Part shown: positions 1 through 64,000 of the stretch, one piece after another | Position numbering within the stretch: the stretch's first letter is position 1 | Layout: the number at the start of each line of letters is the position of its first letter | Assembly (NCBI GenBank): GCA_024224295.1 | Contig: JAAENN010000022.1 | Location: 1-64,000 of the forward strand | DNA: 64,000 bases | Origin: Shimia sp. | Lineage (GTDB): Bacteria; Pseudomonadota; Alphaproteobacteria; Rhodobacterales; Rhodobacteraceae | Reading direction: 5' to 3' | The notes under the pieces: model-generated | What the model saw: the letters and a program-made list of their open reading frames with translations, nothing else | Told to the model about the DNA's origin: nothing | The model's database searches: none | Program-made: the position numbers and the translations under genes

Positions 1-191
1 GCGGCGTTGCCAAGGATCACATCGTCGAGTTGATCCGCTGTGACGTTGGCATCCGCAAGTGTCGCCTGCATGACGGGGGCGACGAGGTCTTCCACATCGA
101 GACTGGCGAACATGCCGCCTGCGCGACCAATGGCGCTGCGTCTTGCGGCGATGATCACCGGTTGGCGGTCTTCAGGCAGCAGCGGGGACAA
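1..191 (-). CDS. Thiolase (acetyl-CoA acetyltransferase family), 3' part missing
   Basis: Reverse-strand translation near the left edge gives VIIAARRSAIGRAGG, then DVEDLVAPVMQATL and DQLDDVILGNA. This is the standard N-terminus of the thiolase superfamily, which condenses or cleaves acyl-CoA thioesters in the cytoplasm. Only about 63 codons lie in the window, so the catalytic Cys and His are not visible. I chose a TTG start at 191 because AAGGA lies 7 nt upstream; no ATG is available before the conserved block. It overlaps the end of the acyl-CoA ligase gene, so it should be the next gene of the bioMNY-ligase operon. Substrate unknown. Confidence 0.75.
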   Translation of the reverse strand, partial: MSPLLPEDRQPVIIAARRSAIGRAGGMFASLDVEDLVAPVMQATLADANVTADQLDDVILGNA

Positions 192-1677
192 GGCGCGGAT
201 CCTTTTTGTGCAGCCACGACATGAGACGGCCCCGATCCGGTTTGCCGGAAGTGGTCAGAGGCCAGTCGCTGAGGCGGTAGAAATGGCGTGGCAGCTTATA
301 GCGAGGCAGGCGGATGGCGAGTTGGGATTTGATTTCCGCGAGCGGCGTGACGCCGTTGACAATGGCAACCAACTCTTGTCCCCGCGATTGGTGGGCGACA
401 CCCAGCACAGCTGCGCCAGAGATGCCGGGGATTTCTGCCAGCGCGGTTTCGATTTCTTGGGGGTAGACGTTGTGCCCGGCGGTGATGACCATGCCGCCTT
501 CGCGGCCCAGGAGGCTGAGGCTGCCATCGTTGTTCAGTTTGCCAACGTCGCCAACAGTGGCCCAAGGCCCTTCGCGGCGGAAACCGGAGTTGCGCCCCCC
601 CCAGAGATAACCGTCGATGGCCAAGTCTCCGCGCACAAAGATGGTGCCGGGGTCGCCTTGAGGGACTTCTTGGCCGTTTTGGCGCAGCGAGAGTTCGACG
701 TGCGGGAATGGGCGACCCACCGAATGGGCCGGAGCAGAGGAGCTTTCGCGGCCGTGAGTGTTGAGGCTCACGAAACCCAGTTCGCTGGCGCCGTAGTATT
801 CGTGGATGCGGGCGCGGGGGAAGAAGCTGCGGGCCTTCTCCAGAAGTGCTGGATCAAGTTTGGCCCCGGCGGTTGTGATCTCGACAATCTGTGTGAGCGT
901 TTTGTCCCGGCAGAGCGCGCCGAGCAGGCTGGGCACGGCGACAATGCGACGGGTATCGGCCATGGCGCGATGCGCCTCGGCGAGGTCGAATTTTCTCAGA
1001 GCGTGGAAGGCGGCGCCCAATTCTAGGGTTTCGGCAAGCGCGTAGAGCGTGATGCCGTGGGAGAGGGGCCCGGGCACAAAGGTGTTGCTCTGCTCGGTCA
1101 AGGCAAAGGCAAGGCGGCTGGCATCGAGGGAGGCGCGCCAGCTGTGACGGGCGCGGGCGAAGGCTTTGGGCTCAGACGTGGTGCCGGAGGTGAAACCGAT
1201 CATGAAGATCGCACGGGGATCAGTGAAGGGGATGTCTTCGGGTGTGCTGAGAAAGGCCTCGAAGGCGTCGGTGTCCACTGTGATGGCTGGGATGCCGAGA
1301 CGTTTGGCGGCGTCGATCAGGCCGGTTTGGCTTGAGAGGCAGAACAGCGCGTCTGGGGGCAGTTTGGCAAGCACGCGTTGATGCAGCGCGTCGGGCCAAT
1401 GTGGGTCCAGTAAGGTCACGGTGTGCGGCGTGGCAAGCGCCGCGGCAAGCAAGGTGGGCGCTTCGGAGTGATTGCCGATGGAGAGGGCGAAGTTGCGGGC
1501 GCCGTCTGGCAAAAGTAGGTCGGGGCGGCCATTGAGAGGCAGCGCGGCCAACGCTGCATGTAGCCGTTTGAGCCGATCATACAGCGCGCTGTAGGTGAGA
1601 CGCGTGTCTGAAATAGCAACCGCCAGCGCGTCGGGGCGCTGGCGGGCGTGATGATCTAATGCGTGGCGTAACGGCAA
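172..1677 (-). CDS. AMP-dependent acyl-CoA synthetase/ligase (YhfT-like)
   Basis: A 501-aa member of the ANL superfamily, which activates a carboxylic acid as acyl-AMP and transfers it to CoA. The P-loop GFTSGTTSEPKAF lies near residue 160, YYGASE is the A5 motif, VGDVGKL the A7/A8 region, and TTSGKPDRG carries the C-terminal catalytic Lys. The start is TTG with GAGGA just upstream, 8 bp after the bioY stop, so it is co-transcribed with bioY. The thiolase gene overlaps its 3' end. In Bacillus subtilis the BirA-controlled yhfU-yhfT-yhfS genes encode the same trio (BioY paralogue, acyl-CoA ligase, thiolase), so a role near biotin or acyl-CoA metabolism is plausible. The acyl substrate cannot be read from sequence. 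Confidence 0.85.
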   Translation of the reverse strand: MPLRHALDHHARQRPDALAVAISDTRLTYSALYDRLKRLHAALAALPLNGRPDLLLPDGARNFALSIGNHSEAPTLLAAALATPHTVTLLDPHWPDALHQRVLAKLPPDALFCLSSQTGLIDAAKRLGIPAITVDTDAFEAFLSTPEDIPFTDPRAIFMIGFTSGTTSEPKAFARARHSWRASLDASRLAFALTEQSNTFVPGPLSHGITLYALAETLELGAAFHALRKFDLAEAHRAMADTRRIVAVPSLLGALCRDKTLTQIVEITTAGAKLDPALLEKARSFFPRARIHEYYGASELGFVSLNTHGRESSSAPAHSVGRPFPHVELSLRQNGQEVPQGDPGTIFVRGDLAIDGYLWGGRNSGFRREGPWATVGDVGKLNNDGSLSLLGREGGMVITAGHNVYPQEIETALAEIPGISGAAVLGVAHQSRGQELVAIVNGVTPLAEIKSQLAIRLPRYKLPRHFYRLSDWPLTTSGKPDRGRLMSWLHKKDPRLVPAAA

Positions 1678-1685
1678 TCGCGTCC

Positions 1686-2222
1686 TCAGAGGTTGGGGTA
1701 AGCTTTGCGCAGGTTTTCCGCGAGAATGGCCGCAACCACAACCTTAATCAGGTCGCCGGGGATAAAGGCCACCATGATCGACAGCGATTTTGCCATGCCG
1801 AGTTTGCCGATAAAGGCCATCCATGGGATGCCGACAGCATACATCAGGACAATGCCCCCAAGCGCGATGTAGACGCCAAGTTTCAACGCGCCGCCTTCGT
1901 GGTCACGTTCTGCGAGGTAGCCAATAACGGCGGCGCAAATTGGCCAGGACAGAAGGAAACCGCCTGAAGTCCCCAACAAAACCCCGAAACCTCCGCGGCC
2001 GCCCGACAGCAGCGGCAGTCCGATTGCAACCAAAGCGATAAACAGTAGCAGTGCCAGGCCGCCGCGCTTTGCGCCAAGTGCGGCACCGGCGAGCATCACG
2101 CCCATGGACTGCGCGGAGATGGGCGGTAGAGCGGCGCCCGCAAAATGCAACGGTGGCATCAGGCCAAGCGCGGCGGTGAGAGCGGCGAAAAGCGCGATGT
2201 AGACGGTGTCTTTGGTGGTCAT
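1686..2222 (-). CDS. bioY: Biotin transporter substrate-binding subunit BioY
   Basis: A 178-aa hydrophobic protein with about six membrane segments. It is the S component of the ECF biotin transporter and binds biotin in the membrane. Diagnostic BioY stretches are ALTAALGLMPP, ISAQSMGVMLAGAALG and the GGRGGFGVLLGTSGGFLLSWP block. It follows bioN after a 103-bp gap on the same strand and precedes the acyl-CoA ligase by 8 bp. The order bioM-bioN-bioY makes a complete tripartite biotin importer. No convincing BioR operator was found upstream. Confidence 0.93.
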   Translation of the reverse strand: MTTKDTVYIALFAALTAALGLMPPLHFAGAALPPISAQSMGVMLAGAALGAKRGGLALLLFIALVAIGLPLLSGGRGGFGVLLGTSGGFLLSWPICAAVIGYLAERDHEGGALKLGVYIALGGIVLMYAVGIPWMAFIGKLGMAKSLSIMVAFIPGDLIKVVVAAILAENLRKAYPNL

Positions 2223-2322
2223 GTTCTGCGTTCCGTGAGTGTAGGCTTGTTTTGTAAATTATGGCGCTGCGTAGAAATCCGTTCTGCTCAAAGCAAGCTC
2301 GGCCCTTGTCACTGGCGTGATC

Positions 2323-2919
2323 TTAAGAACGATATCCTCTGGAATCAATGGCGTCGGAAATTTCGTCCGCCATCTTGATCGCGCGGATGGTCAGCGGCAT
2401 GGCCACAGCAATCACCGAGCGTTCGAGGCCGCGGGTCTTTTGAGCTTCGCGCACCTCACGGGTGATTTGTGCGAGGACCGGGATAAAGCGTAAGGCCAGT
2501 GAAATGGCGAGGCTGACCTGTTCGGGATTCACACCAAGCGGTCTCAGGTAGCGCAACCCACGGGTCATTGTGTCGATCATGTCGCTGGATTTTGTGGTCA
2601 GGGTCACGAGGCTTGCCAGCAGGATCAGCGCGGCGAGGCGCAGGACCACATAGGTAGCGAGCTCAATGCCGGAGAAATACCATTGCACCGCAAAGAATAA
2701 CGCAAAGATGATCAGCAGCGGGCGGATCTGCGCAAAGGCTTGTTTCAGTGTAAGCTGCGCGATGGGGTAGAGGGCGAGGATACCAAGGGTGGCGGCAATG
2801 GTGAGGGGGAGACTCTGGTTGAGAAAGAGCAGCGTGGCGCCGATCAGCATGGCCAGCATTTTGGGCGCTGGCGTCATACGGTGCAGGAGTGAACTGCCGG
2901 GGGAATAGAGATCCAGCAT
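2323..2919 (-). CDS. bioN: ECF transporter transmembrane subunit BioN (CbiQ family)
   Basis: A 198-aa integral membrane T component of the biotin ECF transporter. N-terminal hydrophobic helices are followed by the long cytoplasmic coupling helices typical of CbiQ proteins. The two Ala-Arg-Gly-type ATPase-contact motifs appear as AQKTRGL and AIDSRGY. Its ATG overlaps the bioM stop (ATGA), indicating translational coupling. It joins the ATPase BioM to the biotin-binding BioY. Confidence 0.9.
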   Translation of the reverse strand: MLDLYSPGSSLLHRMTPAPKMLAMLIGATLLFLNQSLPLTIAATLGILALYPIAQLTLKQAFAQIRPLLIIFALFFAVQWYFSGIELATYVVLRLAALILLASLVTLTTKSSDMIDTMTRGLRYLRPLGVNPEQVSLAISLALRFIPVLAQITREVREAQKTRGLERSVIAVAMPLTIRAIKMADEISDAIDSRGYRS

Positions 2920-3593
2920 CAGGCCATGAGCCTTTCATAGGCGGGGATGACCTCGCTGGGTGCGCCATCGGCAAAGATGCGGCCTTCGTCGATCACGATC
3001 ACGCGGTCATAGTCGGCGATCAGGTCGAGATCATGGGTGACGGTGATGACCATCTGCTCCAGCGCGGCCACCGCGCGGGCGATGCGGCGCTTGTTGCGCA
3101 GGTCCAATAATGTGGTGGGTTCATCCATCACCAGAATGTCGGGCGACATCACAAGCACGCCGGAGATCGCTAGAAGTTGTTTCTGCCCCCCGGACAGCAG
3201 ATGCGCCGGATGCTCGCGCATGTCGCTCATGTTGTAGCGCGCCAGGATTTCATCGGTTTTGGTGGCGATGTCGGTTTTGGTGAACCCGAGGTTCTTCATG
3301 CCAAAGGCGAGATCTTCTTCGACCACGGGCATGACAATCTGGTTGTCGGGGTTCTGGAAGACAAAGCCAACTTTGCGGCGTACGTCCCGGCCTTTTTTGC
3401 GGGTGTTGAGACCATCGACCAGCACGTCTCCGGAGGTGGGCAGGGCGAGGCCGTTGAGCAGGCGGGCAAAGGTCGATTTGCCGGAGCCGTTGGCGCCGAT
3501 AATGGCGATGCGGCGCTCAGTGAGATCAAGCGAAAGAAAGTCTAAAACGGTGCGCGTGCCAAAAGAAACGCTGACGTCTTGAAGCTTGATCAT
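2919..3593 (-). CDS. bioM: ECF transporter ATPase BioM (CbiO family)
   Basis: A 224-aa ABC ATPase that energises biotin uptake. Walker A is GANGSGKST, the Q-loop region is [11 protein letters not shown], the signature [11 protein letters not shown], Walker [13 protein letters not shown], and the H-loop VTHD. I start at ATG 3593 ([12 protein letters not shown]), which opens the ABC fold; the frame stays open about 50 codons upstream but that stretch looks non-coding. The gene lies 147 bp downstream of ureG on the same strand, so it may have its own promoter or be read from the urease operon. Confidence 0.92.
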
Positions 3594-3740
3594 AGGAGGT
3601 GTCCGCCGGTTGTTGGTGGCGCGCTCTGAGCTGCAAAGCTGTGTAGGTTGAAGCGGCAGGAGCCTCCGGCGGGGATTTTTTAGGACTGAGAAGCGGATAA
3701 AGCCGCGCTTTGGGGGAAAATTTCCCTCAAGTGTTATCAA

Positions 3741-4370
<630 letters not shown>

Positions 4371-4371
4371 G

Positions 4372-4782
4372 TCAGGCTCCTGTGAGAGTGAAGAGGAGGA
4401 AGCTTGTGCCTAATAAAAGGCAAAGTGGGCCGTAGTAGCGTCGATCCAGCGTTGCAAAGGGCTCTTCCGGGACCAGTTTGCGCCAAGCGGGGAGGTAGGC
4501 GGCCATGCCGCGCAGCAAGAAGACTGCGGCGATGCCCAGCAAGAGCAGGGTGCGCAGCGGGAAGGTTGTCAGGTGGGGCAAGGCTGCCGCAAAGCTCAGC
4601 GCCACAGAGACCAGCGCGCAGGGAATGGGGCCGGGCATTTTGGTGTTCCCCGGTGCACCAACGGTGGCGCGGGCCAGTGCCGCCTCATCGCGGATGGGCA
4701 CCCAAGCGCCGATGGCCCAGAGCAGGTGTAGGGCGGCGGGGACAAACAGCAGAGAGGAAATCAGGATGGCGAGCCAGATCAT
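4372..4782 (-). CDS. DUF3995-type membrane protein inside the urease operon
   Basis: A 136-aa protein with four predicted membrane helices (about residues 1-25, 50-70, 75-95, 115-135), resembling DUF3995. Its function is not known. The ATG at 4782 overlaps the ureF TGA (ATGA) and its own stop is one base from ureG, so it is translated as part of the urease accessory block. A membrane protein between ureF and ureG could assist nickel or ammonia handling, but nothing in the sequence proves this. Confidence 0.75.
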
Positions 4783-5423
4783 GAGCGAAAGAGTCTCGAA
4801 TATTGCGTTTCGTGGCGCATGGAAGCGATGTCGGAGGCAAAAGTCGACGCGGCAATGTCGTCCAGTGACAATGTGACCGCATGGTCTGCCACGTCTTGGC
4901 ACAGCGGAGTAACGGCAGTGAGTGTGGCCTGCGCCTCGGTTTGACCTAAAGGCACGAGACGGGTGGCGGCGGAGGTCAGATTGGCGGCAAAGGCGTGCAG
5001 GAACAGGCGCGCGGTGTCGCGCAATGGCAGGTTTTGCAGGTGCGCGGCGCGGCCTACGGCCACTGGATAGGTCAAAGTGCTCAAGTCCAGATCGTGGATG
5101 GCAGCGGCCGTGCGGGTAAAGGCGGCGCCCTGTTGGTCGGTTTCCAGTAGGCGTTCGGCAGAGGGGGCAAGGGCGCGGGAGAGGGTGTCGATTTCCGTGA
5201 GCGTCTCGAGGCTGTTCGTGGTGTAGGCGTGGGCCAGCAGGATCACGTCGTTTTGGCCTGCGCCATGTTGGATCGTGTCGGTCAGCCACGCCGCAAAGCT
5301 GCCAGCATCACACACGGTGCCTTGGTCCACAAGGGCTTCGAGCCCATGGCTGTAGGTGAACGCGCCCACCGGAAAAGCAGGCGAGAGCCATTGGGTCAGC
5401 GTCAGGATCGGATCAGTGGTCAT
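4779..5423 (-). CDS. ureF: Urease accessory protein UreF
   Basis: A 214-aa all-helical UreF, which binds UreD and gates UreG during nickel insertion. Family hallmarks are QWLSPAFPVGAFTYSHGLE near the N-terminus and YPVAVGRAAH in the middle. The frame is open further upstream, but that part is the shadow of the ureE His-rich tail, so the start is ATG 5423. The gene overlaps ureE by 11 bp and the next gene by 4 bp. Confidence 0.94.
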   Translation of the reverse strand: MTTDPILTLTQWLSPAFPVGAFTYSHGLEALVDQGTVCDAGSFAAWLTDTIQHGAGQNDVILLAHAYTTNSLETLTEIDTLSRALAPSAERLLETDQQGAAFTRTAAAIHDLDLSTLTYPVAVGRAAHLQNLPLRDTARLFLHAFAANLTSAATRLVPLGQTEAQATLTAVTPLCQDVADHAVTLSLDDIAASTFASDIASMRHETQYSRLFRS

Positions 5424-5928
5424 GATCGTGGTGGTGGCTGTTGCCGTCATCCATCGTGTGATCGTGGGCGTGCGGGTGACTGTGGTCGTGACTGTGGGTG
5501 CGGCCATGGCCGTAAGCGCCGCCTTCGGGCGTAAAGGGTTCGGTCACTTCGGTGACGGTTGCGCCAAGCAGTTCCAGCATCTCTTTGATCACATGATCGC
5601 GCTGAATAAGCAGGCGCGTATCTTCGATCTGACACGGGGTGTGCCGGTTACCGATATGCCACGCGATGCGTGGCAGATGTTCTGCAGTGATCTGCAACAG
5701 TGGTTCCGGTGCCGCAATCACGGTGATTTCGCCACCATCTTGCAGGCGTAGAACGCCGCCATGATCCAAAGAAGTGGTCTTGGGCAGATCTACGAGAATG
5801 CGAGTGCCGTCCTCAAGCTGTAAAGTCTTGCGGCGCAGGAAACGGTCTTCGTAGGAGAGGGCGACACGTCCCTGTGCTGGGGCGTGGCCGTGCGCGTGGT
5901 AATCGTGTGCAGTGGGAAGGGCGCTCAT
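5413..5928 (-). CDS. ureE: Urease accessory metallochaperone UreE with His-rich tail
   Basis: A 171-aa nickel chaperone. The N-terminal UreE domain includes LSYEDRFLRRK and the C-terminal half has AWHIGNRHTP. The dimer-interface nickel-binding His is probably the one in IQRDHVIKEML. The last 30 residues hold many His/Asp (HGRTHSHDHSHPHAHDH and NSHHHDHDH), a typical nickel-storing tail. ATG at 5928 fits the family N-terminus. It overlaps ureF by 11 bp. Confidence 0.94.
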   Translation of the reverse strand: MSALPTAHDYHAHGHAPAQGRVALSYEDRFLRRKTLQLEDGTRILVDLPKTTSLDHGGVLRLQDGGEITVIAAPEPLLQITAEHLPRIAWHIGNRHTPCQIEDTRLLIQRDHVIKEMLELLGATVTEVTEPFTPEGGAYGHGRTHSHDHSHPHAHDHTMDDGNSHHHDHDH

Positions 5929-5953
5929 GATGGGCACCCCCCAAATGCATGAA

Positions 5954-6175
5954 TTACATGTGCATGTAGTCGCGGAAGACGTGCTGCACGATTTCGTCGC
6001 GCTTGATGCCTTTGGCTTCCAGTTGTTCGTCGGACATCGCATTCAGGCGGTCGACGTATTGCACGCGGCTGTTGCTTTCCATGATCGCGATCAGACCGTT
6101 GCCAATAGCGCGGAAAGGAGCTGCCAGGATGTGACCAAGCGAGTGGTGTTCGGTGTGTGTAGCTGTCAGTGCCAT
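5954..6175 (-). CDS. DUF1127 domain small protein
   Basis: A 73-aa protein with the arginine-containing C-terminal DUF1127 signature: RVQYVDRLNAMSDEQLEAKGIKRDEIVQHVFRDY. DUF1127 proteins are small and usually regulatory or RNA-interacting in alphaproteobacteria; the role of this one is unknown. It sits between the secreted-protein gene and ureE in the urease operon, with about 130 bp upstream, enough for its own promoter. GAGG lies 7 nt before the ATG. Confidence 0.8.
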   Translation of the reverse strand: MALTATHTEHHSLGHILAAPFRAIGNGLIAIMESNSRVQYVDRLNAMSDEQLEAKGIKRDEIVQHVFRDYMHM

Positions 6176-6305
6176 TTTGAACCTCAGTTTCGTATAAACC
6201 TATGGTCCTCCCTTCGCTCTGAATATGGGTCAAAACTGTTGCCATGTGCAGTCTGTCTTTCGTCATAGCTGTCTTGCATCTGGTGCAAGGCGAGTCAGAG
6301 TTTGT

Positions 6306-6893
6306 TTATTTTTCAACGGCTTCAATGCGGATGTAAGTGTAGCGCTCGGCCTTTTCGTTTTTGGCGTGGGTTTCCACCAGATAGGCAAAGCCAAGTTCCG
6401 GCAGATAGTGCAGGGTTTCCTCATAGCCGTCGTCGTCGTGGTAGATTCCAATGACGGGCATCATCTCGTAAGAGCAACCGCCAATGGTGACCTGCGTGCT
6501 GGGGCCGAAGATGTGGCTTTCTCGGGTGGTGACTGTGCCTTCAGAGTCTAGCGTGATCACTTCGGTGTCCCATCGACCGTTCGCCACGGGGATTGGCGCA
6601 TCGGCTGGCCTGAGCGGATATGCGTGTGTGCTGCGGCTCCCGGAGACCACGTCGCCATCTTCGGTGTCAAACTGTTCCACCACATAGAGGCCTTTGAGCA
6701 GCAGAAAGCGCGTGCCGTAGTCCTCTCCGTCGTCCCATGCGCCACGGATGAAGTGGGTGCCGTCGCGGGTGTAGGTCTCTGTGATGCCGTCAAGGTCGGT
6801 GAGGCGCACGCCTGTGTCCATGTCCGACGCGGTCGGGCATTGGGCAAAAGCAGGTGTGGCAAGGAAAGAGAGGGCAAAAAGGGCTGCGCGCAT
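6306..6893 (-). CDS. Secreted protein of unknown function in the urease operon
   Basis: A 195-aa protein. Residues 1-17 (MRAALFALSFLATPAFA) form a clear Sec signal peptide with an AFA cleavage site. The mature part is acidic, rich in beta-type sequence, and has two Cys that could form a disulfide. I do not recognise the family. It begins 12 bp after ureC ends with GGAG before the ATG, so it is co-transcribed with ureC although its product should be periplasmic while urease is cytoplasmic. Confidence 0.75.
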   Translation of the reverse strand: MRAALFALSFLATPAFAQCPTASDMDTGVRLTDLDGITETYTRDGTHFIRGAWDDGEDYGTRFLLLKGLYVVEQFDTEDGDVVSGSRSTHAYPLRPADAPIPVANGRWDTEVITLDSEGTVTTRESHIFGPSTQVTIGGCSYEMMPVIGIYHDDDGYEETLHYLPELGFAYLVETHAKNEKAERYTYIRIEAVEK

Positions 6894-6905
6894 TGGGGAC
6901 TCCGG

Positions 6906-8618
6906 TCAGAACATGAAGTACCGCTGTGCCATCGGCAGCACCTCGGCAGGCTGGCAGGTCAGGAGCTCGCCGTCGGCGCGCACTTCGTAAGTTTCTGGAT
7001 GGACTTCGATTTCTGGCGTCGCTGCGTTGAGCTTCAGGTCTGACTTGCCAACGTTGCGGGTATTCTGAACCGCGAGGGTTTGTTTTGCCAAGCCTAAGCT
7101 GTTGCCGATGCCTTCTGCTTGCGCGGCCTCGGAGACAAAGACCACGGCGGCGTTTTCCACCGCGCGGCCGTAGGCACCAAACATCGGGCGGGAATAGACC
7201 GGCTGTGGGGTTGGAATAGACGCGTTGGGGTCACCCATTTGCGCGCAGACAATGGAGCCGCCGATCAAGACCATTTCCGGTTTGACGCCAAAGAAGGCGG
7301 GCGACCAGAGCACGAGGTCGGCGCGTTTGCCTTCTTCAATGGAGCCGATCTGATGGCTGATGCCGTGGGCGATGGCAGGGTTGATGGTGTATTTTGCGAT
7401 GTAACGGCGGACACGGAAGTTGTCGTTTTCGCCGGTTTCCTCTGACAGGCGGCCGCGTTGCGTTTTCATTTTGTCGGCGGTTTGCCAGGTGCGGATCAGG
7501 ACCTCCCCGACGCGGCCCATGGCTTGGCTGTCGGACGCGATGATCGAGAAGGCGCCCATGTCATGGAGGATGTCTTCGGCCGCGATGGTTTCGCGGCGGA
7601 TGCGACTTTCGGCAAAGGCGACGTCTTCGGGGATGGATTTGTCGAGGTGGTGACAAACCATCAGCATGTCGAGATGCTCATCCACCGTGTTCACAGTGAA
7701 AGGACGGGTCGGGTTGGTGGAGGAGGGCAAGACGTGCTCCTCGCCACAGATTTTGATGATGTCGGGCGCGTGGCCGCCGCCTGCGCCTTCGGTGTGGAAA
7801 GCGTGAATGGTGCGGCCTTTCATGGCGGCGACGGTGTTTTCGACAAAGCCCGACTCATTCAGGGTGTCGGTGTGGATCATCACCTGCACGTCCATATCGT
7901 CCGCGACAGAGAGGCAGCAGTCGATGGCGGCAGGTGTGGTGCCCCAGTCTTCGTGCAGTTTCAGGGCGCAGGCGCCGCCCTTGACTTGTTCTTCGAGTGC
8001 GGCAGGCAGAGAGGCGTTGCCTTTGCCCGCGAATGCGAGGTTCATTGGGAACGCATCCGCCGATTGCAGCATGCGGCCAATATGCCAGGGACCCGGGGTG
8101 CAGGTGGTGGCAAGCGTGCCATGGGCCGGGCCGGTGCCACCGCCGAGCATGGTTGTCAGGCCGGAGTGAAGCGCGTCTTCGATCTGTTGCGGGCAGATGT
8201 AATGGATGTGGCTGTCAAAGCCGCCGGCGGTGAGAATCTTGCCCTCGCCCGCGATGGCTTCGGTGCCGGGGCCGACGATGATGTCCACCCCCGGTTGGGT
8301 GTCCGGATTGCCCGCCTTGCCGATTTTGTGGATGCGGCCGTCTTTGAGCCCAACGTCGGCTTTGTAGATGCCGGTGTGGTCCACGATCAGCGCGTTGGTG
8401 ATCACCGTGTCCACAGCGCCGTCAGCGCGGGTGGTTTGCGCCTGTCCCATACCATCGCGGATCACCTTGCCACCGCCAAATTTAACTTCTTCACCGTAAG
8501 GGCCGGTCAGGTCGCGCTCGACCTCGATCACCAGATCGGTGTCCGCGAGGCGCAGTTTGTCCCCAACGGTGGGGCCAAACATGGCGGCGTAGTCAGAGCG
8601 GGAGATTTTGGCGGGCAT
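6906..8618 (-). CDS. ureC: Urease subunit alpha
   Basis: The 570-aa catalytic subunit of urease, which hydrolyses urea to ammonia and carbamate in the cytoplasm. The di-nickel ligands are visible: His137 and His139 (SHIHY), carbamylated Lys220 (LKLHEDWG), His249 (MIHTD), His275 (FHTEG) and Asp363 (ASDSQ). The catalytic flap His is His323 or adjacent (VCHHLD). Length and all key residues are normal, so the enzyme should be active once nickel is loaded. GGA precedes the ATG, and the gene follows the unknown membrane protein gene by 23 bp. Confidence 0.98.
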
Positions 8619-8641
8619 GGATAGGTTCCTTGTCTGTGGAC

Positions 8642-9238
8642 CTAGGGTGTTTCAGTTGATCGGTAGTGTTCTAGCGCGCGGAAACCGTCTGGGCTGATTG
8701 ACCAGAGGTTTTTGCGTGACTTTGGTCCGATGGACATGCGCACGAGGCTGCGGGTTTCGAGTGTCTTCAACAGGTCTTCTGTGTCCTGTCTCGTGGAGAG
8801 GCCAATCACATCATTCTTGATGCCGGACCAAGACCGAAGGGCGTATTTGGACGAAATCAGTGCGTCCAACACGTTGGCTTCGAGTGCGTCGAGCTCTTCG
8901 ATCAGTGCTGCGTCGTCTTCTGCTTCGCTCTTTTCCGGTTCTCGTTCCGTTGCGGCATCGACAACATCCACCACTTCGCTGACTTGCTGTTGCAGAGATT
9001 TGAAGTCCGCCTGAAGTCCTGTGGGGGAAAGGTTCAGCGAGTGCACAAAGTGCCCAGCCCAGGGTAGAATTGCCAGACCAATCAGTATGATGTGCGGCGT
9101 GGTCAGTTTGCTCGTGTCGTTTTGCATAAGATCCCAGACCAGCACGGCGAGCACCAAAATGGAAATGGCCGCAGGCACCAAGTGGTGGGTTTTTTGCCGA
9201 TTGGTATTTTCGGTTTTTACAATGGAGTCGTCACTCAT
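8642..9238 (-). CDS. Unknown membrane protein with coiled coil and winged-helix-like tail, between ureB and ureC
   Basis: A 198-aa protein that I cannot assign to a family. Residues 20-37 and 48-64 are hydrophobic helices. Residues 70-110 are acidic with coiled-coil character ([15 protein letters not shown], then many Glu/Asp). The C-terminal 80 residues ([43 protein letters not shown]) resemble a winged-helix module. It overlaps the ureB stop by 8 bp and precedes ureC, so it is embedded between the urease structural genes, an unusual place for an insertion. Confidence 0.7.
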
Positions 9239-9545
9239 GGTCCAGGGCTCCCATAACTTTTTGGTTGAAACCAAAAACGTTACGGGCACCAGAGATAGCG
9301 ATCAAGTTTACTTCACGCCGCTGGCCTGGTTCAAAACGCACGGCGGTGCCGGCGGCGATGTCCAAGCGCAGGCCATAGGCCGCGGCACGGTTAAAATCCA
9401 ACGCGGGATTGGTTTCGGCGAAATGGTAGTGGCTGCCAACTTGAATGGGGCGGTCGCCGGTGTTGGCCACCATGAGCGTGGTAACCTCCGCACCGTCGTT
9501 CAGCGTCAACTCACCGCTTGCAGGGATCAATTCACCGGGGATCAT
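9231..9545 (-). CDS. ureB: Urease subunit beta
   Basis: A 104-aa beta subunit that packs against UreC in the urease trimer. The family motifs are MIPGELIP at the start, [19 protein letters not shown] in the middle, and RRVEVNL-like and ARNVFGFN near the end. The ATG at 9545 overlaps the stop of the 55-aa gene by ATGA; longer upstream frame is not UreB-like. The C-terminus (KVMGALDHE) is normal. Confidence 0.97.
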
Positions 9546-9709
9546 TTCAGGTTCCACGCCAAAAGCCCGAGCGCACCGACAACAATGGTGCCAACAAACA
9601 GGGGCAACCAAGCTGGATCCGTGCTGTGGGGATGCAGATGTGCGCCGGAGTGGGAAAGTGCGGGGCTCGCGAGAGTTGCTGCCATTGCAGAAATAGCAAA
9701 ACGTTGCAT
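9542..9709 (-). CDS. Small His-containing membrane protein between ureA and ureB (55 aa)
   Basis: A 55-codon gene. An N-terminal signal-like segment ([19 protein letters not shown]) is followed by a His cluster ([10 protein letters not shown]) and then one strongly hydrophobic helix ([18 protein letters not shown]) ending in Asn-Leu-Lys. An excellent AAAGGAG lies 8 nt before the ATG, and its TGA overlaps the ureB ATG. The His cluster on the outer side of the membrane could bind nickel, but that is inference. Confidence 0.8.
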
Positions 9710-9721
9710 CAGGTGGCTCCT

Positions 9722-10024
9722 TTAGCGGATGGGGTTGTGCACGGTGACAAGTTTGGTGCCATCGGGGAAAGTGGCCTCAACTTGCACTTCGTGGATCATT
9801 TCGGCGATGCCATCCATGCACTGTGCGCGGGTGATCACGCGAGCACCGGATTGCATGAGATCGGCCACGGATTTGCCATCCCGCGCGCCTTCGACCACGG
9901 CGTCGGTGATCAGAGCGATGGCTTCCGGGTGGTTGAGCTTCACGCCGCGTGCGAGGCGCTTGCGGGCCACTTCGGCGGCCATGGCGATCAGCAGTTTGTC
10001 TTTTTCACGTGGCGTGAGTTGCAT
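9722..10024 (-). CDS. ureA: Urease subunit gamma
   Basis: A 100-aa gamma subunit of the urease heterotrimer. [13 protein letters not shown] at the start, [13 protein letters not shown] in the middle and [17 protein letters not shown] at the end are the family signatures. Length is exactly normal. It begins 4 bp after the ureD stop and is followed by the 55-aa gene after 12 bp. Confidence 0.97.
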
Positions 10025-10028
10025 CGGG

Positions 10029-10781
10029 TCAGAGCATCCATGTTCGAGGTAGGTCAGCGCCGTTCAAGTAGGTCAGCGCGGGAATGAGGGATTGGCGCAG
10101 GGCGTGGCCGTCGCTTGCGAGAATGCGTGCGAAGAGCAGGCCATCGCGGATCAGGCTGGCGCCTGCGGTTTGCGGTAGGTGGTTGCGCAAGGTGTCCAGG
10201 TAGCGGGCCGCGTCCGGCGCGGCGAGCAGGAGCGTGGCCATAGCGCGGGCACCACCGGCAATGGCGGCGCGGTTCAGGTGGTTTTGTACGGTGCCAGAGA
10301 GTTTCACGCGGTCCGCGAACAGCAGGTCGCCGTTTCGTTTTATGGTGATGCGGTCAAATAGTTCCGCAGCCTCTACGGTTTCTCCCATGGCGGTGCGGCC
10401 AAAGATCATGGGTTCTACCATCAAGAAGCGTGACGAGCTGTGCATGTCCACGGTGAGGCTGCGCGACAGGGCTGCGCCGTCAAACAGTATGGTTTCTTGG
10501 GGCAGCCAATCCATGCGTGCGCCCGGCGCGAGGCTGAGGGTGCTGTCAAGGCGGCCCGAGCGAACGTCGATACTGCGATAGGCGCGTTCAGCGGCTTGGG
10601 TGGTGAGGGTCAGGTGGCTACCATTGCCTGCGTGAGCAGTGACATCGAACTGATCGCCGCCGGTTATGCCGCCTGCGGTGTTCAGCAGGACGGCTTGCAA
10701 CGCGGCAGTACGCCCGTTTGGGTAGTTGGCATTAGGAAATAAAACGCGGCTTGAGCCGGACAGACGCAGATCGTCCAACAC
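10029..10781 (-). CDS. ureD: Urease accessory protein UreD (start codon uncertain; conserved N-terminus extends to about 10880)
   Basis: UreD/UreH scaffold that binds apo-urease and passes nickel from UreG/UreF. The core is clear: [23 protein letters not shown] and [11 protein letters not shown]. The only canonical start in frame is GTG 10781 (250 aa), but homologous sequence continues upstream (PRAIGTADI, KQRDGLS), giving about 283 aa if translation begins at the in-frame ATC at 10880. That ATC has AGGA 8 nt before it, while the GTG has no good Shine-Dalgarno. Either a non-AUG start or a mutated ATG is likely. First gene of the operon. The 300 bp up to rpe should hold the divergent promoters; no gene seen there. 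Confidence 0.85.
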
Positions 10782-11180
10782 GGAGAGGCCATCTCGCTGC
10801 TTGCTGCGGATGTCAGCCGTGCCAATGGCGCGGGGCTGCTGTGCCTGAGCTGGCGTTGATATGGGCGCAAAAGCGGTGATGGCGTGTGTCCTGATGTGAA
10901 GGGTTGCCTTATCGCTGTCATCACACAGGATAGGTCAAAAGATGTGCTGCTGCTGATTTGAGCAGGGTTGAGAGGAGGTGATTAAAAAATAGCCGAAACA
11001 GAGCGGTGCGCCCAAAATATGCGCAAAATGCAAACGCCCGACAGATTGTCCGTGCCCAATTGTGTTTTGACGCGTCAAGGGCCATTTTGCCGCCAGTTTC
11101 GAATCGCCTGAACTTAGGTGTTTGGTGGCCTATTCAGGTCACTCTCAAAGCCCGGCACAGGTCCGGAAAAGGAGCCCAAC

Positions 11181-11870
11181 ATGAGCTTTGATCGCAAAAT
11201 CAAAATTGCCCCGTCTATTCTCTCAGCGGATTTTGCCAACTTTGGCCAAGAGATCCGAGCGATTGAGGATCAAGGCGCGGATTGGGTGCATGTGGATGTG
11301 ATGGATGGGCATTTTGTGCCGAACCTGACCTTTGGCCCGCCCGCCGTAAAAGCGTTCCGTCCGCACGTAAAAACCTTCATGGACGTGCATTTGATGATCG
11401 CGCCAGTAGATCCCTACATCGAAGCCTATGCCGAAGCTGGGGCCGATATGATCACCGCGCATGTAGAAGCTGGCCCACACATTCACCGCACCATTCAAGC
11501 GATCAAAGCGCAGGGCGTAAAAGCTGGTGTGAGCCTGAACCCGGGCACGCCGCTTGAGAGCATTGAGCATGTGCTAGACCTCGTGGACATGGTGCTGATC
11601 ATGACCGTGAACCCCGGCTTTGGAGGCCAAAAATTCATTCATTCTGGCGTCGAGAAAACGCGTCGTTTGCGTCAGATGATTGGCGATCGTGAGATTCACA
11701 TTCAGATCGACGGCGGTGTGACCACGGAAACCGCGCCGCTGGTTGCCGAAGCGGGTGCCGACGTTCTTGTAGCGGGTTCTGCCGTGTTCAAAGGTGGCTC
11801 TGTGGATAAGGCAGGGGTCTATGGCGAGAACATTCGCGTCATTCGCGCGGCCGCCGAAGCGGCCCAATAG
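11181..11870 (+). CDS. rpe: Ribulose-phosphate 3-epimerase
   Basis: A 229-aa TIM-barrel enzyme interconverting ribulose 5-phosphate and xylulose 5-phosphate (pentose phosphate and Calvin pathways). Motifs are [52 protein letters not shown] and the C-terminal phosphate-binding IDGGVTTET and VAGSAVF. Metal His and Asp residues are in place. I start at ATG 11181 with GGAG 8 nt upstream. It stands alone on the plus strand. Confidence 0.96.
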
Positions 11871-11891
11871 AACAAAGGATTTGGGGCGGGG

Positions 11892-12416
11892 TCAGTCGCG
11901 GATCTCGTTGGCTTCCACGCCCCAAAGATTTTCTTTGAGAACCCAGCCTTTGTATCCGCCTGCGTTGAGGCGACACCAGTCTGGGTTGCACTCTTCCAGC
12001 TTTGCAATCACGCCATGTTCCAGATGCGCCGCTGTGCCGACTTTTTCGCCGGGGCGCATGGCCAAGGGGAGCATGTCTTTTTGGACAATCACAGTGCGCA
12101 CACCTGACAGTAGGGAATAATGTACCCAGCCGCCTGCGCCTTCGATGTCCCGAACACGCCGCCAGTGGCCGTATTCCGCGGTAATCTGCAATGGCATGGA
12201 CTTGCGGGTAAACACCCAGTCGATGCGGTGCGTACGCGAGGGGCCGCGGCGCACGTTGGCTTTGGAAGCTTTAAGTGACACATAGCGTGGCATCGGCAAA
12301 TTGGTGACCGGCCCACGTTTTTTCTCCATCGGGGCCTCAGCCGCAACAGATGTCGTGAGCGCCAATAGCAAAGCTGCGCCCAAGCTCACGAGAGATTTTC
12401 TACCCAAGGTGAACAT
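11892..12416 (-). CDS. SH3-domain protein, secreted (DUF1058-type)
   Basis: A 174-aa protein with a signal peptide (residues 1-27, LGAALLLALTTSVAAEA). Two bacterial SH3-like repeats follow: first around YVSLKASKANVRRGPSRTHRIDWVF, then AHLEHGVIAKLEE and CRLNAGGYKGWVLKENLWGV. Such proteins act in the periplasm and may bind peptidoglycan or partner proteins. It is convergent with rpe and divergent from the dehydrogenase gene. The ATG has no strong Shine-Dalgarno. Confidence 0.85.
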   Translation of the reverse strand: MFTLGRKSLVSLGAALLLALTTSVAAEAPMEKKRGPVTNLPMPRYVSLKASKANVRRGPSRTHRIDWVFTRKSMPLQITAEYGHWRRVRDIEGAGGWVHYSLLSGVRTVIVQKDMLPLAMRPGEKVGTAAHLEHGVIAKLEECNPDWCRLNAGGYKGWVLKENLWGVEANEIRD

Positions 12417-12525
12417 ATTGCCCGATTTTTCTGCTCTGATGGCGCTTGCAAGTTCTTGTGCCTGACTGGCCTGTGGGGCAGTGTGGCAGCAACGCGCCGA
12501 ATTGGAAAGCATTGGGAGGCCCTGC

Positions 12526-13512
12526 ATGCCAAAGCAACGTCTGAGTGTTGTCGTTACGCGACGCTTACCGGAAGCTGTTGAAACGCGACTGTCAGAACTC
12601 TTTGACGTACGCCTGCGCGATGATGACACGCCAATGAGTCGTGAACAGCTTGCTGAGGCGATGAAAGACGCGGAAGTTTTGGTTCCCACATTGAGCGACA
12701 AGATTGACGCCAATCTGATTGCGCAGGCGGGTGAGCGACTGAAGCTGATTGCCAACTATGGCGCGGGTGTTGATCACATTGATGTGGCCTCCGCCCGCCA
12801 GCGTGGCGTGCTGGTGTCCAACACGCCTGGCGTGTCCGCAGATGATACCGCTGATATGGCGCTGGCGCTGATCCTGGGGGTGACCCGTCGTGTGGGCGAA
12901 GGCGTGCAGCGCATGCAGTCTGGCGAATGGGACGGCTGGGCGCCAACCGCTCTTTTGGGTGGCCGGGTCAGCGGCAAAAGGCTTGGCATCCTGGGCATGG
13001 GCCGCGTTGGCACAGCCGTGGCACGACGGGCTCAGGCCTGTGGCATGCAAATCCACTACCACAACCGCCGTCGTTTGCGTCCTGAAATCGAAGAACAATT
13101 TGAGGCGACCTATTGGGAGAGCCTTGATCAGATGCTGGCGCGTATGGACGTGGTGTCCGTGAACTGTCCGCATACGCCTTCCACCTTCCACCTGCTAAAC
13201 GCGCGTCGGTTGAAGCTGATGAAGCCAGCCGCTGTGATCATTAACACGTCGCGTGGCGAAGTTATCGACGAAAACGCTATGGTGCGCATGCTCAAGGCGG
13301 GCGAGATTGCGGGGGCGGGTTTGGATGTGTACGAGCACGGGCATGAGGTACATCCGGATCTGCGTGGGCATCCCAATGTGGTACTGATGCCGCATATGGG
13401 GTCGGCCACTGTGGAAGGACGGATCGAGATGGGGGAGAAAGTCCTCATCAATATCAAGACCTTCGATGATGGGCACCGGCCACCGGATCTGGTGGTTCCG
13501 GCGATGCTTTAA
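12526..13512 (+). CDS. D-2-hydroxyacid dehydrogenase (glyoxylate/hydroxypyruvate reductase type)
   Basis: A 328-aa NAD(P)-dependent reductase of the D-isomer 2-hydroxyacid family. The nucleotide fold is GILGMGRVGTAVA; the residues after the second strand are HNRRRLR, which favours NADP over NAD. The catalytic Arg lies in INTSRGEVID, the Glu in the following helix, and His in LMPHMGSAT. Length is normal. ATG 12526 is chosen over the open upstream frame. The thpR gene follows by 6 bp, so the two are probably co-transcribed. Exact substrate (glyoxylate or hydroxypyruvate) is inferred. Confidence 0.88.
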   Translation: MPKQRLSVVVTRRLPEAVETRLSELFDVRLRDDDTPMSREQLAEAMKDAEVLVPTLSDKIDANLIAQAGERLKLIANYGAGVDHIDVASARQRGVLVSNTPGVSADDTADMALALILGVTRRVGEGVQRMQSGEWDGWAPTALLGGRVSGKRLGILGMGRVGTAVARRAQACGMQIHYHNRRRLRPEIEEQFEATYWESLDQMLARMDVVSVNCPHTPSTFHLLNARRLKLMKPAAVIINTSRGEVIDENAMVRMLKAGEIAGAGLDVYEHGHEVHPDLRGHPNVVLMPHMGSATVEGRIEMGEKVLINIKTFDDGHRPPDLVVPAML

Positions 13513-13518
13513 ACCTCC

Positions 13519-14070
13519 ATGCGCGCTTTCGTTGGCATTCCGTTGGACGGGCCAGAGGCGGAAGCGCTTTTGGATGTGCAAGGGCGGATTGCCGTGGGGC
13601 GCGAGGTGCCTGCGGCCAATTTGCATCTGACGTTGGCGTTTCTGGATGACCAGCCGGTGGAGATGCTGGAGGCGTTGCACGAAGAGCTGGAGTTGATCCG
13701 GCAGTCGCAGTTTGATTTGCTTCTCAAAGGCATGGATGTTTTTGGCGCGCCGCGCAGCCGGTCGTTTGGTCTGTTGGCCGCGCATGATCCTACTCTTATG
13801 GCCTTGCAAGCGGATGTGGCGCAGGCGGCGCGCCGTTTGGGGATTGGTTTAGAGAAGCGGCGATTTCGCCCACATGTGACGCTCAGCCGGTTTCGGGATG
13901 GGCGGCAGCCGCCGGAGCGGGTGCAGGCAGCGTTGTCTCGGGGAGCCTCACTGGAAATTGATCCAATCCTTGTGAGTGAAATTGCCTTGTATCGTTCGTC
14001 TTTGACGTCGGACGGTGCCGTTTATGAGATACTGAGCAGCTATCCGCTGTTGGTGCAGGGGCTGTCCTGA
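13519..14070 (+). CDS. thpR: RNA 2',3'-cyclic phosphodiesterase (2'-5' RNA ligase family)
   Basis: A 183-aa two-histidine phosphoesterase. The paired HxT motifs are HLTLAFL at about residue 36 and HVTLSRF at about residue 121. MRAFVGIPL is the usual opening. Such enzymes open RNA 2',3'-cyclic phosphate ends or join 2'-5' bonds; the cellular role is unclear. It follows the dehydrogenase gene closely. Confidence 0.9.
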   Translation: MRAFVGIPLDGPEAEALLDVQGRIAVGREVPAANLHLTLAFLDDQPVEMLEALHEELELIRQSQFDLLLKGMDVFGAPRSRSFGLLAAHDPTLMALQADVAQAARRLGIGLEKRRFRPHVTLSRFRDGRQPPERVQAALSRGASLEIDPILVSEIALYRSSLTSDGAVYEILSSYPLLVQGLS

Positions 14071-14140
14071 CCTAAGCTGATTTCCAAGTGGCGACCAACA
14101 CCTAAGGTTGCCGGATTGTCTTTTGGTTTGGGAGTTGGTC

Positions 14141-15922
14141 ATGAAGCGGTTTTTATCAGCAGTTTCGGTTACTTGTCTGTTGGCGTCCATGTCTGGGGCG
14201 CAGGAGGCGGCAGACAGTGTTGCGCCCGAAGAAGGTTCTGCGCTGGGCATGACTGTGCCGCAAAGCCTACAGGACGCTCTGGCCGCTAAGACGCAGGGTG
14301 CACCCACCAAGGCGAATGACTGGATGGTTGCGGCGGCCCACCCTTTAGCGGTGGAGGCTGGCGCGGAGGTGTTACGCGACGGCGGCACAGCGGCGGATGC
14401 TATGGTGGCGGTGCAGGCTGTGCTGGGGCTGGTAGAACCGCAGAGTTCTGGCCTGGGCGGTGGCGCCTTTTTGGTTTGGTATGACGCCAAAAGTGGAGAG
14501 GTGACCACGCTGGACGGACGCGAGACCGCGCCATTGGCGGCCACGCCACGGCTGTTCCAAAACGAAAATGGCGAGACTTTGAAGTTCTTTGAGGCGGTTG
14601 TCGGCGGACGATCTGTGGGCGTGCCGGGGACTCCGATGTTGATGGAAGTGGCGCACCGAAAATGGGGGCGCAGCCAGTGGCCAAGCCTGTTTTTACCCGC
14701 CATTCGCCACGCAGAAATCGGCTTTCCTGTGTCGCCGCGCATGGCTGCATCCGTGGCGCGGGATGCCGAACGGCTGGCCTCCCATCCTGTCATCGCTGGC
14801 TACTTCCTACCCGGAGGCACGCCGCTGGCGGAAGGTGAGATCCTGTTCAACATGGATTACGCCAAGAGCCTGCGCTTGATGGCCGCGCAGGGCGCAGCCC
14901 CGTTTTACACAGGTGAGATCGCGGCGGAGATCTTTAGTGCGGTACAGGACGCAAACAATCCCGGCGTGCTAAGCGCTGTGGATTTGGCTTTGTATCAGGT
15001 CAAAGAGCGACCGGCTGTCTGCGTGGACTATCGTGCGCATGATGTGTGCGGCATGGGGCCGCCATCGTCCGGTGGTCTGACCGTGGGGCAAATCCTTGGG
15101 TTGGTTCAGCCCTACGACATTGCAGAGCTTGGGCCGGACAGTGCCGATGCCTGGCGGTTGATCGGGGATGCGTCGCGGCTCGCCTTTGCAGATCGTGGCC
15201 GCTACATGGCCGATAGTGACTATGTGCCGGTGCCCAGCGAAGGCTTGCTCGCAACTGACTACCTTGTGGAACGCGCGAAGCTATTGGACGGCAGTGCGGC
15301 TTTGGAAGCCGTAGAACCTGGGGCGCCGGAGTTTGATCACGCGTTGAACTATGCCGATGGTGAAACCTTCGCGCAGCCGTCGACCTCTCACATCTCCATT
15401 GTCGACAGCTATGGCAATGCATTGTCTATGACGACGACGATTGAAAACGGTTTTGGCAGCCGCGTGATGACGAACGGCTTTTTGCTGAACAACGAGCTTA
15501 CGGATTTCTCCTTCCGCTCCCATCGTGATGGCGTGCCTGTGGCCAATCGGGTGGAGCCTGGCAAGCGGCCGCGCTCCTCCATGGCGCCAACTATTGTGTT
15601 GAAAGACGGCAAGCCGTCTCTGGTGGTGGGCAGCCCGGGGGGCAGCCGGATCATTGGCTATGTGGCCAAGACCATCATTGCGCATCTGGATTGGGGGATG
15701 GACGTGCAGCAGGCGATTGATTTGCCACATCTGGTGAACCGCTTTGGCACTTTTGACATTGAGAGCGAAAGTGCGGCGATGGAGTTTGGCGAACCGCTGA
15801 CCGGCATGGGCTACAAGGTGAACGCGCGGGACCTGAACTCCGGCCTGCACGCAATTTCTGTTGGGGAGAGTTTGCAAGGTGGCGCGGACAACAGGCGTGA
15901 GGGCCTAGCCTATGGCGAATAG
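14141..15922 (+). CDS. ggt: Gamma-glutamyltransferase (periplasmic)
   Basis: A 593-aa Ntn hydrolase precursor that transfers or hydrolyses the gamma-glutamyl group of glutathione. A signal peptide (FLSAVSVTCLLASMSGA) leads the protein. SGLGGGAFLVWYDAK and LDGRETAP are family motifs. The autocleavage/catalytic Thr is in QPSTSHISIVDSYGNA, and the substrate-binding GSPGGSRII is present. Start ATG 14141 is set by the signal peptide. It is a single gene, 70 bp after thpR. Confidence 0.94.
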   Translation: MKRFLSAVSVTCLLASMSGAQEAADSVAPEEGSALGMTVPQSLQDALAAKTQGAPTKANDWMVAAAHPLAVEAGAEVLRDGGTAADAMVAVQAVLGLVEPQSSGLGGGAFLVWYDAKSGEVTTLDGRETAPLAATPRLFQNENGETLKFFEAVVGGRSVGVPGTPMLMEVAHRKWGRSQWPSLFLPAIRHAEIGFPVSPRMAASVARDAERLASHPVIAGYFLPGGTPLAEGEILFNMDYAKSLRLMAAQGAAPFYTGEIAAEIFSAVQDANNPGVLSAVDLALYQVKERPAVCVDYRAHDVCGMGPPSSGGLTVGQILGLVQPYDIAELGPDSADAWRLIGDASRLAFADRGRYMADSDYVPVPSEGLLATDYLVERAKLLDGSAALEAVEPGAPEFDHALNYADGETFAQPSTSHISIVDSYGNALSMTTTIENGFGSRVMTNGFLLNNELTDFSFRSHRDGVPVANRVEPGKRPRSSMAPTIVLKDGKPSLVVGSPGGSRIIGYVAKTIIAHLDWGMDVQQAIDLPHLVNRFGTFDIESESAAMEFGEPLTGMGYKVNARDLNSGLHAISVGESLQGGADNRREGLAYGE

Positions 15923-15990
15923 CCGCGCTTGACCTTGGGATAGGTGCCGCGTAGCCATGGCGCAACTTGTCATGCTGAAGGGGAGTGTCC

Positions 15991-17388
15991 ATGGGACAGG
16001 CAGAGGCATTGCCGCGCAACGAGGATGGTATTGCAGCGGCATTGGGAGTGTTGAAACAGCAGTTTGGTGAGGCGTTTCACACCGGCCAGTCGATGCGCGA
16101 GCAACACGGGCACACGACGACCTGGATCGAAAATCAAGCGCCAGACGCGGTGATCTTTGCCAAGTCCACCCAAGAGGTGGGCGACATCGTAAAGACCTGT
16201 GCCACGCATAAGGTGCCGGTGATCGCCTATGGCACGGGCACCTCGCTTGAGGGGCACGTGAATGCCCCGGCGGGTGGCGTGTGTATTGATCTGACCGAGA
16301 TGAACACGGTGGTTGCAGTGAATGCCGAGGACCTCGACTGTGTGGTCCAGCCGGGCGTGACTCGCGAGCAGCTGAATATGGAACTGCGCGACCAAGGTCT
16401 GTTTTTCCCGATTGATCCGGGGGCCAACGCGTCGCTTGGTGGCATGGCCTCAACCCGAGCCAGTGGTACCAATGCGGTCCGCTATGGTACGATGAAGGAC
16501 AACATTCTAAGTCTTGAGGTGGTGCTGCCGTCTGGTGAGGTGATCCGCACCGCGAGCCGTGCCAAGAAGTCCAGCGCGGGCTATGATCTGACCCGTCTGA
16601 TGATTGGCTCAGAAGGCACGTTGGGCATCATCACCGAGATCACGCTGAAGTTGCAGGGGATTCCAGAGGCGATGTCCTCAGCCCGTTGTTCATTTGAGAC
16701 CATCGATGCGGCCTGTCAGGCCGTGATGATGACCATTCAGTACGGCATCCCAGTGGCGCGAATTGAATTGTTGGATTCTTTGGCTGTGAAGGCGGCGAAT
16801 GATTATTCCAAGCTCGACCTGCCGGAGCAGCATTTACTGCTGCTGGAGTTCCACGGCTCGGAAACTGGTGTGGCAGAACAGGCTGAGATGTTTGGTCATA
16901 TCGCCGAAGAGGTTGGCGGCACCGGGTTTGAATGGACGCAGAAAGCCGAGGATCGTAGTAAGCTGTGGCAGGCGCGGCATGACCTGTATTGGGCGGCGCT
17001 GGCGTTGCGTCCGGGGGCCAAGGGTATTTCGACGGACGTTTGCGTGCCGATTTCGCGGCTGGCGGAATGTGTAACTTTGGCCAAGGATAAGGCGGATGAG
17101 CTCGGGTTGATCTCCACCGTGGTCGGCCACGTCGGGGACGGCAACTTCCACATGCTGCCGCTGGTGGATATGGACAACCCGGATGAAGTGGCCGCCGCAC
17201 AGGGCTATGTCAGCTGGCTCAATGATGTGGCGATCGAGATGGGCGGCACCTGTACCGGTGAGCATGGCATTGGACAGGGCAAAAAGCCGTATCTGCGCAA
17301 AGAACTGGGCGGTGCTGTGGACGTGATGACGGCGATCAAAACGGCGATTGATCCTGAAGGGATCATGAATCCCGGAAAAATATTCTAA
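15991..17388 (+). CDS. FAD-linked oxidase, GlcD / D-lactate dehydrogenase (cytochrome) type
   Basis: A 465-aa flavoprotein with the PCMH-type FAD domain (VIAYGTGTSLEGHVNAP, DPGANASLGGMASTRASGT, YGTMKDNIL, IGSEGTLGIIT) and the C-terminal cap and oxidase domain ending GEHGIGQGKKPYLRKE. HVGDGNFH is the metal/substrate His motif. It oxidises D-lactate or a similar 2-hydroxyacid and feeds electrons to quinone or cytochrome. GGGAG lies before ATG 15991. No GlcE or GlcF partners are adjacent, which favours the single-subunit D-lactate dehydrogenase form. Confidence 0.88.
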   Translation: MGQAEALPRNEDGIAAALGVLKQQFGEAFHTGQSMREQHGHTTTWIENQAPDAVIFAKSTQEVGDIVKTCATHKVPVIAYGTGTSLEGHVNAPAGGVCIDLTEMNTVVAVNAEDLDCVVQPGVTREQLNMELRDQGLFFPIDPGANASLGGMASTRASGTNAVRYGTMKDNILSLEVVLPSGEVIRTASRAKKSSAGYDLTRLMIGSEGTLGIITEITLKLQGIPEAMSSARCSFETIDAACQAVMMTIQYGIPVARIELLDSLAVKAANDYSKLDLPEQHLLLLEFHGSETGVAEQAEMFGHIAEEVGGTGFEWTQKAEDRSKLWQARHDLYWAALALRPGAKGISTDVCVPISRLAECVTLAKDKADELGLISTVVGHVGDGNFHMLPLVDMDNPDEVAAAQGYVSWLNDVAIEMGGTCTGEHGIGQGKKPYLRKELGGAVDVMTAIKTAIDPEGIMNPGKIF

Positions 17389-17414
17389 GCCCGCGCTGTG
17401 CAGAGCTATAATGC

Positions 17415-17441
17415 AAAGCCCCGGTGCAGAACCGGGGCTTT
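17415..17441. terminator. Bidirectional intrinsic terminator between the FAD oxidase and panB
   Basis: A perfect 11-bp inverted repeat, AAAGCCCCGGT / ACCGGGGCTTT, with a 5-nt loop. It has A and T ends on both sides and sits exactly between two convergent genes, so it can stop transcription from either side. Confidence 0.85.
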
Positions 17442-17448
17442 GTTGTCT

Positions 17449-18258
17449 TTAGCGGTAGACTTCGTCTTCGCTTGGGAAGCTTCGGTCTTTAACATCCTCT
17501 GCGTATTGGCTGACCGCGCGTTCAATGGCGGGGCCGAGGTCGCCGTAGACTTTCACAAACTTGGGCGTCCATTCGTTCAGGCCCAACATGTCTTCGAGCA
17601 CGAGAATTTGACCGTCACATTCGGCGGAGGCGCCGATGCCGATGGTGGGGATTGGGATTTGCTTGGTGATCTTGGCGGCCAGCGGTTCAACCATGCCTTC
17701 AAGCACAATGGCAAAGGCGCCGGCCTCGGACACCGCTTGCGCGTCTTCTTCGTGTATCGCCCAGGTGTCTTCGTCGCGGCCTTGGGTTTTGAAGCCACCC
17801 ATGACGTGGCTGGACTGTGGAGTGAGGCCGATGTGGGCCATAACCGGGATGCCGCGTTCGGTCAGGAAGCGGATGGTTTCTGCCATGCGTTTGCCCCCCT
17901 CAAGCTTCACCGCGCCACAGCTGGTTTCTTTCATGATCTTGGCGGCGTTGCGGAAGGCTACGGCGGGGCTTTCCTCATAGGTGCCAAAGGGCATGTCCAC
18001 GACGACCAGCGCTTTCTGTGTGCCGCGCACCACAGCTTTGCCATGCATGATCATCAGGTCCAGCGGCACACCCACGGTGCTTTCCATGCCGTGCATGACC
18101 ATGCCGAGGCTGTCGCCGACCAGAATGAAGTCTGCGTATTTGTCGACGATGGCGGCGGTATGTGCGTGATAGGACGTGAGAGAAACAATCGGCTCACCGC
18201 CTTTGCGGTTGGCGATCTGTGGCACCGTGGTGCGGCGGATGGGGGTCTGTGTGCTCAT
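17449..18258 (-). CDS. panB: 3-methyl-2-oxobutanoate hydroxymethyltransferase
   Basis: A 269-aa enzyme adding a hydroxymethyl group from methylene-tetrahydrofolate to alpha-ketoisovalerate, the first step of pantothenate synthesis. Motifs are [55 protein letters not shown] and IGIGAS. Its ATG overlaps the panC stop (ATGA), so it is the second gene of a panC-panB operon. Confidence 0.96.
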
Positions 18259-19097
18259 GGTGTGACAACCCTTTGGTCAATTAGGAGAATATCGCCGAAG
18301 GCAACGGAGATCATGATGGCGGTGGGGCCGGTGAGCGGCCCTTCAATGGCATTGAGCGTTTCTGCCGCGACGATGTCCAGCCCTGTAAGAGTGGCGCGGG
18401 GCTCGGATGCGATGGTGTCCGCGATGACTTTTTGCAGGTCGGCCACTGTAGCGTCGGTTGCGGCGGCTTCAGCAGCGGCAAGGGATTGGGAGAGCACCAA
18501 AGCTGCCTGACGGTCTTCAGTTGAGAGGCGCACGTTGCGCGAGGACATGGCAAGGCCGTCCTCTTCGCGTACAGTGGGGGCACCGACGATGGTCAGAGGC
18601 ATGTGCAAATCTGCGACCATGCGCTTGATAACCTGAAGCTGCTGGTAGTCCTTTTCACCAAAGACAGCCACATCGGGTTGCACGATGTTGAACAGCCGGG
18701 CGACCACAGTGGTCACACCGCGGAAATGCCCCGGGCGGACTTCGCCGTGAAGTACGTTGGCCAATCGCGTGGTTTCCACAATGGTCTCGTCGCCTGTGGG
18801 GTACATGGTCTCCACTTCCGGCATGAAAACGACCGCAACGCCTGCGTTACGCAGCATGGCGAGGTCGCGCTCTTCGTCACGGGGGTAGGCATCCAGATCG
18901 GCGCTTTCGCCAAATTGGGTGGGGTTCACAAAGATTGACACGACCACATGGTCTGCCTCCGCCTTGGCGGTCTCTACAAGCGACATATGACCCGCGTGCA
19001 GAAAACCCATGGTCGGCACCATAGACACGGTTTCGCCGGTGGCGCGAAGCTCTTTGACTGCCGCGCGGCAATCCGAAATCGAGCGGCAAATACGCAT
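18255..19097 (-). CDS. panC: Pantothenate synthetase
   Basis: A 280-aa adenylate-forming ligase joining pantoate and beta-alanine. The HIGH-like motif is [11 protein letters not shown], followed by [39 protein letters not shown] and the KMSKS-like [14 protein letters not shown]. Start ATG 19097 has GGGAGA upstream; the longer frame is not PanC-like. It is the first gene of the panCB operon. Confidence 0.96.
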
Positions 19098-19281
19098 TCT
19101 TGCCTGTCTCCCTTCAAGGTGGTTGTGGGGTGTAATGCCCCCGCTGCGATGCAGCAAGGCTTTTTGCGCCTACGTGGCGTCTCTTGGGTTCGCCATGGGA
19201 GAGAAGTGTCCCCGTTTGACCACGTTACAGACAAAGCGCGCTGAGGCAGGTTGGAGTTGCAAAGAACCATAGGAGGTACAA

Positions 19282-19422
19282 ATGGGAAAATTTTCAGGAA
19301 ATGAACGCTTTCAAGAGGAAACCGACAATCGGTCCAGGCAGCTAGATCCAGAACATGACGCTTATTGGCAATCGCGGGGCGAAGATAGTCGCCCTGAAGA
19401 TTGGGACAGTGACAGCGAGTGA
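19282..19422 (+). CDS. Small acidic ORF (46 aa), unknown
   Basis: ATG at 19282 is preceded by a near-perfect AGGAGGT with a 5-nt spacer. The product is strongly hydrophilic and acidic (RFQEETDNRSRQLDPEHDAY, ending EDWDSDSE), with no signal or membrane segment. It lies alone between divergently placed panC and the downstream unknown gene, which is on the other strand. I do not recognise it. The ribosome-binding site is the main evidence. Confidence 0.55.
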   Translation: MGKFSGNERFQEETDNRSRQLDPEHDAYWQSRGEDSRPEDWDSDSE

Positions 19423-19453
19423 TCGGCGTGCCGTTGAAGGGTCACGTGACCCT

Positions 19454-20440
19454 TCAACACGGTGCATCGGGTACACCAGAGAGATCGGCGAATACGTCGA
19501 GGGCTTGGGCGCCGGATGGGCAGGGCGGGGCCTTGGAAAGAGTGTTAAATGACCGCTGAAGAAACCAAGACAGTTCCAGCTGAAAAAGCAATCGGTCAAA
19601 GGCGTCATTTGGTTGGTCGCGGTGAGCACCCTTGAGCAGTGCGTTTGCCATAGGACGGAGATCGCCATAGCGCGGTGTGTATTGTCCGTTCAGTAGGCGC
19701 ATTCCCTTGCGTCTTTGGGTCTCGAGATTGCCGCACCCAGGGGTCGCCAGAGCCAAAAAGTCATCCTGAGACATTCGGGGGTACAGGGTTCGATGTATGG
19801 CGCGCAGAGCGGTGCCGAGCGGGTGCGAGGTGCGCGCATCAAGACTCGTGGACACCAAGCTGCGCCAAAAGGACAGCATCTCCGGCGCGATTTCTCCCAG
19901 CGCGTATTGCAGGGTGGCGAGAGCGCTAAGGGCACGCAAAGGAAACAGGCTTTTGGCGTCTATTTGGCAAGGCGTTGTCGCCAGCCAACTGAGCGACAAC
20001 GTCCAAACGCGACTTGTTCCTGGGGCCCAGTGGGAAAGCAGCGCTAGCGCTTGCTCGTATTCTTCTGCATCCCAAAGCTGGAGTGCTTGATATGAGTGAC
20101 GTGTGGAGGCAACAACGAGCTTGGTGGTGAATGGGGTGATGTCAGCGAGGCGGCGCCCCTGCAAATCGGTGCGTTCAAAGAAGTCTTTCAAGGGTGTGTC
20201 AAGTCCTGCCGCAGCGATGTCTGTCAGCGCGGTACGCATTGCCATGTCGTTAAATTGATGCGTGTCGGCGACCGAGGAAATCCATGAGTTTAGCGTGTCC
20301 GATCCGAGGCGTGCCCCGGCCAATATGCGGGCCGTTTGTTTGTGGGCCGTCGGAGCAGCCTCCTTTTTCCCCACAAGCATGCTTGGCAACGAGGTGCCGG
20401 AGAGCTCAAAAATAGTGTTGATATCGGGTGGGAAATACAT
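19454..20440 (-). CDS. Unknown protein, alpha-helical (328 aa)
   Basis: A long frame with a coding-like, mostly helical product (QALQLWDAEEYEQALALLSHW, ALSALATLQYALGEIAPEML). The repeated helical pairs could be tetratricopeptide-like, but I do not recognise a family. No signal peptide. The ATG at 20440 (MYFPPDINTIFELSG) is taken as start; a TTG at 20527 is also possible and neither has a strong Shine-Dalgarno. No overlapping plus-strand gene competes with it. Confidence 0.55.
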   Translation of the reverse strand: MYFPPDINTIFELSGTSLPSMLVGKKEAAPTAHKQTARILAGARLGSDTLNSWISSVADTHQFNDMAMRTALTDIAAAGLDTPLKDFFERTDLQGRRLADITPFTTKLVVASTRHSYQALQLWDAEEYEQALALLSHWAPGTSRVWTLSLSWLATTPCQIDAKSLFPLRALSALATLQYALGEIAPEMLSFWRSLVSTSLDARTSHPLGTALRAIHRTLYPRMSQDDFLALATPGCGNLETQRRKGMRLLNGQYTPRYGDLRPMANALLKGAHRDQPNDAFDRLLFQLELSWFLQRSFNTLSKAPPCPSGAQALDVFADLSGVPDAPC

Positions 20441-20572
20441 GGCTTTTTCGTTCAAACACCGGCTGAACTTATGTGACCAACTTGTGGCTTCAACGAGGAT
20501 CTGACCTGCGGCGTCGCAATTGAGCAATCAAGCGTCGGCTGGACCGTGCGTTTTTGCGCCGTTTCGGTACAA

Positions 20573-20582
20573 TTTGCGCAAA
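20573..20582. promoter_or_regulatory. Possible Lrp-type operator (10-bp palindrome)
   Basis: TTTGCGCAAA is a perfect palindrome 30 bp before the flavoprotein start. Near-identical cores occur at 23985-23993 before the carboxymuconolactone decarboxylase gene, and at 33814-33821 and 33835-33842 before the lrp gene. The core also occurs in coding sequence, so this is tentative. Confidence 0.3.
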
Positions 20583-20612
20583 AGGATTATGCTCAGCGGA
20601 GTCGCCTGTCTC

Positions 20613-23120
20613 ATGAAAACAAACGTAAAAGCCCTTGTTGTTGGCGGCGGTGCCGTTGGCACATCGATTGCCTACCATCTTGCCAAGGCGGGGTGGGACG
20701 ATGTGATGCTGATTGAGCGGGACGAGTTGACGTCCGGCTCGACTTGGCATGCGGCGGGGCTTTTGCCGCTTTTCAACATGTCCTACGCGACCACCCACAT
20801 TCACCAGTATTCCGTGGATTTCTACAAACAGCTAGAAGAAGAAACCGGCTTGAATGCGGGGTTTGCCGTGGTGGGCAACCTGCGGATGGCGCAGACTGAA
20901 GAGCGCATGGATGAGTTCATGCTCTATGCCTCAACGGCGGAGACCTGTGGCGTGGCCTATGAGTGGCTCACTCCGGATGAGATCAAGACACGCTGGCCTT
21001 TGATCAAAACCGACGACCTCAAAGGCGCGCTGTTCCACACTGAGGACGGCTATATCAACCCGGCAGATGTGACCATGGCAATGGCCAAGGGCGCACGTCA
21101 ACGGGGTGTGGACATTGTGCGCAAGATGCAGGCGGATTCGTTCCACTGGACCGGCACCCATTGGGAAGTCAGCTGCACCAAGATGGTGGAAAAAGGCGGC
21201 AACCTGGTTGAGAGCGACGAGAAGGTTGTGATCACCGCAGAGCATGTTGTGACCGCGTCTGGCAACCACGCGCAGCGCACCGCGAAAATGCTGGGCATCA
21301 AGATGCCGGCGATCCCGGTTGAGCACACCTTCATCGTGATGGATCAGGATCCGGAGCTTGTGAAGTGGCGTGAAGCTGGCAATCCCGAGCATCCTGTGGT
21401 GCGGGATGCGGATTCCGAATCCTATGCGCGCGAAGAGCGTGGTGGCTGGATTTTGGGCATCTACGAGCACGGCGCACCAGCGCGGTTTGAGCACGGGGTG
21501 CCAGACAGCTTCCGGGCTGATCTGTTCCCGCTCGATCTCGACCGGATTGCGGAGCAGTATATGGCGATGACCGAGCGCGTGCCGTCCTGTGCTGACTCGG
21601 GTCTGAAAGACGATTTCAACGGGCCGATTTGCTATACTCCAGACGGCAACCCACTGGTTGGGCCGGCGCCAGGGCTGCGCAATATGTGGCTGGCAGAAGG
21701 GTTCAGCTTTGGCATCACTGCTGCGGGTGGCACCGGTTACTATTTGGCGCAGATGATGGTCGACGGCGAAGCCGAGATCGACATGGCAAGCCTTGACCCC
21801 AAGCGCTACAGCAGCAACTGGATGACCACCGAATTTGCGGTGCGCAAGAACGAAGAGTGTTATGAGCACGTCTACATTCTGCACCACCCAGATGAGGAGC
21901 GCCCGGCGGCGCGCCCACTGCGGACATCGCCAGCGTTTGACCGCCAGAAAGCCAAAGGCGCGCAGTTTGGCTGGGTCAATGGCTGGGAGCGTCCAAACTA
22001 CTATGGCCCGCTTGATGCGCCTTCGAATTTTGACGAGCAAAGCCGCAGCTTCCGTCGCGGTGGTTGGTGGCAATATGCTGTGGATGAGGCCAAGGCGATC
22101 CGCGAAGGTGTGGGCCTGATCGACGCAACGGCCTTTACAAAACATGTGGTCAAAGGCCCCGGTGCAACGCAGTTCCTCGATTGGTTCACCTGTAACAAGC
22201 TGCCCAAAGTGGGCCGTATCAACTTGACCTATGCGCTGACGGCGGCGGGCACCACACGCACCGAATACACCATCGTGCGCAATGGCGAGGACACCTATTA
22301 TCTTGTTTCGGCAGGAGCTTGGACCGAGTACGACGCGGACTTCTTGCGCAAGGCAGCTGAAGATAAGATGGAGGAGTTCGGCTACATCGAGATCCAGGAT
22401 GTGACCACGCAGTGGGGTGTGTTTGCGATTGCCGGCCCCAAATCGCGGGATGTTCTGAAAAAGGTGATCAATGATGCGGACCCAGAGACCGCGCTGACCA
22501 ACAAGCGGTTCCCGTGGTTGTCAGCTCGGCAAATTGAGCTGGGAATGTGTCCGGTGAACGCGATCCGAGTGGCTTACACGGGTGAGCTGGGTTGGGAACT
22601 GCACCATCCGATTGAGATGCAGAACTACCTGTGGGATCTGCTGACCGAGGCGGGCGCAGAGTTCGACATGAAGCTTGTAGGTGCGCGGGCGCAGAACTGG
22701 CTGCGCCAGGAGAAATCCTATCGTGCGTTTGGTACCGAGCTTGGTCGCGATGCGACGCCAGCCGAGGCCGACCTGCCACGCTTCATCGACTTGTCCAAAG
22801 ACTTCCACGGCAAAGCCGAGATGGAAGCGCTGGGCGTGCGGGTGAAGTGCTGTACGTTGCTGATCGACGGACCGGAGGATGCGGACCCATGGGGGCGCGA
22901 GGTGCTCTATACGCCGGAAGGCGAGCGCGTTGGGCGTTTGACCTCGGGTGGATACTCGGTGACCTTTGAGAAGAGCATTGGCATGGGCTACGTGAAGCCC
23001 GAACTGGCCGTCGAAGGCACCAAGCTAAAGGTTAAAATGCTGGATCAGTTGTGGGATGCCACGGTGACCTGCGATAGCCCGTACGATCCAAAAAACGAGA
23101 CCATCCGGCAAAACGGTTAA
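20613..23120 (+). CDS. Dimethylglycine/sarcosine dehydrogenase-like flavoprotein with GcvT domain
   Basis: An 835-aa two-module enzyme. The N-terminal DAO-type FAD fold begins KALVVGGGAVGTSIAYHLA, and GSTWHAAG (His46) is the histidine that carries covalent FAD in dimethylglycine dehydrogenase. The C-terminal half, from about residue 450, is a GcvT/aminomethyltransferase fold (GVGLIDATAFTKHVVKGP, YTGELGWELH, GYVKPELA) that accepts one-carbon units on tetrahydrofolate. It probably demethylates an N-methylated glycine. ATG 20589, 8 codons upstream, is an alternative start. A TTTGCGCAAA palindrome at 20573-20582 lies just upstream. Confidence 0.87.
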   Translation: MKTNVKALVVGGGAVGTSIAYHLAKAGWDDVMLIERDELTSGSTWHAAGLLPLFNMSYATTHIHQYSVDFYKQLEEETGLNAGFAVVGNLRMAQTEERMDEFMLYASTAETCGVAYEWLTPDEIKTRWPLIKTDDLKGALFHTEDGYINPADVTMAMAKGARQRGVDIVRKMQADSFHWTGTHWEVSCTKMVEKGGNLVESDEKVVITAEHVVTASGNHAQRTAKMLGIKMPAIPVEHTFIVMDQDPELVKWREAGNPEHPVVRDADSESYAREERGGWILGIYEHGAPARFEHGVPDSFRADLFPLDLDRIAEQYMAMTERVPSCADSGLKDDFNGPICYTPDGNPLVGPAPGLRNMWLAEGFSFGITAAGGTGYYLAQMMVDGEAEIDMASLDPKRYSSNWMTTEFAVRKNEECYEHVYILHHPDEERPAARPLRTSPAFDRQKAKGAQFGWVNGWERPNYYGPLDAPSNFDEQSRSFRRGGWWQYAVDEAKAIREGVGLIDATAFTKHVVKGPGATQFLDWFTCNKLPKVGRINLTYALTAAGTTRTEYTIVRNGEDTYYLVSAGAWTEYDADFLRKAAEDKMEEFGYIEIQDVTTQWGVFAIAGPKSRDVLKKVINDADPETALTNKRFPWLSARQIELGMCPVNAIRVAYTGELGWELHHPIEMQNYLWDLLTEAGAEFDMKLVGARAQNWLRQEKSYRAFGTELGRDATPAEADLPRFIDLSKDFHGKAEMEALGVRVKCCTLLIDGPEDADPWGREVLYTPEGERVGRLTSGGYSVTFEKSIGMGYVKPELAVEGTKLKVKMLDQLWDATVTCDSPYDPKNETIRQNG

Positions 23121-23140
23121 GTCTCTTACAGACAAAGAAA

Positions 23141-23164
23141 GCGCCCCGCCGATGTGCGGGGAGC
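23141..23164 (+). terminator. Terminator after the dimethylglycine dehydrogenase-like gene
   Basis: A GC-rich hairpin, GCgCCCCGC / GCGGGGaGC, begins 20 bp after the stop codon. A short T-rich run (TTGCTTTTA) follows. It overlaps the convergent gap before the EF-hand gene. Confidence 0.6.
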
Positions 23165-23171
23165 ATTGCTT

Positions 23172-23570
23172 TTAGTATTCGCCTTTGGTAATCACGCCGT
23201 CTTTGTTGGTGTCCACCCGTTCAAACCAGCTGCGCAGTGCGGTTTCCAGTTCCGAGCGGGTGACCGAGCCATCGAGGTTCAGATCAGTGTTTTCCCGGCC
23301 CAAGCCTGCCACTGCGCGGAGCAGCAAGGAGGAGGCGTCTTTGTCTGCGGCTTCCGCACGGGCATTGTCAAAAGCGGTGTATTCCTCGTTGCTTAGCGCG
23401 CCGTCGCCATCTGCATCAAAGGTCTCAAAGATGGTTTTACGCAGTTCTTCGACATCACTCCAGGTGATGGTGCCGTCGCTGCCAAAGCTCCAGCTGGAGA
23501 TGTCGGCGGCTTGCGCGGTGAAAGCGGTAGAGCAGGCCAGAAAGCTGGCCAAAAAAAGAGAGCGTCGCAT
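23172..23570 (-). CDS. Secreted EF-hand calcium-binding protein
   Basis: A 132-aa protein. Residues 1-21 are a signal peptide (SLFLASFLACSTAFTAQA). Three EF-hand loops are intact: DADGDGALSNEE, DLNLDGSVTRSE and DTNKDGVITKGE, each with Asp at 1, 3 and 5 and Glu at 12. It should bind calcium in the periplasm; role unknown. ATG 23570 is set by the signal peptide. Confidence 0.85.
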   Translation of the reverse strand: MRRSLFLASFLACSTAFTAQAADISSWSFGSDGTITWSDVEELRKTIFETFDADGDGALSNEEYTAFDNARAEAADKDASSLLLRAVAGLGRENTDLNLDGSVTRSELETALRSWFERVDTNKDGVITKGEY

Positions 23571-23631
23571 GGCAAGGTCCAATGTGTTGCGGAACAATTG
23601 GACCCAACCATAAGTGGCAATGGGGGCAGTG

Positions 23632-23970
23632 TCAGCCCGCAGACAACTCTTCAAAACACTCCTGTGCTTTTGCCGCATACATCATCGCTGGACCGCCGCC
23701 CATCTGGATCGCCATGGCCAGCACATCGGCAATTTCTTCTTTGGTGGCGCCTGCTCGCACAAGGGCGTCACAGTGCAGGGAAATGCAAGGTTCACAGCGG
23801 CTGACCACCGCCATGCCAAGTGCAAAAAACTCTTTGGTTTTTACATCCAGCACACCGCCTTCTTTCACGGATTTGCTTAACCCGCCAAAGGCGCGTGCGG
23901 TGTCGGGGATGGCTTTGTTCAATCCGCGCAGTTGGTTGCGTGTTTCAGAAATTTTGTCGGTCCAGCTCAT
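23632..23970 (-). CDS. Carboxymuconolactone decarboxylase family protein (AhpD-like)
   Basis: A 112-aa single-domain protein. The redox CxxC with the following His (CEPCISLHCDALVRAGAT) is the AhpD-type active site, so peroxidase or disulfide-reductase activity is more likely than decarboxylation. Length is normal for the family. It is a single gene with AAGGAG before the ATG and a TTTGCGCAA motif at 23985-23993. Confidence 0.88.
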   Translation of the reverse strand: MSWTDKISETRNQLRGLNKAIPDTARAFGGLSKSVKEGGVLDVKTKEFFALGMAVVSRCEPCISLHCDALVRAGATKEEIADVLAMAIQMGGGPAMMYAAKAQECFEELSAG

Positions 23971-24069
23971 GGGAATCTCCTTAATTTGCGCAAGTTATAT
24001 TCCATTTAAAGAATGTGAATTTGATCTCGATCAGGTGCCGCGTAAAAAGGAGAGGTTTACGTGGCGTCT

Positions 24070-24729
24070 CTAAGTCGAGGGACGCCAGGTCAGGAGCAGG
24101 TTGTTCGCGGGCATCTCAATAGCCTTATTGGGTGTCAGGCCATAGGCGCTTCCAACAGTCTGGATAGCGACATCGGATTTGTATCCAATTTCCGGATCTT
24201 GCGCGCGCAGGTTTTGGTCGAACTCTACGTCGCCTTCGCTCACCAAAACTCCATTGCGAGAGAACGGGCCGTAGATGGCGAGGCATCCGTCTGGTGTCAA
24301 AGCTTTTGCAGCTTCGGCGATGAGCACCTCGGCTTCGGATTGGCTGATCAGGTGAAGCAGGTTGCTGAGTAGGATCAGGTCGGCGGGGTCAGACAGATTT
24401 CCCCAACCGGGCGCGGTTGCGTCTAGTAGGATAGGGGATTGCACGTTGGGCAGGCCAGCTTCGGAAATATACGCAGAAATGCTGGCGATCCGGTTTTCGG
24501 CAACTTCTGTTGGTTGCCACGTGACATGCGGAAAGGCCGTGGCGTAAGAGATGATATGCTGGCCGGTTCCGCTGGCGATCTCTAAGGCGTGGCCGTGTGC
24601 GGGTACAAAATCCGCAAGCGCCTTGATGAGCGGTTCCGTGTTACGCGCGGCAGAAGGGGCAAAGAGCTTGCCGCCGTTGTCGGGCGTGGCGACCGAGGCG
24701 CTGTCTGGCAGATTGAGGCGGCGGGGCAT
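24070..24729 (-). CDS. DUF938 family SAM-dependent methyltransferase
   Basis: A 219-aa class I methyltransferase-like protein. KLFAPSAARNTEPL and the SAM loop LEIASGTGQHI are diagnostic of DUF938, followed by QPTEV (acidic end of strand 2) and DLILLSNLLHL. Substrate unknown. It overlaps the FAD oxidoreductase stop by one base, making it the last gene of the minus-strand cluster 26740-24070. Confidence 0.87.
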   Translation of the reverse strand: MPRRLNLPDSASVATPDNGGKLFAPSAARNTEPLIKALADFVPAHGHALEIASGTGQHIISYATAFPHVTWQPTEVAENRIASISAYISEAGLPNVQSPILLDATAPGWGNLSDPADLILLSNLLHLISQSEAEVLIAEAAKALTPDGCLAIYGPFSRNGVLVSEGDVEFDQNLRAQDPEIGYKSDVAIQTVGSAYGLTPNKAIEMPANNLLLTWRPST

Positions 24730-25805
24730 CAGGCAAACCTCCGTGGATCAAGGGCGGCAATGACCTTGCGATCAATCGCGGGTGTCTGTCCGGAAATCAG
24801 GTCTGCGACCAGTTGCGCCACGGCGGGGCAGGATTGGAACCCATAGCCGCCCTGAGAGGCCACCCAGAAAAAGCTGGGTTCAGCAGTGTCCGGGCCGATC
24901 ACCAGATTTCGATCAGGTGAAAAGGTGCGCAGACCCGCCCAGGTGGCTTCGACACGAGTGACTTCCTCGGTGACAAATTCCTGATAGCGTGCAAGGCCTT
25001 CGGCGATGACCATGTCATCTGGCCAGGCGTCAAACGGCTTCATGGGATCTTCTTCGGCGGGAGAGACTATCAAGCTGCCCGCGTCCGGTTTGGAATACCA
25101 GTTTTCGTGGATGTCCAGCAGCATGGGCCATGTGTTAACGTCATGCCCTCCTGGGGCTGGAATGCGTGCCATGGAACGTCGCAGCGGCGTGACGTTGAGG
25201 GGTCCGATGCCCGCCAGTTTGGCGACCTCGTCGACCCAAGCGCCTGCGGCGTTTAGCAACATCTTGGCTCGAAACACCTGATCCTTGGTGTGTACTTCCC
25301 ACCCGTCTGAAAGCTTCGTGATCTTGGTCACTTCCTGGCTGGTGTTGACCTCCCCACCGTGGGCGCGGCAAGTTTTGGCAAACCATTGGATCAGCCGGTC
25401 GGTGTCGATGTCTTCGCCAGAGTGGTGATGCGCTATGTTGCCAATGGCGTCCGTGTTGAGAATCGGCACCATTTCGGTGGCTTTTTGCAGTTCCATAGGA
25501 GTCGCATCAAAGCTTTCGCAGCAGTGTTTGAACGCTTCGTCTTCGCCTTTGGCGGCGAGGAACATCACGCCGCGTGGGGAGAGAAAACCGCCGCCCTCGG
25601 ATTGGAAAAAATCACCGCTGGCGTGGCTGAGTTCCACTGTGCTGGAGGAACCATAATTGGGTTCAAACATCGCGGCTGACCGCCCAGAGGCATGGTAGCC
25701 GAGGGCAGGTTCTCTTTCCAGAACAAGGGTTTTGCCGAGGGGGGCGAGGCGGGCAGCGGCGGAAATGCCGCCAATGCCACCGCCGATGATGAGAAAATCA
25801 ATCAT
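24729..25805 (-). CDS. FAD-dependent oxidoreductase (D-amino-acid / D-arginine dehydrogenase-like)
   Basis: A 358-aa DAO-family flavoprotein. The FAD motif is FLIIGGGIGGISAAARL, followed by LEREPALGYHASGRSAAMFEPNYG, which matches the D-arginine dehydrogenase style of FAD contact. Catalytic and FAD residues occur in NAAGAWVDE and ASQGGYGFQSCPAV. It likely oxidises a D-amino or secondary-amino acid. Its ATG overlaps the aldo-keto reductase stop by 4 bp. Confidence 0.85.
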   Translation of the reverse strand: MIDFLIIGGGIGGISAAARLAPLGKTLVLEREPALGYHASGRSAAMFEPNYGSSSTVELSHASGDFFQSEGGGFLSPRGVMFLAAKGEDEAFKHCCESFDATPMELQKATEMVPILNTDAIGNIAHHHSGEDIDTDRLIQWFAKTCRAHGGEVNTSQEVTKITKLSDGWEVHTKDQVFRAKMLLNAAGAWVDEVAKLAGIGPLNVTPLRRSMARIPAPGGHDVNTWPMLLDIHENWYSKPDAGSLIVSPAEEDPMKPFDAWPDDMVIAEGLARYQEFVTEEVTRVEATWAGLRTFSPDRNLVIGPDTAEPSFFWVASQGGYGFQSCPAVAQLVADLISGQTPAIDRKVIAALDPRRFA

Positions 25806-26740
25806 GCTTCGTCCAATCTGTCGGTGGCGGGGGCGGGTGTCTGGCTGAGCTCGGTGATCTCAGCGTAGAGCGCGTCGTCCATGACGAAGCTTGTCGCTGC
25901 GAGTGAGGGCTCGAGTTGAGTGAGGTTGCGGGCCGACAGGATCGGGCTTGGCGCGGCGCTGTGTTTGGCCACCCAGGCAGCGGCCAGAGTTGCGGGGTGC
26001 GCGTCTCGTGTAGCGGCCAATTCAGAAAGATCGACAGCGGTTTTGTGCATCCAATCAACATCATAGCGCGCAGCGTAGCGTTCATCCGTAGCAAGACGCC
26101 CTTGCGCATCCTTGGTGCTGTATTTGCCGGTGAGAAGTCCACCGCCCAGCGGAGAATAGGTGGCTGGCAAGATGCCGAGGTCGGAACACATGGGGAGGAT
26201 TTCCACTTCGGCCTGACGTTTCACGAGACTGTACATCGGCTGTAAAAGGTCGATTTTGAGGTCCAGTTTCGACGCTGCCCAGGCTGCTTTCACCACTTGC
26301 CACGCAGCGAAATTGGAGAGGCCAACGTATGAGATGTACCCGTCTGCCTTGAATTTCGCAAAGGTTTCAAGGGTTTCCTCAATTGGCGTCTCTGCATCAA
26401 AGCGGTGCAGGTAGAGGACATCCACGTGATCCATGTTGAGGCGCTGGCGTGATACGTCAAACTGGGATCGCAGGTTTTCTGCACCCGCGCCGCCGCGGTA
26501 GCCGACCTTTGTGGCGATTACCAAACGCTCCCTATGCGGCGCGGCAAGTTTGGCGAGGATCGTTTCGCTGGCGCCGTCGGTATAGAGATAGGCCGTGTCA
26601 AAATGCGTGATGCCCGCGTCCAAGCAGGCCTCAAACATCTCCGCGCTGTCGCGCTCGGAGGCGGTGCCGCCAAACTGCATGGTGCCAAATGCAAAGCGGC
26701 TGATCGGGGTGCCATTCGGGCTGAAAATTGTCTGGGTCAT
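25802..26740 (-). CDS. Aldo/keto reductase
   Basis: A 312-aa NADPH-dependent (beta/alpha)8 barrel. The tetrad is visible: Asp (THFDTAYLYTDG), Tyr in the same segment, Lys (VIATKVGY) and His (VLYLHRFD). SPLGGGLLTGKY is the NADP-binding region. The D-threo-aldose/galactose dehydrogenase branch is plausible, but substrate is unknown. It is first in the minus operon with the FAD enzyme and DUF938; the LysR gene lies 50 bp upstream on the same strand. Confidence 0.87.
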   Translation of the reverse strand: MTQTIFSPNGTPISRFAFGTMQFGGTASERDSAEMFEACLDAGITHFDTAYLYTDGASETILAKLAAPHRERLVIATKVGYRGGAGAENLRSQFDVSRQRLNMDHVDVLYLHRFDAETPIEETLETFAKFKADGYISYVGLSNFAAWQVVKAAWAASKLDLKIDLLQPMYSLVKRQAEVEILPMCSDLGILPATYSPLGGGLLTGKYSTKDAQGRLATDERYAARYDVDWMHKTAVDLSELAATRDAHPATLAAAWVAKHSAAPSPILSARNLTQLEPSLAATSFVMDDALYAEITELSQTPAPATDRLDEA

Positions 26741-26790
26741 GGCTGGACGTTGCCATGTGAACCAATTCGGGGAAAGTGGTTTTTACGTCC

Positions 26791-27663
26791 TTAGGAACGC
26801 GGCGTGATTTCAGGTCCAGCGGCAACTTCCTGTTTGAGCCATTCTACGACGGTCTTGCGGTGTTGGTGTCGCGTGGTGGGGTGCAGCAGGTGGTAAGCCT
26901 CTGACGTCTCGGGAGGTTGCCAAAGCACGGTCAGATGACCCTGATTTAGAGCGTCTTGGACAAGCAGACGCGGGGCCAATGTCACGCCTTGTCCAGTGAT
27001 TGCCGCGTCAATTGCAAGTGCGGTTTGGTTAAAGGAGAGCACAGTGTCTGGGTACGGTAGAAAATTGTTTTCGCAAAGAATTTTCCACCGATTATGCCCA
27101 TCCTCGATCAAATGTAGCGCCACAGTTTCTGCGAGCGTTAGCGGCATTGAGGAGATGGAGGGGTGTGCCACCGCAACCAAATCCAAAGGGGCCAATTGCG
27201 CGCTGTGCGTGTTTGGTATGGACGGAGAATTCCCCTGTCGGATAGCAATATCGACAGGGTCTTTGGTGAAATCTGTGCGGGTTTCAGACGCGTGGATGTG
27301 CAGAGATATGTCCGGGTGTTGTGTGGCGAAGTTTGCCAGCCGGGGGACCAACCACTTTGAGGCCAAAGAGGGGGGAACCGACAACGTAATGGACTGCGTC
27401 GCGGGTTTCAGAGCGCGCGTAGCGGTTTCGATCTGCTGCAAGGCGACGGAGATGGCTTTGTGGTAGACGCGCCCTTCGTCCGTCAAGGATAAGCCCTGGG
27501 GGAGGCGGTGAAACAGCTGTGTTTGGGTCTGTTTTTCTAGGTTTCGCACCTGTTGTGCTACTGCGCCCTGTGTCAGGTGCAGCGCTTCGGCAGCACGACG
27601 AAAACTGCCGTGGCGGGCAGCGGCGTCAAACATGGATAGGCTGTTGAGGTTGATGCGGACCAT
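26791..27663 (-). CDS. LysR-family transcriptional regulator (GcvA-like)
   Basis: A 290-aa regulator. The N-terminal helix-turn-helix is SFRRAAEALHLTQGAVAQQVRNLEKQ, followed by LFHRLPQGLSLTDEG. The effector domain begins at SVPPSLASKWLVPRLANF, typical of the GcvA subgroup. It lies directly before the aldo-keto reductase operon on the same strand and faces the SDR gene, so it may control both. Confidence 0.9.
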   Translation of the reverse strand: MVRINLNSLSMFDAAARHGSFRRAAEALHLTQGAVAQQVRNLEKQTQTQLFHRLPQGLSLTDEGRVYHKAISVALQQIETATRALKPATQSITLSVPPSLASKWLVPRLANFATQHPDISLHIHASETRTDFTKDPVDIAIRQGNSPSIPNTHSAQLAPLDLVAVAHPSISSMPLTLAETVALHLIEDGHNRWKILCENNFLPYPDTVLSFNQTALAIDAAITGQGVTLAPRLLVQDALNQGHLTVLWQPPETSEAYHLLHPTTRHQHRKTVVEWLKQEVAAGPEITPRS

Positions 27664-27760
27664 AGACCTGGGCTGTAGTTTTTCTACACCCTAAGCGATG
27701 AGGTATGATTGGTCAAAAGGCGCGAATTTGGTCAGGATCTGGCATCAAAAGGAGCTAGAT

Positions 27761-28456
27761 ATGACTAAAGTGGCATTGATTACTGCTGGTGGTAGCGGAA
27801 TGGGCGCTGATGCGGCTAAGAGATTGAAATCAGATGGGTTTGAGGTGGGTATTTTGTCCTCTTCCGGCAAAGGAGAGGCCTTGTCTGATACGCTGGGAGG
27901 CGTGGGTGTGACCGGGTCCAATTTGAAACAAGAGGACTTGCAAGCGCTTGTGGATAAAGCACTTTCTAAATGGGGACGGGTAGACGTTCTGGTGAATTCT
28001 GCGGGTCATGGACCGAAGGGGGACATTCTGGAGATCAGTGACGACGACTGGCACTTGGGGATGGAGTATTACCTAATGAATGTAATCCGGCCGGCACGGA
28101 TTGTGGCACCCGTCATGGTCACGCAAGGCGGCGGATCGATCATCAATATCTCTACTTTTGCCGCGTTTGAGCCGGACCCTCTGTTCCCGACGTCAGGCGT
28201 GTTTCGTGCTGGATTGGCGAGCTTCACCAAGCTGTTTTCTGATAAATTCGCAGCGGAAAATGTACGTATGAACAATATCTTGCCGGGATTTATCGACAGC
28301 CTGCCAGAAACCGAAGACCGCAAAGCCCGTATCCCGATGGGGCGCTATGGGCGCAGCGAGGAGGTGTCTTCTATGGTGAGTTACTTGGCTGGCGAGGGCA
28401 CCTATGTGACTGGGCAGAATTGGCGCGTAGACGGCGGGTTGACCCGTCACGTGTGA
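27761..28456 (+). CDS. Divergent short-chain dehydrogenase lacking the YxxxK motif
   Basis: A 231-aa SDR-fold protein. The NAD motif is ITAGGSGMGADAAKRL, the NNAG-like segment is VLVNSAGHG, the Ser segment INISTF and the C-terminal cofactor part LPGFIDSLPETED. Where normal SDRs have YxxxK, the aligned sequence reads TSGVFRAGLASF, that is Ser and Arg instead of Tyr and Lys. It may therefore be inactive or use another mechanism. GGAG lies 7 nt before the ATG. It is divergent from the LysR gene. Confidence 0.83.
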   Translation: MTKVALITAGGSGMGADAAKRLKSDGFEVGILSSSGKGEALSDTLGGVGVTGSNLKQEDLQALVDKALSKWGRVDVLVNSAGHGPKGDILEISDDDWHLGMEYYLMNVIRPARIVAPVMVTQGGGSIINISTFAAFEPDPLFPTSGVFRAGLASFTKLFSDKFAAENVRMNNILPGFIDSLPETEDRKARIPMGRYGRSEEVSSMVSYLAGEGTYVTGQNWRVDGGLTRHV

Positions 28457-28634
28457 CGGCGAATTAACTTTTGTCTCGCCAATTTTTGCATCCCTAAAAA
28501 CCCGTCGGTATTGCGTCGGTATCGCGACTGCATTGCGGAGGTGCGTTTTTCGGATTTCTGCAAGTTGCGGTGCGCGTTAACGTTTAGAAGGTGGCAAGCC
28601 TGAGGCCTTTCACGCAGGAGGGTGGCAAAGCGAA

Positions 28635-28666
28635 GGGCGGGTCAGAGCCGCCAAACTCTGCCCGCC
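28635..28666 (-). terminator. Hairpin downstream of the YHS gene
   Basis: An inverted repeat, gcGGGTCAGAG / CTCTGCCCgc with a short loop, lies 29 bp after the YHS-protein stop. The following T-tract is weak, so it may act as an inefficient terminator. Confidence 0.45.
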
Positions 28667-28694
28667 AGATGTGTCCCGGGTTACGGTTGAGGGG

Positions 28695-29180
28695 TTACAG
28701 GCTGCCGACGGCGGCGTGTTCGATGGTCGGCCACATTTCCGCGGCTTTGGCGAGGGTGTCTACCGGGTTCTCTTTGTACTTGGCAAAGACAGCGGCGTTC
28801 ACAAACAGATAGAGCTTGCCATCGACAATGTCGGCATAGCGGGGGTCGCCGTCCAGCTTTTTGCCGATGCCCACGGCGAAAGCGCAGAAGCCGCCGTATT
28901 GCGGCATGAAGTCTTCCGGGGCGGCTTCAAATTTCTGTGCGGAAATTTTGGAAGCGAAATAATAGGCCACGCCCTCGACCATCACAGTGTGGGCCGCTTC
29001 GCCTGTGGTCACGGCGTTCAGAGTGGACAGCGCCACGGCGTCTACGCCACGTAGGGCGAGTGGCACGCCGTCCAGCGAGAAGCCGTTGGTGACGTTGACT
29101 TCGTCTTCGGCAAAGACCGGCGCGGCCAGTGTCAAAGAGACAGCCGCGAGGGTGACGGTGAGGGTGAGTTTGGTGGTCAT
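28695..29180 (-). CDS. Secreted YHS-domain protein
   Basis: A 161-aa protein. A signal peptide (LTLTVTLAAVSLTLAAPVFA) is followed by a YHS domain (GVDAVALST, YYFASKISAQKFEAAPEDFMPQYGGFCAFA), a small fold linked to metal sites. Function unknown. It is downstream of the interrupted cysteine hydrolase on the same strand, separated by three hairpins. The hydrolase and this gene face the AraC regulator. Confidence 0.85.
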   Translation of the reverse strand: MTTKLTLTVTLAAVSLTLAAPVFAEDEVNVTNGFSLDGVPLALRGVDAVALSTLNAVTTGEAAHTVMVEGVAYYFASKISAQKFEAAPEDFMPQYGGFCAFAVGIGKKLDGDPRYADIVDGKLYLFVNAAVFAKYKENPVDTLAKAAEMWPTIEHAAVGSL

Positions 29181-29214
29181 GGATAAATCCTTTCAGAAAG
29201 GGTGGGAATAAAAG

Positions 29215-29389
29215 GCCTGTTGCGTGGCGTCTTGGGGAAGCCTGGCAACAGGCAAGGTTTTGCCCGGCTCCAACGGAATGATCGGGAAGAGTTGGAGCCG
29301 GGACGGGGTGGCCACACAAACGCGGGGACGCGCGCCGGGAAGAGGCAGCCACCAAAGGGGGCGCAGACGTAGGGACAGGACTGCGCCCC
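29215..29389. repeat. Three successive perfect inverted repeats between two co-oriented genes
   Basis: Within about 175 bp lie three separate hairpins: GCCTGTTGC 29215-29223 with GCAACAGGC 29245-29253; CCCGGCTCCAAC 29263-29274 with GTTGGAGCCGGG 29291-29302; GGGGCGCAG 29357-29365 with CTGCGCCCC 29381-29389. None carries a strong T-tract. They separate the hydrolase from the YHS gene and could protect, process or attenuate that transcript. Confidence 0.7.
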
Positions 29390-29397
29390 ATGGGATC

Positions 29398-30237
29398 TTA
29401 CATCTCGTAGGCCGCTCTGATGGCGGTCACGGTGTTTTCCGTGTTGTCGATCTTGCTAGCGATCATGCGGAAGTTGGTCAGCGAGGCGGCGTAGCCGTCG
29501 TAGAACTCGGTGATGGCGCCGGCGGTGGCGTCGGTCACGACCATGACCTCAAAGCCCGCTTAGATCAGGGAGCGCATGTGGCTTTCGGTGCAGAGGTTGG
29601 AAGACATGCCGCCCAAGATGACCTTGTTGACGCCCTTTTTACGCAGTTGCAGCGCGAGATCGTTGCTGTCAGGGCCGTAGACCTTGTGTGGGTTGGTCAC
29701 CAGCACGTGGTCATGCTCGAAATAGTGTTTGTAGCTTTCCAGCCAGTCGGCGCCAGAGCCTTCAAAACCAGTCATGTCGAGTGCGCTGGGTCGGTCAAAC
29801 ATGCCGATGCTGTGCATGAGCGTTTCCAGCGTGCCTTCGAAGTGCCACTGATGATCGTGCTCATAATAGTAGTGCGGCGAGACAAACAGCGGCATGCCCA
29901 CTTCTTCGGCCACTGCAAACAGCGCGTCGAGGTTCTCCACGGTGCCGTTTTCCGTGATGGATTGGCCCACCACGCCCCAGGTCACGTCGTCAGGAGAGAG
30001 GAAGTCGTTTTGTGGATCAGTGATCACAATAGCGGTATCGCCTTGGGTGATGTCAAAGCCCGGCATGGGAAGGCCGTCGTTTGCCGGTGGCATTGTGGCA
30101 GTGGCGGCGCGGGCTTCGTCTGCACCAGCGGCGTTGGCGCCGAGGCCCAATACGATAGAGCCAGCGGTGATGGTGGCGGCGCCGCCAAGAATTGCGAGGG
30201 CGACGGAGGTGCTCAGAGCGCGGAGGGAGGGGGTCAT
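29398..30237 (-). pseudogene. Isochorismatase-type cysteine hydrolase interrupted by an in-frame TAA
   Basis: The frame encodes an N-terminal membrane/signal segment and then a cysteine-hydrolase fold with the full triad: Asp in IVITDPQNDFLS, Lys in TNPHKVYG and Cys in GGMSSNLCTESH. Translation stops at TAA 29560-29562 after MRSLI, yet the same frame continues AGFEVMVVTDATAGA to a second stop at 29398-29400. Homologous logic predicts Glu (GAA) at the stop, so one base change explains it. The truncated 225-aa product lacks the last helix-strand unit. AAGGA precedes ATG 30237. Sequencing error is the alternative. Confidence 0.8.
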
Positions 30238-30466
30238 AGGATGTCCTTCTGTCATCAGATGCGCGGCGCGGTTGCGGTGCGTGGCGCAGGGAGGAGAAGA
30301 TGCGCCGTGTTGATGAAGAAGGTTTAGGACAGGCCAGTGGGGGAATATTGACAGCAGGTGCCAAAGACTTGACCACATGTGCCAATGGCCAAAAGGCTGT
30401 TCACAAACACGTTAACGGCCTATAATCCGTGGCAGCGAACAGAATTTTAGACAGCGGATAACGGAC

Positions 30467-31498
30467 GTGAGCGCAGTTTCAGCGATTTATGCGCGTAAGC
30501 AGATTGAGCATGCGGTGGCTTTGCCCGACAAGGCTCCGCTATATGAGATGGTCGGGCTGACGTCGGAAACGGCACAGGATCCGAAGGTGATGGTGCCGAT
30601 TGGTGCTTATCTTGAGCTCATGGAAACTGTGGCGGCCAACGAATGGCCGGACGTGCAGTTTCATATGAAAACCAGCGCCAGCATGCGCTGTGATGAGTTC
30701 GGTCTGTTTGGGCTGGCGTTCAAAACCGCGCCAACCATCCAGCAGGGGTTGCAGCGGGTCTGTCAGTATATTCGCCTGCACAATCAGGTGTCGGAGTTCA
30801 CGGCAGAACAGCAAGGCAACCGGTATATGTGGGCGATGAAAGGGCCGGACCCGGTGCGGCTTGGGCTGGCCTTGTCCCATGAAGCGGCATTGGCGACCAC
30901 CTTGACGTTATGTCGGGAGGCCACCGGGCGGGATATCTATCCGCGACATGTTCAGTTCCGGCACGCGCGGGACGGGTTGATTGGGCCGGTGGTGGAGCAT
31001 TTCGGTCTGACGCCGGAGTTTGGCGCGGATAGCGACGCGATGTTTTTCTGTGTGGATCAGGTGGCGCAGCCCAGTGTGGTCGGGGATTCGGCGATCTGGG
31101 CCTATATGACCCAGCAGCTTGATCTGGCGATGGCCGAGGTTGTGGCGCCAGAGCAATCGCTGGAGGCGCAGGTGATTTCTGAGGTGGCCAAGCTGTTGAG
31201 TGGCGGGGTGCCACAGTTGTCAGAAGTCTCCGCGCGCATGGGTTTGGGGGAGCGCACCTTGCAGCGACGTCTGTCTGAGCGCGGCAAGACGTTTCAGGCG
31301 CTGGTAGATGAAGCGCGCCAGAAGCTGGCGCGGCAGTTGGTGATCGGATCGCCTTATTCGTTGGTGGAGATTGCGTTTTTGACCGGTTTTTCGGAACAGA
31401 GCGCGTTTTCGCGGGCGTTTAAGCGCTGGGCTGGGCAATCGCCGCGTGCCTTCCGTAAGGCGGCGCAGGGCGAAGTGCTGGGACTGCCGCAGACCTGA
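30467..31498 (+). CDS. AraC-family transcriptional regulator (arabinose-binding-domain type)
   Basis: A 343-aa regulator. The N-terminal two-thirds match the ligand domain of the OruR/ArgR-like AraC subgroup (VPIGAYLELMETVAAN, FGLFGLAFKTAPT). The C-terminal double helix-turn-helix includes LGERTLQRRLSERGKTFQALVDEAR and YSLVEIAFLTGFSEQSAFSRAFKRWAGQSPRAFRK. Start is GTG 30467. It is divergent from the hydrolase-YHS genes across 229 bp, so it probably regulates them. Confidence 0.9.
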   Translation: MSAVSAIYARKQIEHAVALPDKAPLYEMVGLTSETAQDPKVMVPIGAYLELMETVAANEWPDVQFHMKTSASMRCDEFGLFGLAFKTAPTIQQGLQRVCQYIRLHNQVSEFTAEQQGNRYMWAMKGPDPVRLGLALSHEAALATTLTLCREATGRDIYPRHVQFRHARDGLIGPVVEHFGLTPEFGADSDAMFFCVDQVAQPSVVGDSAIWAYMTQQLDLAMAEVVAPEQSLEAQVISEVAKLLSGGVPQLSEVSARMGLGERTLQRRLSERGKTFQALVDEARQKLARQLVIGSPYSLVEIAFLTGFSEQSAFSRAFKRWAGQSPRAFRKAAQGEVLGLPQT

Positions 31499-31499
31499 G

Positions 31500-32093
31500 C
31501 TAGGCCTTTGTGGGCGGTGGCAAGGTCAGGCCGCAGTCGTAGCTTTGTTGAAGCAGCGCCTTGCGGCGGGGCTCGGAGCCGGTGGCGCCATAGAGGAATT
31601 CCATGCGGCGGGGCGAAAAGCCAAAGAAGCCAAAGGTGCCGTCGGTCCAACAGGTGTCGAGCGCGGCGCGGTAGCCTCTGTCTTCGATCTCGTCAGAGCG
31701 TGCGCCCGCGGGGATCAGCAGCAGGCCGCTGCGGTTGCGTTGGAGGGATGTTTCGTAATCGTCGAGCTGGTCATACGCCCAACCCCAGCTCCAGACGCGG
31801 TCCACCCAGCCTTTGGTCATGGACGGCATGCCCCACCAGAACAGCGGGAAAATAAGGCAAATGGCATCGGCGCGGGCGATGCGGTCTTGCTCTCGGGAGA
31901 CATCGGCAGGAACGTTGGTTTTTCCGTCGCTGTCGATATCGGCCATGGACCAGAGCGGGTTGAAACCTTCGGCGTGTAGATCGGCGAGTTCGGTTGTGTG
32001 CCCAGCATCTTGTGCGCCGGTCATGAAGTGCTGCGCGGTGGCATGGCTGAAGGAGTTGGGATTGGGATGGTCGAGTACGGTGAGAACGTGCAT
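31500..32093 (-). CDS. NAD(P)H quinone oxidoreductase, flavodoxin fold
   Basis: A 197-aa NQO1/KefF-type flavoprotein that reduces quinones in two-electron steps. The FMN/FAD loop is LDHPNPNSFSHA, followed by LIFPLFWWGMPSMTKGWVDRVW, a diagnostic stretch. It ends one base from the AraC gene (convergent) and starts opposite the LuxR gene. RBS is weak but ATG 32093 fits the family. Confidence 0.9.
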   Translation of the reverse strand: MHVLTVLDHPNPNSFSHATAQHFMTGAQDAGHTTELADLHAEGFNPLWSMADIDSDGKTNVPADVSREQDRIARADAICLIFPLFWWGMPSMTKGWVDRVWSWGWAYDQLDDYETSLQRNRSGLLLIPAGARSDEIEDRGYRAALDTCWTDGTFGFFGFSPRRMEFLYGATGSEPRRKALLQQSYDCGLTLPPPTKA

Positions 32094-32260
32094 GGGGGCC
32101 TCTGAAAAGATGTTTGAAACAATCTAATTCCTCAAGCTGACTTTAACTCAAGTGGAAGGTTTTGTGCTTTTTCGGAGGAGTAAAGATAACATCGAGATTC
32201 CAAGTATCGGCCTTTCTGAGAAAAGTTGACCCAATGCCCATTGCGGAAGAGAGTTAGGGC

Positions 32261-33025
32261 GTGCGTTTTGTTTGTGAGTGGGTGCTTGAGGTGAAGAACC
32301 ACGTGATTGATGTAGTGCAGAGGTTGGCGGCCCACGCGGAGCCAGTGGCGCGGTGGAAAGCTGCTACGGAGATTTCTGAAAATCTGGGGTTCAGTCATAT
32401 TTTGGTGGCGCAGGTGGATGCGGCGGATCGCGGCATTCAGTGGGTGAACACCTCCATGAGTATGGATTGGATGGAAGAGTATTTGTGTGAACACTACATT
32501 GGTATCGATCCACTTTTCGAAGGCGTGTTCCAAGCCAGTCGGCTTGTAACCATGCAAACTGGCCTGATGACGCGCACGCAGGCGGAAACGCAAAAGGCCT
32601 ATGCACTTAATCATGGCTTGAAAGCGGCTGGTATGGATGTGTTTGCCTGCTCGCGATTTGGCAATTCTGGCACCTTGGGCACCCATGTGTCGCTTGTGGG
32701 GAGCCATAGTCTCGAGCAGATGATCGGGGCGTGCCCAATCGATTTAGCGTTGTATTCGGGGCTTCTGGCAGCGGCGATCACCGCGCCGGTGCCATCCCGC
32801 GCCAATGATCGCTTAAAGCCCAATCCTGATGCGCTGACCGTGCGACAGCGTGAGGTGCTTTCGCTTTTGGCTGAGGGCATGATGACGGCGCGGATTGCAG
32901 AAACCTTGGGCATATCAGAAGCGGCGGTTAACAAGCATTTCATTGCGGCGCGGCAGAAACTGGATGCGGCCACGCGGGAGCAGGCCATGGCTAAAGCTCT
33001 TCTGCAGGGTTTGATTTCCTTGTGA
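32261..33025 (+). CDS. LuxR-family regulator with autoinducer-binding domain
   Basis: A 254-aa regulator. The N-terminal domain holds MDWMEEYLCEHYIGIDPLF, which carries the conserved Trp, Tyr and Asp-Pro of the acyl-homoserine-lactone pocket. The C-terminal helix-turn-helix is LTVRQREVLSLLAEGMMTARIAETLGISEAAVNKHF. Start is GTG 32261 here; GTG 32291 is also possible. No luxI synthase is in the window, so locally it is a LuxR solo. Divergent from the NQO gene. Confidence 0.88.
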   Translation: MRFVCEWVLEVKNHVIDVVQRLAAHAEPVARWKAATEISENLGFSHILVAQVDAADRGIQWVNTSMSMDWMEEYLCEHYIGIDPLFEGVFQASRLVTMQTGLMTRTQAETQKAYALNHGLKAAGMDVFACSRFGNSGTLGTHVSLVGSHSLEQMIGACPIDLALYSGLLAAAITAPVPSRANDRLKPNPDALTVRQREVLSLLAEGMMTARIAETLGISEAAVNKHFIAARQKLDAATREQAMAKALLQGLISL

Positions 33026-33195
33026 ATCTATCAAAATTTAGACCTGCGCAAGACGGGGGCCTTCTGGCATGCTCTGAGAGCGTGACTGGCAGATTGGCAG
33101 TGCTCAATTTGGGGCATATGGTTGCCGGCGACCTCGATTGGAGGTGAGTGGTTTGCGACTGGAGCAATGTATATCGGCGAAGAGTGGCGCCGCAT

Positions 33196-33233
33196 ATAAA
33201 AAGGCCCGCGTGTTTTGTCTTTCACGCGGGCCT
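33196..33233 (-). terminator. Intrinsic terminator of the Lrp gene
   Basis: A perfect 11-bp stem AGGCCCGCGTG / CACGCGGGCCT with a 10-nt loop, followed on the minus strand by TTTTATAT. It lies 29 bp after the Lrp-family stop. Confidence 0.85.
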
Positions 33234-33261
33234 ACTTAGTTCTGTTATACCTGATCGCGTT

Positions 33262-33762
33262 TCACGCGTCGCGGCTGAGGCGTTCTTCGAGGACTTCAAA
33301 CGGCACGCCGGGTGTGTCTTTGGCGCCGCGGATCACCAGCGAGGTTTTTACGCTTGCCACATTTGGCGCGGAAGTCAGGTCTTCGGTCAGGAAGGTCTGG
33401 AAAGTGCTGAGGTCCGGGGCGACGCATTTCAGGATGAAATCTACCTCACCGTTGAGCATATGGCACTCTCGCACAAGCGGCCAGTTGCGGCAGCGCTCCT
33501 CAAAAGCGGAAAGGTCTGCTTCGGCCTGGCTGACAAGCCCCACCATGGCAAAAACCTGTACCTCAAAGCCCAATTCGCGGCTGTCGACATCTGCGTGGTA
33601 GCCGCGGATGTAGCCGGCGTCCTCCAGGGTGCGCACGCGGCGCAGGCAAGGAGGAGCTGAAATGCCGACTCGCTTTGCGAGCTCGACATTGGTCATACGG
33701 CCATCGGCCTGTAACTCTGCGAGGATTTTGCGATCGATAGGATCAAGCCGGTGTCCGGGCAT
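33262..33762 (-). CDS. Lrp/AsnC-family transcriptional regulator
   Basis: A 166-aa regulator with an N-terminal helix-turn-helix ([42 protein letters not shown]) and a C-terminal RAM/ligand domain ([29 protein letters not shown]). It binds DNA in response to amino acids. ATG 33762 (MPGHRL) is preferred. It is divergent from trxB; two GCGCAA motifs 21 bp apart at 33814-33842 lie in the shared promoter. Confidence 0.92.
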
Positions 33763-33813
33763 GTATCTCGTCTCGTTGGTCAAATTTGCGGTTGTTATAG
33801 CATCAAAGGGCGA

Positions 33814-33842
33814 ATGCGCAATTATATTTCGTTTTTGCGCAA
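33814..33842. promoter_or_regulatory. Paired GCGCAA motifs upstream of the Lrp gene (candidate operator)
   Basis: ATGCGCAA at 33814-33821 and TTGCGCAA at 33835-33842 are spaced exactly 21 bp, two helical turns apart, in the divergent lrp-trxB promoter. Lrp-type regulators commonly bind phased sites and autoregulate. The function is inferred. Confidence 0.35.
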
Positions 33843-33981
33843 TATCCTTTTACGGTTTTCTGCCGGTTGCTGGTTTTTTTGGACTGCAGGTTTTGGTTTT
33901 GGGTCTTGGGCTTTTCCTGAGGTCTATGGAGGGCTATATCGGCTAGCGACTAAGACTTTGCAACGCGGAAAGGTGCCTTTC

Positions 33982-34923
33982 ATGGCCGAGACAAAACACA
34001 CCAAGGTTCTGATTATTGGCTCCGGACCTGCGGGCTATACTGCGGGCGTTTATGCGAGCCGCGCGATGCTGGAGCCGGTGCTGGTGCAGGGCATGGAGCC
34101 GGGTGGGCAATTGACCACCACCACTGAGGTGGAAAACTGGCCATCCTTTGTGGAGGTTCAGGGTCCTGAGCTGATGGTGAAGATGGAAGAGCACGCCCGC
34201 GCGATGGGCTGTGAGATCATTGGCGATATGGTTGTGGACCTCGACCTGAGCGAGCGCCCGTTTAAGGCCAAAGGCGATAGCGGCACGCTCTATACTGCCG
34301 ATGCCGTGATCCTCTGTACCGGTGCGCGGGCCAAGTGGCTGGGGCTGGAGAGCGAAGAGGCCTTTAAAGGCTTTGGCGTTTCGGCTTGTGCGACCTGCGA
34401 CGGGTTCTTCTACCGCGGTCAGGAGATTGTGGTTGTCGGTGGTGGCAACACCGCTGTGGAAGAGGCGCTGTTTTTGACCAATTTTGCCTCCAAGGTGACC
34501 TTGATACACCGTCGTGATGAATTGCGGGCGGAGAAAATTCTTCAGGACCGCCTGTTCAAGAATGAAAAAATCGAAACGTTGTGGTTCCATGAGCTTGAAG
34601 AGGTTGTGGGGGATGACAATCCTAAGGGTGTGACTGGCGTAAAGGTGAAGCACGTAGACACCGGCGAGGTCACAGAGATCCCGGCGGCGGGCGTGTTCAT
34701 CGCGATTGGCCACGCGCCTGCGAGCGAGTTGGTGAAAGATCAGCTGGAGCTGCACAACGGTGGATATGTGAAAGTGGAGCCGGGCACTGCCAAGACTTCC
34801 ATTCCGGGTGTGTTTGCAGCGGGCGACCTGACCGATCACGTGTACCGTCAGGCGGTGACCTCGGCAGGTATGGGCTGTATGGCGGCGCTGGATGCAGAGA
34901 AGTTTATCGCTGAAAACGAGTGA
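33982..34923 (+). CDS. trxB: Thioredoxin reductase
   Basis: A 313-aa flavoprotein that reduces thioredoxin with NADPH. FAD motif [16 protein letters not shown], redox-active CATC ([13 protein letters not shown]), NADPH motif [15 protein letters not shown] with the following [10 protein letters not shown], and [23 protein letters not shown]. All residues are intact. AAAGG precedes ATG 33982. A terminator follows at 34941. Confidence 0.96.
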
Positions 34924-34940
34924 GTTTCAGTATTTGCGAA

Positions 34941-34974
34941 AAAGACGGGGTCGCCTTTGCGGCCCCGTTTTTTG
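34941..34974 (+). terminator. Intrinsic terminator after trxB
   Basis: A hairpin ACGGGG / CCCCGT followed by a run of seven T within 50 bp of the trxB stop, with A residues on the 5' side. Confidence 0.85.
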
Positions 34975-35072
34975 TTTCGGTTGTGCGCAGATGTGAAGGA
35001 CGCTGTGCCTTGACCCATACCGCGCGGTTGGTCAGTCTCTCACGCAGGGACCTGAGATAAAGGACGGCACCG

Positions 35073-36755
35073 GTGAACAGATTGTGGCAAGGCAATTGGC
35101 GCACAAAAGCGCGTATTGTGTCTGGTTTGATCCTGTTTGCGTATGTGCTGTTTCATTTTTTTAATGTTGGTATGGGGCTGTTTTCGCTTGAGGCGATGCA
35201 GCGGTCGCAGGATGTGCTGGCGGCTGTCACCAGCAATCCGTTGGGCCAGGTGGTGCTGTATGGCGCGTTGCTGACCCATATGGGGCTGGCGCTCTACCGA
35301 CTGGCGCGGAAGCGGACCTTGCGGATGCCGGTGTCGGAAGCGGGGCAGGTGCTGTTGGGGCTGTTGATCCCGTTGTTGCTGATGACGCATATCGTGCACA
35401 CGCGGGTGGCGGAGAACCGGTTTGAGGTGGAGCCGGAGATGGGCTTCATTGCTGGTCTGATCTGGAATTCGCCCAATGGCTGGCAGCAGGCAGCGCTGTT
35501 GCTGGTCGTTTGGGGTCATGCCTGTATTGGTCTGCACATGTGGCTGCGGGTGTTGCCTGCTTGGCGACGGGTGCTGCCGGGGATGCTGTCACTGGCGACG
35601 CTTGTGCCTGCTTTTGCGTTGGCGGGTTTTCTGGTGCAGGGGCGTTTGCAGAATATGCGCCTATTTGATCCGGTGGGCGGTGCTGCTTTGCGGGAGAGTT
35701 ATGGCTTTCCATCTGCGGAGACCTTTGCGCGGCTGGCCGAAATCAATAGCAGTTTGCTGGGCCTATTTGTTGGGCTGGTAGCGTTGACCATGGCGGTGCA
35801 TTTTGGACGGCGTTTTATTGGCGCGCGGCGGGCCGTGCGTATTCGGTATGTCGATGGGCCGGAGATTTCGGGGCAGCCGGGTATGACACTTTTGGAGATG
35901 TCGCGGGTGGCGGGTGTGCCGCACATGGCGCTGTGCGGCGGGCGCGGGCGTTGCACCACCTGTCGGGTGATTGTCGAGGAGGGTGCGGAGCTGTTGCATC
36001 CGCCGGAGAAGGCGGAAGCGGACAGTTTGGCGGCGGTGAATGCGCCGCCAAATGCACGACTGGCTTGTCAATTACGACCTAGGGAGCCAGCGACGGTGCT
36101 ACGGGTGTTCCGCAGTGACGGGCAGCAGGCGCGGGCGCATCAGAGCCTGGGGCAAGAGCGGCGTTTGGCAATCTTGTTTCTGGATATGCGCAGCTTTACG
36201 GCGCGCACGACAGGGCAATTGCCGTATGATGTTGTGTTTTTGCTGAACCGGTTTTTCGATGCAATTGTGCCGTCGATCACTGGCGTGGGTGGCACGGTGG
36301 ACAAGTATCTGGGGGACGGGTTGCTTGCGGTATTTGAACTCGACAGTGAGGAGGCCTCCGCCAAAGCGGCGATTGAGGCGGCTGCGGGAATCAGTTCGGC
36401 GTTGCAGGTGTTTAACCAGACACTGAAGGCAGAGAATGCGCAGCCGGTGGCGATTGGCATCGGAGTGCATTTGGGGGAGTTGGTTCTGGGCGAGATTGGC
36501 GCGGTGAACCTCGCGCCACGTACGATCATCGGCGATACGGTGAATGCCGCGAGCCGGTTGGAAGGGCAGACCAAGGCGCTGGGCGTGGAAGTCTTAGTAT
36601 CGGAGGCTGCGTTGACGGCGGCGGGGCATGATCCCGACGCGCATCGCCTTGAGGTGTTGGACTTACGGGGCGTGGCGCAGCCGGTGCGGGCCTTGGCGCT
36701 GAAGCGGGCGGCGGCTTTGCCTGCGGTGCTGTCTCAGCAGGCCGAGCCTGCTTGA
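35073..36755 (+). CDS. Membrane adenylate cyclase with [2Fe-2S] ferredoxin domain
   Basis: A 560-aa protein of three modules. Residues 1-250 contain about six membrane helices with conserved-looking His (H28, H69, H106, H109, H149, H155) resembling cytochrome-b-type or succinate-dehydrogenase anchor subunits. Residues 255-345 are a plant-type ferredoxin domain with Cys288, Cys294, Cys297 and Cys332 (CGGRGRCTTC and LACQL). Residues 365-545 are a class III cyclase: metal Asp371 and Asp415, adenine-selecting Lys411 and Asp488, transition-state Asn491 and Arg495. All catalytic residues are present, so it should make cAMP under redox control. Start is GTG 35073 with AAGGA upstream. Confidence 0.88.
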   Translation: MNRLWQGNWRTKARIVSGLILFAYVLFHFFNVGMGLFSLEAMQRSQDVLAAVTSNPLGQVVLYGALLTHMGLALYRLARKRTLRMPVSEAGQVLLGLLIPLLLMTHIVHTRVAENRFEVEPEMGFIAGLIWNSPNGWQQAALLLVVWGHACIGLHMWLRVLPAWRRVLPGMLSLATLVPAFALAGFLVQGRLQNMRLFDPVGGAALRESYGFPSAETFARLAEINSSLLGLFVGLVALTMAVHFGRRFIGARRAVRIRYVDGPEISGQPGMTLLEMSRVAGVPHMALCGGRGRCTTCRVIVEEGAELLHPPEKAEADSLAAVNAPPNARLACQLRPREPATVLRVFRSDGQQARAHQSLGQERRLAILFLDMRSFTARTTGQLPYDVVFLLNRFFDAIVPSITGVGGTVDKYLGDGLLAVFELDSEEASAKAAIEAAAGISSALQVFNQTLKAENAQPVAIGIGVHLGELVLGEIGAVNLAPRTIIGDTVNAASRLEGQTKALGVEVLVSEAALTAAGHDPDAHRLEVLDLRGVAQPVRALALKRAAALPAVLSQQAEPA

Positions 36756-36818
36756 GTTGATGCCGCGTTGCAGCATTGCAACGGCAGCATGTTTGCTATG
36801 CAAAGCTCAATTAAGGCT

Positions 36819-36862
36819 TTGAGATTTTGTCAAACCACCCTATGTGTTCACGCGTGAACACA
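36819..36862 (+). promoter_or_regulatory. Candidate promoter with 20-bp palindromic operator for the HTH-Sat-CysC gene
   Basis: TTGAGA at 36819-36824 and TATGTG at 36841-36846 are separated by 16 bp and resemble a sigma-70 promoter. The perfect palindrome TGTGTTCACGCGTGAACACA (36843-36862) overlaps the -10 and likely start of transcription, a position suited to repression. It lies 16 bp before the ATG of a gene whose own N-terminus is a DNA-binding domain. Confidence 0.65.
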
Positions 36863-36878
36863 CTTTGAGTCGTTTGTA

Positions 36879-38954
36879 ATGTCGTTTCAGACCGCCAAAC
36901 CTACATCAGATGAGGAAGACGTGCTCTTCCGCCTTCTGCGCCAGCTTGATCAGGCGCCGGACGCATCACAGCGCGCCACAGCGGCGTCGGTGGGGATATC
37001 TTTGGGGCGTCTGAATGCACAACTGCGCGCTGCGGCAGAAGCCGGGCTGATTACCATTAGTGATCGCGCGGGCCCGGACAAGCGACAGAGGTTTGCCTAT
37101 TCGCTCACCGCGCGTGGTGCAGCGGAGAAAGTGCGGCTCACAGATCAATTCCTCGCCCGCAAACTCGCAGAGTACAATGCGCTTCATGCGGAACTGACAG
37201 GCTCGGCAAGCGGCCTGGTCCCTATCAAACACAGGACACATCCAATGCAAAACAACCTTGCTCCTATTCCTGAGCTTTATGTTTCTTATGAGAGCGCTCA
37301 GAAGCTGAAAGTGGAAGCGGCTGATCTGGTCAGCTGGGATCTGACGCCGCGTCAGATCTGCGACCTGGAACTGTTGATGAACGGTGGCTTCAATCCTCTG
37401 AAAGGCTTTTTGACCGAAGAAGATTACACCGGTGTGGTTGAGAACATGCGTTTGGCAGACGGCTCTCTGTGGCCAATGCCCATCAATCTGGATGTTTCTG
37501 AGGAGTTCGCTGCTGGCCTGAAAGACGGTCAAGACATTGCACTGCGCGATCAAGAGGGCGTGATCCTTGCGACCATGACCGTGACCGACAATTTTGTGCC
37601 CAACAAAGCGCGCGAAGCGGAAAAGGTGTTCGGTGCAGATGACGACGCGCACCCAGCCGTGAACTACCTGCACAACCAAGCTGGCAACGTGTATCTCGGT
37701 GGTCCGGTTACCGGCATTCAACAGCCCGTGCACTATGACTTCCGCGCTCGCCGCGACACACCAAACGAGCTGCGCGCCTATTTCCGCAAGATGGGCTGGC
37801 GCAAAGTGGTTGCGTTCCAAACCCGTAACCCGCTGCACCGTGCACACCAGGAACTGACCTTCCGCGCCGCAAAAGAAGCGCAGGCCAACCTGCTGATCCA
37901 TCCGGTTGTCGGCATGACAAAGCCGGGCGACGTGGACCACTTCACTCGCGTGCGCTGCTATGAGGCGGTTCTGGACAAATACCCACAGTCGACCACATCC
38001 ATGTCTTTGCTGAACCTGGCGATGCGTATGGCAGGTCCACGCGAGGCGGTTTGGCATGGCTTAATCCGCGCCAACCACGGCTGCACCCACTTCATCGTTG
38101 GTCGTGATCACGCCGGTCCCGGCAAAAACTCCGCTGGCGAAGACTTCTACGGGCCGTATGACGCACAAGATCTGTTCCGCGCCCATGAGGATGAAATCGG
38201 CATCGAAATGGTCGACTTCAAACACATGGTGTGGGTGCAGGAGCGCGCACAATATGAGCCAATGGATGAGATCAAGGACAAAGACGACGTCACCATCCTG
38301 AACATCTCTGGCACTGAGTTGCGTCGTCGTTTGGCCGAAGGACTGGAAATCCCAGAGTGGTTCTCTTTCCCTGAGGTGGTGAAAGAGCTGCGCAAGACCC
38401 GCCCACCACGGGCGCAGCAGGGCTTCACCGTGTTCTTCACTGGCTTTTCCGGCTCCGGTAAGTCCACCATCGCCAACGCCTTGATGGTGAAGTTGATGGA
38501 AATGGGTGGCCGCCCTGTGACGCTTCTAGACGGTGACATTGTGCGGAAGAACCTGTCCTCTGAACTGGGCTTCTCCAAAGAACACCGCGATCTGAACATC
38601 CGCCGGATTGGCTATGTGGCATCCGAGATCACCAAAAACGGTGGTATCGCAATCTGTGCGCCAATTGCGCCATATGCCACCACCCGCCGGGCTGTGCGTG
38701 AAGACGTTGAGGGCTTTGGCGCCTTTGTTGAGGTGCACGTTGCGACCTCGATTGAGGAATGCGAACGCCGCGACCGCAAAGGCCTCTACAAGCTGGCTCG
38801 CGAAGGTAAGATCAAAGAGTTCACCGGTATTTCGGACCCATACGACGTGCCTGCTAACCCTGAGTTGCGTGTTGAAACCGAAGGTACAGATGTCGACCAC
38901 TGCGCCCATCAGGTGATCCTGAAGCTGGAGAGCCTTGGTTTGATCAAAGGCTGA
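36879..38954 (+). CDS. sat/cysC: Winged-helix (MarR-like) domain fused to ATP sulfurylase and APS kinase
   Basis: One 691-aa ORF without internal stop. Residues 12-110 match the EPS-associated MarR-type winged helix (QRATAASVGISLGRLNAQLRAAAEAGLI, then TARGAAEKVRLTDQFLARKLAEY). Residues 123-510 are ATP sulfurylase with QTRNPLHRAHQE (314-324) and GRDHAGPG (408-415). Residues 515-691 are APS kinase with P-loop GFSGSGKST (522-530) and LLDGDIVRKNLS. The enzyme makes APS and PAPS from sulfate. Met123 (37245) is the usual Sat-CysC start and has AGGA 8 nt upstream, so a shorter 569-aa product may also be made. The start at 36879 has only a weak Shine-Dalgarno. Confidence 0.9.
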   Translation: MSFQTAKPTSDEEDVLFRLLRQLDQAPDASQRATAASVGISLGRLNAQLRAAAEAGLITISDRAGPDKRQRFAYSLTARGAAEKVRLTDQFLARKLAEYNALHAELTGSASGLVPIKHRTHPMQNNLAPIPELYVSYESAQKLKVEAADLVSWDLTPRQICDLELLMNGGFNPLKGFLTEEDYTGVVENMRLADGSLWPMPINLDVSEEFAAGLKDGQDIALRDQEGVILATMTVTDNFVPNKAREAEKVFGADDDAHPAVNYLHNQAGNVYLGGPVTGIQQPVHYDFRARRDTPNELRAYFRKMGWRKVVAFQTRNPLHRAHQELTFRAAKEAQANLLIHPVVGMTKPGDVDHFTRVRCYEAVLDKYPQSTTSMSLLNLAMRMAGPREAVWHGLIRANHGCTHFIVGRDHAGPGKNSAGEDFYGPYDAQDLFRAHEDEIGIEMVDFKHMVWVQERAQYEPMDEIKDKDDVTILNISGTELRRRLAEGLEIPEWFSFPEVVKELRKTRPPRAQQGFTVFFTGFSGSGKSTIANALMVKLMEMGGRPVTLLDGDIVRKNLSSELGFSKEHRDLNIRRIGYVASEITKNGGIAICAPIAPYATTRRAVREDVEGFGAFVEVHVATSIEECERRDRKGLYKLAREGKIKEFTGISDPYDVPANPELRVETEGTDVDHCAHQVILKLESLGLIKG

Positions 38955-38974
38955 AAACAGCCGTAGAAAACACG

Positions 38975-39004
38975 AAAGGCGCGGGATTTCCCGCGCCTTT
39001 TTTT
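38975..39004. terminator. Intrinsic terminator after sat/cysC
   Basis: Perfect stem GGCGCGGG / CCCGCGCC with an ATTT loop followed by seven T. AAA on the 5' side makes it usable from the fasciclin side as well. Confidence 0.9.
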
Positions 39005-39023
39005 GTGAGTGGTGCTGTTGTTC

Positions 39024-39524
39024 TTAGCTTTCAGGGATCAGCACTTTGTCGATCACATGGATCACGCCGTTAGAGGCGCCGATGTCCGCAGAGACGACTT
39101 TGGCGCCGTCGACTTTCACGCCGTTGCGCGCATTGACGTCCAGCTTGGAGCCTTCCACGGTCAGGACCATGGCTTTTTTACCCGCGATGTCGCCGGACAT
39201 CACTTTGGCAGGCACCACGTGGTAGGTCAGAATGGACACCAGCTTATCTTTGTTCTCCGGCTTCAGAAGGTCCTCAACTGTGCCGGCTGGCAGGGCGGCA
39301 AACGCTTCGTCTGTTGGCGCGAAGACGGTGAATGGGCCGTCACCTTTCAAGGTGTCCACGAGACCTGCGGCCTGAACGGCAGCGACCAGAGTGGTGAAGC
39401 TGCCAGCGCCGACGGCGGTGTCAACGATGTCCTTTTTGCCGTGGCCATCCGCCATGGCGAAGGTCGCGGTGGTGACCGCCATGGCAGCGCCGACAACGGA
39501 TGCGATAAAGGTGCGTCTGAACAT
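39024..39524 (-). CDS. Secreted fasciclin-domain protein
   Basis: A 166-aa protein. Signal peptide [20 protein letters not shown], then a single FAS1 domain ([68 protein letters not shown]). FAS1 proteins mediate adhesion at the cell surface or periplasm. ATG 39524 has GAGAGGAA upstream. Single gene. Confidence 0.92.
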
Positions 39525-39678
39525 TTGATTTCCTCTCCAATGTTGATGCAAAAGCTACGCAGAGGAGGGATCAAATGGATCAGAGAATTTGTGCATAAGG
39601 ATAGGTCTGGGTGTGTATCTATATGAAATAAAACAATAAACGTTTTTGTGAGATGCGCGTGATCAAGGGGGATTTCGT

Positions 39679-39716
39679 ATCGGCACACAGGCCTTCGTGT
39701 GCCGATCCAGTTTTTT
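39679..39716 (+). terminator. Terminator-like hairpin oriented plus, without an annotated plus-strand gene
   Basis: A 10-bp perfect stem ATCGGCACAC (39679-39688) / GTGTGCCGAT (39697-39706) is followed on the plus strand by six T (39711-39716). The neighbouring genes are both on the minus strand, so its use is unclear; it may mark the end of an unseen transcript. Confidence 0.5.
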
Positions 39717-39721
39717 AACAC

Positions 39722-41506
39722 TCAATTTTTGCGCGTTGCGGCGTGTGCGACATCAAGCACATGATGGCCCATAGGGGCGATCAGATCTGCCTTTTGAGGG
39801 CCGTCTGGCGCGCGGTAAATTTCGATGTCTTCTTTGATGGTGATCTGCACCTTGATGTCGGCCAGCGTTTCCGGATCGATGGCTGTGGGGTCGTCCGACA
39901 GGATCACGAAATCTGCGAGCTTGCCAATTTCAATGCTGCCTTTCTGGTCCTCTTCAAAATGCTGATACGCAGGCCAGAGGGTCATCGCTTTCAGCGCGGT
40001 CATCACATCGACACGCTGGTGAGGGCCGAGGATATCGCCGGAGCGGGTGCGGCGGGTCACGGTGGCGGAGAGCACGCGCATGCTATCAGGGAAGGCCACG
40101 GGGGCGTCGTGGTGCGTTCCAAACATCATGCCACGTTCGCGGACCCAGCCGGTTGGGGAGATATTGTCGGCATTGATTGGGCCGACGGTGCGATCGCGGT
40201 GCCAGTCGCCCCAATAAAACGTGTGCATGGGAAATAGCGAGGGGAAGACGTTGAGCTGGTGCATCTCCGCCACTTGGTCTTCGCGTAGGAACTGACCGTG
40301 AATCAGCACGGGACGGCGGTCGGCCATGCCATGTTTTGCTTCGGCGGCTTTGATCGCGGCGAGCAGCATGTCGGAGGCACCTTCGCCATTGGCGTGGGTC
40401 AGGATCTGGATGCCGTTGGCAAAGGCCCATGCGATGGCATCGTTGACTTGGTCTTCGCTTGCGGCGGAATAGCCTTTGTAGCCGGGCGGATAGGTGCCGA
40501 CAGGGTCGTAGTATGGTCGGTCGCGTAGCGCAGTGAAACCTTGCGGGGAGCCGTCGATGGTAAGTTTGGCTCCGGCGATGCGTACGCCGTTTTCGTAGGT
40601 GTCTGATTGATTGGCGAGGATGTAATCGCGGTCCACCAGAACGTCTGGGTAAATAGTGAGATCCACGGGGATGTCTCCGGCGGCAGCCACGGCGCGGGCA
40701 ATTTCCGAAACCTGAGGTGAGGCGCGGCCTTCTTGCGCGGTGGTGTAGCCAAAACTGGCCCAGAGCTGGGTACCCGCGCGGGCGAAAGCTTTAAATCCTT
40801 CGTCGCCGACGCCGCCCATCAGTTTGCCCAAGGCGAGGAAGAAAGCGTTTTCCTCAAGTACGCCGTTGGGTGTGCCGTCTTCGGCATAGCGGATTATGCC
40901 ACCGGGAGGGGTGGGGGTTTCGCGGGTGATGTCTGCGACGGCCAGCGCAGCCGAGTTGGCAGCGCCGAAGTGGCCGGATTGATGCACGATTATAATTGGC
41001 ACGTCTTTGGAAACCGCGTCGAGGTCGTCTTTGGTGGGGTGGCGCAATTCGGCCAATTGGGATTGGTCATAGCCAAATCCGACAATCAGGTTTGAGCTCT
41101 CAATGGCAGCTTGATTGTTGGCGATCCAGGTGCGCAGGGTTTCCTGCAGGGAGGCGATGTCTTGAACCTCGCCATCTGGTGGCGCGAGAAGGTTGGCGGA
41201 GAGCGCTTGCAGGCCACCCATAACGGCGTGGCCGTGGCTGTCGACAAAGCCCGGCAGCAAGGCGCGGCCATCGAGATCGAACACAATGGTGGTGGCGTCC
41301 TGATGGACGAGCATGTCGGCGTGCGCACCTACGGCGAGGATGCGGCCGTCTTTCACGGCGACGGCTTCAGCCCGTGGAGCCGCATCGTTGATGGTGAGGA
41401 TGGGGCCGCCGGAATAGATGGTGTCGGCAATTTCCTGCGCCAGAAGAGGCGCGGATAGAGCGGTGGACAATGCAAGTCCGCCAAGCGTGGCTGTCAAACG
41501 AGTCAT
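39722..41506 (-). CDS. Periplasmic amidohydrolase (Amidohydro_3, YtcJ-like)
   Basis: A 594-aa metal-dependent hydrolase. Signal peptide LGGLALSTALSAPLLAQ. The TIM-barrel starts with GPILTINDAAPRAEAVAVKDGRILAVG and the metal HxH motif lies in LPGFVDSHGHAVMGG; later metal/catalytic regions are THANGEGASD and IHGQFLRED. GKLADFVILSDDP is the family C-terminus. Substrate unknown. ATG 41506 follows an AAAAGGA; the longer frame is not signal-like. Independent gene. Confidence 0.88.
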   Translation of the reverse strand: MTRLTATLGGLALSTALSAPLLAQEIADTIYSGGPILTINDAAPRAEAVAVKDGRILAVGAHADMLVHQDATTIVFDLDGRALLPGFVDSHGHAVMGGLQALSANLLAPPDGEVQDIASLQETLRTWIANNQAAIESSNLIVGFGYDQSQLAELRHPTKDDLDAVSKDVPIIIVHQSGHFGAANSAALAVADITRETPTPPGGIIRYAEDGTPNGVLEENAFFLALGKLMGGVGDEGFKAFARAGTQLWASFGYTTAQEGRASPQVSEIARAVAAAGDIPVDLTIYPDVLVDRDYILANQSDTYENGVRIAGAKLTIDGSPQGFTALRDRPYYDPVGTYPPGYKGYSAASEDQVNDAIAWAFANGIQILTHANGEGASDMLLAAIKAAEAKHGMADRRPVLIHGQFLREDQVAEMHQLNVFPSLFPMHTFYWGDWHRDRTVGPINADNISPTGWVRERGMMFGTHHDAPVAFPDSMRVLSATVTRRTRSGDILGPHQRVDVMTALKAMTLWPAYQHFEEDQKGSIEIGKLADFVILSDDPTAIDPETLADIKVQITIKEDIEIYRAPDGPQKADLIAPMGHHVLDVAHAATRKN

Positions 41507-41593
41507 CACAAAATCCTTTTGGGGTATGGGACGACTGTGAACGCAAGCGGAGGTGTCTGTCAAATGGCAGTGCTTCAGTGACCCGACACATTA

Positions 41594-41620
41594 AAAGGCC
41601 CGCCGAAATGGCGGGCCTTT
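41594..41620 (-). terminator. Intrinsic terminator of the BMP transporter operon
   Basis: Perfect stem AAAGGCCCGCC / GGCGGGCCTTT with a 5-nt loop, 25 bp after the BMP-protein stop. Read on the minus strand it ends in T residues. It also separates the amidohydrolase gene. Confidence 0.85.
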
Positions 41621-41644
41621 CAGGTTGATCTCTTTTGGATCAGC

Positions 41645-42724
41645 TTAGTTCGGGATCTCGGCGGTGATGCCTTCCAGGTAGAAGTTCATGCCGGCCAGAC
41701 CGTCGTCACCGTAGTCTTGCGCGGTTTCACCTTCTGCCAACCAAGGAGTGCCGTCCTGCTTGTTCAGCGGTCCGGTGAAGGCGTGGTAGGAGCCGTCTGC
41801 CAGCGCATCAACCAGAGCCAGCGCTTCGGCTTTTACGTCGGCTGGAACTGCGTCGGAGATTTCACCGATGCCAACCATGCCAGCGCCGATGCCGTCCCAT
41901 GTGGACACGGATTCCCATGTGCCGTCCATGACAGCCTGGGTACGTGCTACGTAGTAAGGCGCCCAGTCATCGATGATGGAGGACACGCGTGGGAATGGGG
42001 CGTATTCGCCCATGTCAGACGCCTGACCAAAGGTCACAACATTGCCAGCGGCCTGAGCAGCGGCCTGTGGCGCAGTGGAGTCGGTGTGCTGCAGGATCAC
42101 GTCGGCGCCTTGCTCGATCAGAGCTTTGGCCGCGTCAGCTTCTTTGGCAGGATCAAACCAAGTGTAGGCCCAGATGATGGAGAACTCGACGTCCGGGTTT
42201 ACTTTTTTGGCGTGGATGTAGGCGGAGTTGATGCCGCGGATCACTTCTGGGATCGGGAAGGACGCGATGTAACCAATTTTGTTGGTTTTGGTCATCTTGC
42301 CCGCGATGTGGCCCTGTACTGCGCGACCTTCGTAGAAGCGTGCGGAGTAAACGGACACGTTGTCAGCCTGCTTATAGCCAGTCGCGTGCTCAAACTTCAC
42401 CTTTGGGAATTTTTTGGCAACGTTGATGGTTGGATCCATGTAGCCAAAAGAGGTGGTGAAGATCAGGTCAGCGCCTTGCAGAGCCATCTGTGTGATCACA
42501 CGCTCGGCGTCGGCACCTTCCGGCACGCTTTCAACAAAGGTGGTTTCCACTTTGTCGCCAAACGCCTCTTCTACCGCCAGACGGCCTTTGTCGTGCTCAT
42601 AGGTCCAGCCGCCGTCGCCCACTGGGCCAACGTAGACGAAGCCGACTTTGGTGGTGTCGGCCATGGCGGTGGTCGCCAGACCCAGCGCGACAGCTGCGCT
42701 TGTCAAAAGTTTGGTGAATTTCAT
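41645..42724 (-). CDS. BMP-family ABC transporter substrate-binding protein
   Basis: A 359-aa periplasmic binding protein. Signal peptide FTKLLTSAAVALGLATTAMA, then KVGFVYVGPVGDGGWTYEHDKG, QGADLIFTTSFGYMDP, GYIASFPIPEVIRGINSAY and ADVILQHTDSTAPQAAAQ, typical of nucleoside-binding BmpA/PnrA proteins. It is the last gene of a complete transporter operon, downstream of two permeases and the double ATPase. Confidence 0.93.
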   Translation of the reverse strand: MKFTKLLTSAAVALGLATTAMADTTKVGFVYVGPVGDGGWTYEHDKGRLAVEEAFGDKVETTFVESVPEGADAERVITQMALQGADLIFTTSFGYMDPTINVAKKFPKVKFEHATGYKQADNVSVYSARFYEGRAVQGHIAGKMTKTNKIGYIASFPIPEVIRGINSAYIHAKKVNPDVEFSIIWAYTWFDPAKEADAAKALIEQGADVILQHTDSTAPQAAAQAAGNVVTFGQASDMGEYAPFPRVSSIIDDWAPYYVARTQAVMDGTWESVSTWDGIGAGMVGIGEISDAVPADVKAEALALVDALADGSYHAFTGPLNKQDGTPWLAEGETAQDYGDDGLAGMNFYLEGITAEIPN

Positions 42725-42768
42725 TTCGGGTAATCCCCCTGTTGGTGGCAGTTTTTTGTTTAGGTGCC

Positions 42769-43689
42769 TCATTGCGAGGCGTGGAATGTGCGGCCAAGTG
42801 ATGCGGGTGCGCCGCTTTTGTCAGCCGACATGATGACCAGAACGAGGATGGTTATCAGATACGGAGACATTGCCAAGTATTCCACTGGAATGGCAATACC
42901 CGCTGCCTGCAGATTGAGCTGCAAAACGTTAATCCCGCCAAAAAGATAGGCACCCAGCAGAACGCGCCATGGCTTCCAGGAGGCGAAGACCACAAGGGCC
43001 AAAGCGATCCAGCCGACACCGGCGGTCATGCCTTCGGTCCATTGCGGCACGCGGATGAGCGAAATATAGGCACCACCCAGACCGGCACAGGCACCGCCAA
43101 ACATGATGGCGAGGATGCGCACGCGGATGACGTTGTAGCCAAGTGCGTGGGCGGCGTCGTGGCTTTCGCCAACTGCGCGCAGGATCAGACCGCCGCGGGA
43201 TTTTTTGAGGAACCACCAAACTGCAGCGGTGAGGCTAATGCCGATGTAGAGCACAGGATCGTGGCTGAACAGGATCGGGCCGAGCACCGGGATGTCTGAG
43301 AGCACCGGTATGTCAAGTTTCGCCATGGCCGGAGGCTTGATGCCCACATAGGACTGCCCCATGAGGGCCGAGAGACCGAGGCCAAAAAGCGTGAGCGCCA
43401 AACCGGAGGCTACCTGATTTGCCAGCGCAAATTGCGTCAGGAAGGCAAACAGTAGCGAGAGCACAGCGCCTGCGATCATGGCGGCGACAAGGCCGACCAT
43501 TGGCGAGGTGGTTTCCACTGCGATGGCAAAACCTGCGATCGCGCCGATGATCATCATGCCTTCGACGCCGAGGTTCAAAACGCCTGCGCGTTCCACAACC
43601 AGTTCACCAATGGCAGCCAGCAGGAGCGGGGTGGCTGCGACCATCAAAGAGGCGATCAGCAGGACGGGGTTGATAGCGGAAAGATCCAT
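42769..43689 (-). CDS. Nucleoside-type ABC transporter permease (second)
   Basis: A 306-aa inner-membrane permease of the branched/BMP class. GELVVERAGVLNLGVEGMMIIGAIAGF is the conserved opening, and LRAVGESHDAAHALGYNVIRVRILAIMFGGACAGLGGAY contains the coupling loop. About eight to ten helices. Its ATG overlaps the stop of the small membrane gene (TAATG), so it is co-translated. Confidence 0.93.
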   Translation of the reverse strand: MDLSAINPVLLIASLMVAATPLLLAAIGELVVERAGVLNLGVEGMMIIGAIAGFAIAVETTSPMVGLVAAMIAGAVLSLLFAFLTQFALANQVASGLALTLFGLGLSALMGQSYVGIKPPAMAKLDIPVLSDIPVLGPILFSHDPVLYIGISLTAAVWWFLKKSRGGLILRAVGESHDAAHALGYNVIRVRILAIMFGGACAGLGGAYISLIRVPQWTEGMTAGVGWIALALVVFASWKPWRVLLGAYLFGGINVLQLNLQAAGIAIPVEYLAMSPYLITILVLVIMSADKSGAPASLGRTFHASQ

Positions 43690-43970
43690 TATACGTTAAC
43701 TCCTACAGCTATGATCGAGGCAAAAAGGAAGAAGCCTGCACCGACTTTGAATGGGAGGCTATTGGAGACGATATTTTGATTTGCACTATTGGTACCGACC
43801 ACTGCTCTGTGCAGGAGCCAAAGCGCGCCATAGGTTGCTGCGCCGATGGCGACAAACAATGCGATTGTTTTGAGTGCGCTGAAACTTGCATCCACTAGTA
43901 GTGTGGCAAAAAAGAACGCTACTAGGCCGCCGAGAGCTCCTTGAAAAACTTGATAAGGGGTACCCATCAC
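43689..43970 (-). CDS. Small membrane protein inserted in the nucleoside ABC operon
   Basis: A 93-aa protein with three hydrophobic helices (about residues 5-25, 32-52, 72-92) and no family I recognise. The gene is visibly AT-richer than its neighbours. ATG overlaps the upstream permease stop (ATGA) and its TAA overlaps the next ATG (TAATG), so it is precisely fitted into the operon. It could be a transporter accessory subunit. Confidence 0.75.
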   Translation of the reverse strand: MMGTPYQVFQGALGGLVAFFFATLLVDASFSALKTIALFVAIGAATYGALWLLHRAVVGTNSANQNIVSNSLPFKVGAGFFLFASIIAVGVNV

Positions 43971-45046
43971 GCGGCTCCCTTTTTCTTAAACACGACGCGG
44001 TAGTTGGTCAGCAGGTCCAGGGCCAGCAGGAAGAACAGGAGCATGCCCTGGAAGACCTGAATGGCGGCGGAGGGCAGACCGAGGTTGCCTTGGGCCAGGT
44101 CGCCGCCGACGTAAGTCAGGGCCATGAGCAAAGCGGCCAATAAAATCCCAACCGGATGCAGGCGGCCGAGGAAGGCCACGATGATCGCGGTGAAGCCATA
44201 GCCGGATGCGAAGTCGATGTTGACCTGACCGGAGGGGCCGGAGACTTCAAATAGCCCTGCGAGGCCTGCCAATGCGCCGGAAGTGCCGAGGCAGAACAGG
44301 ACCAGGCGTGTGGGGTTCACGCCGGCAAACCGGGCGGCGCGCGGGGCTTCGCCGGTCAGACGGATGTTAAAGCCAAGGATGTGGCGGTTGAGCAGGAAGT
44401 AGGAGAAGATCACAGCGATGAAGGCGAAGGCCATGCCCCAGTGCAAGCCAGCGGCTTCGTTGATCCAGCTGTTGGCCGCCGGGTAGTCGGAGAAGTTGCG
44501 CGAGCCGGGGAAGCCCATGCCCTCGGGGTTGCGCAGCAGACCCAGCGACATGGAGGCCAGCAGTTGGTCGGCCACATAGACCAGCATCAGCGACACAAGG
44601 ATTTCATTGGTGCCGAAGCGGACTTTCAGCAGCGCGGGGATCATACCCCAGGCCCAACCACCAAGCGCGCCAGCCACAATCATCAGCGGGAAGATTAGGC
44701 GGGTTTCGGTGGGGTAGACCGCAAGGCCCACAGCGGCGCCACAGATCGCGCCCATGATGTATTGGCCTTCGGCGCCGATGTTCCAGATGCCCGCCTTAAA
44801 GCCCAGCGACAGACCAATGGCGATCAGCACCAATGGCGCGGCTTTCACCAAGAGCTGCGGGCGGTAGTAGAAGGCAAACTCGCCCAGCACCGGATCCCAG
44901 AAGATGGTGCGGATAGCTTCAAACGGATTTTTGCCCAGCACGGAAAACAGCAGGCCGCCCATGATCATGGTGATGGCCACAGCGATCAGCGGTGTGGCGA
45001 GCGACAGGGCGCGCGACGGGGTGGGGCGTTTTTCCAGCGCGATCAT
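43967..45046 (-). CDS. Nucleoside-type ABC transporter permease (first)
   Basis: A 359-aa integral membrane protein. LSLGFKAGIWNIGAEGQYIMGAICGAAVGL is the conserved sugar/nucleoside permease motif and GEAPRAARFAGVNPTRLVLFCLGTSGALAGLAG is the coupling region. Its start overlaps the ATPase gene stop by 4 bp. It should pair with the permease at 42769-43689. Confidence 0.93.
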   Translation of the reverse strand: MIALEKRPTPSRALSLATPLIAVAITMIMGGLLFSVLGKNPFEAIRTIFWDPVLGEFAFYYRPQLLVKAAPLVLIAIGLSLGFKAGIWNIGAEGQYIMGAICGAAVGLAVYPTETRLIFPLMIVAGALGGWAWGMIPALLKVRFGTNEILVSLMLVYVADQLLASMSLGLLRNPEGMGFPGSRNFSDYPAANSWINEAAGLHWGMAFAFIAVIFSYFLLNRHILGFNIRLTGEAPRAARFAGVNPTRLVLFCLGTSGALAGLAGLFEVSGPSGQVNIDFASGYGFTAIIVAFLGRLHPVGILLAALLMALTYVGGDLAQGNLGLPSAAIQVFQGMLLFFLLALDLLTNYRVVFKKKGAA

Positions 45047-46590
45047 GCGCTTGCTCCTTCTTGTTCTTCATCGCCCACATGGGCAACTTCCATGCCGTGG
45101 GCGCCGCCCATCATCAGGCCAATTTCGTCAATCGAGAGACCGACGGCTGGGCGGATGTCAGACATGCGGCCTTCGTTTAGCGCGCCAAAGCGGTCAGAGA
45201 TTTCCATAAGTTCGTCGAGGTCTTGGGAGATGACCACAATGGCGGCTCCGCCAGCGGCGAGGTCGATCAGAGATTGCCGGATCGCAGCGGCGGCAGCGGC
45301 GTCCACGCCCCAAGTGGGCTGGTTCACCACCAGCACTTCCGGGCGTTGTAGTACCTCGCGGCCAATCACAAATTTCTGCAGGTTGCCGCCGGAAAGCGCA
45401 CGGGCCGCCACGTGGTTGCCCGGTGTGCGCACGTCAAACTCTTTGATGATCGTGTCGGCAAAGTCGGTGGTTTTTGACCAGTTAACAAAGCCGTTGCTGG
45501 TCAGCCCTTCGCGGATTGCACCGGTGAGCAGGGCGTTTTCCGTCAGGCTCAGGTCTGGCGCTGCGGCATGGCCGAGGCGTTCCTCTGGCGCGGCTAGAAT
45601 GCCCATCTCGCGCCGTGCGTTGGGGCCGAGGTTGGCCACATCTTGACCGTTAACCTTGATTGAATCCGGCCATGTCTGGGACTCACCCGACAAGGCGGCC
45701 AGCAGTTCGTCCTGACCGTTGCCTGCCACACCGCCGATGCCGAGGATCTCGCCCGCGCGCACGGTGAAGTGGATATTCTTGAGCGTGGTGCCGTAGTCGT
45801 TGGTCGGCTCAAGTGTGAGGCCGGAGACATCCAGCACAACTTCCCCCGCCTTTTCGGTGGTGCGGGTGGGGGTTTGCAGGGTGTCGCCCACCATCATTTC
45901 AGCCATGTCGCGAGCCGAGGTTTGGGCGGGCACACATTCGCCCACGTTTTTGCCAAGGCGCAGAATGGTGGCGTGGTCACAGAGCGTGCGGATTTCTTCG
46001 AGCTTGTGGGAGATGTAGAGGATGGAGGTGCCTTCCGCCTTCAGCTTGTTCAGCGTCTGGAACAGAATGTCGACTTCTTGCGGGGTCAGAACCGAGGTGG
46101 GTTCGTCCATGATCAGAAGTTTGGGATCTTGTAACAGGCAGCGGATGATCTCCACGCGCTGGCGTTCTCCGGCAGACAAATCGCCTACGGTGCGATTGGG
46201 ATCAAGCGGCAGGCCGTAAGTTTCGGAGACACGGCGGATGCGGCGGGCGAGGTCGCGCATGGCGGGCGGGTTTTCCATGCCCAAGGCCACGTTCTCCGCC
46301 ACTGAGAGCGCGTCAAACAGGGAAAAGTGTTGAAACACCATCGCCACGCCAGAGGCGCGGGCGGCTTTGGGTTCGGCCGGGGCGAAATGCTGGCCATTCC
46401 AGGTCATGGTGCCACTGTCGGGTTTCACCAGACCGTAGATCATTTTTACTAGCGTCGATTTCCCGGCGCCGTTTTCGCCAAGCAGGGCGTGCACCTCGTT
46501 GGTGCCGATGTCAAAAGAGACATCATCGTTGGCCACCACGCCGGGGTAGGTTTTGGTCAACCCCTTGATGGAGAGTAGTGGTGTGCTCAT
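45043..46590 (-). CDS. Nucleoside-type ABC transporter ATPase (double domain)
   Basis: A 515-aa protein of two fused ABC domains, as in ribose and nucleoside importers. Domain 1: Walker A GENGAGKST, signature LSAGERQRVEI, Walker B LLIMDEPTSVL. Domain 2: degenerate Walker A GGVAGNGQDELL, signature LSGGNLQKFVIGRE and VNQPTWGVD. It energises import of the BMP ligand. First gene of the operon; start ATG 46590 is chosen over an upstream ATG. Confidence 0.93.
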   Translation of the reverse strand: MSTPLLSIKGLTKTYPGVVANDDVSFDIGTNEVHALLGENGAGKSTLVKMIYGLVKPDSGTMTWNGQHFAPAEPKAARASGVAMVFQHFSLFDALSVAENVALGMENPPAMRDLARRIRRVSETYGLPLDPNRTVGDLSAGERQRVEIIRCLLQDPKLLIMDEPTSVLTPQEVDILFQTLNKLKAEGTSILYISHKLEEIRTLCDHATILRLGKNVGECVPAQTSARDMAEMMVGDTLQTPTRTTEKAGEVVLDVSGLTLEPTNDYGTTLKNIHFTVRAGEILGIGGVAGNGQDELLAALSGESQTWPDSIKVNGQDVANLGPNARREMGILAAPEERLGHAAAPDLSLTENALLTGAIREGLTSNGFVNWSKTTDFADTIIKEFDVRTPGNHVAARALSGGNLQKFVIGREVLQRPEVLVVNQPTWGVDAAAAAAIRQSLIDLAAGGAAIVVISQDLDELMEISDRFGALNEGRMSDIRPAVGLSIDEIGLMMGGAHGMEVAHVGDEEQEGASA

Positions 46591-47018
46591 ATCTGTTCCC
46601 CTGGCTGCGGGAATGGCCTTTTGCTCGTGGCGCAAATCCGCTGAATTTCTAGCGCACTCACCCTAGAAACTGGCCTGCCGTGTCTGCAAGAAAAACTTCG
46701 GTGGGCCTTTGTACTCTGGGGGCCAATGACCTGCGCAGCATCGATTGGCCTCTCCTCATATCCTTGGTTTTTAAGGGTTAGGCCAGAGTATTTTCAAAGA
46801 TTTGTAGAAAGAGTTGCAGGGCTATGCGCTAAGCCTTTGCCCAAATTTTATACAGGTTTTGAGGCGTTGTGAGAAGACGGACTGCAATTTTCAGGGGATT
46901 CTGAGGGTCGTTTTTTCTTAGTTTTGCGGTAGCTTGGAGCCTAAGACCTCACTTTGAATGCTCGATTTGCCGCGCCTTGGTTTTTGGGCGCGCATCTATT
47001 TCCATTAGGAGGTGCCAC
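46591..47018. other. Divergent intergenic region before the ABC operon and DUF3604 gene
   Basis: 428 bp without a convincing gene. It must hold promoters for both flanking units. An inverted repeat GGCCAAT (46721-46727) / ATTGGCC (46744-46750) lies about 150 bp before the ATPase start and could be an operator. AT-rich stretches near 46790-46930 fit promoter DNA. No riboswitch motif recognised. Confidence 0.5.
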
Positions 47019-48992
<1,974 letters not shown>

Positions 48993-49016
48993 CGCCTTGC
49001 GTCAGGTTAAGTGGAT

Positions 49017-49053
49017 CTCGCCCTCCTCGGCTGTATCGGGGAGGGCGAGTTTC
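49017..49053 (+). terminator. Intrinsic terminator after the DUF3604 gene
   Basis: A 10-bp perfect stem CTCGCCCTCC / GGAGGGCGAG with a 13-nt loop, followed by TTTCCTT. Lies 24 bp after the stop. Confidence 0.75.
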
Positions 49054-49054
49054 C

Positions 49055-49342
49055 TTAGAACTCAAGCCTTTTGGCACCTTTGCCGTCTAGCCTGCCGTTA
49101 AGGATCAACACATCGCCCGCGTCCACGTCCTGCAGGACCAGTTGGCTCACGCTCTGAGGGGTGGACCGCAGAGCCCGCAGTGTTGTTTCGACATGCTGTC
49201 TTGGCAGCGTTAGGCGCTTAAAGCGAAGTGCCTCCGAAGGTTGGTTGGCAGAGACGGCCATGGCCAAAGAAGGCATCGCAGAAAATACCGCCAGACCGGA
49301 AAGAACTTGGCGCCGTTCCAGCATCAGACCAGCGCGGCTCAC
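49055..49342 (-). CDS. Small exported protein (95 aa), unknown
   Basis: A 95-aa product. After a short lead it has LERRQVLSGLAVFSAMPSLAMA, a twin-arginine-like or Sec signal. The remaining 60 residues (LPRQHVETTLRALRSTPQSVSQLVL, GDVLILNGRLDG) are not recognised. The GTG start overlaps the monooxygenase stop (GTGA), so the two are translationally coupled. Confidence 0.65.
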   Translation of the reverse strand: MSRAGLMLERRQVLSGLAVFSAMPSLAMAVSANQPSEALRFKRLTLPRQHVETTLRALRSTPQSVSQLVLQDVDAGDVLILNGRLDGKGAKRLEF

Positions 49343-49629
49343 AACGCCAGCCTCGAATAGTATTTGATGGCTGGCGGTGCTTTCATGAACGCGGCCAGTT
49401 GATTGAGGACGTCATTGGCGGTGATTGCGGCAATGTAAGCCGCATGGTGATCTTGCGATTTCCACTCTTCCACGATCAGCAGGGTGTTGGTGTCTTGATC
49501 AAAGTAGAGGGTGACTCCAAGGGCGCCTTCAAATCCACGTACCGCTGGCAGTTTCTCAGACAAAAACACCTCCAAGGTATCGTATTGTCCTTCTTTGACG
49601 TGCATTTCCAATGTAACCCAAACGCTCAT
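49339..49629 (-). CDS. Antibiotic-biosynthesis monooxygenase (ABM) fold protein
   Basis: A 96-aa small dimeric alpha/beta-barrel protein of the YgiN/quinol-monooxygenase type. Motifs are VTLEMHVKEGQYDTLEVFL, GVTLYFDQDTNTLLIVEEWKSQDHHAAYIA. Such proteins oxidise quinols or polyphenols, often without cofactor. First gene of a two-gene operon, divergent from the interrupted AraC gene, which may have been its regulator. Confidence 0.85.
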   Translation of the reverse strand: MSVWVTLEMHVKEGQYDTLEVFLSEKLPAVRGFEGALGVTLYFDQDTNTLLIVEEWKSQDHHAAYIAAITANDVLNQLAAFMKAPPAIKYYSRLAL

Positions 49630-49777
49630 TTCTGTGTCCTTTCGTCGTTGGTATGGTGTCCATCATTGCGATTGGAGGGGACGTGCGCTTGCGCAATTGG
49701 ATTAGAAGTATAACAAAGCGATCAGGAAGGTTTGGCAGATTGTCGCAGTGCAGTTTGCCCCATTTCAGGAGGTGTTC

Positions 49778-50650
49778 ATGACTTCAGAAGGCCAGGTCAT
49801 GGTTTTGCCAAATGCCCTGAATGCGTTTTCGTTCAACCGTGAGATATTGAGCGGGCGGCACGGCATCATCATGCACAAAACTGTGCACGAAGATTTACGA
49901 TAGGTGGAATTTGTCTCGACGCAGTCTTTCATATGTTACCTGATCGGAGGACGAGAGCGGTTTTTCACCGAAGCTGGTGACATGATCACTTTGACAGCGG
50001 GAGATCTGATCGCGATCCCCAAACATGTGCGCATGCGTTCTGACTTTGTCTCCAACGACGGGCCGCTTCAGGCCATTCTCGTCTTTTGCAGCGATCGCTT
50101 TTTGCATGAGTTAGTGCAGGTCAAAACCTCCAAGCCGATCTGCGAGAGAGCCGATGCAAAGCGCGTGGCGTCGCATCCAAGCTTGACGTCGTTTATGAAG
50201 AATATGGTGGATATCTATGGGTCGTTAAGCGTCAACGAGGCGCTGGTGCACAGCAAAATGTCCGAATTGATCTATTTGGTCGATGCATTGGATGGCGGTG
50301 AATTGCTGCCGTCTTTGTATGCTCCTGAGCCGCCCAGAGCCAATGGATTGCGACATCTGGTGGAGCGCCATGCGATACAAGGCCTGTCCAGCACAGAAAT
50401 GGCGGCTCTCACTGGGCGGTCGTTGGCGTGTTTCAATCGGGATTTTCGACGGGTTTTTGGCACGTCGTACAGGCAATGGCAAATCGACCGCCGAATAGAG
50501 GCCACACGCGAGTTGCTTGTGCACACAGACCAAAGCATCACGCAAATTGCTCTGGAAAACGGTTATGACAGCGTGTCCTATTTTATTGAGCAGTTTCAAA
50601 AAGTCGAGGGTGTGTCGCCGCTTCGATATCGCAAGGCGCTGCGATCTTGA
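49778..50650 (+). pseudogene. AraC-family regulator interrupted by an in-frame TAG
   Basis: An ideal AGGAGGT with a 4-nt spacer precedes ATG 49778. The frame reads 41 codons (MTSEGQVMVLPNALNAFSFN to HEDLR), meets TAG at 49901-49903, and continues in the same frame as VEFVSTQSFICYLIGG to a normal AraC C-terminus (ITQIALENGYDSVSYFIEQFQKVEGVSPLRYRK). Restart at GTG 49904 would give 248 aa but has no Shine-Dalgarno. The rest of the gene is undamaged, so the mutation looks recent, or is a sequencing error or readthrough. Confidence 0.8.
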
Positions 50651-50660
50651 ACGGCTCTTA

Positions 50661-51437
50661 TTAAGGGATCAACGTCTTCGCATCCTTGCTGAGTGCGCGG
50701 GCCGCGTTCGCCAAGAGTACCGTGTCGATACCAACAGCAACAAAGGTCGCGCCGAGGTCGAGGTAGGTTTTTGCTTGCTCCAATGATAGGGTGATGATCC
50801 CTGGCGCTTTGCCGGCTGCGGCAATGCGAGTGATCGCATCTGCTATCACGGCTTGCACTTCTGGCGCATTGGGATTTTCAGGAAAACCCATATCGGCAGA
50901 GAGGTCTGCAGGGCCAATGAAGACGCCATCCACGCCGTCTACGGCCAAGATGTCGCCAAGGTTCTCAATGGCGGTCCGGGTTTCAGCCTGTACCAACACG
51001 CAGATTTGCGCGTTTGCGGTGGTGCCGTAGTCCGGTATGGCGCCAAATTGGGTGACGCGCGCGCCGTATCCGCCCATGCCGCGCACACCGTCGGGCGCAT
51101 AGCGGCAGGCGCGCACAATGGCCTCGGCTTGTGCACCGGTGTCGACCATCGGTACCAAAACAGATTGCGCACCAGCATCCAAAACTTGTTTCAACACCCA
51201 ATCTTCGCCGATGGGCACGCGCACCACGGCGTGGCTGTTGCTTTGATCGACCACACGCACCTGGTCTGTGATTGAGCGGATGTCGTTGGGGCCGTGTTCG
51301 CCGTCCACTAGAAGCCATTTAAAACCTGCGGTGCTCATCAACTCGGCTCCGATGGTTTCGCCAAAACACATCCAGCAGCCGATCTGCGGCTGTTTGTTGG
51401 CAAGGGCGGCTTTGAAAGGATTGTGAGGCGCTGGCAT
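50661..51437 (-). CDS. HpcH/HpaI-family aldolase
   Basis: A 258-aa class II aldolase of the 2-keto-3-deoxy-glucarate/4-hydroxy-2-oxoheptanedioate type, which splits 4-hydroxy-2-oxo acids to pyruvate and an aldehyde. Motifs are LLVDGEHGPND, VRVPIGEDWVLKQVLDAGAQSVLVPMV, ENLGDIL and DGVFIGPADLSADMG, holding the metal Glu and Asp. Substrate uncertain. Single gene, convergent with the AraC gene. Confidence 0.88.
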   Translation of the reverse strand: MPAPHNPFKAALANKQPQIGCWMCFGETIGAELMSTAGFKWLLVDGEHGPNDIRSITDQVRVVDQSNSHAVVRVPIGEDWVLKQVLDAGAQSVLVPMVDTGAQAEAIVRACRYAPDGVRGMGGYGARVTQFGAIPDYGTTANAQICVLVQAETRTAIENLGDILAVDGVDGVFIGPADLSADMGFPENPNAPEVQAVIADAITRIAAAGKAPGIITLSLEQAKTYLDLGATFVAVGIDTVLLANAARALSKDAKTLIP

Positions 51438-51525
51438 GTGGGGCTCCGGTCAGAACTTTGCGTGTTAAGCAAATTGACGGCATTCCATCACAACTGTCCA
51501 GCGTTAGGTTGCTGCCCGGAAAACG

Positions 51526-51553
51526 AGAAAGGCCGACCCGAAGGTCGACCTCT
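51526..51553 (-). terminator. Intrinsic terminator of the RTX-Hint gene
   Basis: On the minus strand AGGTCGACC / GGTCGGCCT closes on a TTCG tetraloop, with one U-G pair, then TTTCTCGTTTT. It lies 28 bp after the stop. Confidence 0.8.
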
Positions 51554-51580
51554 CCCATAGCGAACTTGTGACTGAGGGGC

Positions 51581-54500
51581 TTAGCTCAGCAGTTTGGCCT
51601 CGTGACGCTTCAGCGACAGGCGGGCGGCGGTGTAACCGGCCAGACCTTCACGCTGCTGCAGCTCCGGGAACAGGGCGTAGATTTCGTCACGCTGCTCTTT
51701 GCCGATGCCGTTCATGGAGTATTCACCCGGCTGGAAGCTTTCGCTCCATGCGCCGTCTGCGAGGACCACTTCATGGTTGTCACAGAGGAAGTGGATGTAG
51801 TCTACGCCAACCACGTCGATCTGCTCCACACCATCAAGGTGGGTCAGGTGCTTGGCTGCGACCAGAACTTCGCGCTCTTCAAAAAGCAGTTCGGCTTGCT
51901 CAGACACCAGCAGCATGCGGTGGGATGGGGAGACCATCATATCGTGCTCTGGCTGGTTTGGACCCAATGCACCTTGTTTGATCAGGATCGGACGCAGTTC
52001 AGGACGCACCATCAGGTCACGGCCAGACACATGCTTGCGGCCTGCCCAACGGATGGTCTGCAAACCATTGTCGCGGGTCACAACCTGATCGCCTTCTCGC
52101 AGATTCTCTACCGACACTTCGCCCATTGGGGTCAGGATGCGGGTGCTCGGTGTAAAGCAGGGAATGATTTCAATATTCTCGAAACGCATCCGACCTATAA
52201 CTACAGCTTCATCACCTGAGCTATCCAAAAACTCGACAGTGCCATCTCTGCCATTTCCATCACTGTCGGCCACTAAGTCTGTTAGGCGCCAGTCTACCCC
52301 TTGTTCCCCGAATAGCGAAAGTTCATCCTGATCGACGCCACCGTCTCCGCCGAAGATTTCGTCTCCGATGCCCTCCGATGCTCGATCTATGAAGAACTCG
52401 TCCTCATCATCGCCGCCAAACAACACATCTGTACCCAGGCCACCAGTGATTTCGTCAGCACCTTCGCCACCGATGATAGTGTCGTTTCCTTCCTCACCGT
52501 AGATAGTGTCGCTTCCAGCGCCGCCATCGATTGAGTCGTCTCCGGGTTCTAATGCAAGAGCATCATCAAAATCGTCTGGTCGCTCTGCCAAATCTCCCGT
52601 AATGAGATCAATTGTTTCCTCACCGAAGATTTCGTCATTTCCGTCTCCACCAATGATTGTATCGCCGCCTATACCGCCGCCAATCAGGTCGTCGTCGTCA
52701 CCGCCGTCGATTAAATCGTCGCCTGAATCACCGTTAAGCGTATCATTGCCAGCTCCACCAAGAATCGTATCAGGTGTTTGCCCAACCGATGCCAGTCCTA
52801 CGATGCCGGGCGTACCACCAGTAATAGCATCATTCCCCTCACCGCCATCTAGAGTGTCCTCGCCCGCACCCCCGATAATGAGATCGTCTCCAGCTTCGCC
52901 AAGAACGTTGTCATTGCCAGCACCCGAGTCAACGGTATCGTCGCCTGCGCCTGCTTCAAAAGCGTCATCCCCCGCATCACCAATTAAGCTATCGTTGCCC
53001 TCTCCGGCAATGACGAGGTTGTCACCAAGGCCGGCATCCACATAGTTGTTGCCTGCGCCCGTGGTGATTTCGTCATCACCCAGGCCGCCAATGATGCTGT
53101 CGTTGCCGTCTCCGCCGCTGATGGTGTCGCCACCCAAGCCGCCATCAATTGTGTCGTCACCCTCGCCTCCTGCGATGATGTCGTTACCGAGGTTGCCGCT
53201 AAATGAGTCGTTACCGACTCCGCCGTACATGAGATCGGACTGGATTCCCCCTACAAAAGTGTCGTCGCCTTCGCCGCCGAACATGCGCGAAACACCGGCA
53301 ATGTTGGTCATGAGGTCGTTGCCAGCGCCCCCGATGAGGTCATCGCGGCCAAAACCACCCTCAAGAACATCATCACCTTCGCCACCGAAGATAACATCGT
53401 CGCCAACCCCACCAATAACGGTGTCGTCGCCACCGCCGGCAAGAATGGCGTCATCTTGGCTGTTGGTGAAGGGGCCACCGGGCGACTCTACGAAGCTGTT
53501 AGGTGTTTCGGAGAACAGGTCTGTTCTCGTGATGTTGTCAAACCCATCGAAGTTGTCGACCAAGTCACCTTCGGGGTCCCCGATGTAGGAACCGTCGATC
53601 AATTCGCCGGAGGCAGTGCCTTCAACAACGCCGTCGCCTGACAGTTCGCGAATGACAACGGTTTCAATTTCCGAGAATATCAGAGTTTCGCCAGTCCGGT
53701 TGCCTCCGCCGTCGAGATAGAAGATCGTGCCAGCTTCGGACGCAGGATCCCCGCCGACGTACTCGATTTCAGCAGGGCCGTTGATGATTAACGTATCTTC
53801 GTCAACGCCGCCTTCACCCCCGATGATTTCGTCCCCGGCCGCACCGTAGAAGGTGTCACGGTCACCACCACCGAGCATTGTATCGCCGCCAGCAGAAACC
53901 AAACGGTCGTCACCGGCGCCGCCTTCGGCGTAGTCACTGCCGCCGCCTGCGAAGATGGTGTCATCACCGTCGCCTGCAAATAGGCGGTCATCGCCCGCAC
54001 CGCCGACCAGAATGTCATTGCCTTCACCGCCAGAGACAGTGTCATCGCCGTCATTGCCGAGCAGTGTGTCGTTGCCTGCGTCACCGGAAACTTCGTCGTT
54101 TCCGGTAAAGGCGTCGATGTAGTCGTCACCTTCATTGCCAGAAGCGGTATCGTCGCCGCTGCCTGTTGCAATGAAGTCGTCGCCATCGTCGCCACCAGCG
54201 AGGTCATTTCCATCGCCACCGAAAATGGTGTCGTTGCCGTCGCCGCCACGCAGGTAGTCGTCATCTTCCCGACCGTCGAGGTAGTCGTCACCATCTTGGC
54301 CAAAAAGGGTGTCTGAGCCAAAGCTACTGTCGACAATGTCGTCGCCGTCACCGGCAAAAACGAGGTCGTCATCCAGGGCGGCAATGACTGTGTCATCGCC
54401 TTCGCCAGCGATAATAATGTCGTCGTTGCCTTCTTGGCCTGGCAGGATGGCGTCGTCGTTGTCGACAAAATCGCCATTCGGGTCGCCGTCGTAGTTGATG

Positions 54501-55858
54501 TCGATCACATCGCCGTCCGAGGTGCCCTGTACGATGCCGTCTGGCGCAACTTGCTCATCAAATAGGATGTTTTCGACCTCGGTGAAGGCAATTGCTTCGC
54601 CAGTATCCCCAATAACGACAACACCTTCTTCGCTTTCGGGATCGGTGTAGACGATTGAAATCGGACCCAAACCCCGAAGGTCGAGCGTGTCATCATCATC
54701 ACCGCCTTCTCCACCATAGACAAAATCAAGATGGGTCGCGCCTTGGATGCTGTCGGTATCGTCGCCACCCATAAGAGTGTCCATGCCTTCTCCGCCGGTC
54801 AGGAGATCGTCGCCATCCTGTCCATAGATCAGATCTGCACCTGCGCCGCCGGTGAGAACATCGTCGCCGTCTACTTCGATCACGCCTTCGCCGCCTTCGA
54901 AGAAAACGTCGGAAACGGTCACGTCTGCCGGTTCTTCGCCGAGGTTTACCAGGCGAATTTCCAGGTCGGAAACAGGGCCTGGAATGCTGACCAGAACCGA
55001 GTTCGTTGCGGTTGTGGAATCGCCCGGATTGGTGCCGTCAGAAATCGCAGCTTCGTTGCCAGGCAGTCCGTCAATATCCACCAGATGCAGGTTGGTTAGG
55101 TCTTCAGCTGTAAAGTTGACTTCAACCAGGTTGCCCTGCGCGTCATAAGCCAAAACTTTGACAACAGAATTTTCGTCGATGTCGTTGATGCGGAACTGAA
55201 CGTTTTCAACAGGTTCAGAGAAGGCGAGCGTTTGAGAAGCCGTGGCATTTTCGCCGCTGCCTGTTGTGGCACGCACTGCGCTGTTCGCATCGCCGGTCTC
55301 GTCACCGGTATCGATGCCATCAATAACCTGAGTATCGGTTTCGAAGGTGTTGGAGCTGCCGGCGTCCGAGGTGGACGTGTAAGTTACCTGAACGGATCCA
55401 GTGTCTTGCAAGAATGGCGCCGTCAGCGGATCGCCATCGGATGGCGTGCCAACCTCGCTCCAATTAAAGCTTTGGATGCCGCCAGGTGTTGGTGTGGGCG
55501 TCGAGCCAGGCTCGTAGCCGCCATAGATGGTGTCGTTGCCGTCCATGCCATCGATGGTGTCGCTGCCACCTTCGCCAGCAAGCACGTCGTCACCGGGTTC
55601 GTCGGTGCCGTCTTGTGTGCCGACTTCGTCGCCAAAGACTTCGTCATCACCGGCGCCCGCGTGAACGGTATCATCGCCGTTGCCTGCGAAGATTGTGTCG
55701 TTTCCTGCACCAGCAACAATGTCATCGTTGCCGTCTTGGGCACTGATGACGTTACCGCTGTTGTCAATTGTATCGCCGTCCGAATCAACGAAGCCTACGG
55801 ACATATCGTCGTCAGATTGCGTTCCGTCTACAATTCCCGGACCGTTTGGATCAGCCAT
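51581..55858 (-). CDS. Large RTX calcium-binding protein with C-terminal Hint domain
   Basis: A 1425-aa acidic protein. Most of it is many GGxGxDxxx nonapeptides (GGDGNDTIFGGDGNDL, GGEGDDTIDGGLGGDT) that bind calcium in beta-rolls, with non-repeat inserts at about residues 130-330, 390-470, 690-790 and 1110-1220. The last 192 residues are a Hint domain starting at Cys1234 (CFTPSTRILTPMGEVSVENLREGDQVVTRDNGLQTIRWAG) with the His motif SPSHRM. There is no N-terminal signal, so a type I secretion route is likely, but no HlyBD genes are in the window. Hint domains can self-cleave; here activity is untested. Start ATG 55858. Confidence 0.92.
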   Translation of the reverse strand: MADPNGPGIVDGTQSDDDMSVGFVDSDGDTIDNSGNVISAQDGNDDIVAGAGNDTIFAGNGDDTVHAGAGDDEVFGDEVGTQDGTDEPGDDVLAGEGGSDTIDGMDGNDTIYGGYEPGSTPTPTPGGIQSFNWSEVGTPSDGDPLTAPFLQDTGSVQVTYTSTSDAGSSNTFETDTQVIDGIDTGDETGDANSAVRATTGSGENATASQTLAFSEPVENVQFRINDIDENSVVKVLAYDAQGNLVEVNFTAEDLTNLHLVDIDGLPGNEAAISDGTNPGDSTTATNSVLVSIPGPVSDLEIRLVNLGEEPADVTVSDVFFEGGEGVIEVDGDDVLTGGAGADLIYGQDGDDLLTGGEGMDTLMGGDDTDSIQGATHLDFVYGGEGGDDDDTLDLRGLGPISIVYTDPESEEGVVVIGDTGEAIAFTEVENILFDEQVAPDGIVQGTSDGDVIDINYDGDPNGDFVDNDDAILPGQEGNDDIIIAGEGDDTVIAALDDDLVFAGDGDDIVDSSFGSDTLFGQDGDDYLDGREDDDYLRGGDGNDTIFGGDGNDLAGGDDGDDFIATGSGDDTASGNEGDDYIDAFTGNDEVSGDAGNDTLLGNDGDDTVSGGEGNDILVGGAGDDRLFAGDGDDTIFAGGGSDYAEGGAGDDRLVSAGGDTMLGGGDRDTFYGAAGDEIIGGEGGVDEDTLIINGPAEIEYVGGDPASEAGTIFYLDGGGNRTGETLIFSEIETVVIRELSGDGVVEGTASGELIDGSYIGDPEGDLVDNFDGFDNITRTDLFSETPNSFVESPGGPFTNSQDDAILAGGGDDTVIGGVGDDVIFGGEGDDVLEGGFGRDDLIGGAGNDLMTNIAGVSRMFGGEGDDTFVGGIQSDLMYGGVGNDSFSGNLGNDIIAGGEGDDTIDGGLGGDTISGGDGNDSIIGGLGDDEITTGAGNNYVDAGLGDNLVIAGEGNDSLIGDAGDDAFEAGAGDDTVDSGAGNDNVLGEAGDDLIIGGAGEDTLDGGEGNDAITGGTPGIVGLASVGQTPDTILGGAGNDTLNGDSGDDLIDGGDDDDLIGGGIGGDTIIGGDGNDEIFGEETIDLITGDLAERPDDFDDALALEPGDDSIDGGAGSDTIYGEEGNDTIIGGEGADEITGGLGTDVLFGGDDEDEFFIDRASEGIGDEIFGGDGGVDQDELSLFGEQGVDWRLTDLVADSDGNGRDGTVEFLDSSGDEAVVIGRMRFENIEIIPCFTPSTRILTPMGEVSVENLREGDQVVTRDNGLQTIRWAGRKHVSGRDLMVRPELRPILIKQGALGPNQPEHDMMVSPSHRMLLVSEQAELLFEEREVLVAAKHLTHLDGVEQIDVVGVDYIHFLCDNHEVVLADGAWSESFQPGEYSMNGIGKEQRDEIYALFPELQQREGLAGYTAARLSLKRHEAKLLS

Positions 55859-56632
55859 GGTACCCTCTTTTCCACCGCGCACGACGCGCTGTTCGCCAGA
55901 GGGCAGCTAGCACCTAACAGAAAAGATGCCTCTGCGCCGTTTGGCGTGAGTTGCGCGACATCGCTAGATGCCCTTTTACGTATCGTTTGGCTGCCCCAAG
56001 CCAGAACTCGTCCCCCAGTTGGACTTGCCTCAAATATGATGCAATCGAGGCGAGGAAGAAACAAAAACCTGCAAAATTTGACGAAAAGCAGCGCAAATGA
56101 GACTCTTTTAAGTCTTAATTTTTGGTTAATGCCTGTTGGGGTCCGGTGGCTATTGTTTCCGAATTTGGGCGCAATTGGGGCGTAGAGTGTGGTGCTTTCT
56201 TGCCAAACGTCGTCTCAATTATGCCCTTTTTGCTTTGGTTTTCCTCGGTGGCATCTCAGCGGCGGTGTTGTCGTTTCCAGATGTGAACCAATGGCAGGGT
56301 TAACCTAGGGGAATGTGTTGTGGTCTAGGTGCCACATTCAGGGGGAGAGTATTGTCCTCAGTTTGGCGACAAGCGTTGATTTTTGGGTTCATTGACCGCT
56401 GATCGCAAACGGTACGCTTCGAATCGCGCTGGCGAATTCTGCGAAAATGAAAATTTGTGGGGGCGACAGTGCTGATTCTGGCTGTGTGCGAATCTACATG
56501 CTCTTGAGCGTGAGTTTATGGCGCGCCCGCATCTCGGAGGCACAAAGGGCTCAGGTCAAAACGACAGGAATCGCTGTCACTCGGCAAAGCTTTTTAGCTC
56601 TGCAGACTAAGTTTATTTTGGAGATTTTTTGA
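55859..56632. other. Long intergenic region upstream of the RTX gene
   Basis: About 770 bp without a supportable gene. The frames on either strand are short, lack ribosome sites and look random. It contains AT-rich stretches and an inverted repeat GAATGTG (56311-56317) / CACATTC (56333-56339). It should hold the RTX promoter; a non-coding RNA is possible but not shown. Confidence 0.5.
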
Positions 56633-56707
56633 TGGTGCTGTGAGGGAGGATTGAACTCCCGACCTCACCCTTACCAAGGGTGCGCTCTACCACTGAGCTA
56701 CCACAGC
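56633..56707 (-). tRNA. tRNA-Thr (anticodon GGT)
   Basis: A 75-nt cloverleaf on the minus strand with encoded CCA. Acceptor GCTGTGG pairs with TCACAGC (one G-U), D-arm GCTC/GAGC, anticodon stem CACCC/GGGTG with loop TTGGTAA (anticodon GGT), T-arm GGGAG/CTCCC with TTCAATC loop. It reads ACC and ACT threonine codons. Confidence 0.96.
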
Positions 56708-56794
56708 ATTACCGTGGCGCGGTGTTTAGGACCAAACTTCGACATGTGCAAGCGCAATCTGGACCCTTTTTTGCAGCTCATGTAAAGAAACTGC

Positions 56795-56971
56795 ATGGAA
56801 CGCAAAACGACCCCTGTAAATAAAGCCAAAAAAACTGCCACCAGCCGGGAAGATCGGCTTAAGGCAGCGTTAAAAGCCAATATGGGGCGCCGGAAAGCGC
56901 AGGCCAAAGCGCGTGCGCAAAGCGACGCGTCCGACTCAAATGAGGCAGTGAAGAGTGAAGGGCAGGATTAA
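56795..56971 (+). CDS. Small basic protein upstream of murA (58 aa)
   Basis: A 58-codon gene, Lys/Arg-rich (MERKTTPVNKAKKTATSRED then MGRRKAQAKARAQ) with an acidic tail. Its TAA is directly followed by the murA ATG, so the two are co-transcribed and probably co-translated. I believe similar small ORFs precede murA in related genomes, but this is not verified. Function unknown. Confidence 0.65.
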   Translation: MERKTTPVNKAKKTATSREDRLKAALKANMGRRKAQAKARAQSDASDSNEAVKSEGQD

Positions 56972-58240
56972 ATGGATTCGATAATTGTACGCGGCAACGG
57001 GTCGCTTAAGGGGCAGATCCCGATTGCGGGTGCCAAAAACGCCTGTCTGACGCTGATGCCGGCCACGCTGCTGAGTGAAGAGCCACTGACGCTGACCAAT
57101 GCGCCACGCCTGAGCGACATCAAAACCATGAGTCAGTTGCTGGGCTCTCTGGGTGCAGAAGTGACCAGCTTGCAAGACGGTAAAGTGCTGGCGATGTCGA
57201 GTCATGACATCAACAACCACATTGCTGACTATGATATCGTGCGGAAAATGCGCGCGTCTAACCTGGTGCTGGGTCCGATGCTAGCGCGTCTGGGGCATGC
57301 GGTTGTGTCTTTGCCGGGTGGCTGCGCGATCGGCGCGCGTCCGATGGATTTGCACATCTTTGGTCTGGAAAAGCTCGGAGCAGAGATTGAGCTGAAAGAC
57401 GGATATCTGCACGCCAAGGCGCCAAACGGCCTTAAAGGTGCGGTGATTGAGCTGGCTTTTGCCTCTGTGGGGGCCACTGAGAACATCCTGATGGCGGCCA
57501 CGTTGGCCAAAGGCACCACGGTGATCAAAAACGCAGCACGTGAGCCAGAGATTGTCGATTTGGCCACCTGTCTGCGCTCCATGGGCGCACAGATTGATGG
57601 TGACGGCACCTCCGAGATCACAGTGCAGGGTGTGGACCGCTTGCATGGGGCGACCCACCCTGTTGTCACCGATCGGATTGAGCTGGGCACCTTTATGTTG
57701 GCGCCTGCCTTCTGTGGCGGCGAAGTGGAGCTTCTGGGCGGACGTCTGGACCTGGTGGAGAGTTTTGTCACCAAGCTGCATGAGGCGGGTATTGACGTGG
57801 AAGAGACCGAAAAGGGTCTCAAGGTGGCACGCAAGAACGGCCGGGTGAAAGCGGTGGATGTGACCACCGAGCCGTTCCCAGGCTTCCCAACCGATCTGCA
57901 AGCGCAGTTCATGGCAATGATGTGTACCGCCGAGGGCACGTCTGTTCTGGAAGAGAAGATTTTTGAGAACCGCTTTATGCATGCGCCAGAACTTATTCGC
58001 ATGGGTGCCAATATCGAGGTGCACGGCGGTACCGCGACGGTGCATGGTGTGGAAAAGCTCAAAGGTGCGCGGGTTATGGCGACTGATTTACGGGCCTCTG
58101 TGTCGTTGATTCTGGCCGGTTTGGCGGCAGAAGGCGAAACCATTGTGAGTCGCGTCTATCACCTAGATCGCGGTTATGAGCGGATTGAAGAGAAACTGGG
58201 CGGTGTAGGTGCCCATATTGAAAGGGTACAGGAGCAGTGA
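56972..58240 (+). CDS. murA: UDP-N-acetylglucosamine 1-carboxyvinyltransferase
   Basis: A 422-aa enzyme transferring enolpyruvyl from PEP to UDP-GlcNAc, the first committed step of peptidoglycan synthesis, in the cytoplasm. The PEP-binding and fosfomycin-target Cys is Cys118 in [30 protein letters not shown] and [17 protein letters not shown] are further MurA signatures. Length normal. DUF2948 overlaps its stop by GTGA. Confidence 0.97.
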
Positions 58241-58719
58241 CGCAGCAGGATGCACGGTTTGAAGACGGCGGTGATCATCCGCTAAACCTCGGAGCGCTGG
58301 ATGCGGAGGATTTGCAGGTGGTGTCAACGCTGGCACAAGATGCGGTTTTCCCCGCGTCCGAGATGCAATGGCTGGCAAAAGAGCGCCGCTTTGCCGTGTT
58401 GCTGAATCGTTTCCGCTGGGAAGATAAAACCGCCGCCGAGCGTCGCAAGCGTTCGGTGGAGCGGGTGCAAAGTCTTCTGGTGGTGGATAATGTGGTGTCC
58501 GTCGCGTCCCAAGGCGTAGAGCGAGGGGATGCGGATACCATTCTGTCTGTGCTGTCTGTGTCCTTTGAGGTGGGGGAGGACGCTGATGGTGCGGTAATCT
58601 TGACGCTGGCCGGAGACGGTGCGATCCGTTTGAAGGTCGAAGCGTTGGAAGTAACGTTAAAAGACGTGACGCGGCCTTACATTGCACCATCCAAGTCGAC
58701 GCCAAACCATCCAGAATGA
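58237..58719 (+). CDS. DUF2948 family protein
   Basis: A 160-aa cytoplasmic protein ([40 protein letters not shown]) matching DUF2948, usually found after murA in alphaproteobacteria. Function unknown. GTG start overlaps the murA stop, and its TGA overlaps the next ATG, so three genes are coupled. Confidence 0.88.
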
Positions 58720-59199
58720 TCCGCGTCCTGACCCCGGATGATCTATCGTGGCCTGTGGTGGCATGGGTTGAGCGCGGATCCGTCGGCGTTTCTGCTGACT
58801 GCAGCGGAAGCTGTTGCCACGACAGACAGCGCCTTGGTTGCGAAGCTCTCGGCGGGTGAGGTTATTGGCGCCTTTGAAGCGGAAACACTGGTGGGTTTTG
58901 TCGCGCTGAGGCGTGGTGGGCCATCGCGCTTGCGCCACATGGCCGATCTCGGGCCATTGTATGTCCATGCGTCCGCGCGTCGGCGTGGCTTTGCGCGAGC
59001 TTTGCTTGAAGCGGCAGTGAATGCGGCGCTGCAAATGGGCGTGTTGCAGCTGGAGCTTTGCGTCGACACTCAGAACATCGGCGCGCAAACGCTGTATCAG
59101 GCCTGTGGCTTTCAAAAAATTGGTCTGCGCCCGCGATCTGTGATTGTGGATGGCGAACCCCGCGACGATGTTCTGATGCTGAGACAGCTTGACGCTTGA
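58716..59199 (+). pseudogene. GNAT acetyltransferase gene with a probable frameshift
   Basis: The ATG at 58716 overlaps the DUF2948 stop (ATGA) and begins [12 protein letters not shown], a usual GNAT opening, but that frame soon runs into an unrelated short product. The +1 frame from about 58752 gives GLWWHGLSADPSAFLLTAAEA and a full GNAT domain: acetyl-CoA loop LYVHASARRRGFARALLEAAV and CVDTQNIGAQTLYQACGFQKIGL. A one-base insertion or two-base deletion near 58750-58760 would join them. If no frameshift exists, translation would have to start at ATG 58738. It is probably inactive in this strain. Confidence 0.65.
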
Positions 59200-59249
59200 G
59201 CCTCCAAGGGGCGCGGTCTAAGAAGGCGTGACCTTTACGGAGAGACCAA

Positions 59250-60551
59250 ATGCCCGTTTTTCTTGATGCGCAAGCTGCTGATTTTGAAGCCGCCTTCACC
59301 GCCCTTCTGGGGGCGAAACGTGAAGACAGCCCGGATGTGGACGCCGTGGTGGCCGACATCATCGCAGACGTGCGCCATCGCGGGGACGCGGCGGTCATTG
59401 AATTGACGGCGAAGTTTGACCGCTTGGAGCTGACAGCGGAGACGCTGCGGTTTTCCGAAGAAGAGATCGACGGCTACTGTGCGCAAGTGAGTGACGCGGA
59501 TCGTGGGGCATTGGAGTTGGCCGCAGAGCGAGTGACAGCCTATCACGCGCGGCAGATGCCAAGTGATGAGAGCTGGACCGACGACAGCGGCGCCACGCTG
59601 GGCTGGCGTTGGACGCCGGTGTCTGCGGCGGGGCTTTATGTACCAGGTGGATTGGCCAGCTATCCGTCCTCTGTGTTGATGAATGCAATTCCGGCCAAGG
59701 TGGCCGGTGTGGAGCGGTTGGCCATTGTCGTGCCCACGCCAGGCGGTGTTGCGAACCCACTGGTGCTGTTGGCGGCGCGGCTGTCTGGTGTGGATGAAGT
59801 TTATCGTATTGGTGGGGCACAGGCGGTGGCTGCGCTGGCCTATGGCACCGACACCATTGCACCAGTGGATAAGATCACCGGTCCCGGCAACGCCTTTGTG
59901 GCTGCGGCCAAACGGCGGGTGTTTGGCAAAGTGGGCATCGATATGATTGCCGGGCCGAGCGAGATTTTGGTGATTGCGGACAAGGACAACAATCCCGATT
60001 GGATTGCGCTCGACCTGCTGAGCCAAGCGGAGCATGACGAAAGCGCACAGTCGATCCTGATCACCGATGACGCTGCCTTCGGTCAAGCGGTTGCTGATGC
60101 GGTCGACAAACGTCTGGAAACGCTGGAGCGGCGTGAGATTGCCGGGGCGAGCTGGCGTGATTTTGGCGCGGTGATCACCGTGTCAGACCTCGATCAGGCG
60201 GCGGCTTTGTCCAATCGGATTGCGCCTGAGCACTTGGAGCTTTGCGTGGCGGACCCAGATGCGTTGTGTGAAAAGATCACCCACGCGGGTGCGATTTTCC
60301 TCGGTCAGTATACGCCGGAAGCGATTGGCGACTACGTAGGTGGACCAAACCACGTGCTGCCGACTGCGCGCTCTGCGCGGTTCAGCTCTGGCCTGTCTGT
60401 GATGGACTTTATCAAACGCACCACGCTGTCAAAAATGACACCGGAAGCACTAAAGGCAATTGGTCCGGCTGCCGAGGCTTTAGCAATTTCGGAAAGTCTG
60501 GAGGCGCATGGTCTAAGTGTGCGTGCGCGTTTGGATGCGTTGAACAAGTAA
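59250..60551 (+). CDS. hisD: Histidinol dehydrogenase
   Basis: A 433-aa zinc enzyme catalysing the last two steps of histidine synthesis (histidinol to histidine). Motifs are GWRWTPVSAAGLYVPGGLASYPSSVLMNAIPAKVAGV, KITGPGNAFVAAAKRRVFG, AGPSEILVIAD, LLSQAEHDESAQS, PEHLELCV and GPNHVLPTARSARFSSGLSV. Active-site Glu/His residues in these segments are intact. GGAGAG lies before the ATG. Confidence 0.97.
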   Translation: MPVFLDAQAADFEAAFTALLGAKREDSPDVDAVVADIIADVRHRGDAAVIELTAKFDRLELTAETLRFSEEEIDGYCAQVSDADRGALELAAERVTAYHARQMPSDESWTDDSGATLGWRWTPVSAAGLYVPGGLASYPSSVLMNAIPAKVAGVERLAIVVPTPGGVANPLVLLAARLSGVDEVYRIGGAQAVAALAYGTDTIAPVDKITGPGNAFVAAAKRRVFGKVGIDMIAGPSEILVIADKDNNPDWIALDLLSQAEHDESAQSILITDDAAFGQAVADAVDKRLETLERREIAGASWRDFGAVITVSDLDQAAALSNRIAPEHLELCVADPDALCEKITHAGAIFLGQYTPEAIGDYVGGPNHVLPTARSARFSSGLSVMDFIKRTTLSKMTPEALKAIGPAAEALAISESLEAHGLSVRARLDALNK

Positions 60552-60564
60552 GCGGCTTTGCCCC

Positions 60565-60600
60565 GTCACAGCATGCTGTGACTCCCCAGGATATTTGGGG
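60565..60600. repeat. Palindrome pair after hisD (REP-like)
   Basis: GTCACAGCATGCTGTGAC (60565-60582) is a perfect palindrome, followed by CCCCA / TGGGG (60585-60600). It sits between the convergent hisD and SDR genes, so it could end transcription or be a repetitive extragenic element. Neither has a T-tract. Confidence 0.55.
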
Positions 60601-60621
60601 ACTGAGAATGCGCAATAGGTG

Positions 60622-61392
60622 TTAGTAGTGGCTGGTATAGCCGCCATCCACGGCCCAGACTTGTCCTGTCACATAGCTCGCGGCAGGGCTGGCGAGGAAG
60701 AGGATGGCGGGGGCGAGCTCTTCGGGGTTGCCCCAACGTTTGAGTGCCGTGGCGTTTTGGAGTTTTTCCGTAAGGACCGGGTCTTGTGCTGCCGCAGCAT
60801 TGGGGGTGGTTTTGAAAAAACCGGGCGCCACCGCGTTGACGTTGATGCCACCGGTGCCAAGTTCGGCGGCCATGGCTTTGGTCATGCCGTTGATGCCTGC
60901 TTTGGCCGAGGTGTACGCCGCATCGCCAGCTTGCGCGATCAGGCCGGCGATGGAGGAGATGTTCACAATTCGTCCGTAGCTTTTGATGCGCATCTGTTCA
61001 GCGGCGCGTTGCGAGAGGCGGAAGGGAGAGATCAGATCGACGTTTAGAAGCGTTTGCAGGTCGTCTCGTGTGAACTCTGGCAGGGTGCGGCGGTCGCGTT
61101 GGCCGACGTTATTGACCAGTATGGAGAGCCCACCGGCGCCGGCGAGTGTCTCAAAAGCCTGTTGGGCGGCGGTGTCGTCGCCGACGTCAAATGGCAGGCC
61201 GGATGCAGAGAGGCCTGCGGTGCGTAAGTCATCTGCCACGGTTTCGCAGCGATTTGCATTGCGCCCGTTGATCCAGACATGGGCGCCTGCTTGCGCGAGG
61301 AGTTCAGCCGCCGCTTTGCCCAACCCGTCGGTGCTGCCGGTGATCAGCGCGTTCTGGCCGGTCAGGTCAAAGACGGGTAGGGGCTGTGACAT
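60622..61392 (-). CDS. Short-chain dehydrogenase/reductase (gluconate 5-dehydrogenase-like)
   Basis: A 256-aa classical SDR. NAD(P) motif [22 protein letters not shown] ([10 protein letters not shown]), Ser in [10 protein letters not shown], and intact YxxxK in [13 protein letters not shown]-terminal [24 protein letters not shown] is typical. Substrate inferred only. It is inserted on the opposite strand between hisD and UPF0262, which are adjacent in many relatives. Confidence 0.88.
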
Positions 61393-61531
61393 CGTTAGTC
61401 CTCTCGTGTGTGTGGTGGTTGGATTGCGCAGCGGGGGGCAGTCTGTCAATGGCCGCGACAGATGCAACCAATGGACAAAGCGGGGGGCGGTGCGCTACTC
61501 ATGCTGCATCGCAAAAAGACAAGAGCTTCCC

Positions 61532-62011
61532 ATGTCCCGGATCAGCCACATCCAAATTGATGACCGCAACCTGCCGCCTCCCACGCCGGAGATTGATCAG
61601 GAGCGCAAGGTGGCGATTTTTGATTTGTTGGAGGAGAACAGTTTTTCGCTGCCCAAACGCGATGATCGGGTGGTCCCGGATGGTCCGTTTTCTGTGGATC
61701 TGTCGATTCGCGAAAAGCGGCTGGTGTTTGATGTGACCGACGAAGCTGGCGACAAAGCCGCAGAGTTCCACTTAAGCCTGTCGTCGTTTCGCCAGGTGGT
61801 GAAAGACTATTGGGCAATTTGTGAGAGCTATTTTGATGCGGTAAAGAACCTGCCGCCCAGTCAGATCGAGACCATCGACATGGCGCGACGCGGCATTCAC
61901 AACGAAGGCGCAAGGGTGTTGCAGGAGCGTCTTGAAGGCAAGGCGGAGATCGACACCGATACGGCGCGCCGCCTGTTCACCTTGATCTGCGTTCTGCATT
62001 TTGGGGGCTGA
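61532..62011 (+). CDS. UPF0262 family protein
   Basis: A 159-aa alphaproteobacterial conserved protein. RISHIQIDD and LPPPTPEIDQERKVAIFDLLEENSF at the start and MARRGIHNEGARVLQERLEGKAEIDTDTARRLFTLICVLHF at the end are diagnostic. Function unknown. ATG 61532 fixed by family length. Followed by the phosphatase gene after 5 bp. Confidence 0.93.
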   Translation: MSRISHIQIDDRNLPPPTPEIDQERKVAIFDLLEENSFSLPKRDDRVVPDGPFSVDLSIREKRLVFDVTDEAGDKAAEFHLSLSSFRQVVKDYWAICESYFDAVKNLPPSQIETIDMARRGIHNEGARVLQERLEGKAEIDTDTARRLFTLICVLHFGG

Positions 62012-62016
62012 CGCGG

Positions 62017-62481
62017 GTGTCGGACGCAGATCAGAAGCAACCTTTGCCTCAGTCGGTGTTGTTCTGTTGTGATCAGAACGCAGTGCGCTCGCCCATGGCG
62101 GAGGGCATCATGAAGAAGCTCTACGGTCAGGACGTCTACGTTCAATCTGCGGGCATTCGTAGCGATCTGGAAATCGACGGTTTTGCCATTACGGTATGTT
62201 CTGAGATCGGCGTAGAGCTTGATCGGCACCGCACCCGCAGTTTTGAAGAGATGGAGAAACATGGCGATGAGCTGTCCAGTTTTGATATGGTGGTGGCGCT
62301 GACGCCTGCCAGCCGCGGCAAGGCGGAGGGTTTAACGCGGTTTCACCACCTTGAGCTGGAGTTCTGGCCTGTGTCGGATCCAAGTGGGGCGCAATCCGGA
62401 GATGGGCGCGAAGCCAAGTTGGCGGCCTATCGTACCGCGCGTGATGAAATCGTGTCTTATCTGCGAGAGCGGTGGGGGTAG
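62017..62481 (+). CDS. Low-molecular-weight phosphotyrosine phosphatase-family protein
   Basis: A 154-aa protein. The P-loop CDQNAVRS fits CX5R(S/T); the usual DP motif appears as WPVSDPSG with the general-acid Asp. It is the ArsC/LMW-PTP fold, so a phosphatase or arsenate reductase role is possible. GTG start, 5 bp after UPF0262, with which it is normally linked in alphaproteobacteria. Confidence 0.88.
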   Translation: MSDADQKQPLPQSVLFCCDQNAVRSPMAEGIMKKLYGQDVYVQSAGIRSDLEIDGFAITVCSEIGVELDRHRTRSFEEMEKHGDELSSFDMVVALTPASRGKAEGLTRFHHLELEFWPVSDPSGAQSGDGREAKLAAYRTARDEIVSYLRERWG

Positions 62482-62569
62482 GGTTGGCTTCTGTCCGTAT
62501 TTGGCTGCTGATAACCATTTGTTTGCCATGTTTTGAGAGTCTTGCGGTGATTTCAGCAAAGGACTCAAT

Positions 62570-64000
62570 ATGCAGCAGAAGCTGTCAGGTGTTTCAAAAA
62601 GCAAAACCTTCGATGTTGAGGTGATCCAATCGCTTTATGACAAAGGCGAATTTCGCAAGGTAATGTTTCGGGCGCAAAAGGCGATTAAGACGCAACCGGA
62701 TCATGTTGGATTGCACGCGCTGGCAGGGTTTTCGGCACAGCAGTTGGGTGAGGGCGGTACCGCGGAGGCCTACCTCACAAAGGCGGCGCAACTGGCACAG
62801 AGTGAAGAAGTCCCGATTGAATTGCCTTTGGGACTTACGAAAGTTGGGCGCCCCTCTTTGGCGATCCCATTGTTTGTTGCCTATCTAAAAACATCACCAA
62901 CACATGCCGCTGCGCTGAATGGTCTTGGTCGGGCCTTGTTGGCCATGGGGGAGATCGAGAGCGCGATTGTGCTGTTGGGGGACGCGCTAAAACATGGTGC
63001 AGATCAGCCATCTTATGCTGAGGATCTAGGGCAAGCTTTTGAAGTGTCCGGTCAGCAGGTAATGGCGCTGGAGTGTTATGGCATTGCCTGCCAGCTCGCA
63101 CCGGACGAGGTGGGGCCGCTGCTGCGGTCTGTAAAGCTAATGTATGCTTTAGGTCAGCTTGAGAATGCGCTGGAACTTCTGGTGCACGGCCTGTCGCGCT
63201 GGCCGGATTGCCCGGCATTGCTGAACAACTATGCTTCGGTGCTGAATGCTGTTGGGCGTACGGAGGAAGCGTTGGTGTACTGGCAGCGGGTGATGGATGT
63301 CGCACCATCTTACAGCACTGCGTATTGCAACTTTGCCAACCGTCAAAAAACCTCGCAGATTGTTGATTTTGAGGAGCGCGTTGCCGCCCAGTTAAAGCGG
63401 AATCCTTCTGCTAGTGATGCGGTCAAATTTGGCTTTGCAAAAGTGTCTGCATTGGAGGAGCGCGTGCAGTATGCGGAAGCCTATGACAGCCTCCTGGAGG
63501 CAAGCGCATTGCAGTTCAAAGAGTCGGGGTTTGATATTCGGGCTGAAGAGCGCGTGTTTGATCAGGTAAAACGGCAATTTGCATCGCCTCGAGGTTCTGA
63601 AAATAGCGAAGGCGACGGGAGCACTGTGCCGATTTTTGTTCTTGGCATGCCGCGCGCTGGATCATCGTTGGTAGAGACCATCATCGGTCGCCATTCGCAG
63701 GTCTTGCAGAAAGGTGAGTTGGATTATCTAGGAAAGTTGGTGGCGCAGCACGGCCTCTTGGGTAATCCGCTGGATGAAGCGCAAGCGGCGCATTTGAAGC
63801 AAAGCTATTTGGCACGTTTGACGCAAACTGGCGGTGGGGCGTTCATCACGGATAAAATGCCGCTGAATTTCCTTCTGATTGGGCACATTGCCACGGCCAT
63901 GCCACAGGCGCGAATCGTGCATGTGCACAGAGATCCAAAGGCGTGTTGTTGGTCGAACTTCCGTCATTTCTTTTCTGTCGAAGGCCTAGGATTCACCGCT
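62570..64000 (+). CDS. Tetratricopeptide-repeat sulfotransferase, cut by the right edge
   Basis: An open frame of at least 477 codons from ATG 62570. Residues 15-260 are TPR-like helical pairs (SLYDKGEFRKVMFRAQKAI, ALNGLGRALLAMGEIESAIVLLG, CPALLNNYASVLNAVGRTEEALVYW). From about residue 355 comes the PAPS-dependent sulfotransferase domain: 5'-phosphosulfate loop FVLGMPRAGSSLVETII and 3'-phosphate motif IVHVHRDPKACCWSNF near residue 450. It may sulfate a cell-surface or exported substrate. The C-terminus lies outside the window. Confidence 0.85.
   Translation, partial: MQQKLSGVSKSKTFDVEVIQSLYDKGEFRKVMFRAQKAIKTQPDHVGLHALAGFSAQQLGEGGTAEAYLTKAAQLAQSEEVPIELPLGLTKVGRPSLAIPLFVAYLKTSPTHAAALNGLGRALLAMGEIESAIVLLGDALKHGADQPSYAEDLGQAFEVSGQQVMALECYGIACQLAPDEVGPLLRSVKLMYALGQLENALELLVHGLSRWPDCPALLNNYASVLNAVGRTEEALVYWQRVMDVAPSYSTAYCNFANRQKTSQIVDFEERVAAQLKRNPSASDAVKFGFAKVSALEERVQYAEAYDSLLEASALQFKESGFDIRAEERVFDQVKRQFASPRGSENSEGDGSTVPIFVLGMPRAGSSLVETIIGRHSQVLQKGELDYLGKLVAQHGLLGNPLDEAQAAHLKQSYLARLTQTGGGAFITDKMPLNFLLIGHIATAMPQARIVHVHRDPKACCWSNFRHFFSVEGLGFTA

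Follow-up and report, generated by a model that had tools for sequence, protein, structure and literature searches.

Enzymes that regulate their own genes form a known class. For E. coli, one source counts PutA, BirA and NadR among the trigger enzymes and states that PutA binds only the putA-putP spacer (PMC8249747); another describes PutA and BirA as moonlighting repressors (PMC6978683). Because these self-regulating enzymes form a known class, the claim of an earlier reading of this DNA, made from the letters alone and here called the sequence-only reading, that no described system has the design reported below was too strong. An N-terminal element of ATP sulfurylase with a part in the transcriptional control of sulfur genes has been described for Cryptococcus, where the enzyme carries an N-terminal leucine zipper and is reported to bind the transcription factor Cys3 (PMC10359356). 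Two N-terminal forms per gene are likewise reported for bacterial genes with internal in-frame starts, clpA among them (PMC11005335), and for the ATP sulfurylase of Arabidopsis, which has alternative starts (PMC4283515).

The locus analysed here is the sat-cysC gene of a Shimia species within a 64-kb stretch of DNA, referred to as the window. Like PutA, BirA and NadR, its predicted product combines a metabolic enzyme with a DNA-binding domain and, as for PutA, a dedicated site is predicted at its own promoter. It differs from these three in that the enzyme activates sulfate, in that the DNA-binding domain is of the MarR_EPS type (that of PutA is a ribbon-helix-helix), in the conserved internal start for a domain-less enzyme, and in the many close relatives which lack the domain. 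It differs from the Cryptococcus enzyme in that the latter is eukaryotic and is reported to bind the transcription factor Cys3 (PMC10359356), and from the clpA-type genes and Arabidopsis ATP sulfurylase in that the start choice there is not known to add or remove an autoregulatory DNA-binding domain.

We consider it likely, at roughly three chances in four, that sat-cysC encodes a trigger enzyme which represses its own gene and comes in two forms, an enzyme-repressor and a plain enzyme, comparable to PutA. Judged by comparison of loci, one gene probably gives both the plain enzyme and a repressor of that same gene in many marine bacteria of the roseobacter group. Among the top-ranked results of searches in the openly licensed literature, no published fusion of a MarR or other helix-turn-helix domain to ATP sulfurylase was found, and a targeted literature search found no publication on the control of sulfate assimilation in the roseobacter group, which is abundant in the sea. 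The two-product reading puts forward a specific controller, open to testing, of the initial step of sulfate assimilation in this group, and it would give the trigger enzymes a further feature, a conserved choice of start by which a given enzyme molecule does or does not act as a repressor as well.

The winged helix and the enzyme it is joined to

The whole protein is encoded by a single open reading frame of 691 aa that begins with ATG (Table 1). Pfam matched HTH_24 at residues 17-59 (E 7.2e-07), followed by PUA_2 (130-281), ATP-sulfurylase (292-506) and APS_kinase (514-665), and residues 121-690 matched the NCBIfam Sat-CysC model NF004040 over model positions 4-571 of 572, with 1039.7 bits against a cut-off of 669. 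Judged by this score over the curated cut-off, the enzyme part is a full-length bifunctional sulfate adenylyltransferase/adenylylsulfate kinase. The in-frame joining of a MarR-like winged helix to a complete ATP sulfurylase/APS kinase, as put forward in the sequence-only reading, was thus confirmed. Among 29 aligned sequences, QTRNPLHRAH was invariant and GFSGSGKST mostly invariant; we take these to be the catalytic motifs of ATP sulfurylase and APS kinase, respectively, and predict activity of both domains. Among solved enzymes, the best matches were 1i2d and 1m8p, the ATP sulfurylase of P. chrysogenum, and 2gks, the bifunctional enzyme of A. aeolicus. These and the Sat-CysC family (PRK05537/NF004040) have the same enzyme architecture, but the matches are without the winged helix. 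In addition, the fungal enzymes have a kinase-like domain with an altered P-loop, GYMNSGKD, whereas the P-loop is intact in the 691-aa protein; the fungal kinase-like domain serves inhibition by PAPS. An annotation that trims the open reading frame to residue 123 would conceal the winged helix.

Table 1. Features of the sat-cysC locus, in positions of the window.
Feature	Position	Strand	Basis
-35-like element CTTTGM (CTTTGC in the window), 28 bases upstream of the operator 16-mer	36817..36822	+	CTTT 86-95% per base in 87 fused loci; promoter role inferred
Possible -10 element TATGTG over the left edge of the operator	36841..36846	+	ATG 86-92% per base in 87 loci; role inferred
Predicted operator, perfect 20-bp palindrome; core 36845-36860, TGTTCA-N4-TGAACA	36843..36862	.	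Comparison of loci; no second perfect match in the genome
Weak ribosome-binding element TTTGAG of the long form	36864..36869	+	76-92% per base in 87 loci
Long-form ORF, winged helix + ATP sulfurylase + APS kinase, 691 aa	36879..38954	+	ORF, Pfam/NCBIfam, same-genus comparison
MarR_EPS-like winged helix, residues 12-106	36912..37196	+	TIGR04176 match, AlphaFold2, Foldseek
Linker, residues 107-122	37197..37244	+	Comparison of fused loci
Putative internal Shine-Dalgarno AGGA (AGG = Arg119), 8 bases before codon 123	37233..37236	+	Conservation across fused loci
Predicted short-form ORF, plain Sat-CysC, 569 aa, from codon 123	37245..38954	+	Conserved internal start codon
PUA-like domain of ATP sulfurylase	37266..37721	+	Pfam
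ATP sulfurylase catalytic domain, QTRNPLHRAH	37752..38396	+	Pfam, alignment of 29 sequences
APS kinase domain, P-loop GFSGSGKST	38418..38873	+	Pfam, alignment

The MarR_EPS model TIGR04176, with a cut-off of 88 bits, matched residues 12-106 with 84.3 bits by hmmscan of the protein and with 88.2 bits in the genome search, and other fused relatives reached 71-99 bits among the matches listed, so that by score the membership of the fused domain in this family is borderline. The single-domain state typical of MarR_EPS is absent here, the domain being fused to an enzyme of 569 aa. Free-standing MarR_EPS genes of the same order encode a homologous winged helix with 34-47% identity to that of the window (12 aligned), but occupy separate frames of 111-180 aa, and in a tree the fused winged helices cluster together, separate from those of the free-standing genes (support 80/91; 78% of 200 bootstrap trees). 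In the five loci that were read, the free-standing genes adjoin genes that by appearance resemble polysaccharide genes.

AlphaFold2 modelled the N-terminal domain with a mean pLDDT of 85 as three helices (10-25, 31-38 and 42-54) and two strands (58-62 and 72-76) followed by a long helix at residues 78-111, with no helix before residue 10 in this monomer model. The best Foldseek matches of the domain were MarR proteins (best E 1.6e-04), and Sso10a-2 was also matched (TM 0.58/0.74). According to the model, the domain has the winged helix fold of the MarR family, and its C-terminal helix suits dimer formation; the dimer itself we infer. A full-length AlphaFold2 model of the 691-aa protein was set aside at a mean pLDDT of 55.8.

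The median dN/dS of the winged helix was 0.114, taken over the 266 of 300 sampled pairs that returned a value, compared with 0.04-0.08 for the enzyme domains; the median dS in the winged helix was about 1.4, which places synonymous sites near saturation. The helix-turn-helix residues are conserved, and the winged helix is under purifying selection. An upstream frame without conserved protein sequence, which the sequence-only reading had named as the finding that would speak against it, is therefore not what this locus and its relatives contain.

A palindrome at the promoter of fused sat genes

Upstream of the first ATG of the window's sat gene lies the perfect 20-bp palindrome TGTGTTCACGCGTGAACACA, one of two perfect palindromes of at least 20 bp in the window, with its 3' edge 16 bases before the ATG. 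For each of 87 distinct fused loci, the stretch from 520 to 340 bases upstream of codon 123 was searched for the core TGTTCA-N4-TGAACA. The closest site found had no mismatch in 38 loci, one in 47 and two in 2, against a shuffled expectation of 0.45 loci at two mismatches and none at zero or one, and the bases of GTTCA and TGAAC were invariant in 87/87. Since the usual mismatch was a C for the first T, the consensus is given as YGTTCA-N4-TGAACR. A second fused sample comprised 61 further loci, 48 of them new and one of these without upstream sequence; a site within one mismatch was found in 47/47, some with TGTTCT as the left half. Across both samples the operator was present within two mismatches in 134/134 distinct loci with upstream sequence. 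Two sites in tandem, TGTTCAAAACTGAACA and CGTTCAAAAGTGAACA, precede codon 123 of the divergent fusion L129, with their centres 462 and 437 bases upstream of that codon. By contrast, 39 of the 40 sat loci in a first unfused sample had at least three mismatches and the remaining one had two, and none of the 27 in a second sample came within two. As L272 among these 27 repeats L148, 66 distinct unfused loci remain, none with a site within one mismatch and one with two. The presence of the operator with the fusion and its absence without it are well supported by this comparison, as is a specific site at the gene's own promoter.

Seventeen free-standing MarR_EPS genes from the order were inspected; GTTCA-N4-TGAAC stands upstream of 12 of them within one mismatch, six times perfectly, compared with 0.12 of 17 in shuffles. 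The core thus occurs with free-standing as well as fused genes in the order. Outside the order, no enrichment of the N4 site was found (1 of 17 within one mismatch, 0.2 expected). Some MarR_EPS genes there have a comparable repeat whose halves are five bases apart; this form was left out of the count. Comparison strongly supports that the operator core goes with the MarR_EPS domain family within the order. No operator for this family was described among the top-ranked literature search results, and the present data suggest one for the family in this order. DNA binding by the winged helix is itself predicted, which leaves room for a palindrome that serves another transcription factor and a winged helix that serves protein contact or oligomer assembly. 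With the same core upstream of 12/17 free-standing MarR_EPS genes from the order and a site within one mismatch at 0/66 sat loci without the domain, we regard this as hardly probable at all. The proposal of the sequence-only reading that a regulator is fused to the enzyme it controls is well supported by the pattern of sites: 134/134 fused loci, 0/66 unfused loci at up to one mismatch and 12/17 free-standing relatives all point to such a role for the domain.

The elements around the operator (Table 1) were scored for conservation in the 87 fused loci aligned on the operator. A consensus scan gave no sigma-70 promoter at this location, and, with regard to a riboswitch, no Rfam match was found across 36600-37400. 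Repression of sat would be the expected effect of binding, as the operator overlaps the presumed -10 region. Some MarR proteins act as activators, and the fusion might be an activator, or control other genes too, instead of being mainly an autorepressor. The sites of the 12 free-standing genes are positioned 99-140 bases upstream of the domain in 11 cases and 323 in one, and the spacing of the 11 is also compatible with activation. However, the sat site, over the presumed -10 region and ending shortly before the first ATG, is in the position of a repressor site. With regard to further targets, the degenerate pattern with up to one mismatch occurs at 31 sites in the genome, compared with 9 for a reversed control pattern, and the 30 sites other than sat make targets beyond sat possible. 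The perfect site, on the other hand, is unique in the genome, and of five other sites inspected three were inside open frames resembling genes and two between genes. In the seven closest of 24 same-genus loci, a site with a single mismatch immediately precedes a DMT/EamA-type transporter gene; as it is not conserved in the remaining 17, this gene was rejected as a second target. Taken together, we consider an activator or wider regulator unlikely.

The start codon at residue 123

Unfused homologues start at about residue 123, and the sequence-only reading was right to place the usual beginning of Sat-CysC there. From this, a relic start would be expected at first. The codon, however, is more than an old start that has been overrun, as it is still conserved as a start. 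Codon 119 was AGG in 86/87 fused loci, and AGG-A kept its spacing to the start in 48/48 new fused loci, with L310 in a register shifted by one codon; across both samples, AGG occupies codon 119 in 134/135. AGG accounts for 4 of 3420 arginine codons in the enzyme part (0.1%) and for 22 of 994 in the winged helix. Residue 119, with AGG in 85/85 arginine rows, is the only single-codon column among the 42 columns with at least 95% arginine, and none of the remaining 41 has AGG as its most frequent codon. Codon 123 was ATG in 81, GTG in 5 and TTG in one of the 87 loci, and ATG in 45, GTG in 2 and TTG in one of the 48 new loci (L310 again in the shifted register), so that it is always ATG, GTG or TTG across both samples. 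At 13 other methionine columns, 3 of 34 changed codons were GTG or TTG, compared with 5/5 at codon 123 in the same rows. AGGA was present within 20-24 bases before the start in 86/87 fused loci (L090 has AGGG) compared with 1/40 unfused genes, 18 of which have GAGAG or CGAGA before the start, indicating that AGGA was not simply inherited from the unfused form. In L129 it is spread over two codons, GAG GAC, which suggests that the nucleotides are kept and not the arginine.

The predicted pairing with 16S rRNA at the internal site had a median of -4.0 kcal/mol, near the -4.85 kcal/mol of the 40 unfused sat genes, and was stronger than the median of -2.2 kcal/mol at the first start; however, 27% of in-gene ATG positions were equally good. 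Duplex energy was therefore rejected as evidence for an internal start, the case for which rests on conservation. It might be argued that the long form alone matters, residue 123 and AGG being relics of the unfused start and every subunit bearing a DNA-binding head. The unremarkable duplex energy and the position of the start in unfused homologues would agree with this. It is difficult to reconcile with an AGG that is kept throughout at residue 119 despite a dS of about 1.4 and a usage of 0.1% in the enzyme part, with a Met123 that becomes only GTG or TTG when it is lost, and with the different sequences before the start of unfused genes, and we consider it quite improbable. By comparison of sequences, a start codon with its Shine-Dalgarno element is conserved inside the frame and, as codon 123 is still conserved as a start, the gene is expected to yield a 569-aa form besides the one of 691 aa; a short form may instead arise from an internal promoter. 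In a Roseobacter litoralis proteome study, Sat-CysC is listed at 64.39 kDa, possibly not a measured mass and possibly from a strain without the fusion (PMC4103551).

The preferred reading, a self-repressing enzyme with two products, begins with a MarR_EPS-type winged helix shown by comparison to be joined in frame to a bifunctional ATP sulfurylase/APS kinase. Comparison strongly supports that the winged helices of the long protein would bind, as a dimer, YGTTCA-N4-TGAACR at their own promoter, and, equally strongly, that ribosomes would also initiate at residue 123 behind AGGA to give the 569-aa enzyme from the same mRNA. Given the stronger predicted pairing at the internal start, the plain enzyme probably predominates. 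Long and short subunits would then join in one enzyme oligomer, and in such mixed oligomers the number of DNA-binding heads, and hence repression, would be set by start choice and enzyme amount. At the level of a guess, occupancy of the enzyme by PAPS or APS might switch DNA binding and so couple expression to the status of sulfate activation. Two marks of a trigger enzyme are found at this locus: by sequence and model, an intact enzyme and a DNA-binding domain are in one protein, and comparison provides a specific predicted operator at its own gene.

The CysH of this genome has the cysteine pattern CC..RK..PL and GCAPCT, and scored 193.4 bits with TIGR02055, under the cut-off of 235.3. The cysteine pattern is that of Fe-S APS reductases and suggests an APS-using CysH. 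If CysH uses APS, PAPS would be off the cysteine path, an overflow product which could report surplus; fungal ATP sulfurylases are inhibited by PAPS. A self-titrating sulfate sensor, in which start choice sets the ratio of long to short form and PAPS or APS switches the paired winged helices on and off the operator, is a tentative extension that we hold to be doubtful. If true, the enzyme would measure and limit its own supply, and the roseobacter group would have seen several losses of this module, perhaps also its splitting or rebuilding.

Distribution and history of the fusion

The fusion was found in one open frame, with no stop between domain and enzyme, in 25/25 genomes of the genus Shimia, its own included. 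With the N-terminal 124 aa as query, 117 relatives were obtained from public genome contigs; of these the best 80 were kept, and the fusion is in frame in 80/80, with one locus truncated where its contig ends. As this set was retrieved with the N-terminal domain, it carries no information on how common the fusion is. It includes Shimia, Leisingera, Phaeobacter, Aliiroseovarius, Roseovarius, Pelagimonas, Tropicimonas, Nioella and other genera. A chance open reading frame or a mis-set start was ruled out by the same-genus frames, the 80 in-frame loci and the dN/dS of the winged helix. Among 296 sampled Rhodobacteraceae genomes, 284 had a match to the protein; of the 150 matches listed, 65 start at or before residue 12 and are fused, giving a lower bound of at least 65 fusions in the sample, and 85 start at residues 100-127 and comprise the enzyme alone. 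Judged by these 85 of the 150 listed, the winged helix is dispensable.

A recent loss of a stop between two adjacent genes was also rejected, as tblastn found no winged helix at any of the 40 unfused sat loci, with about 2.5-3 kb of upstream sequence covered in 38 and 1.5 kb in L029 and L030. A split arrangement does occur in one genome, G358, whose second sat copy (L163) has a separate MarR_EPS gene in front, and there the operator lies 99 bases upstream of the MarR_EPS domain of the free-standing gene. Within the genus to which G358 belongs, 39 genomes gave a match, and 3 of these have the fusion. Locus L246, with a match from residue 84 across a stop, was considered as a decaying fusion and dismissed, as by eye its translated upstream stretch shows no winged helix.

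On a quick tree of the enzyme (69 fused and 40 unfused sequences) the label fused or unfused changes 17 times, with at least four changes forced by well-supported branches. Such apparently common loss of the domain, together with the weaker predicted pairing at the first start, might suggest that the short form alone is abundant and that the winged-helix frame is mainly a translated leader or a decaying remnant. A dN/dS of 0.114 with conserved helix-turn-helix residues, the co-occurrence of operator and domain, and a frame free of stops between domain and enzyme in 25 same-genus genomes and 80 domain-found loci argue against this, which we consider very improbable. For the two-product enzyme, the simplest reading of the comparison is an old fusion from which domain and operator were many times cleanly lost as a pair; regain or transfer of the winged helix within the roseobacter group may have occurred. 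In the winged-helix tree, L129 is on a very long branch of uncertain placement. The neighbourhood of sat, downstream of lrp and trxB, is the same with or without the domain; trxB was inside the fetched stretch in 54 of the 57 fused loci used, out of 87, and in 32 of 40 unfused loci, the flanks of which were shorter.

Regulator and enzyme genes in relatives

Besides the in-frame fusion, one relative carries a split form, in which a free-standing gene of the MarR_EPS regulator family, preceded by its own putative operator (CCGTTCAACTGTGAACGG), lies about 260 bp ahead of a second, unfused copy of sat-cysC (locus L163). A divergent fusion was found at another locus, L129, where the linker differs and is longer, and where the centres of two tandem putative operators lie 462 and 437 bases before codon 123, the conserved internal start of the plain enzyme; this fusion is possibly of independent origin. 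At L155, two genes come after a free-standing MarR_EPS gene: a second cysH-like gene, whose product has the CC and GCAPCT cysteines, and one that resembles a UDP-sugar dehydrogenase gene. The group, which apparently lies within a polysaccharide cluster, is a predicted further connection of the MarR_EPS family to sulfate activation.

A site beside a transporter gene

An operator-like site occurs immediately 5' of a DMT/EamA-type transporter gene (named by eye) at L160. Among 24 same-genus loci, the 7 closest keep this site with at most one mismatch to the core GTTCA-N4-TGAAC. The transporter gene is a possible lineage-specific second target.

Other features of the window

Read by eye, the gene upstream of sat seems to combine three parts: membrane helices, a region resembling 2Fe-2S ferredoxins, and a domain resembling class III nucleotide cyclases.

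Coordinates of the features
Feature	Location	Strand	Remarks
Split arrangement	L163:1-1920	minus	
MarR_EPS/cysH-like group	L155:2967-5604		
Transporter-side site	L160:2619-2634		TGTTCACCTGTGAACC
Apparent three-part gene	window 35073-36755		
Terminator-like hairpin	window 38975-39000	minus (as called)	11 pairs; between sat and convergent fasciclin-like gene (named by eye)
Perfect palindrome	window 19435-19456		TGAAGGGTCACGTGACCCTTCA; sole perfect 22-bp palindrome within the window
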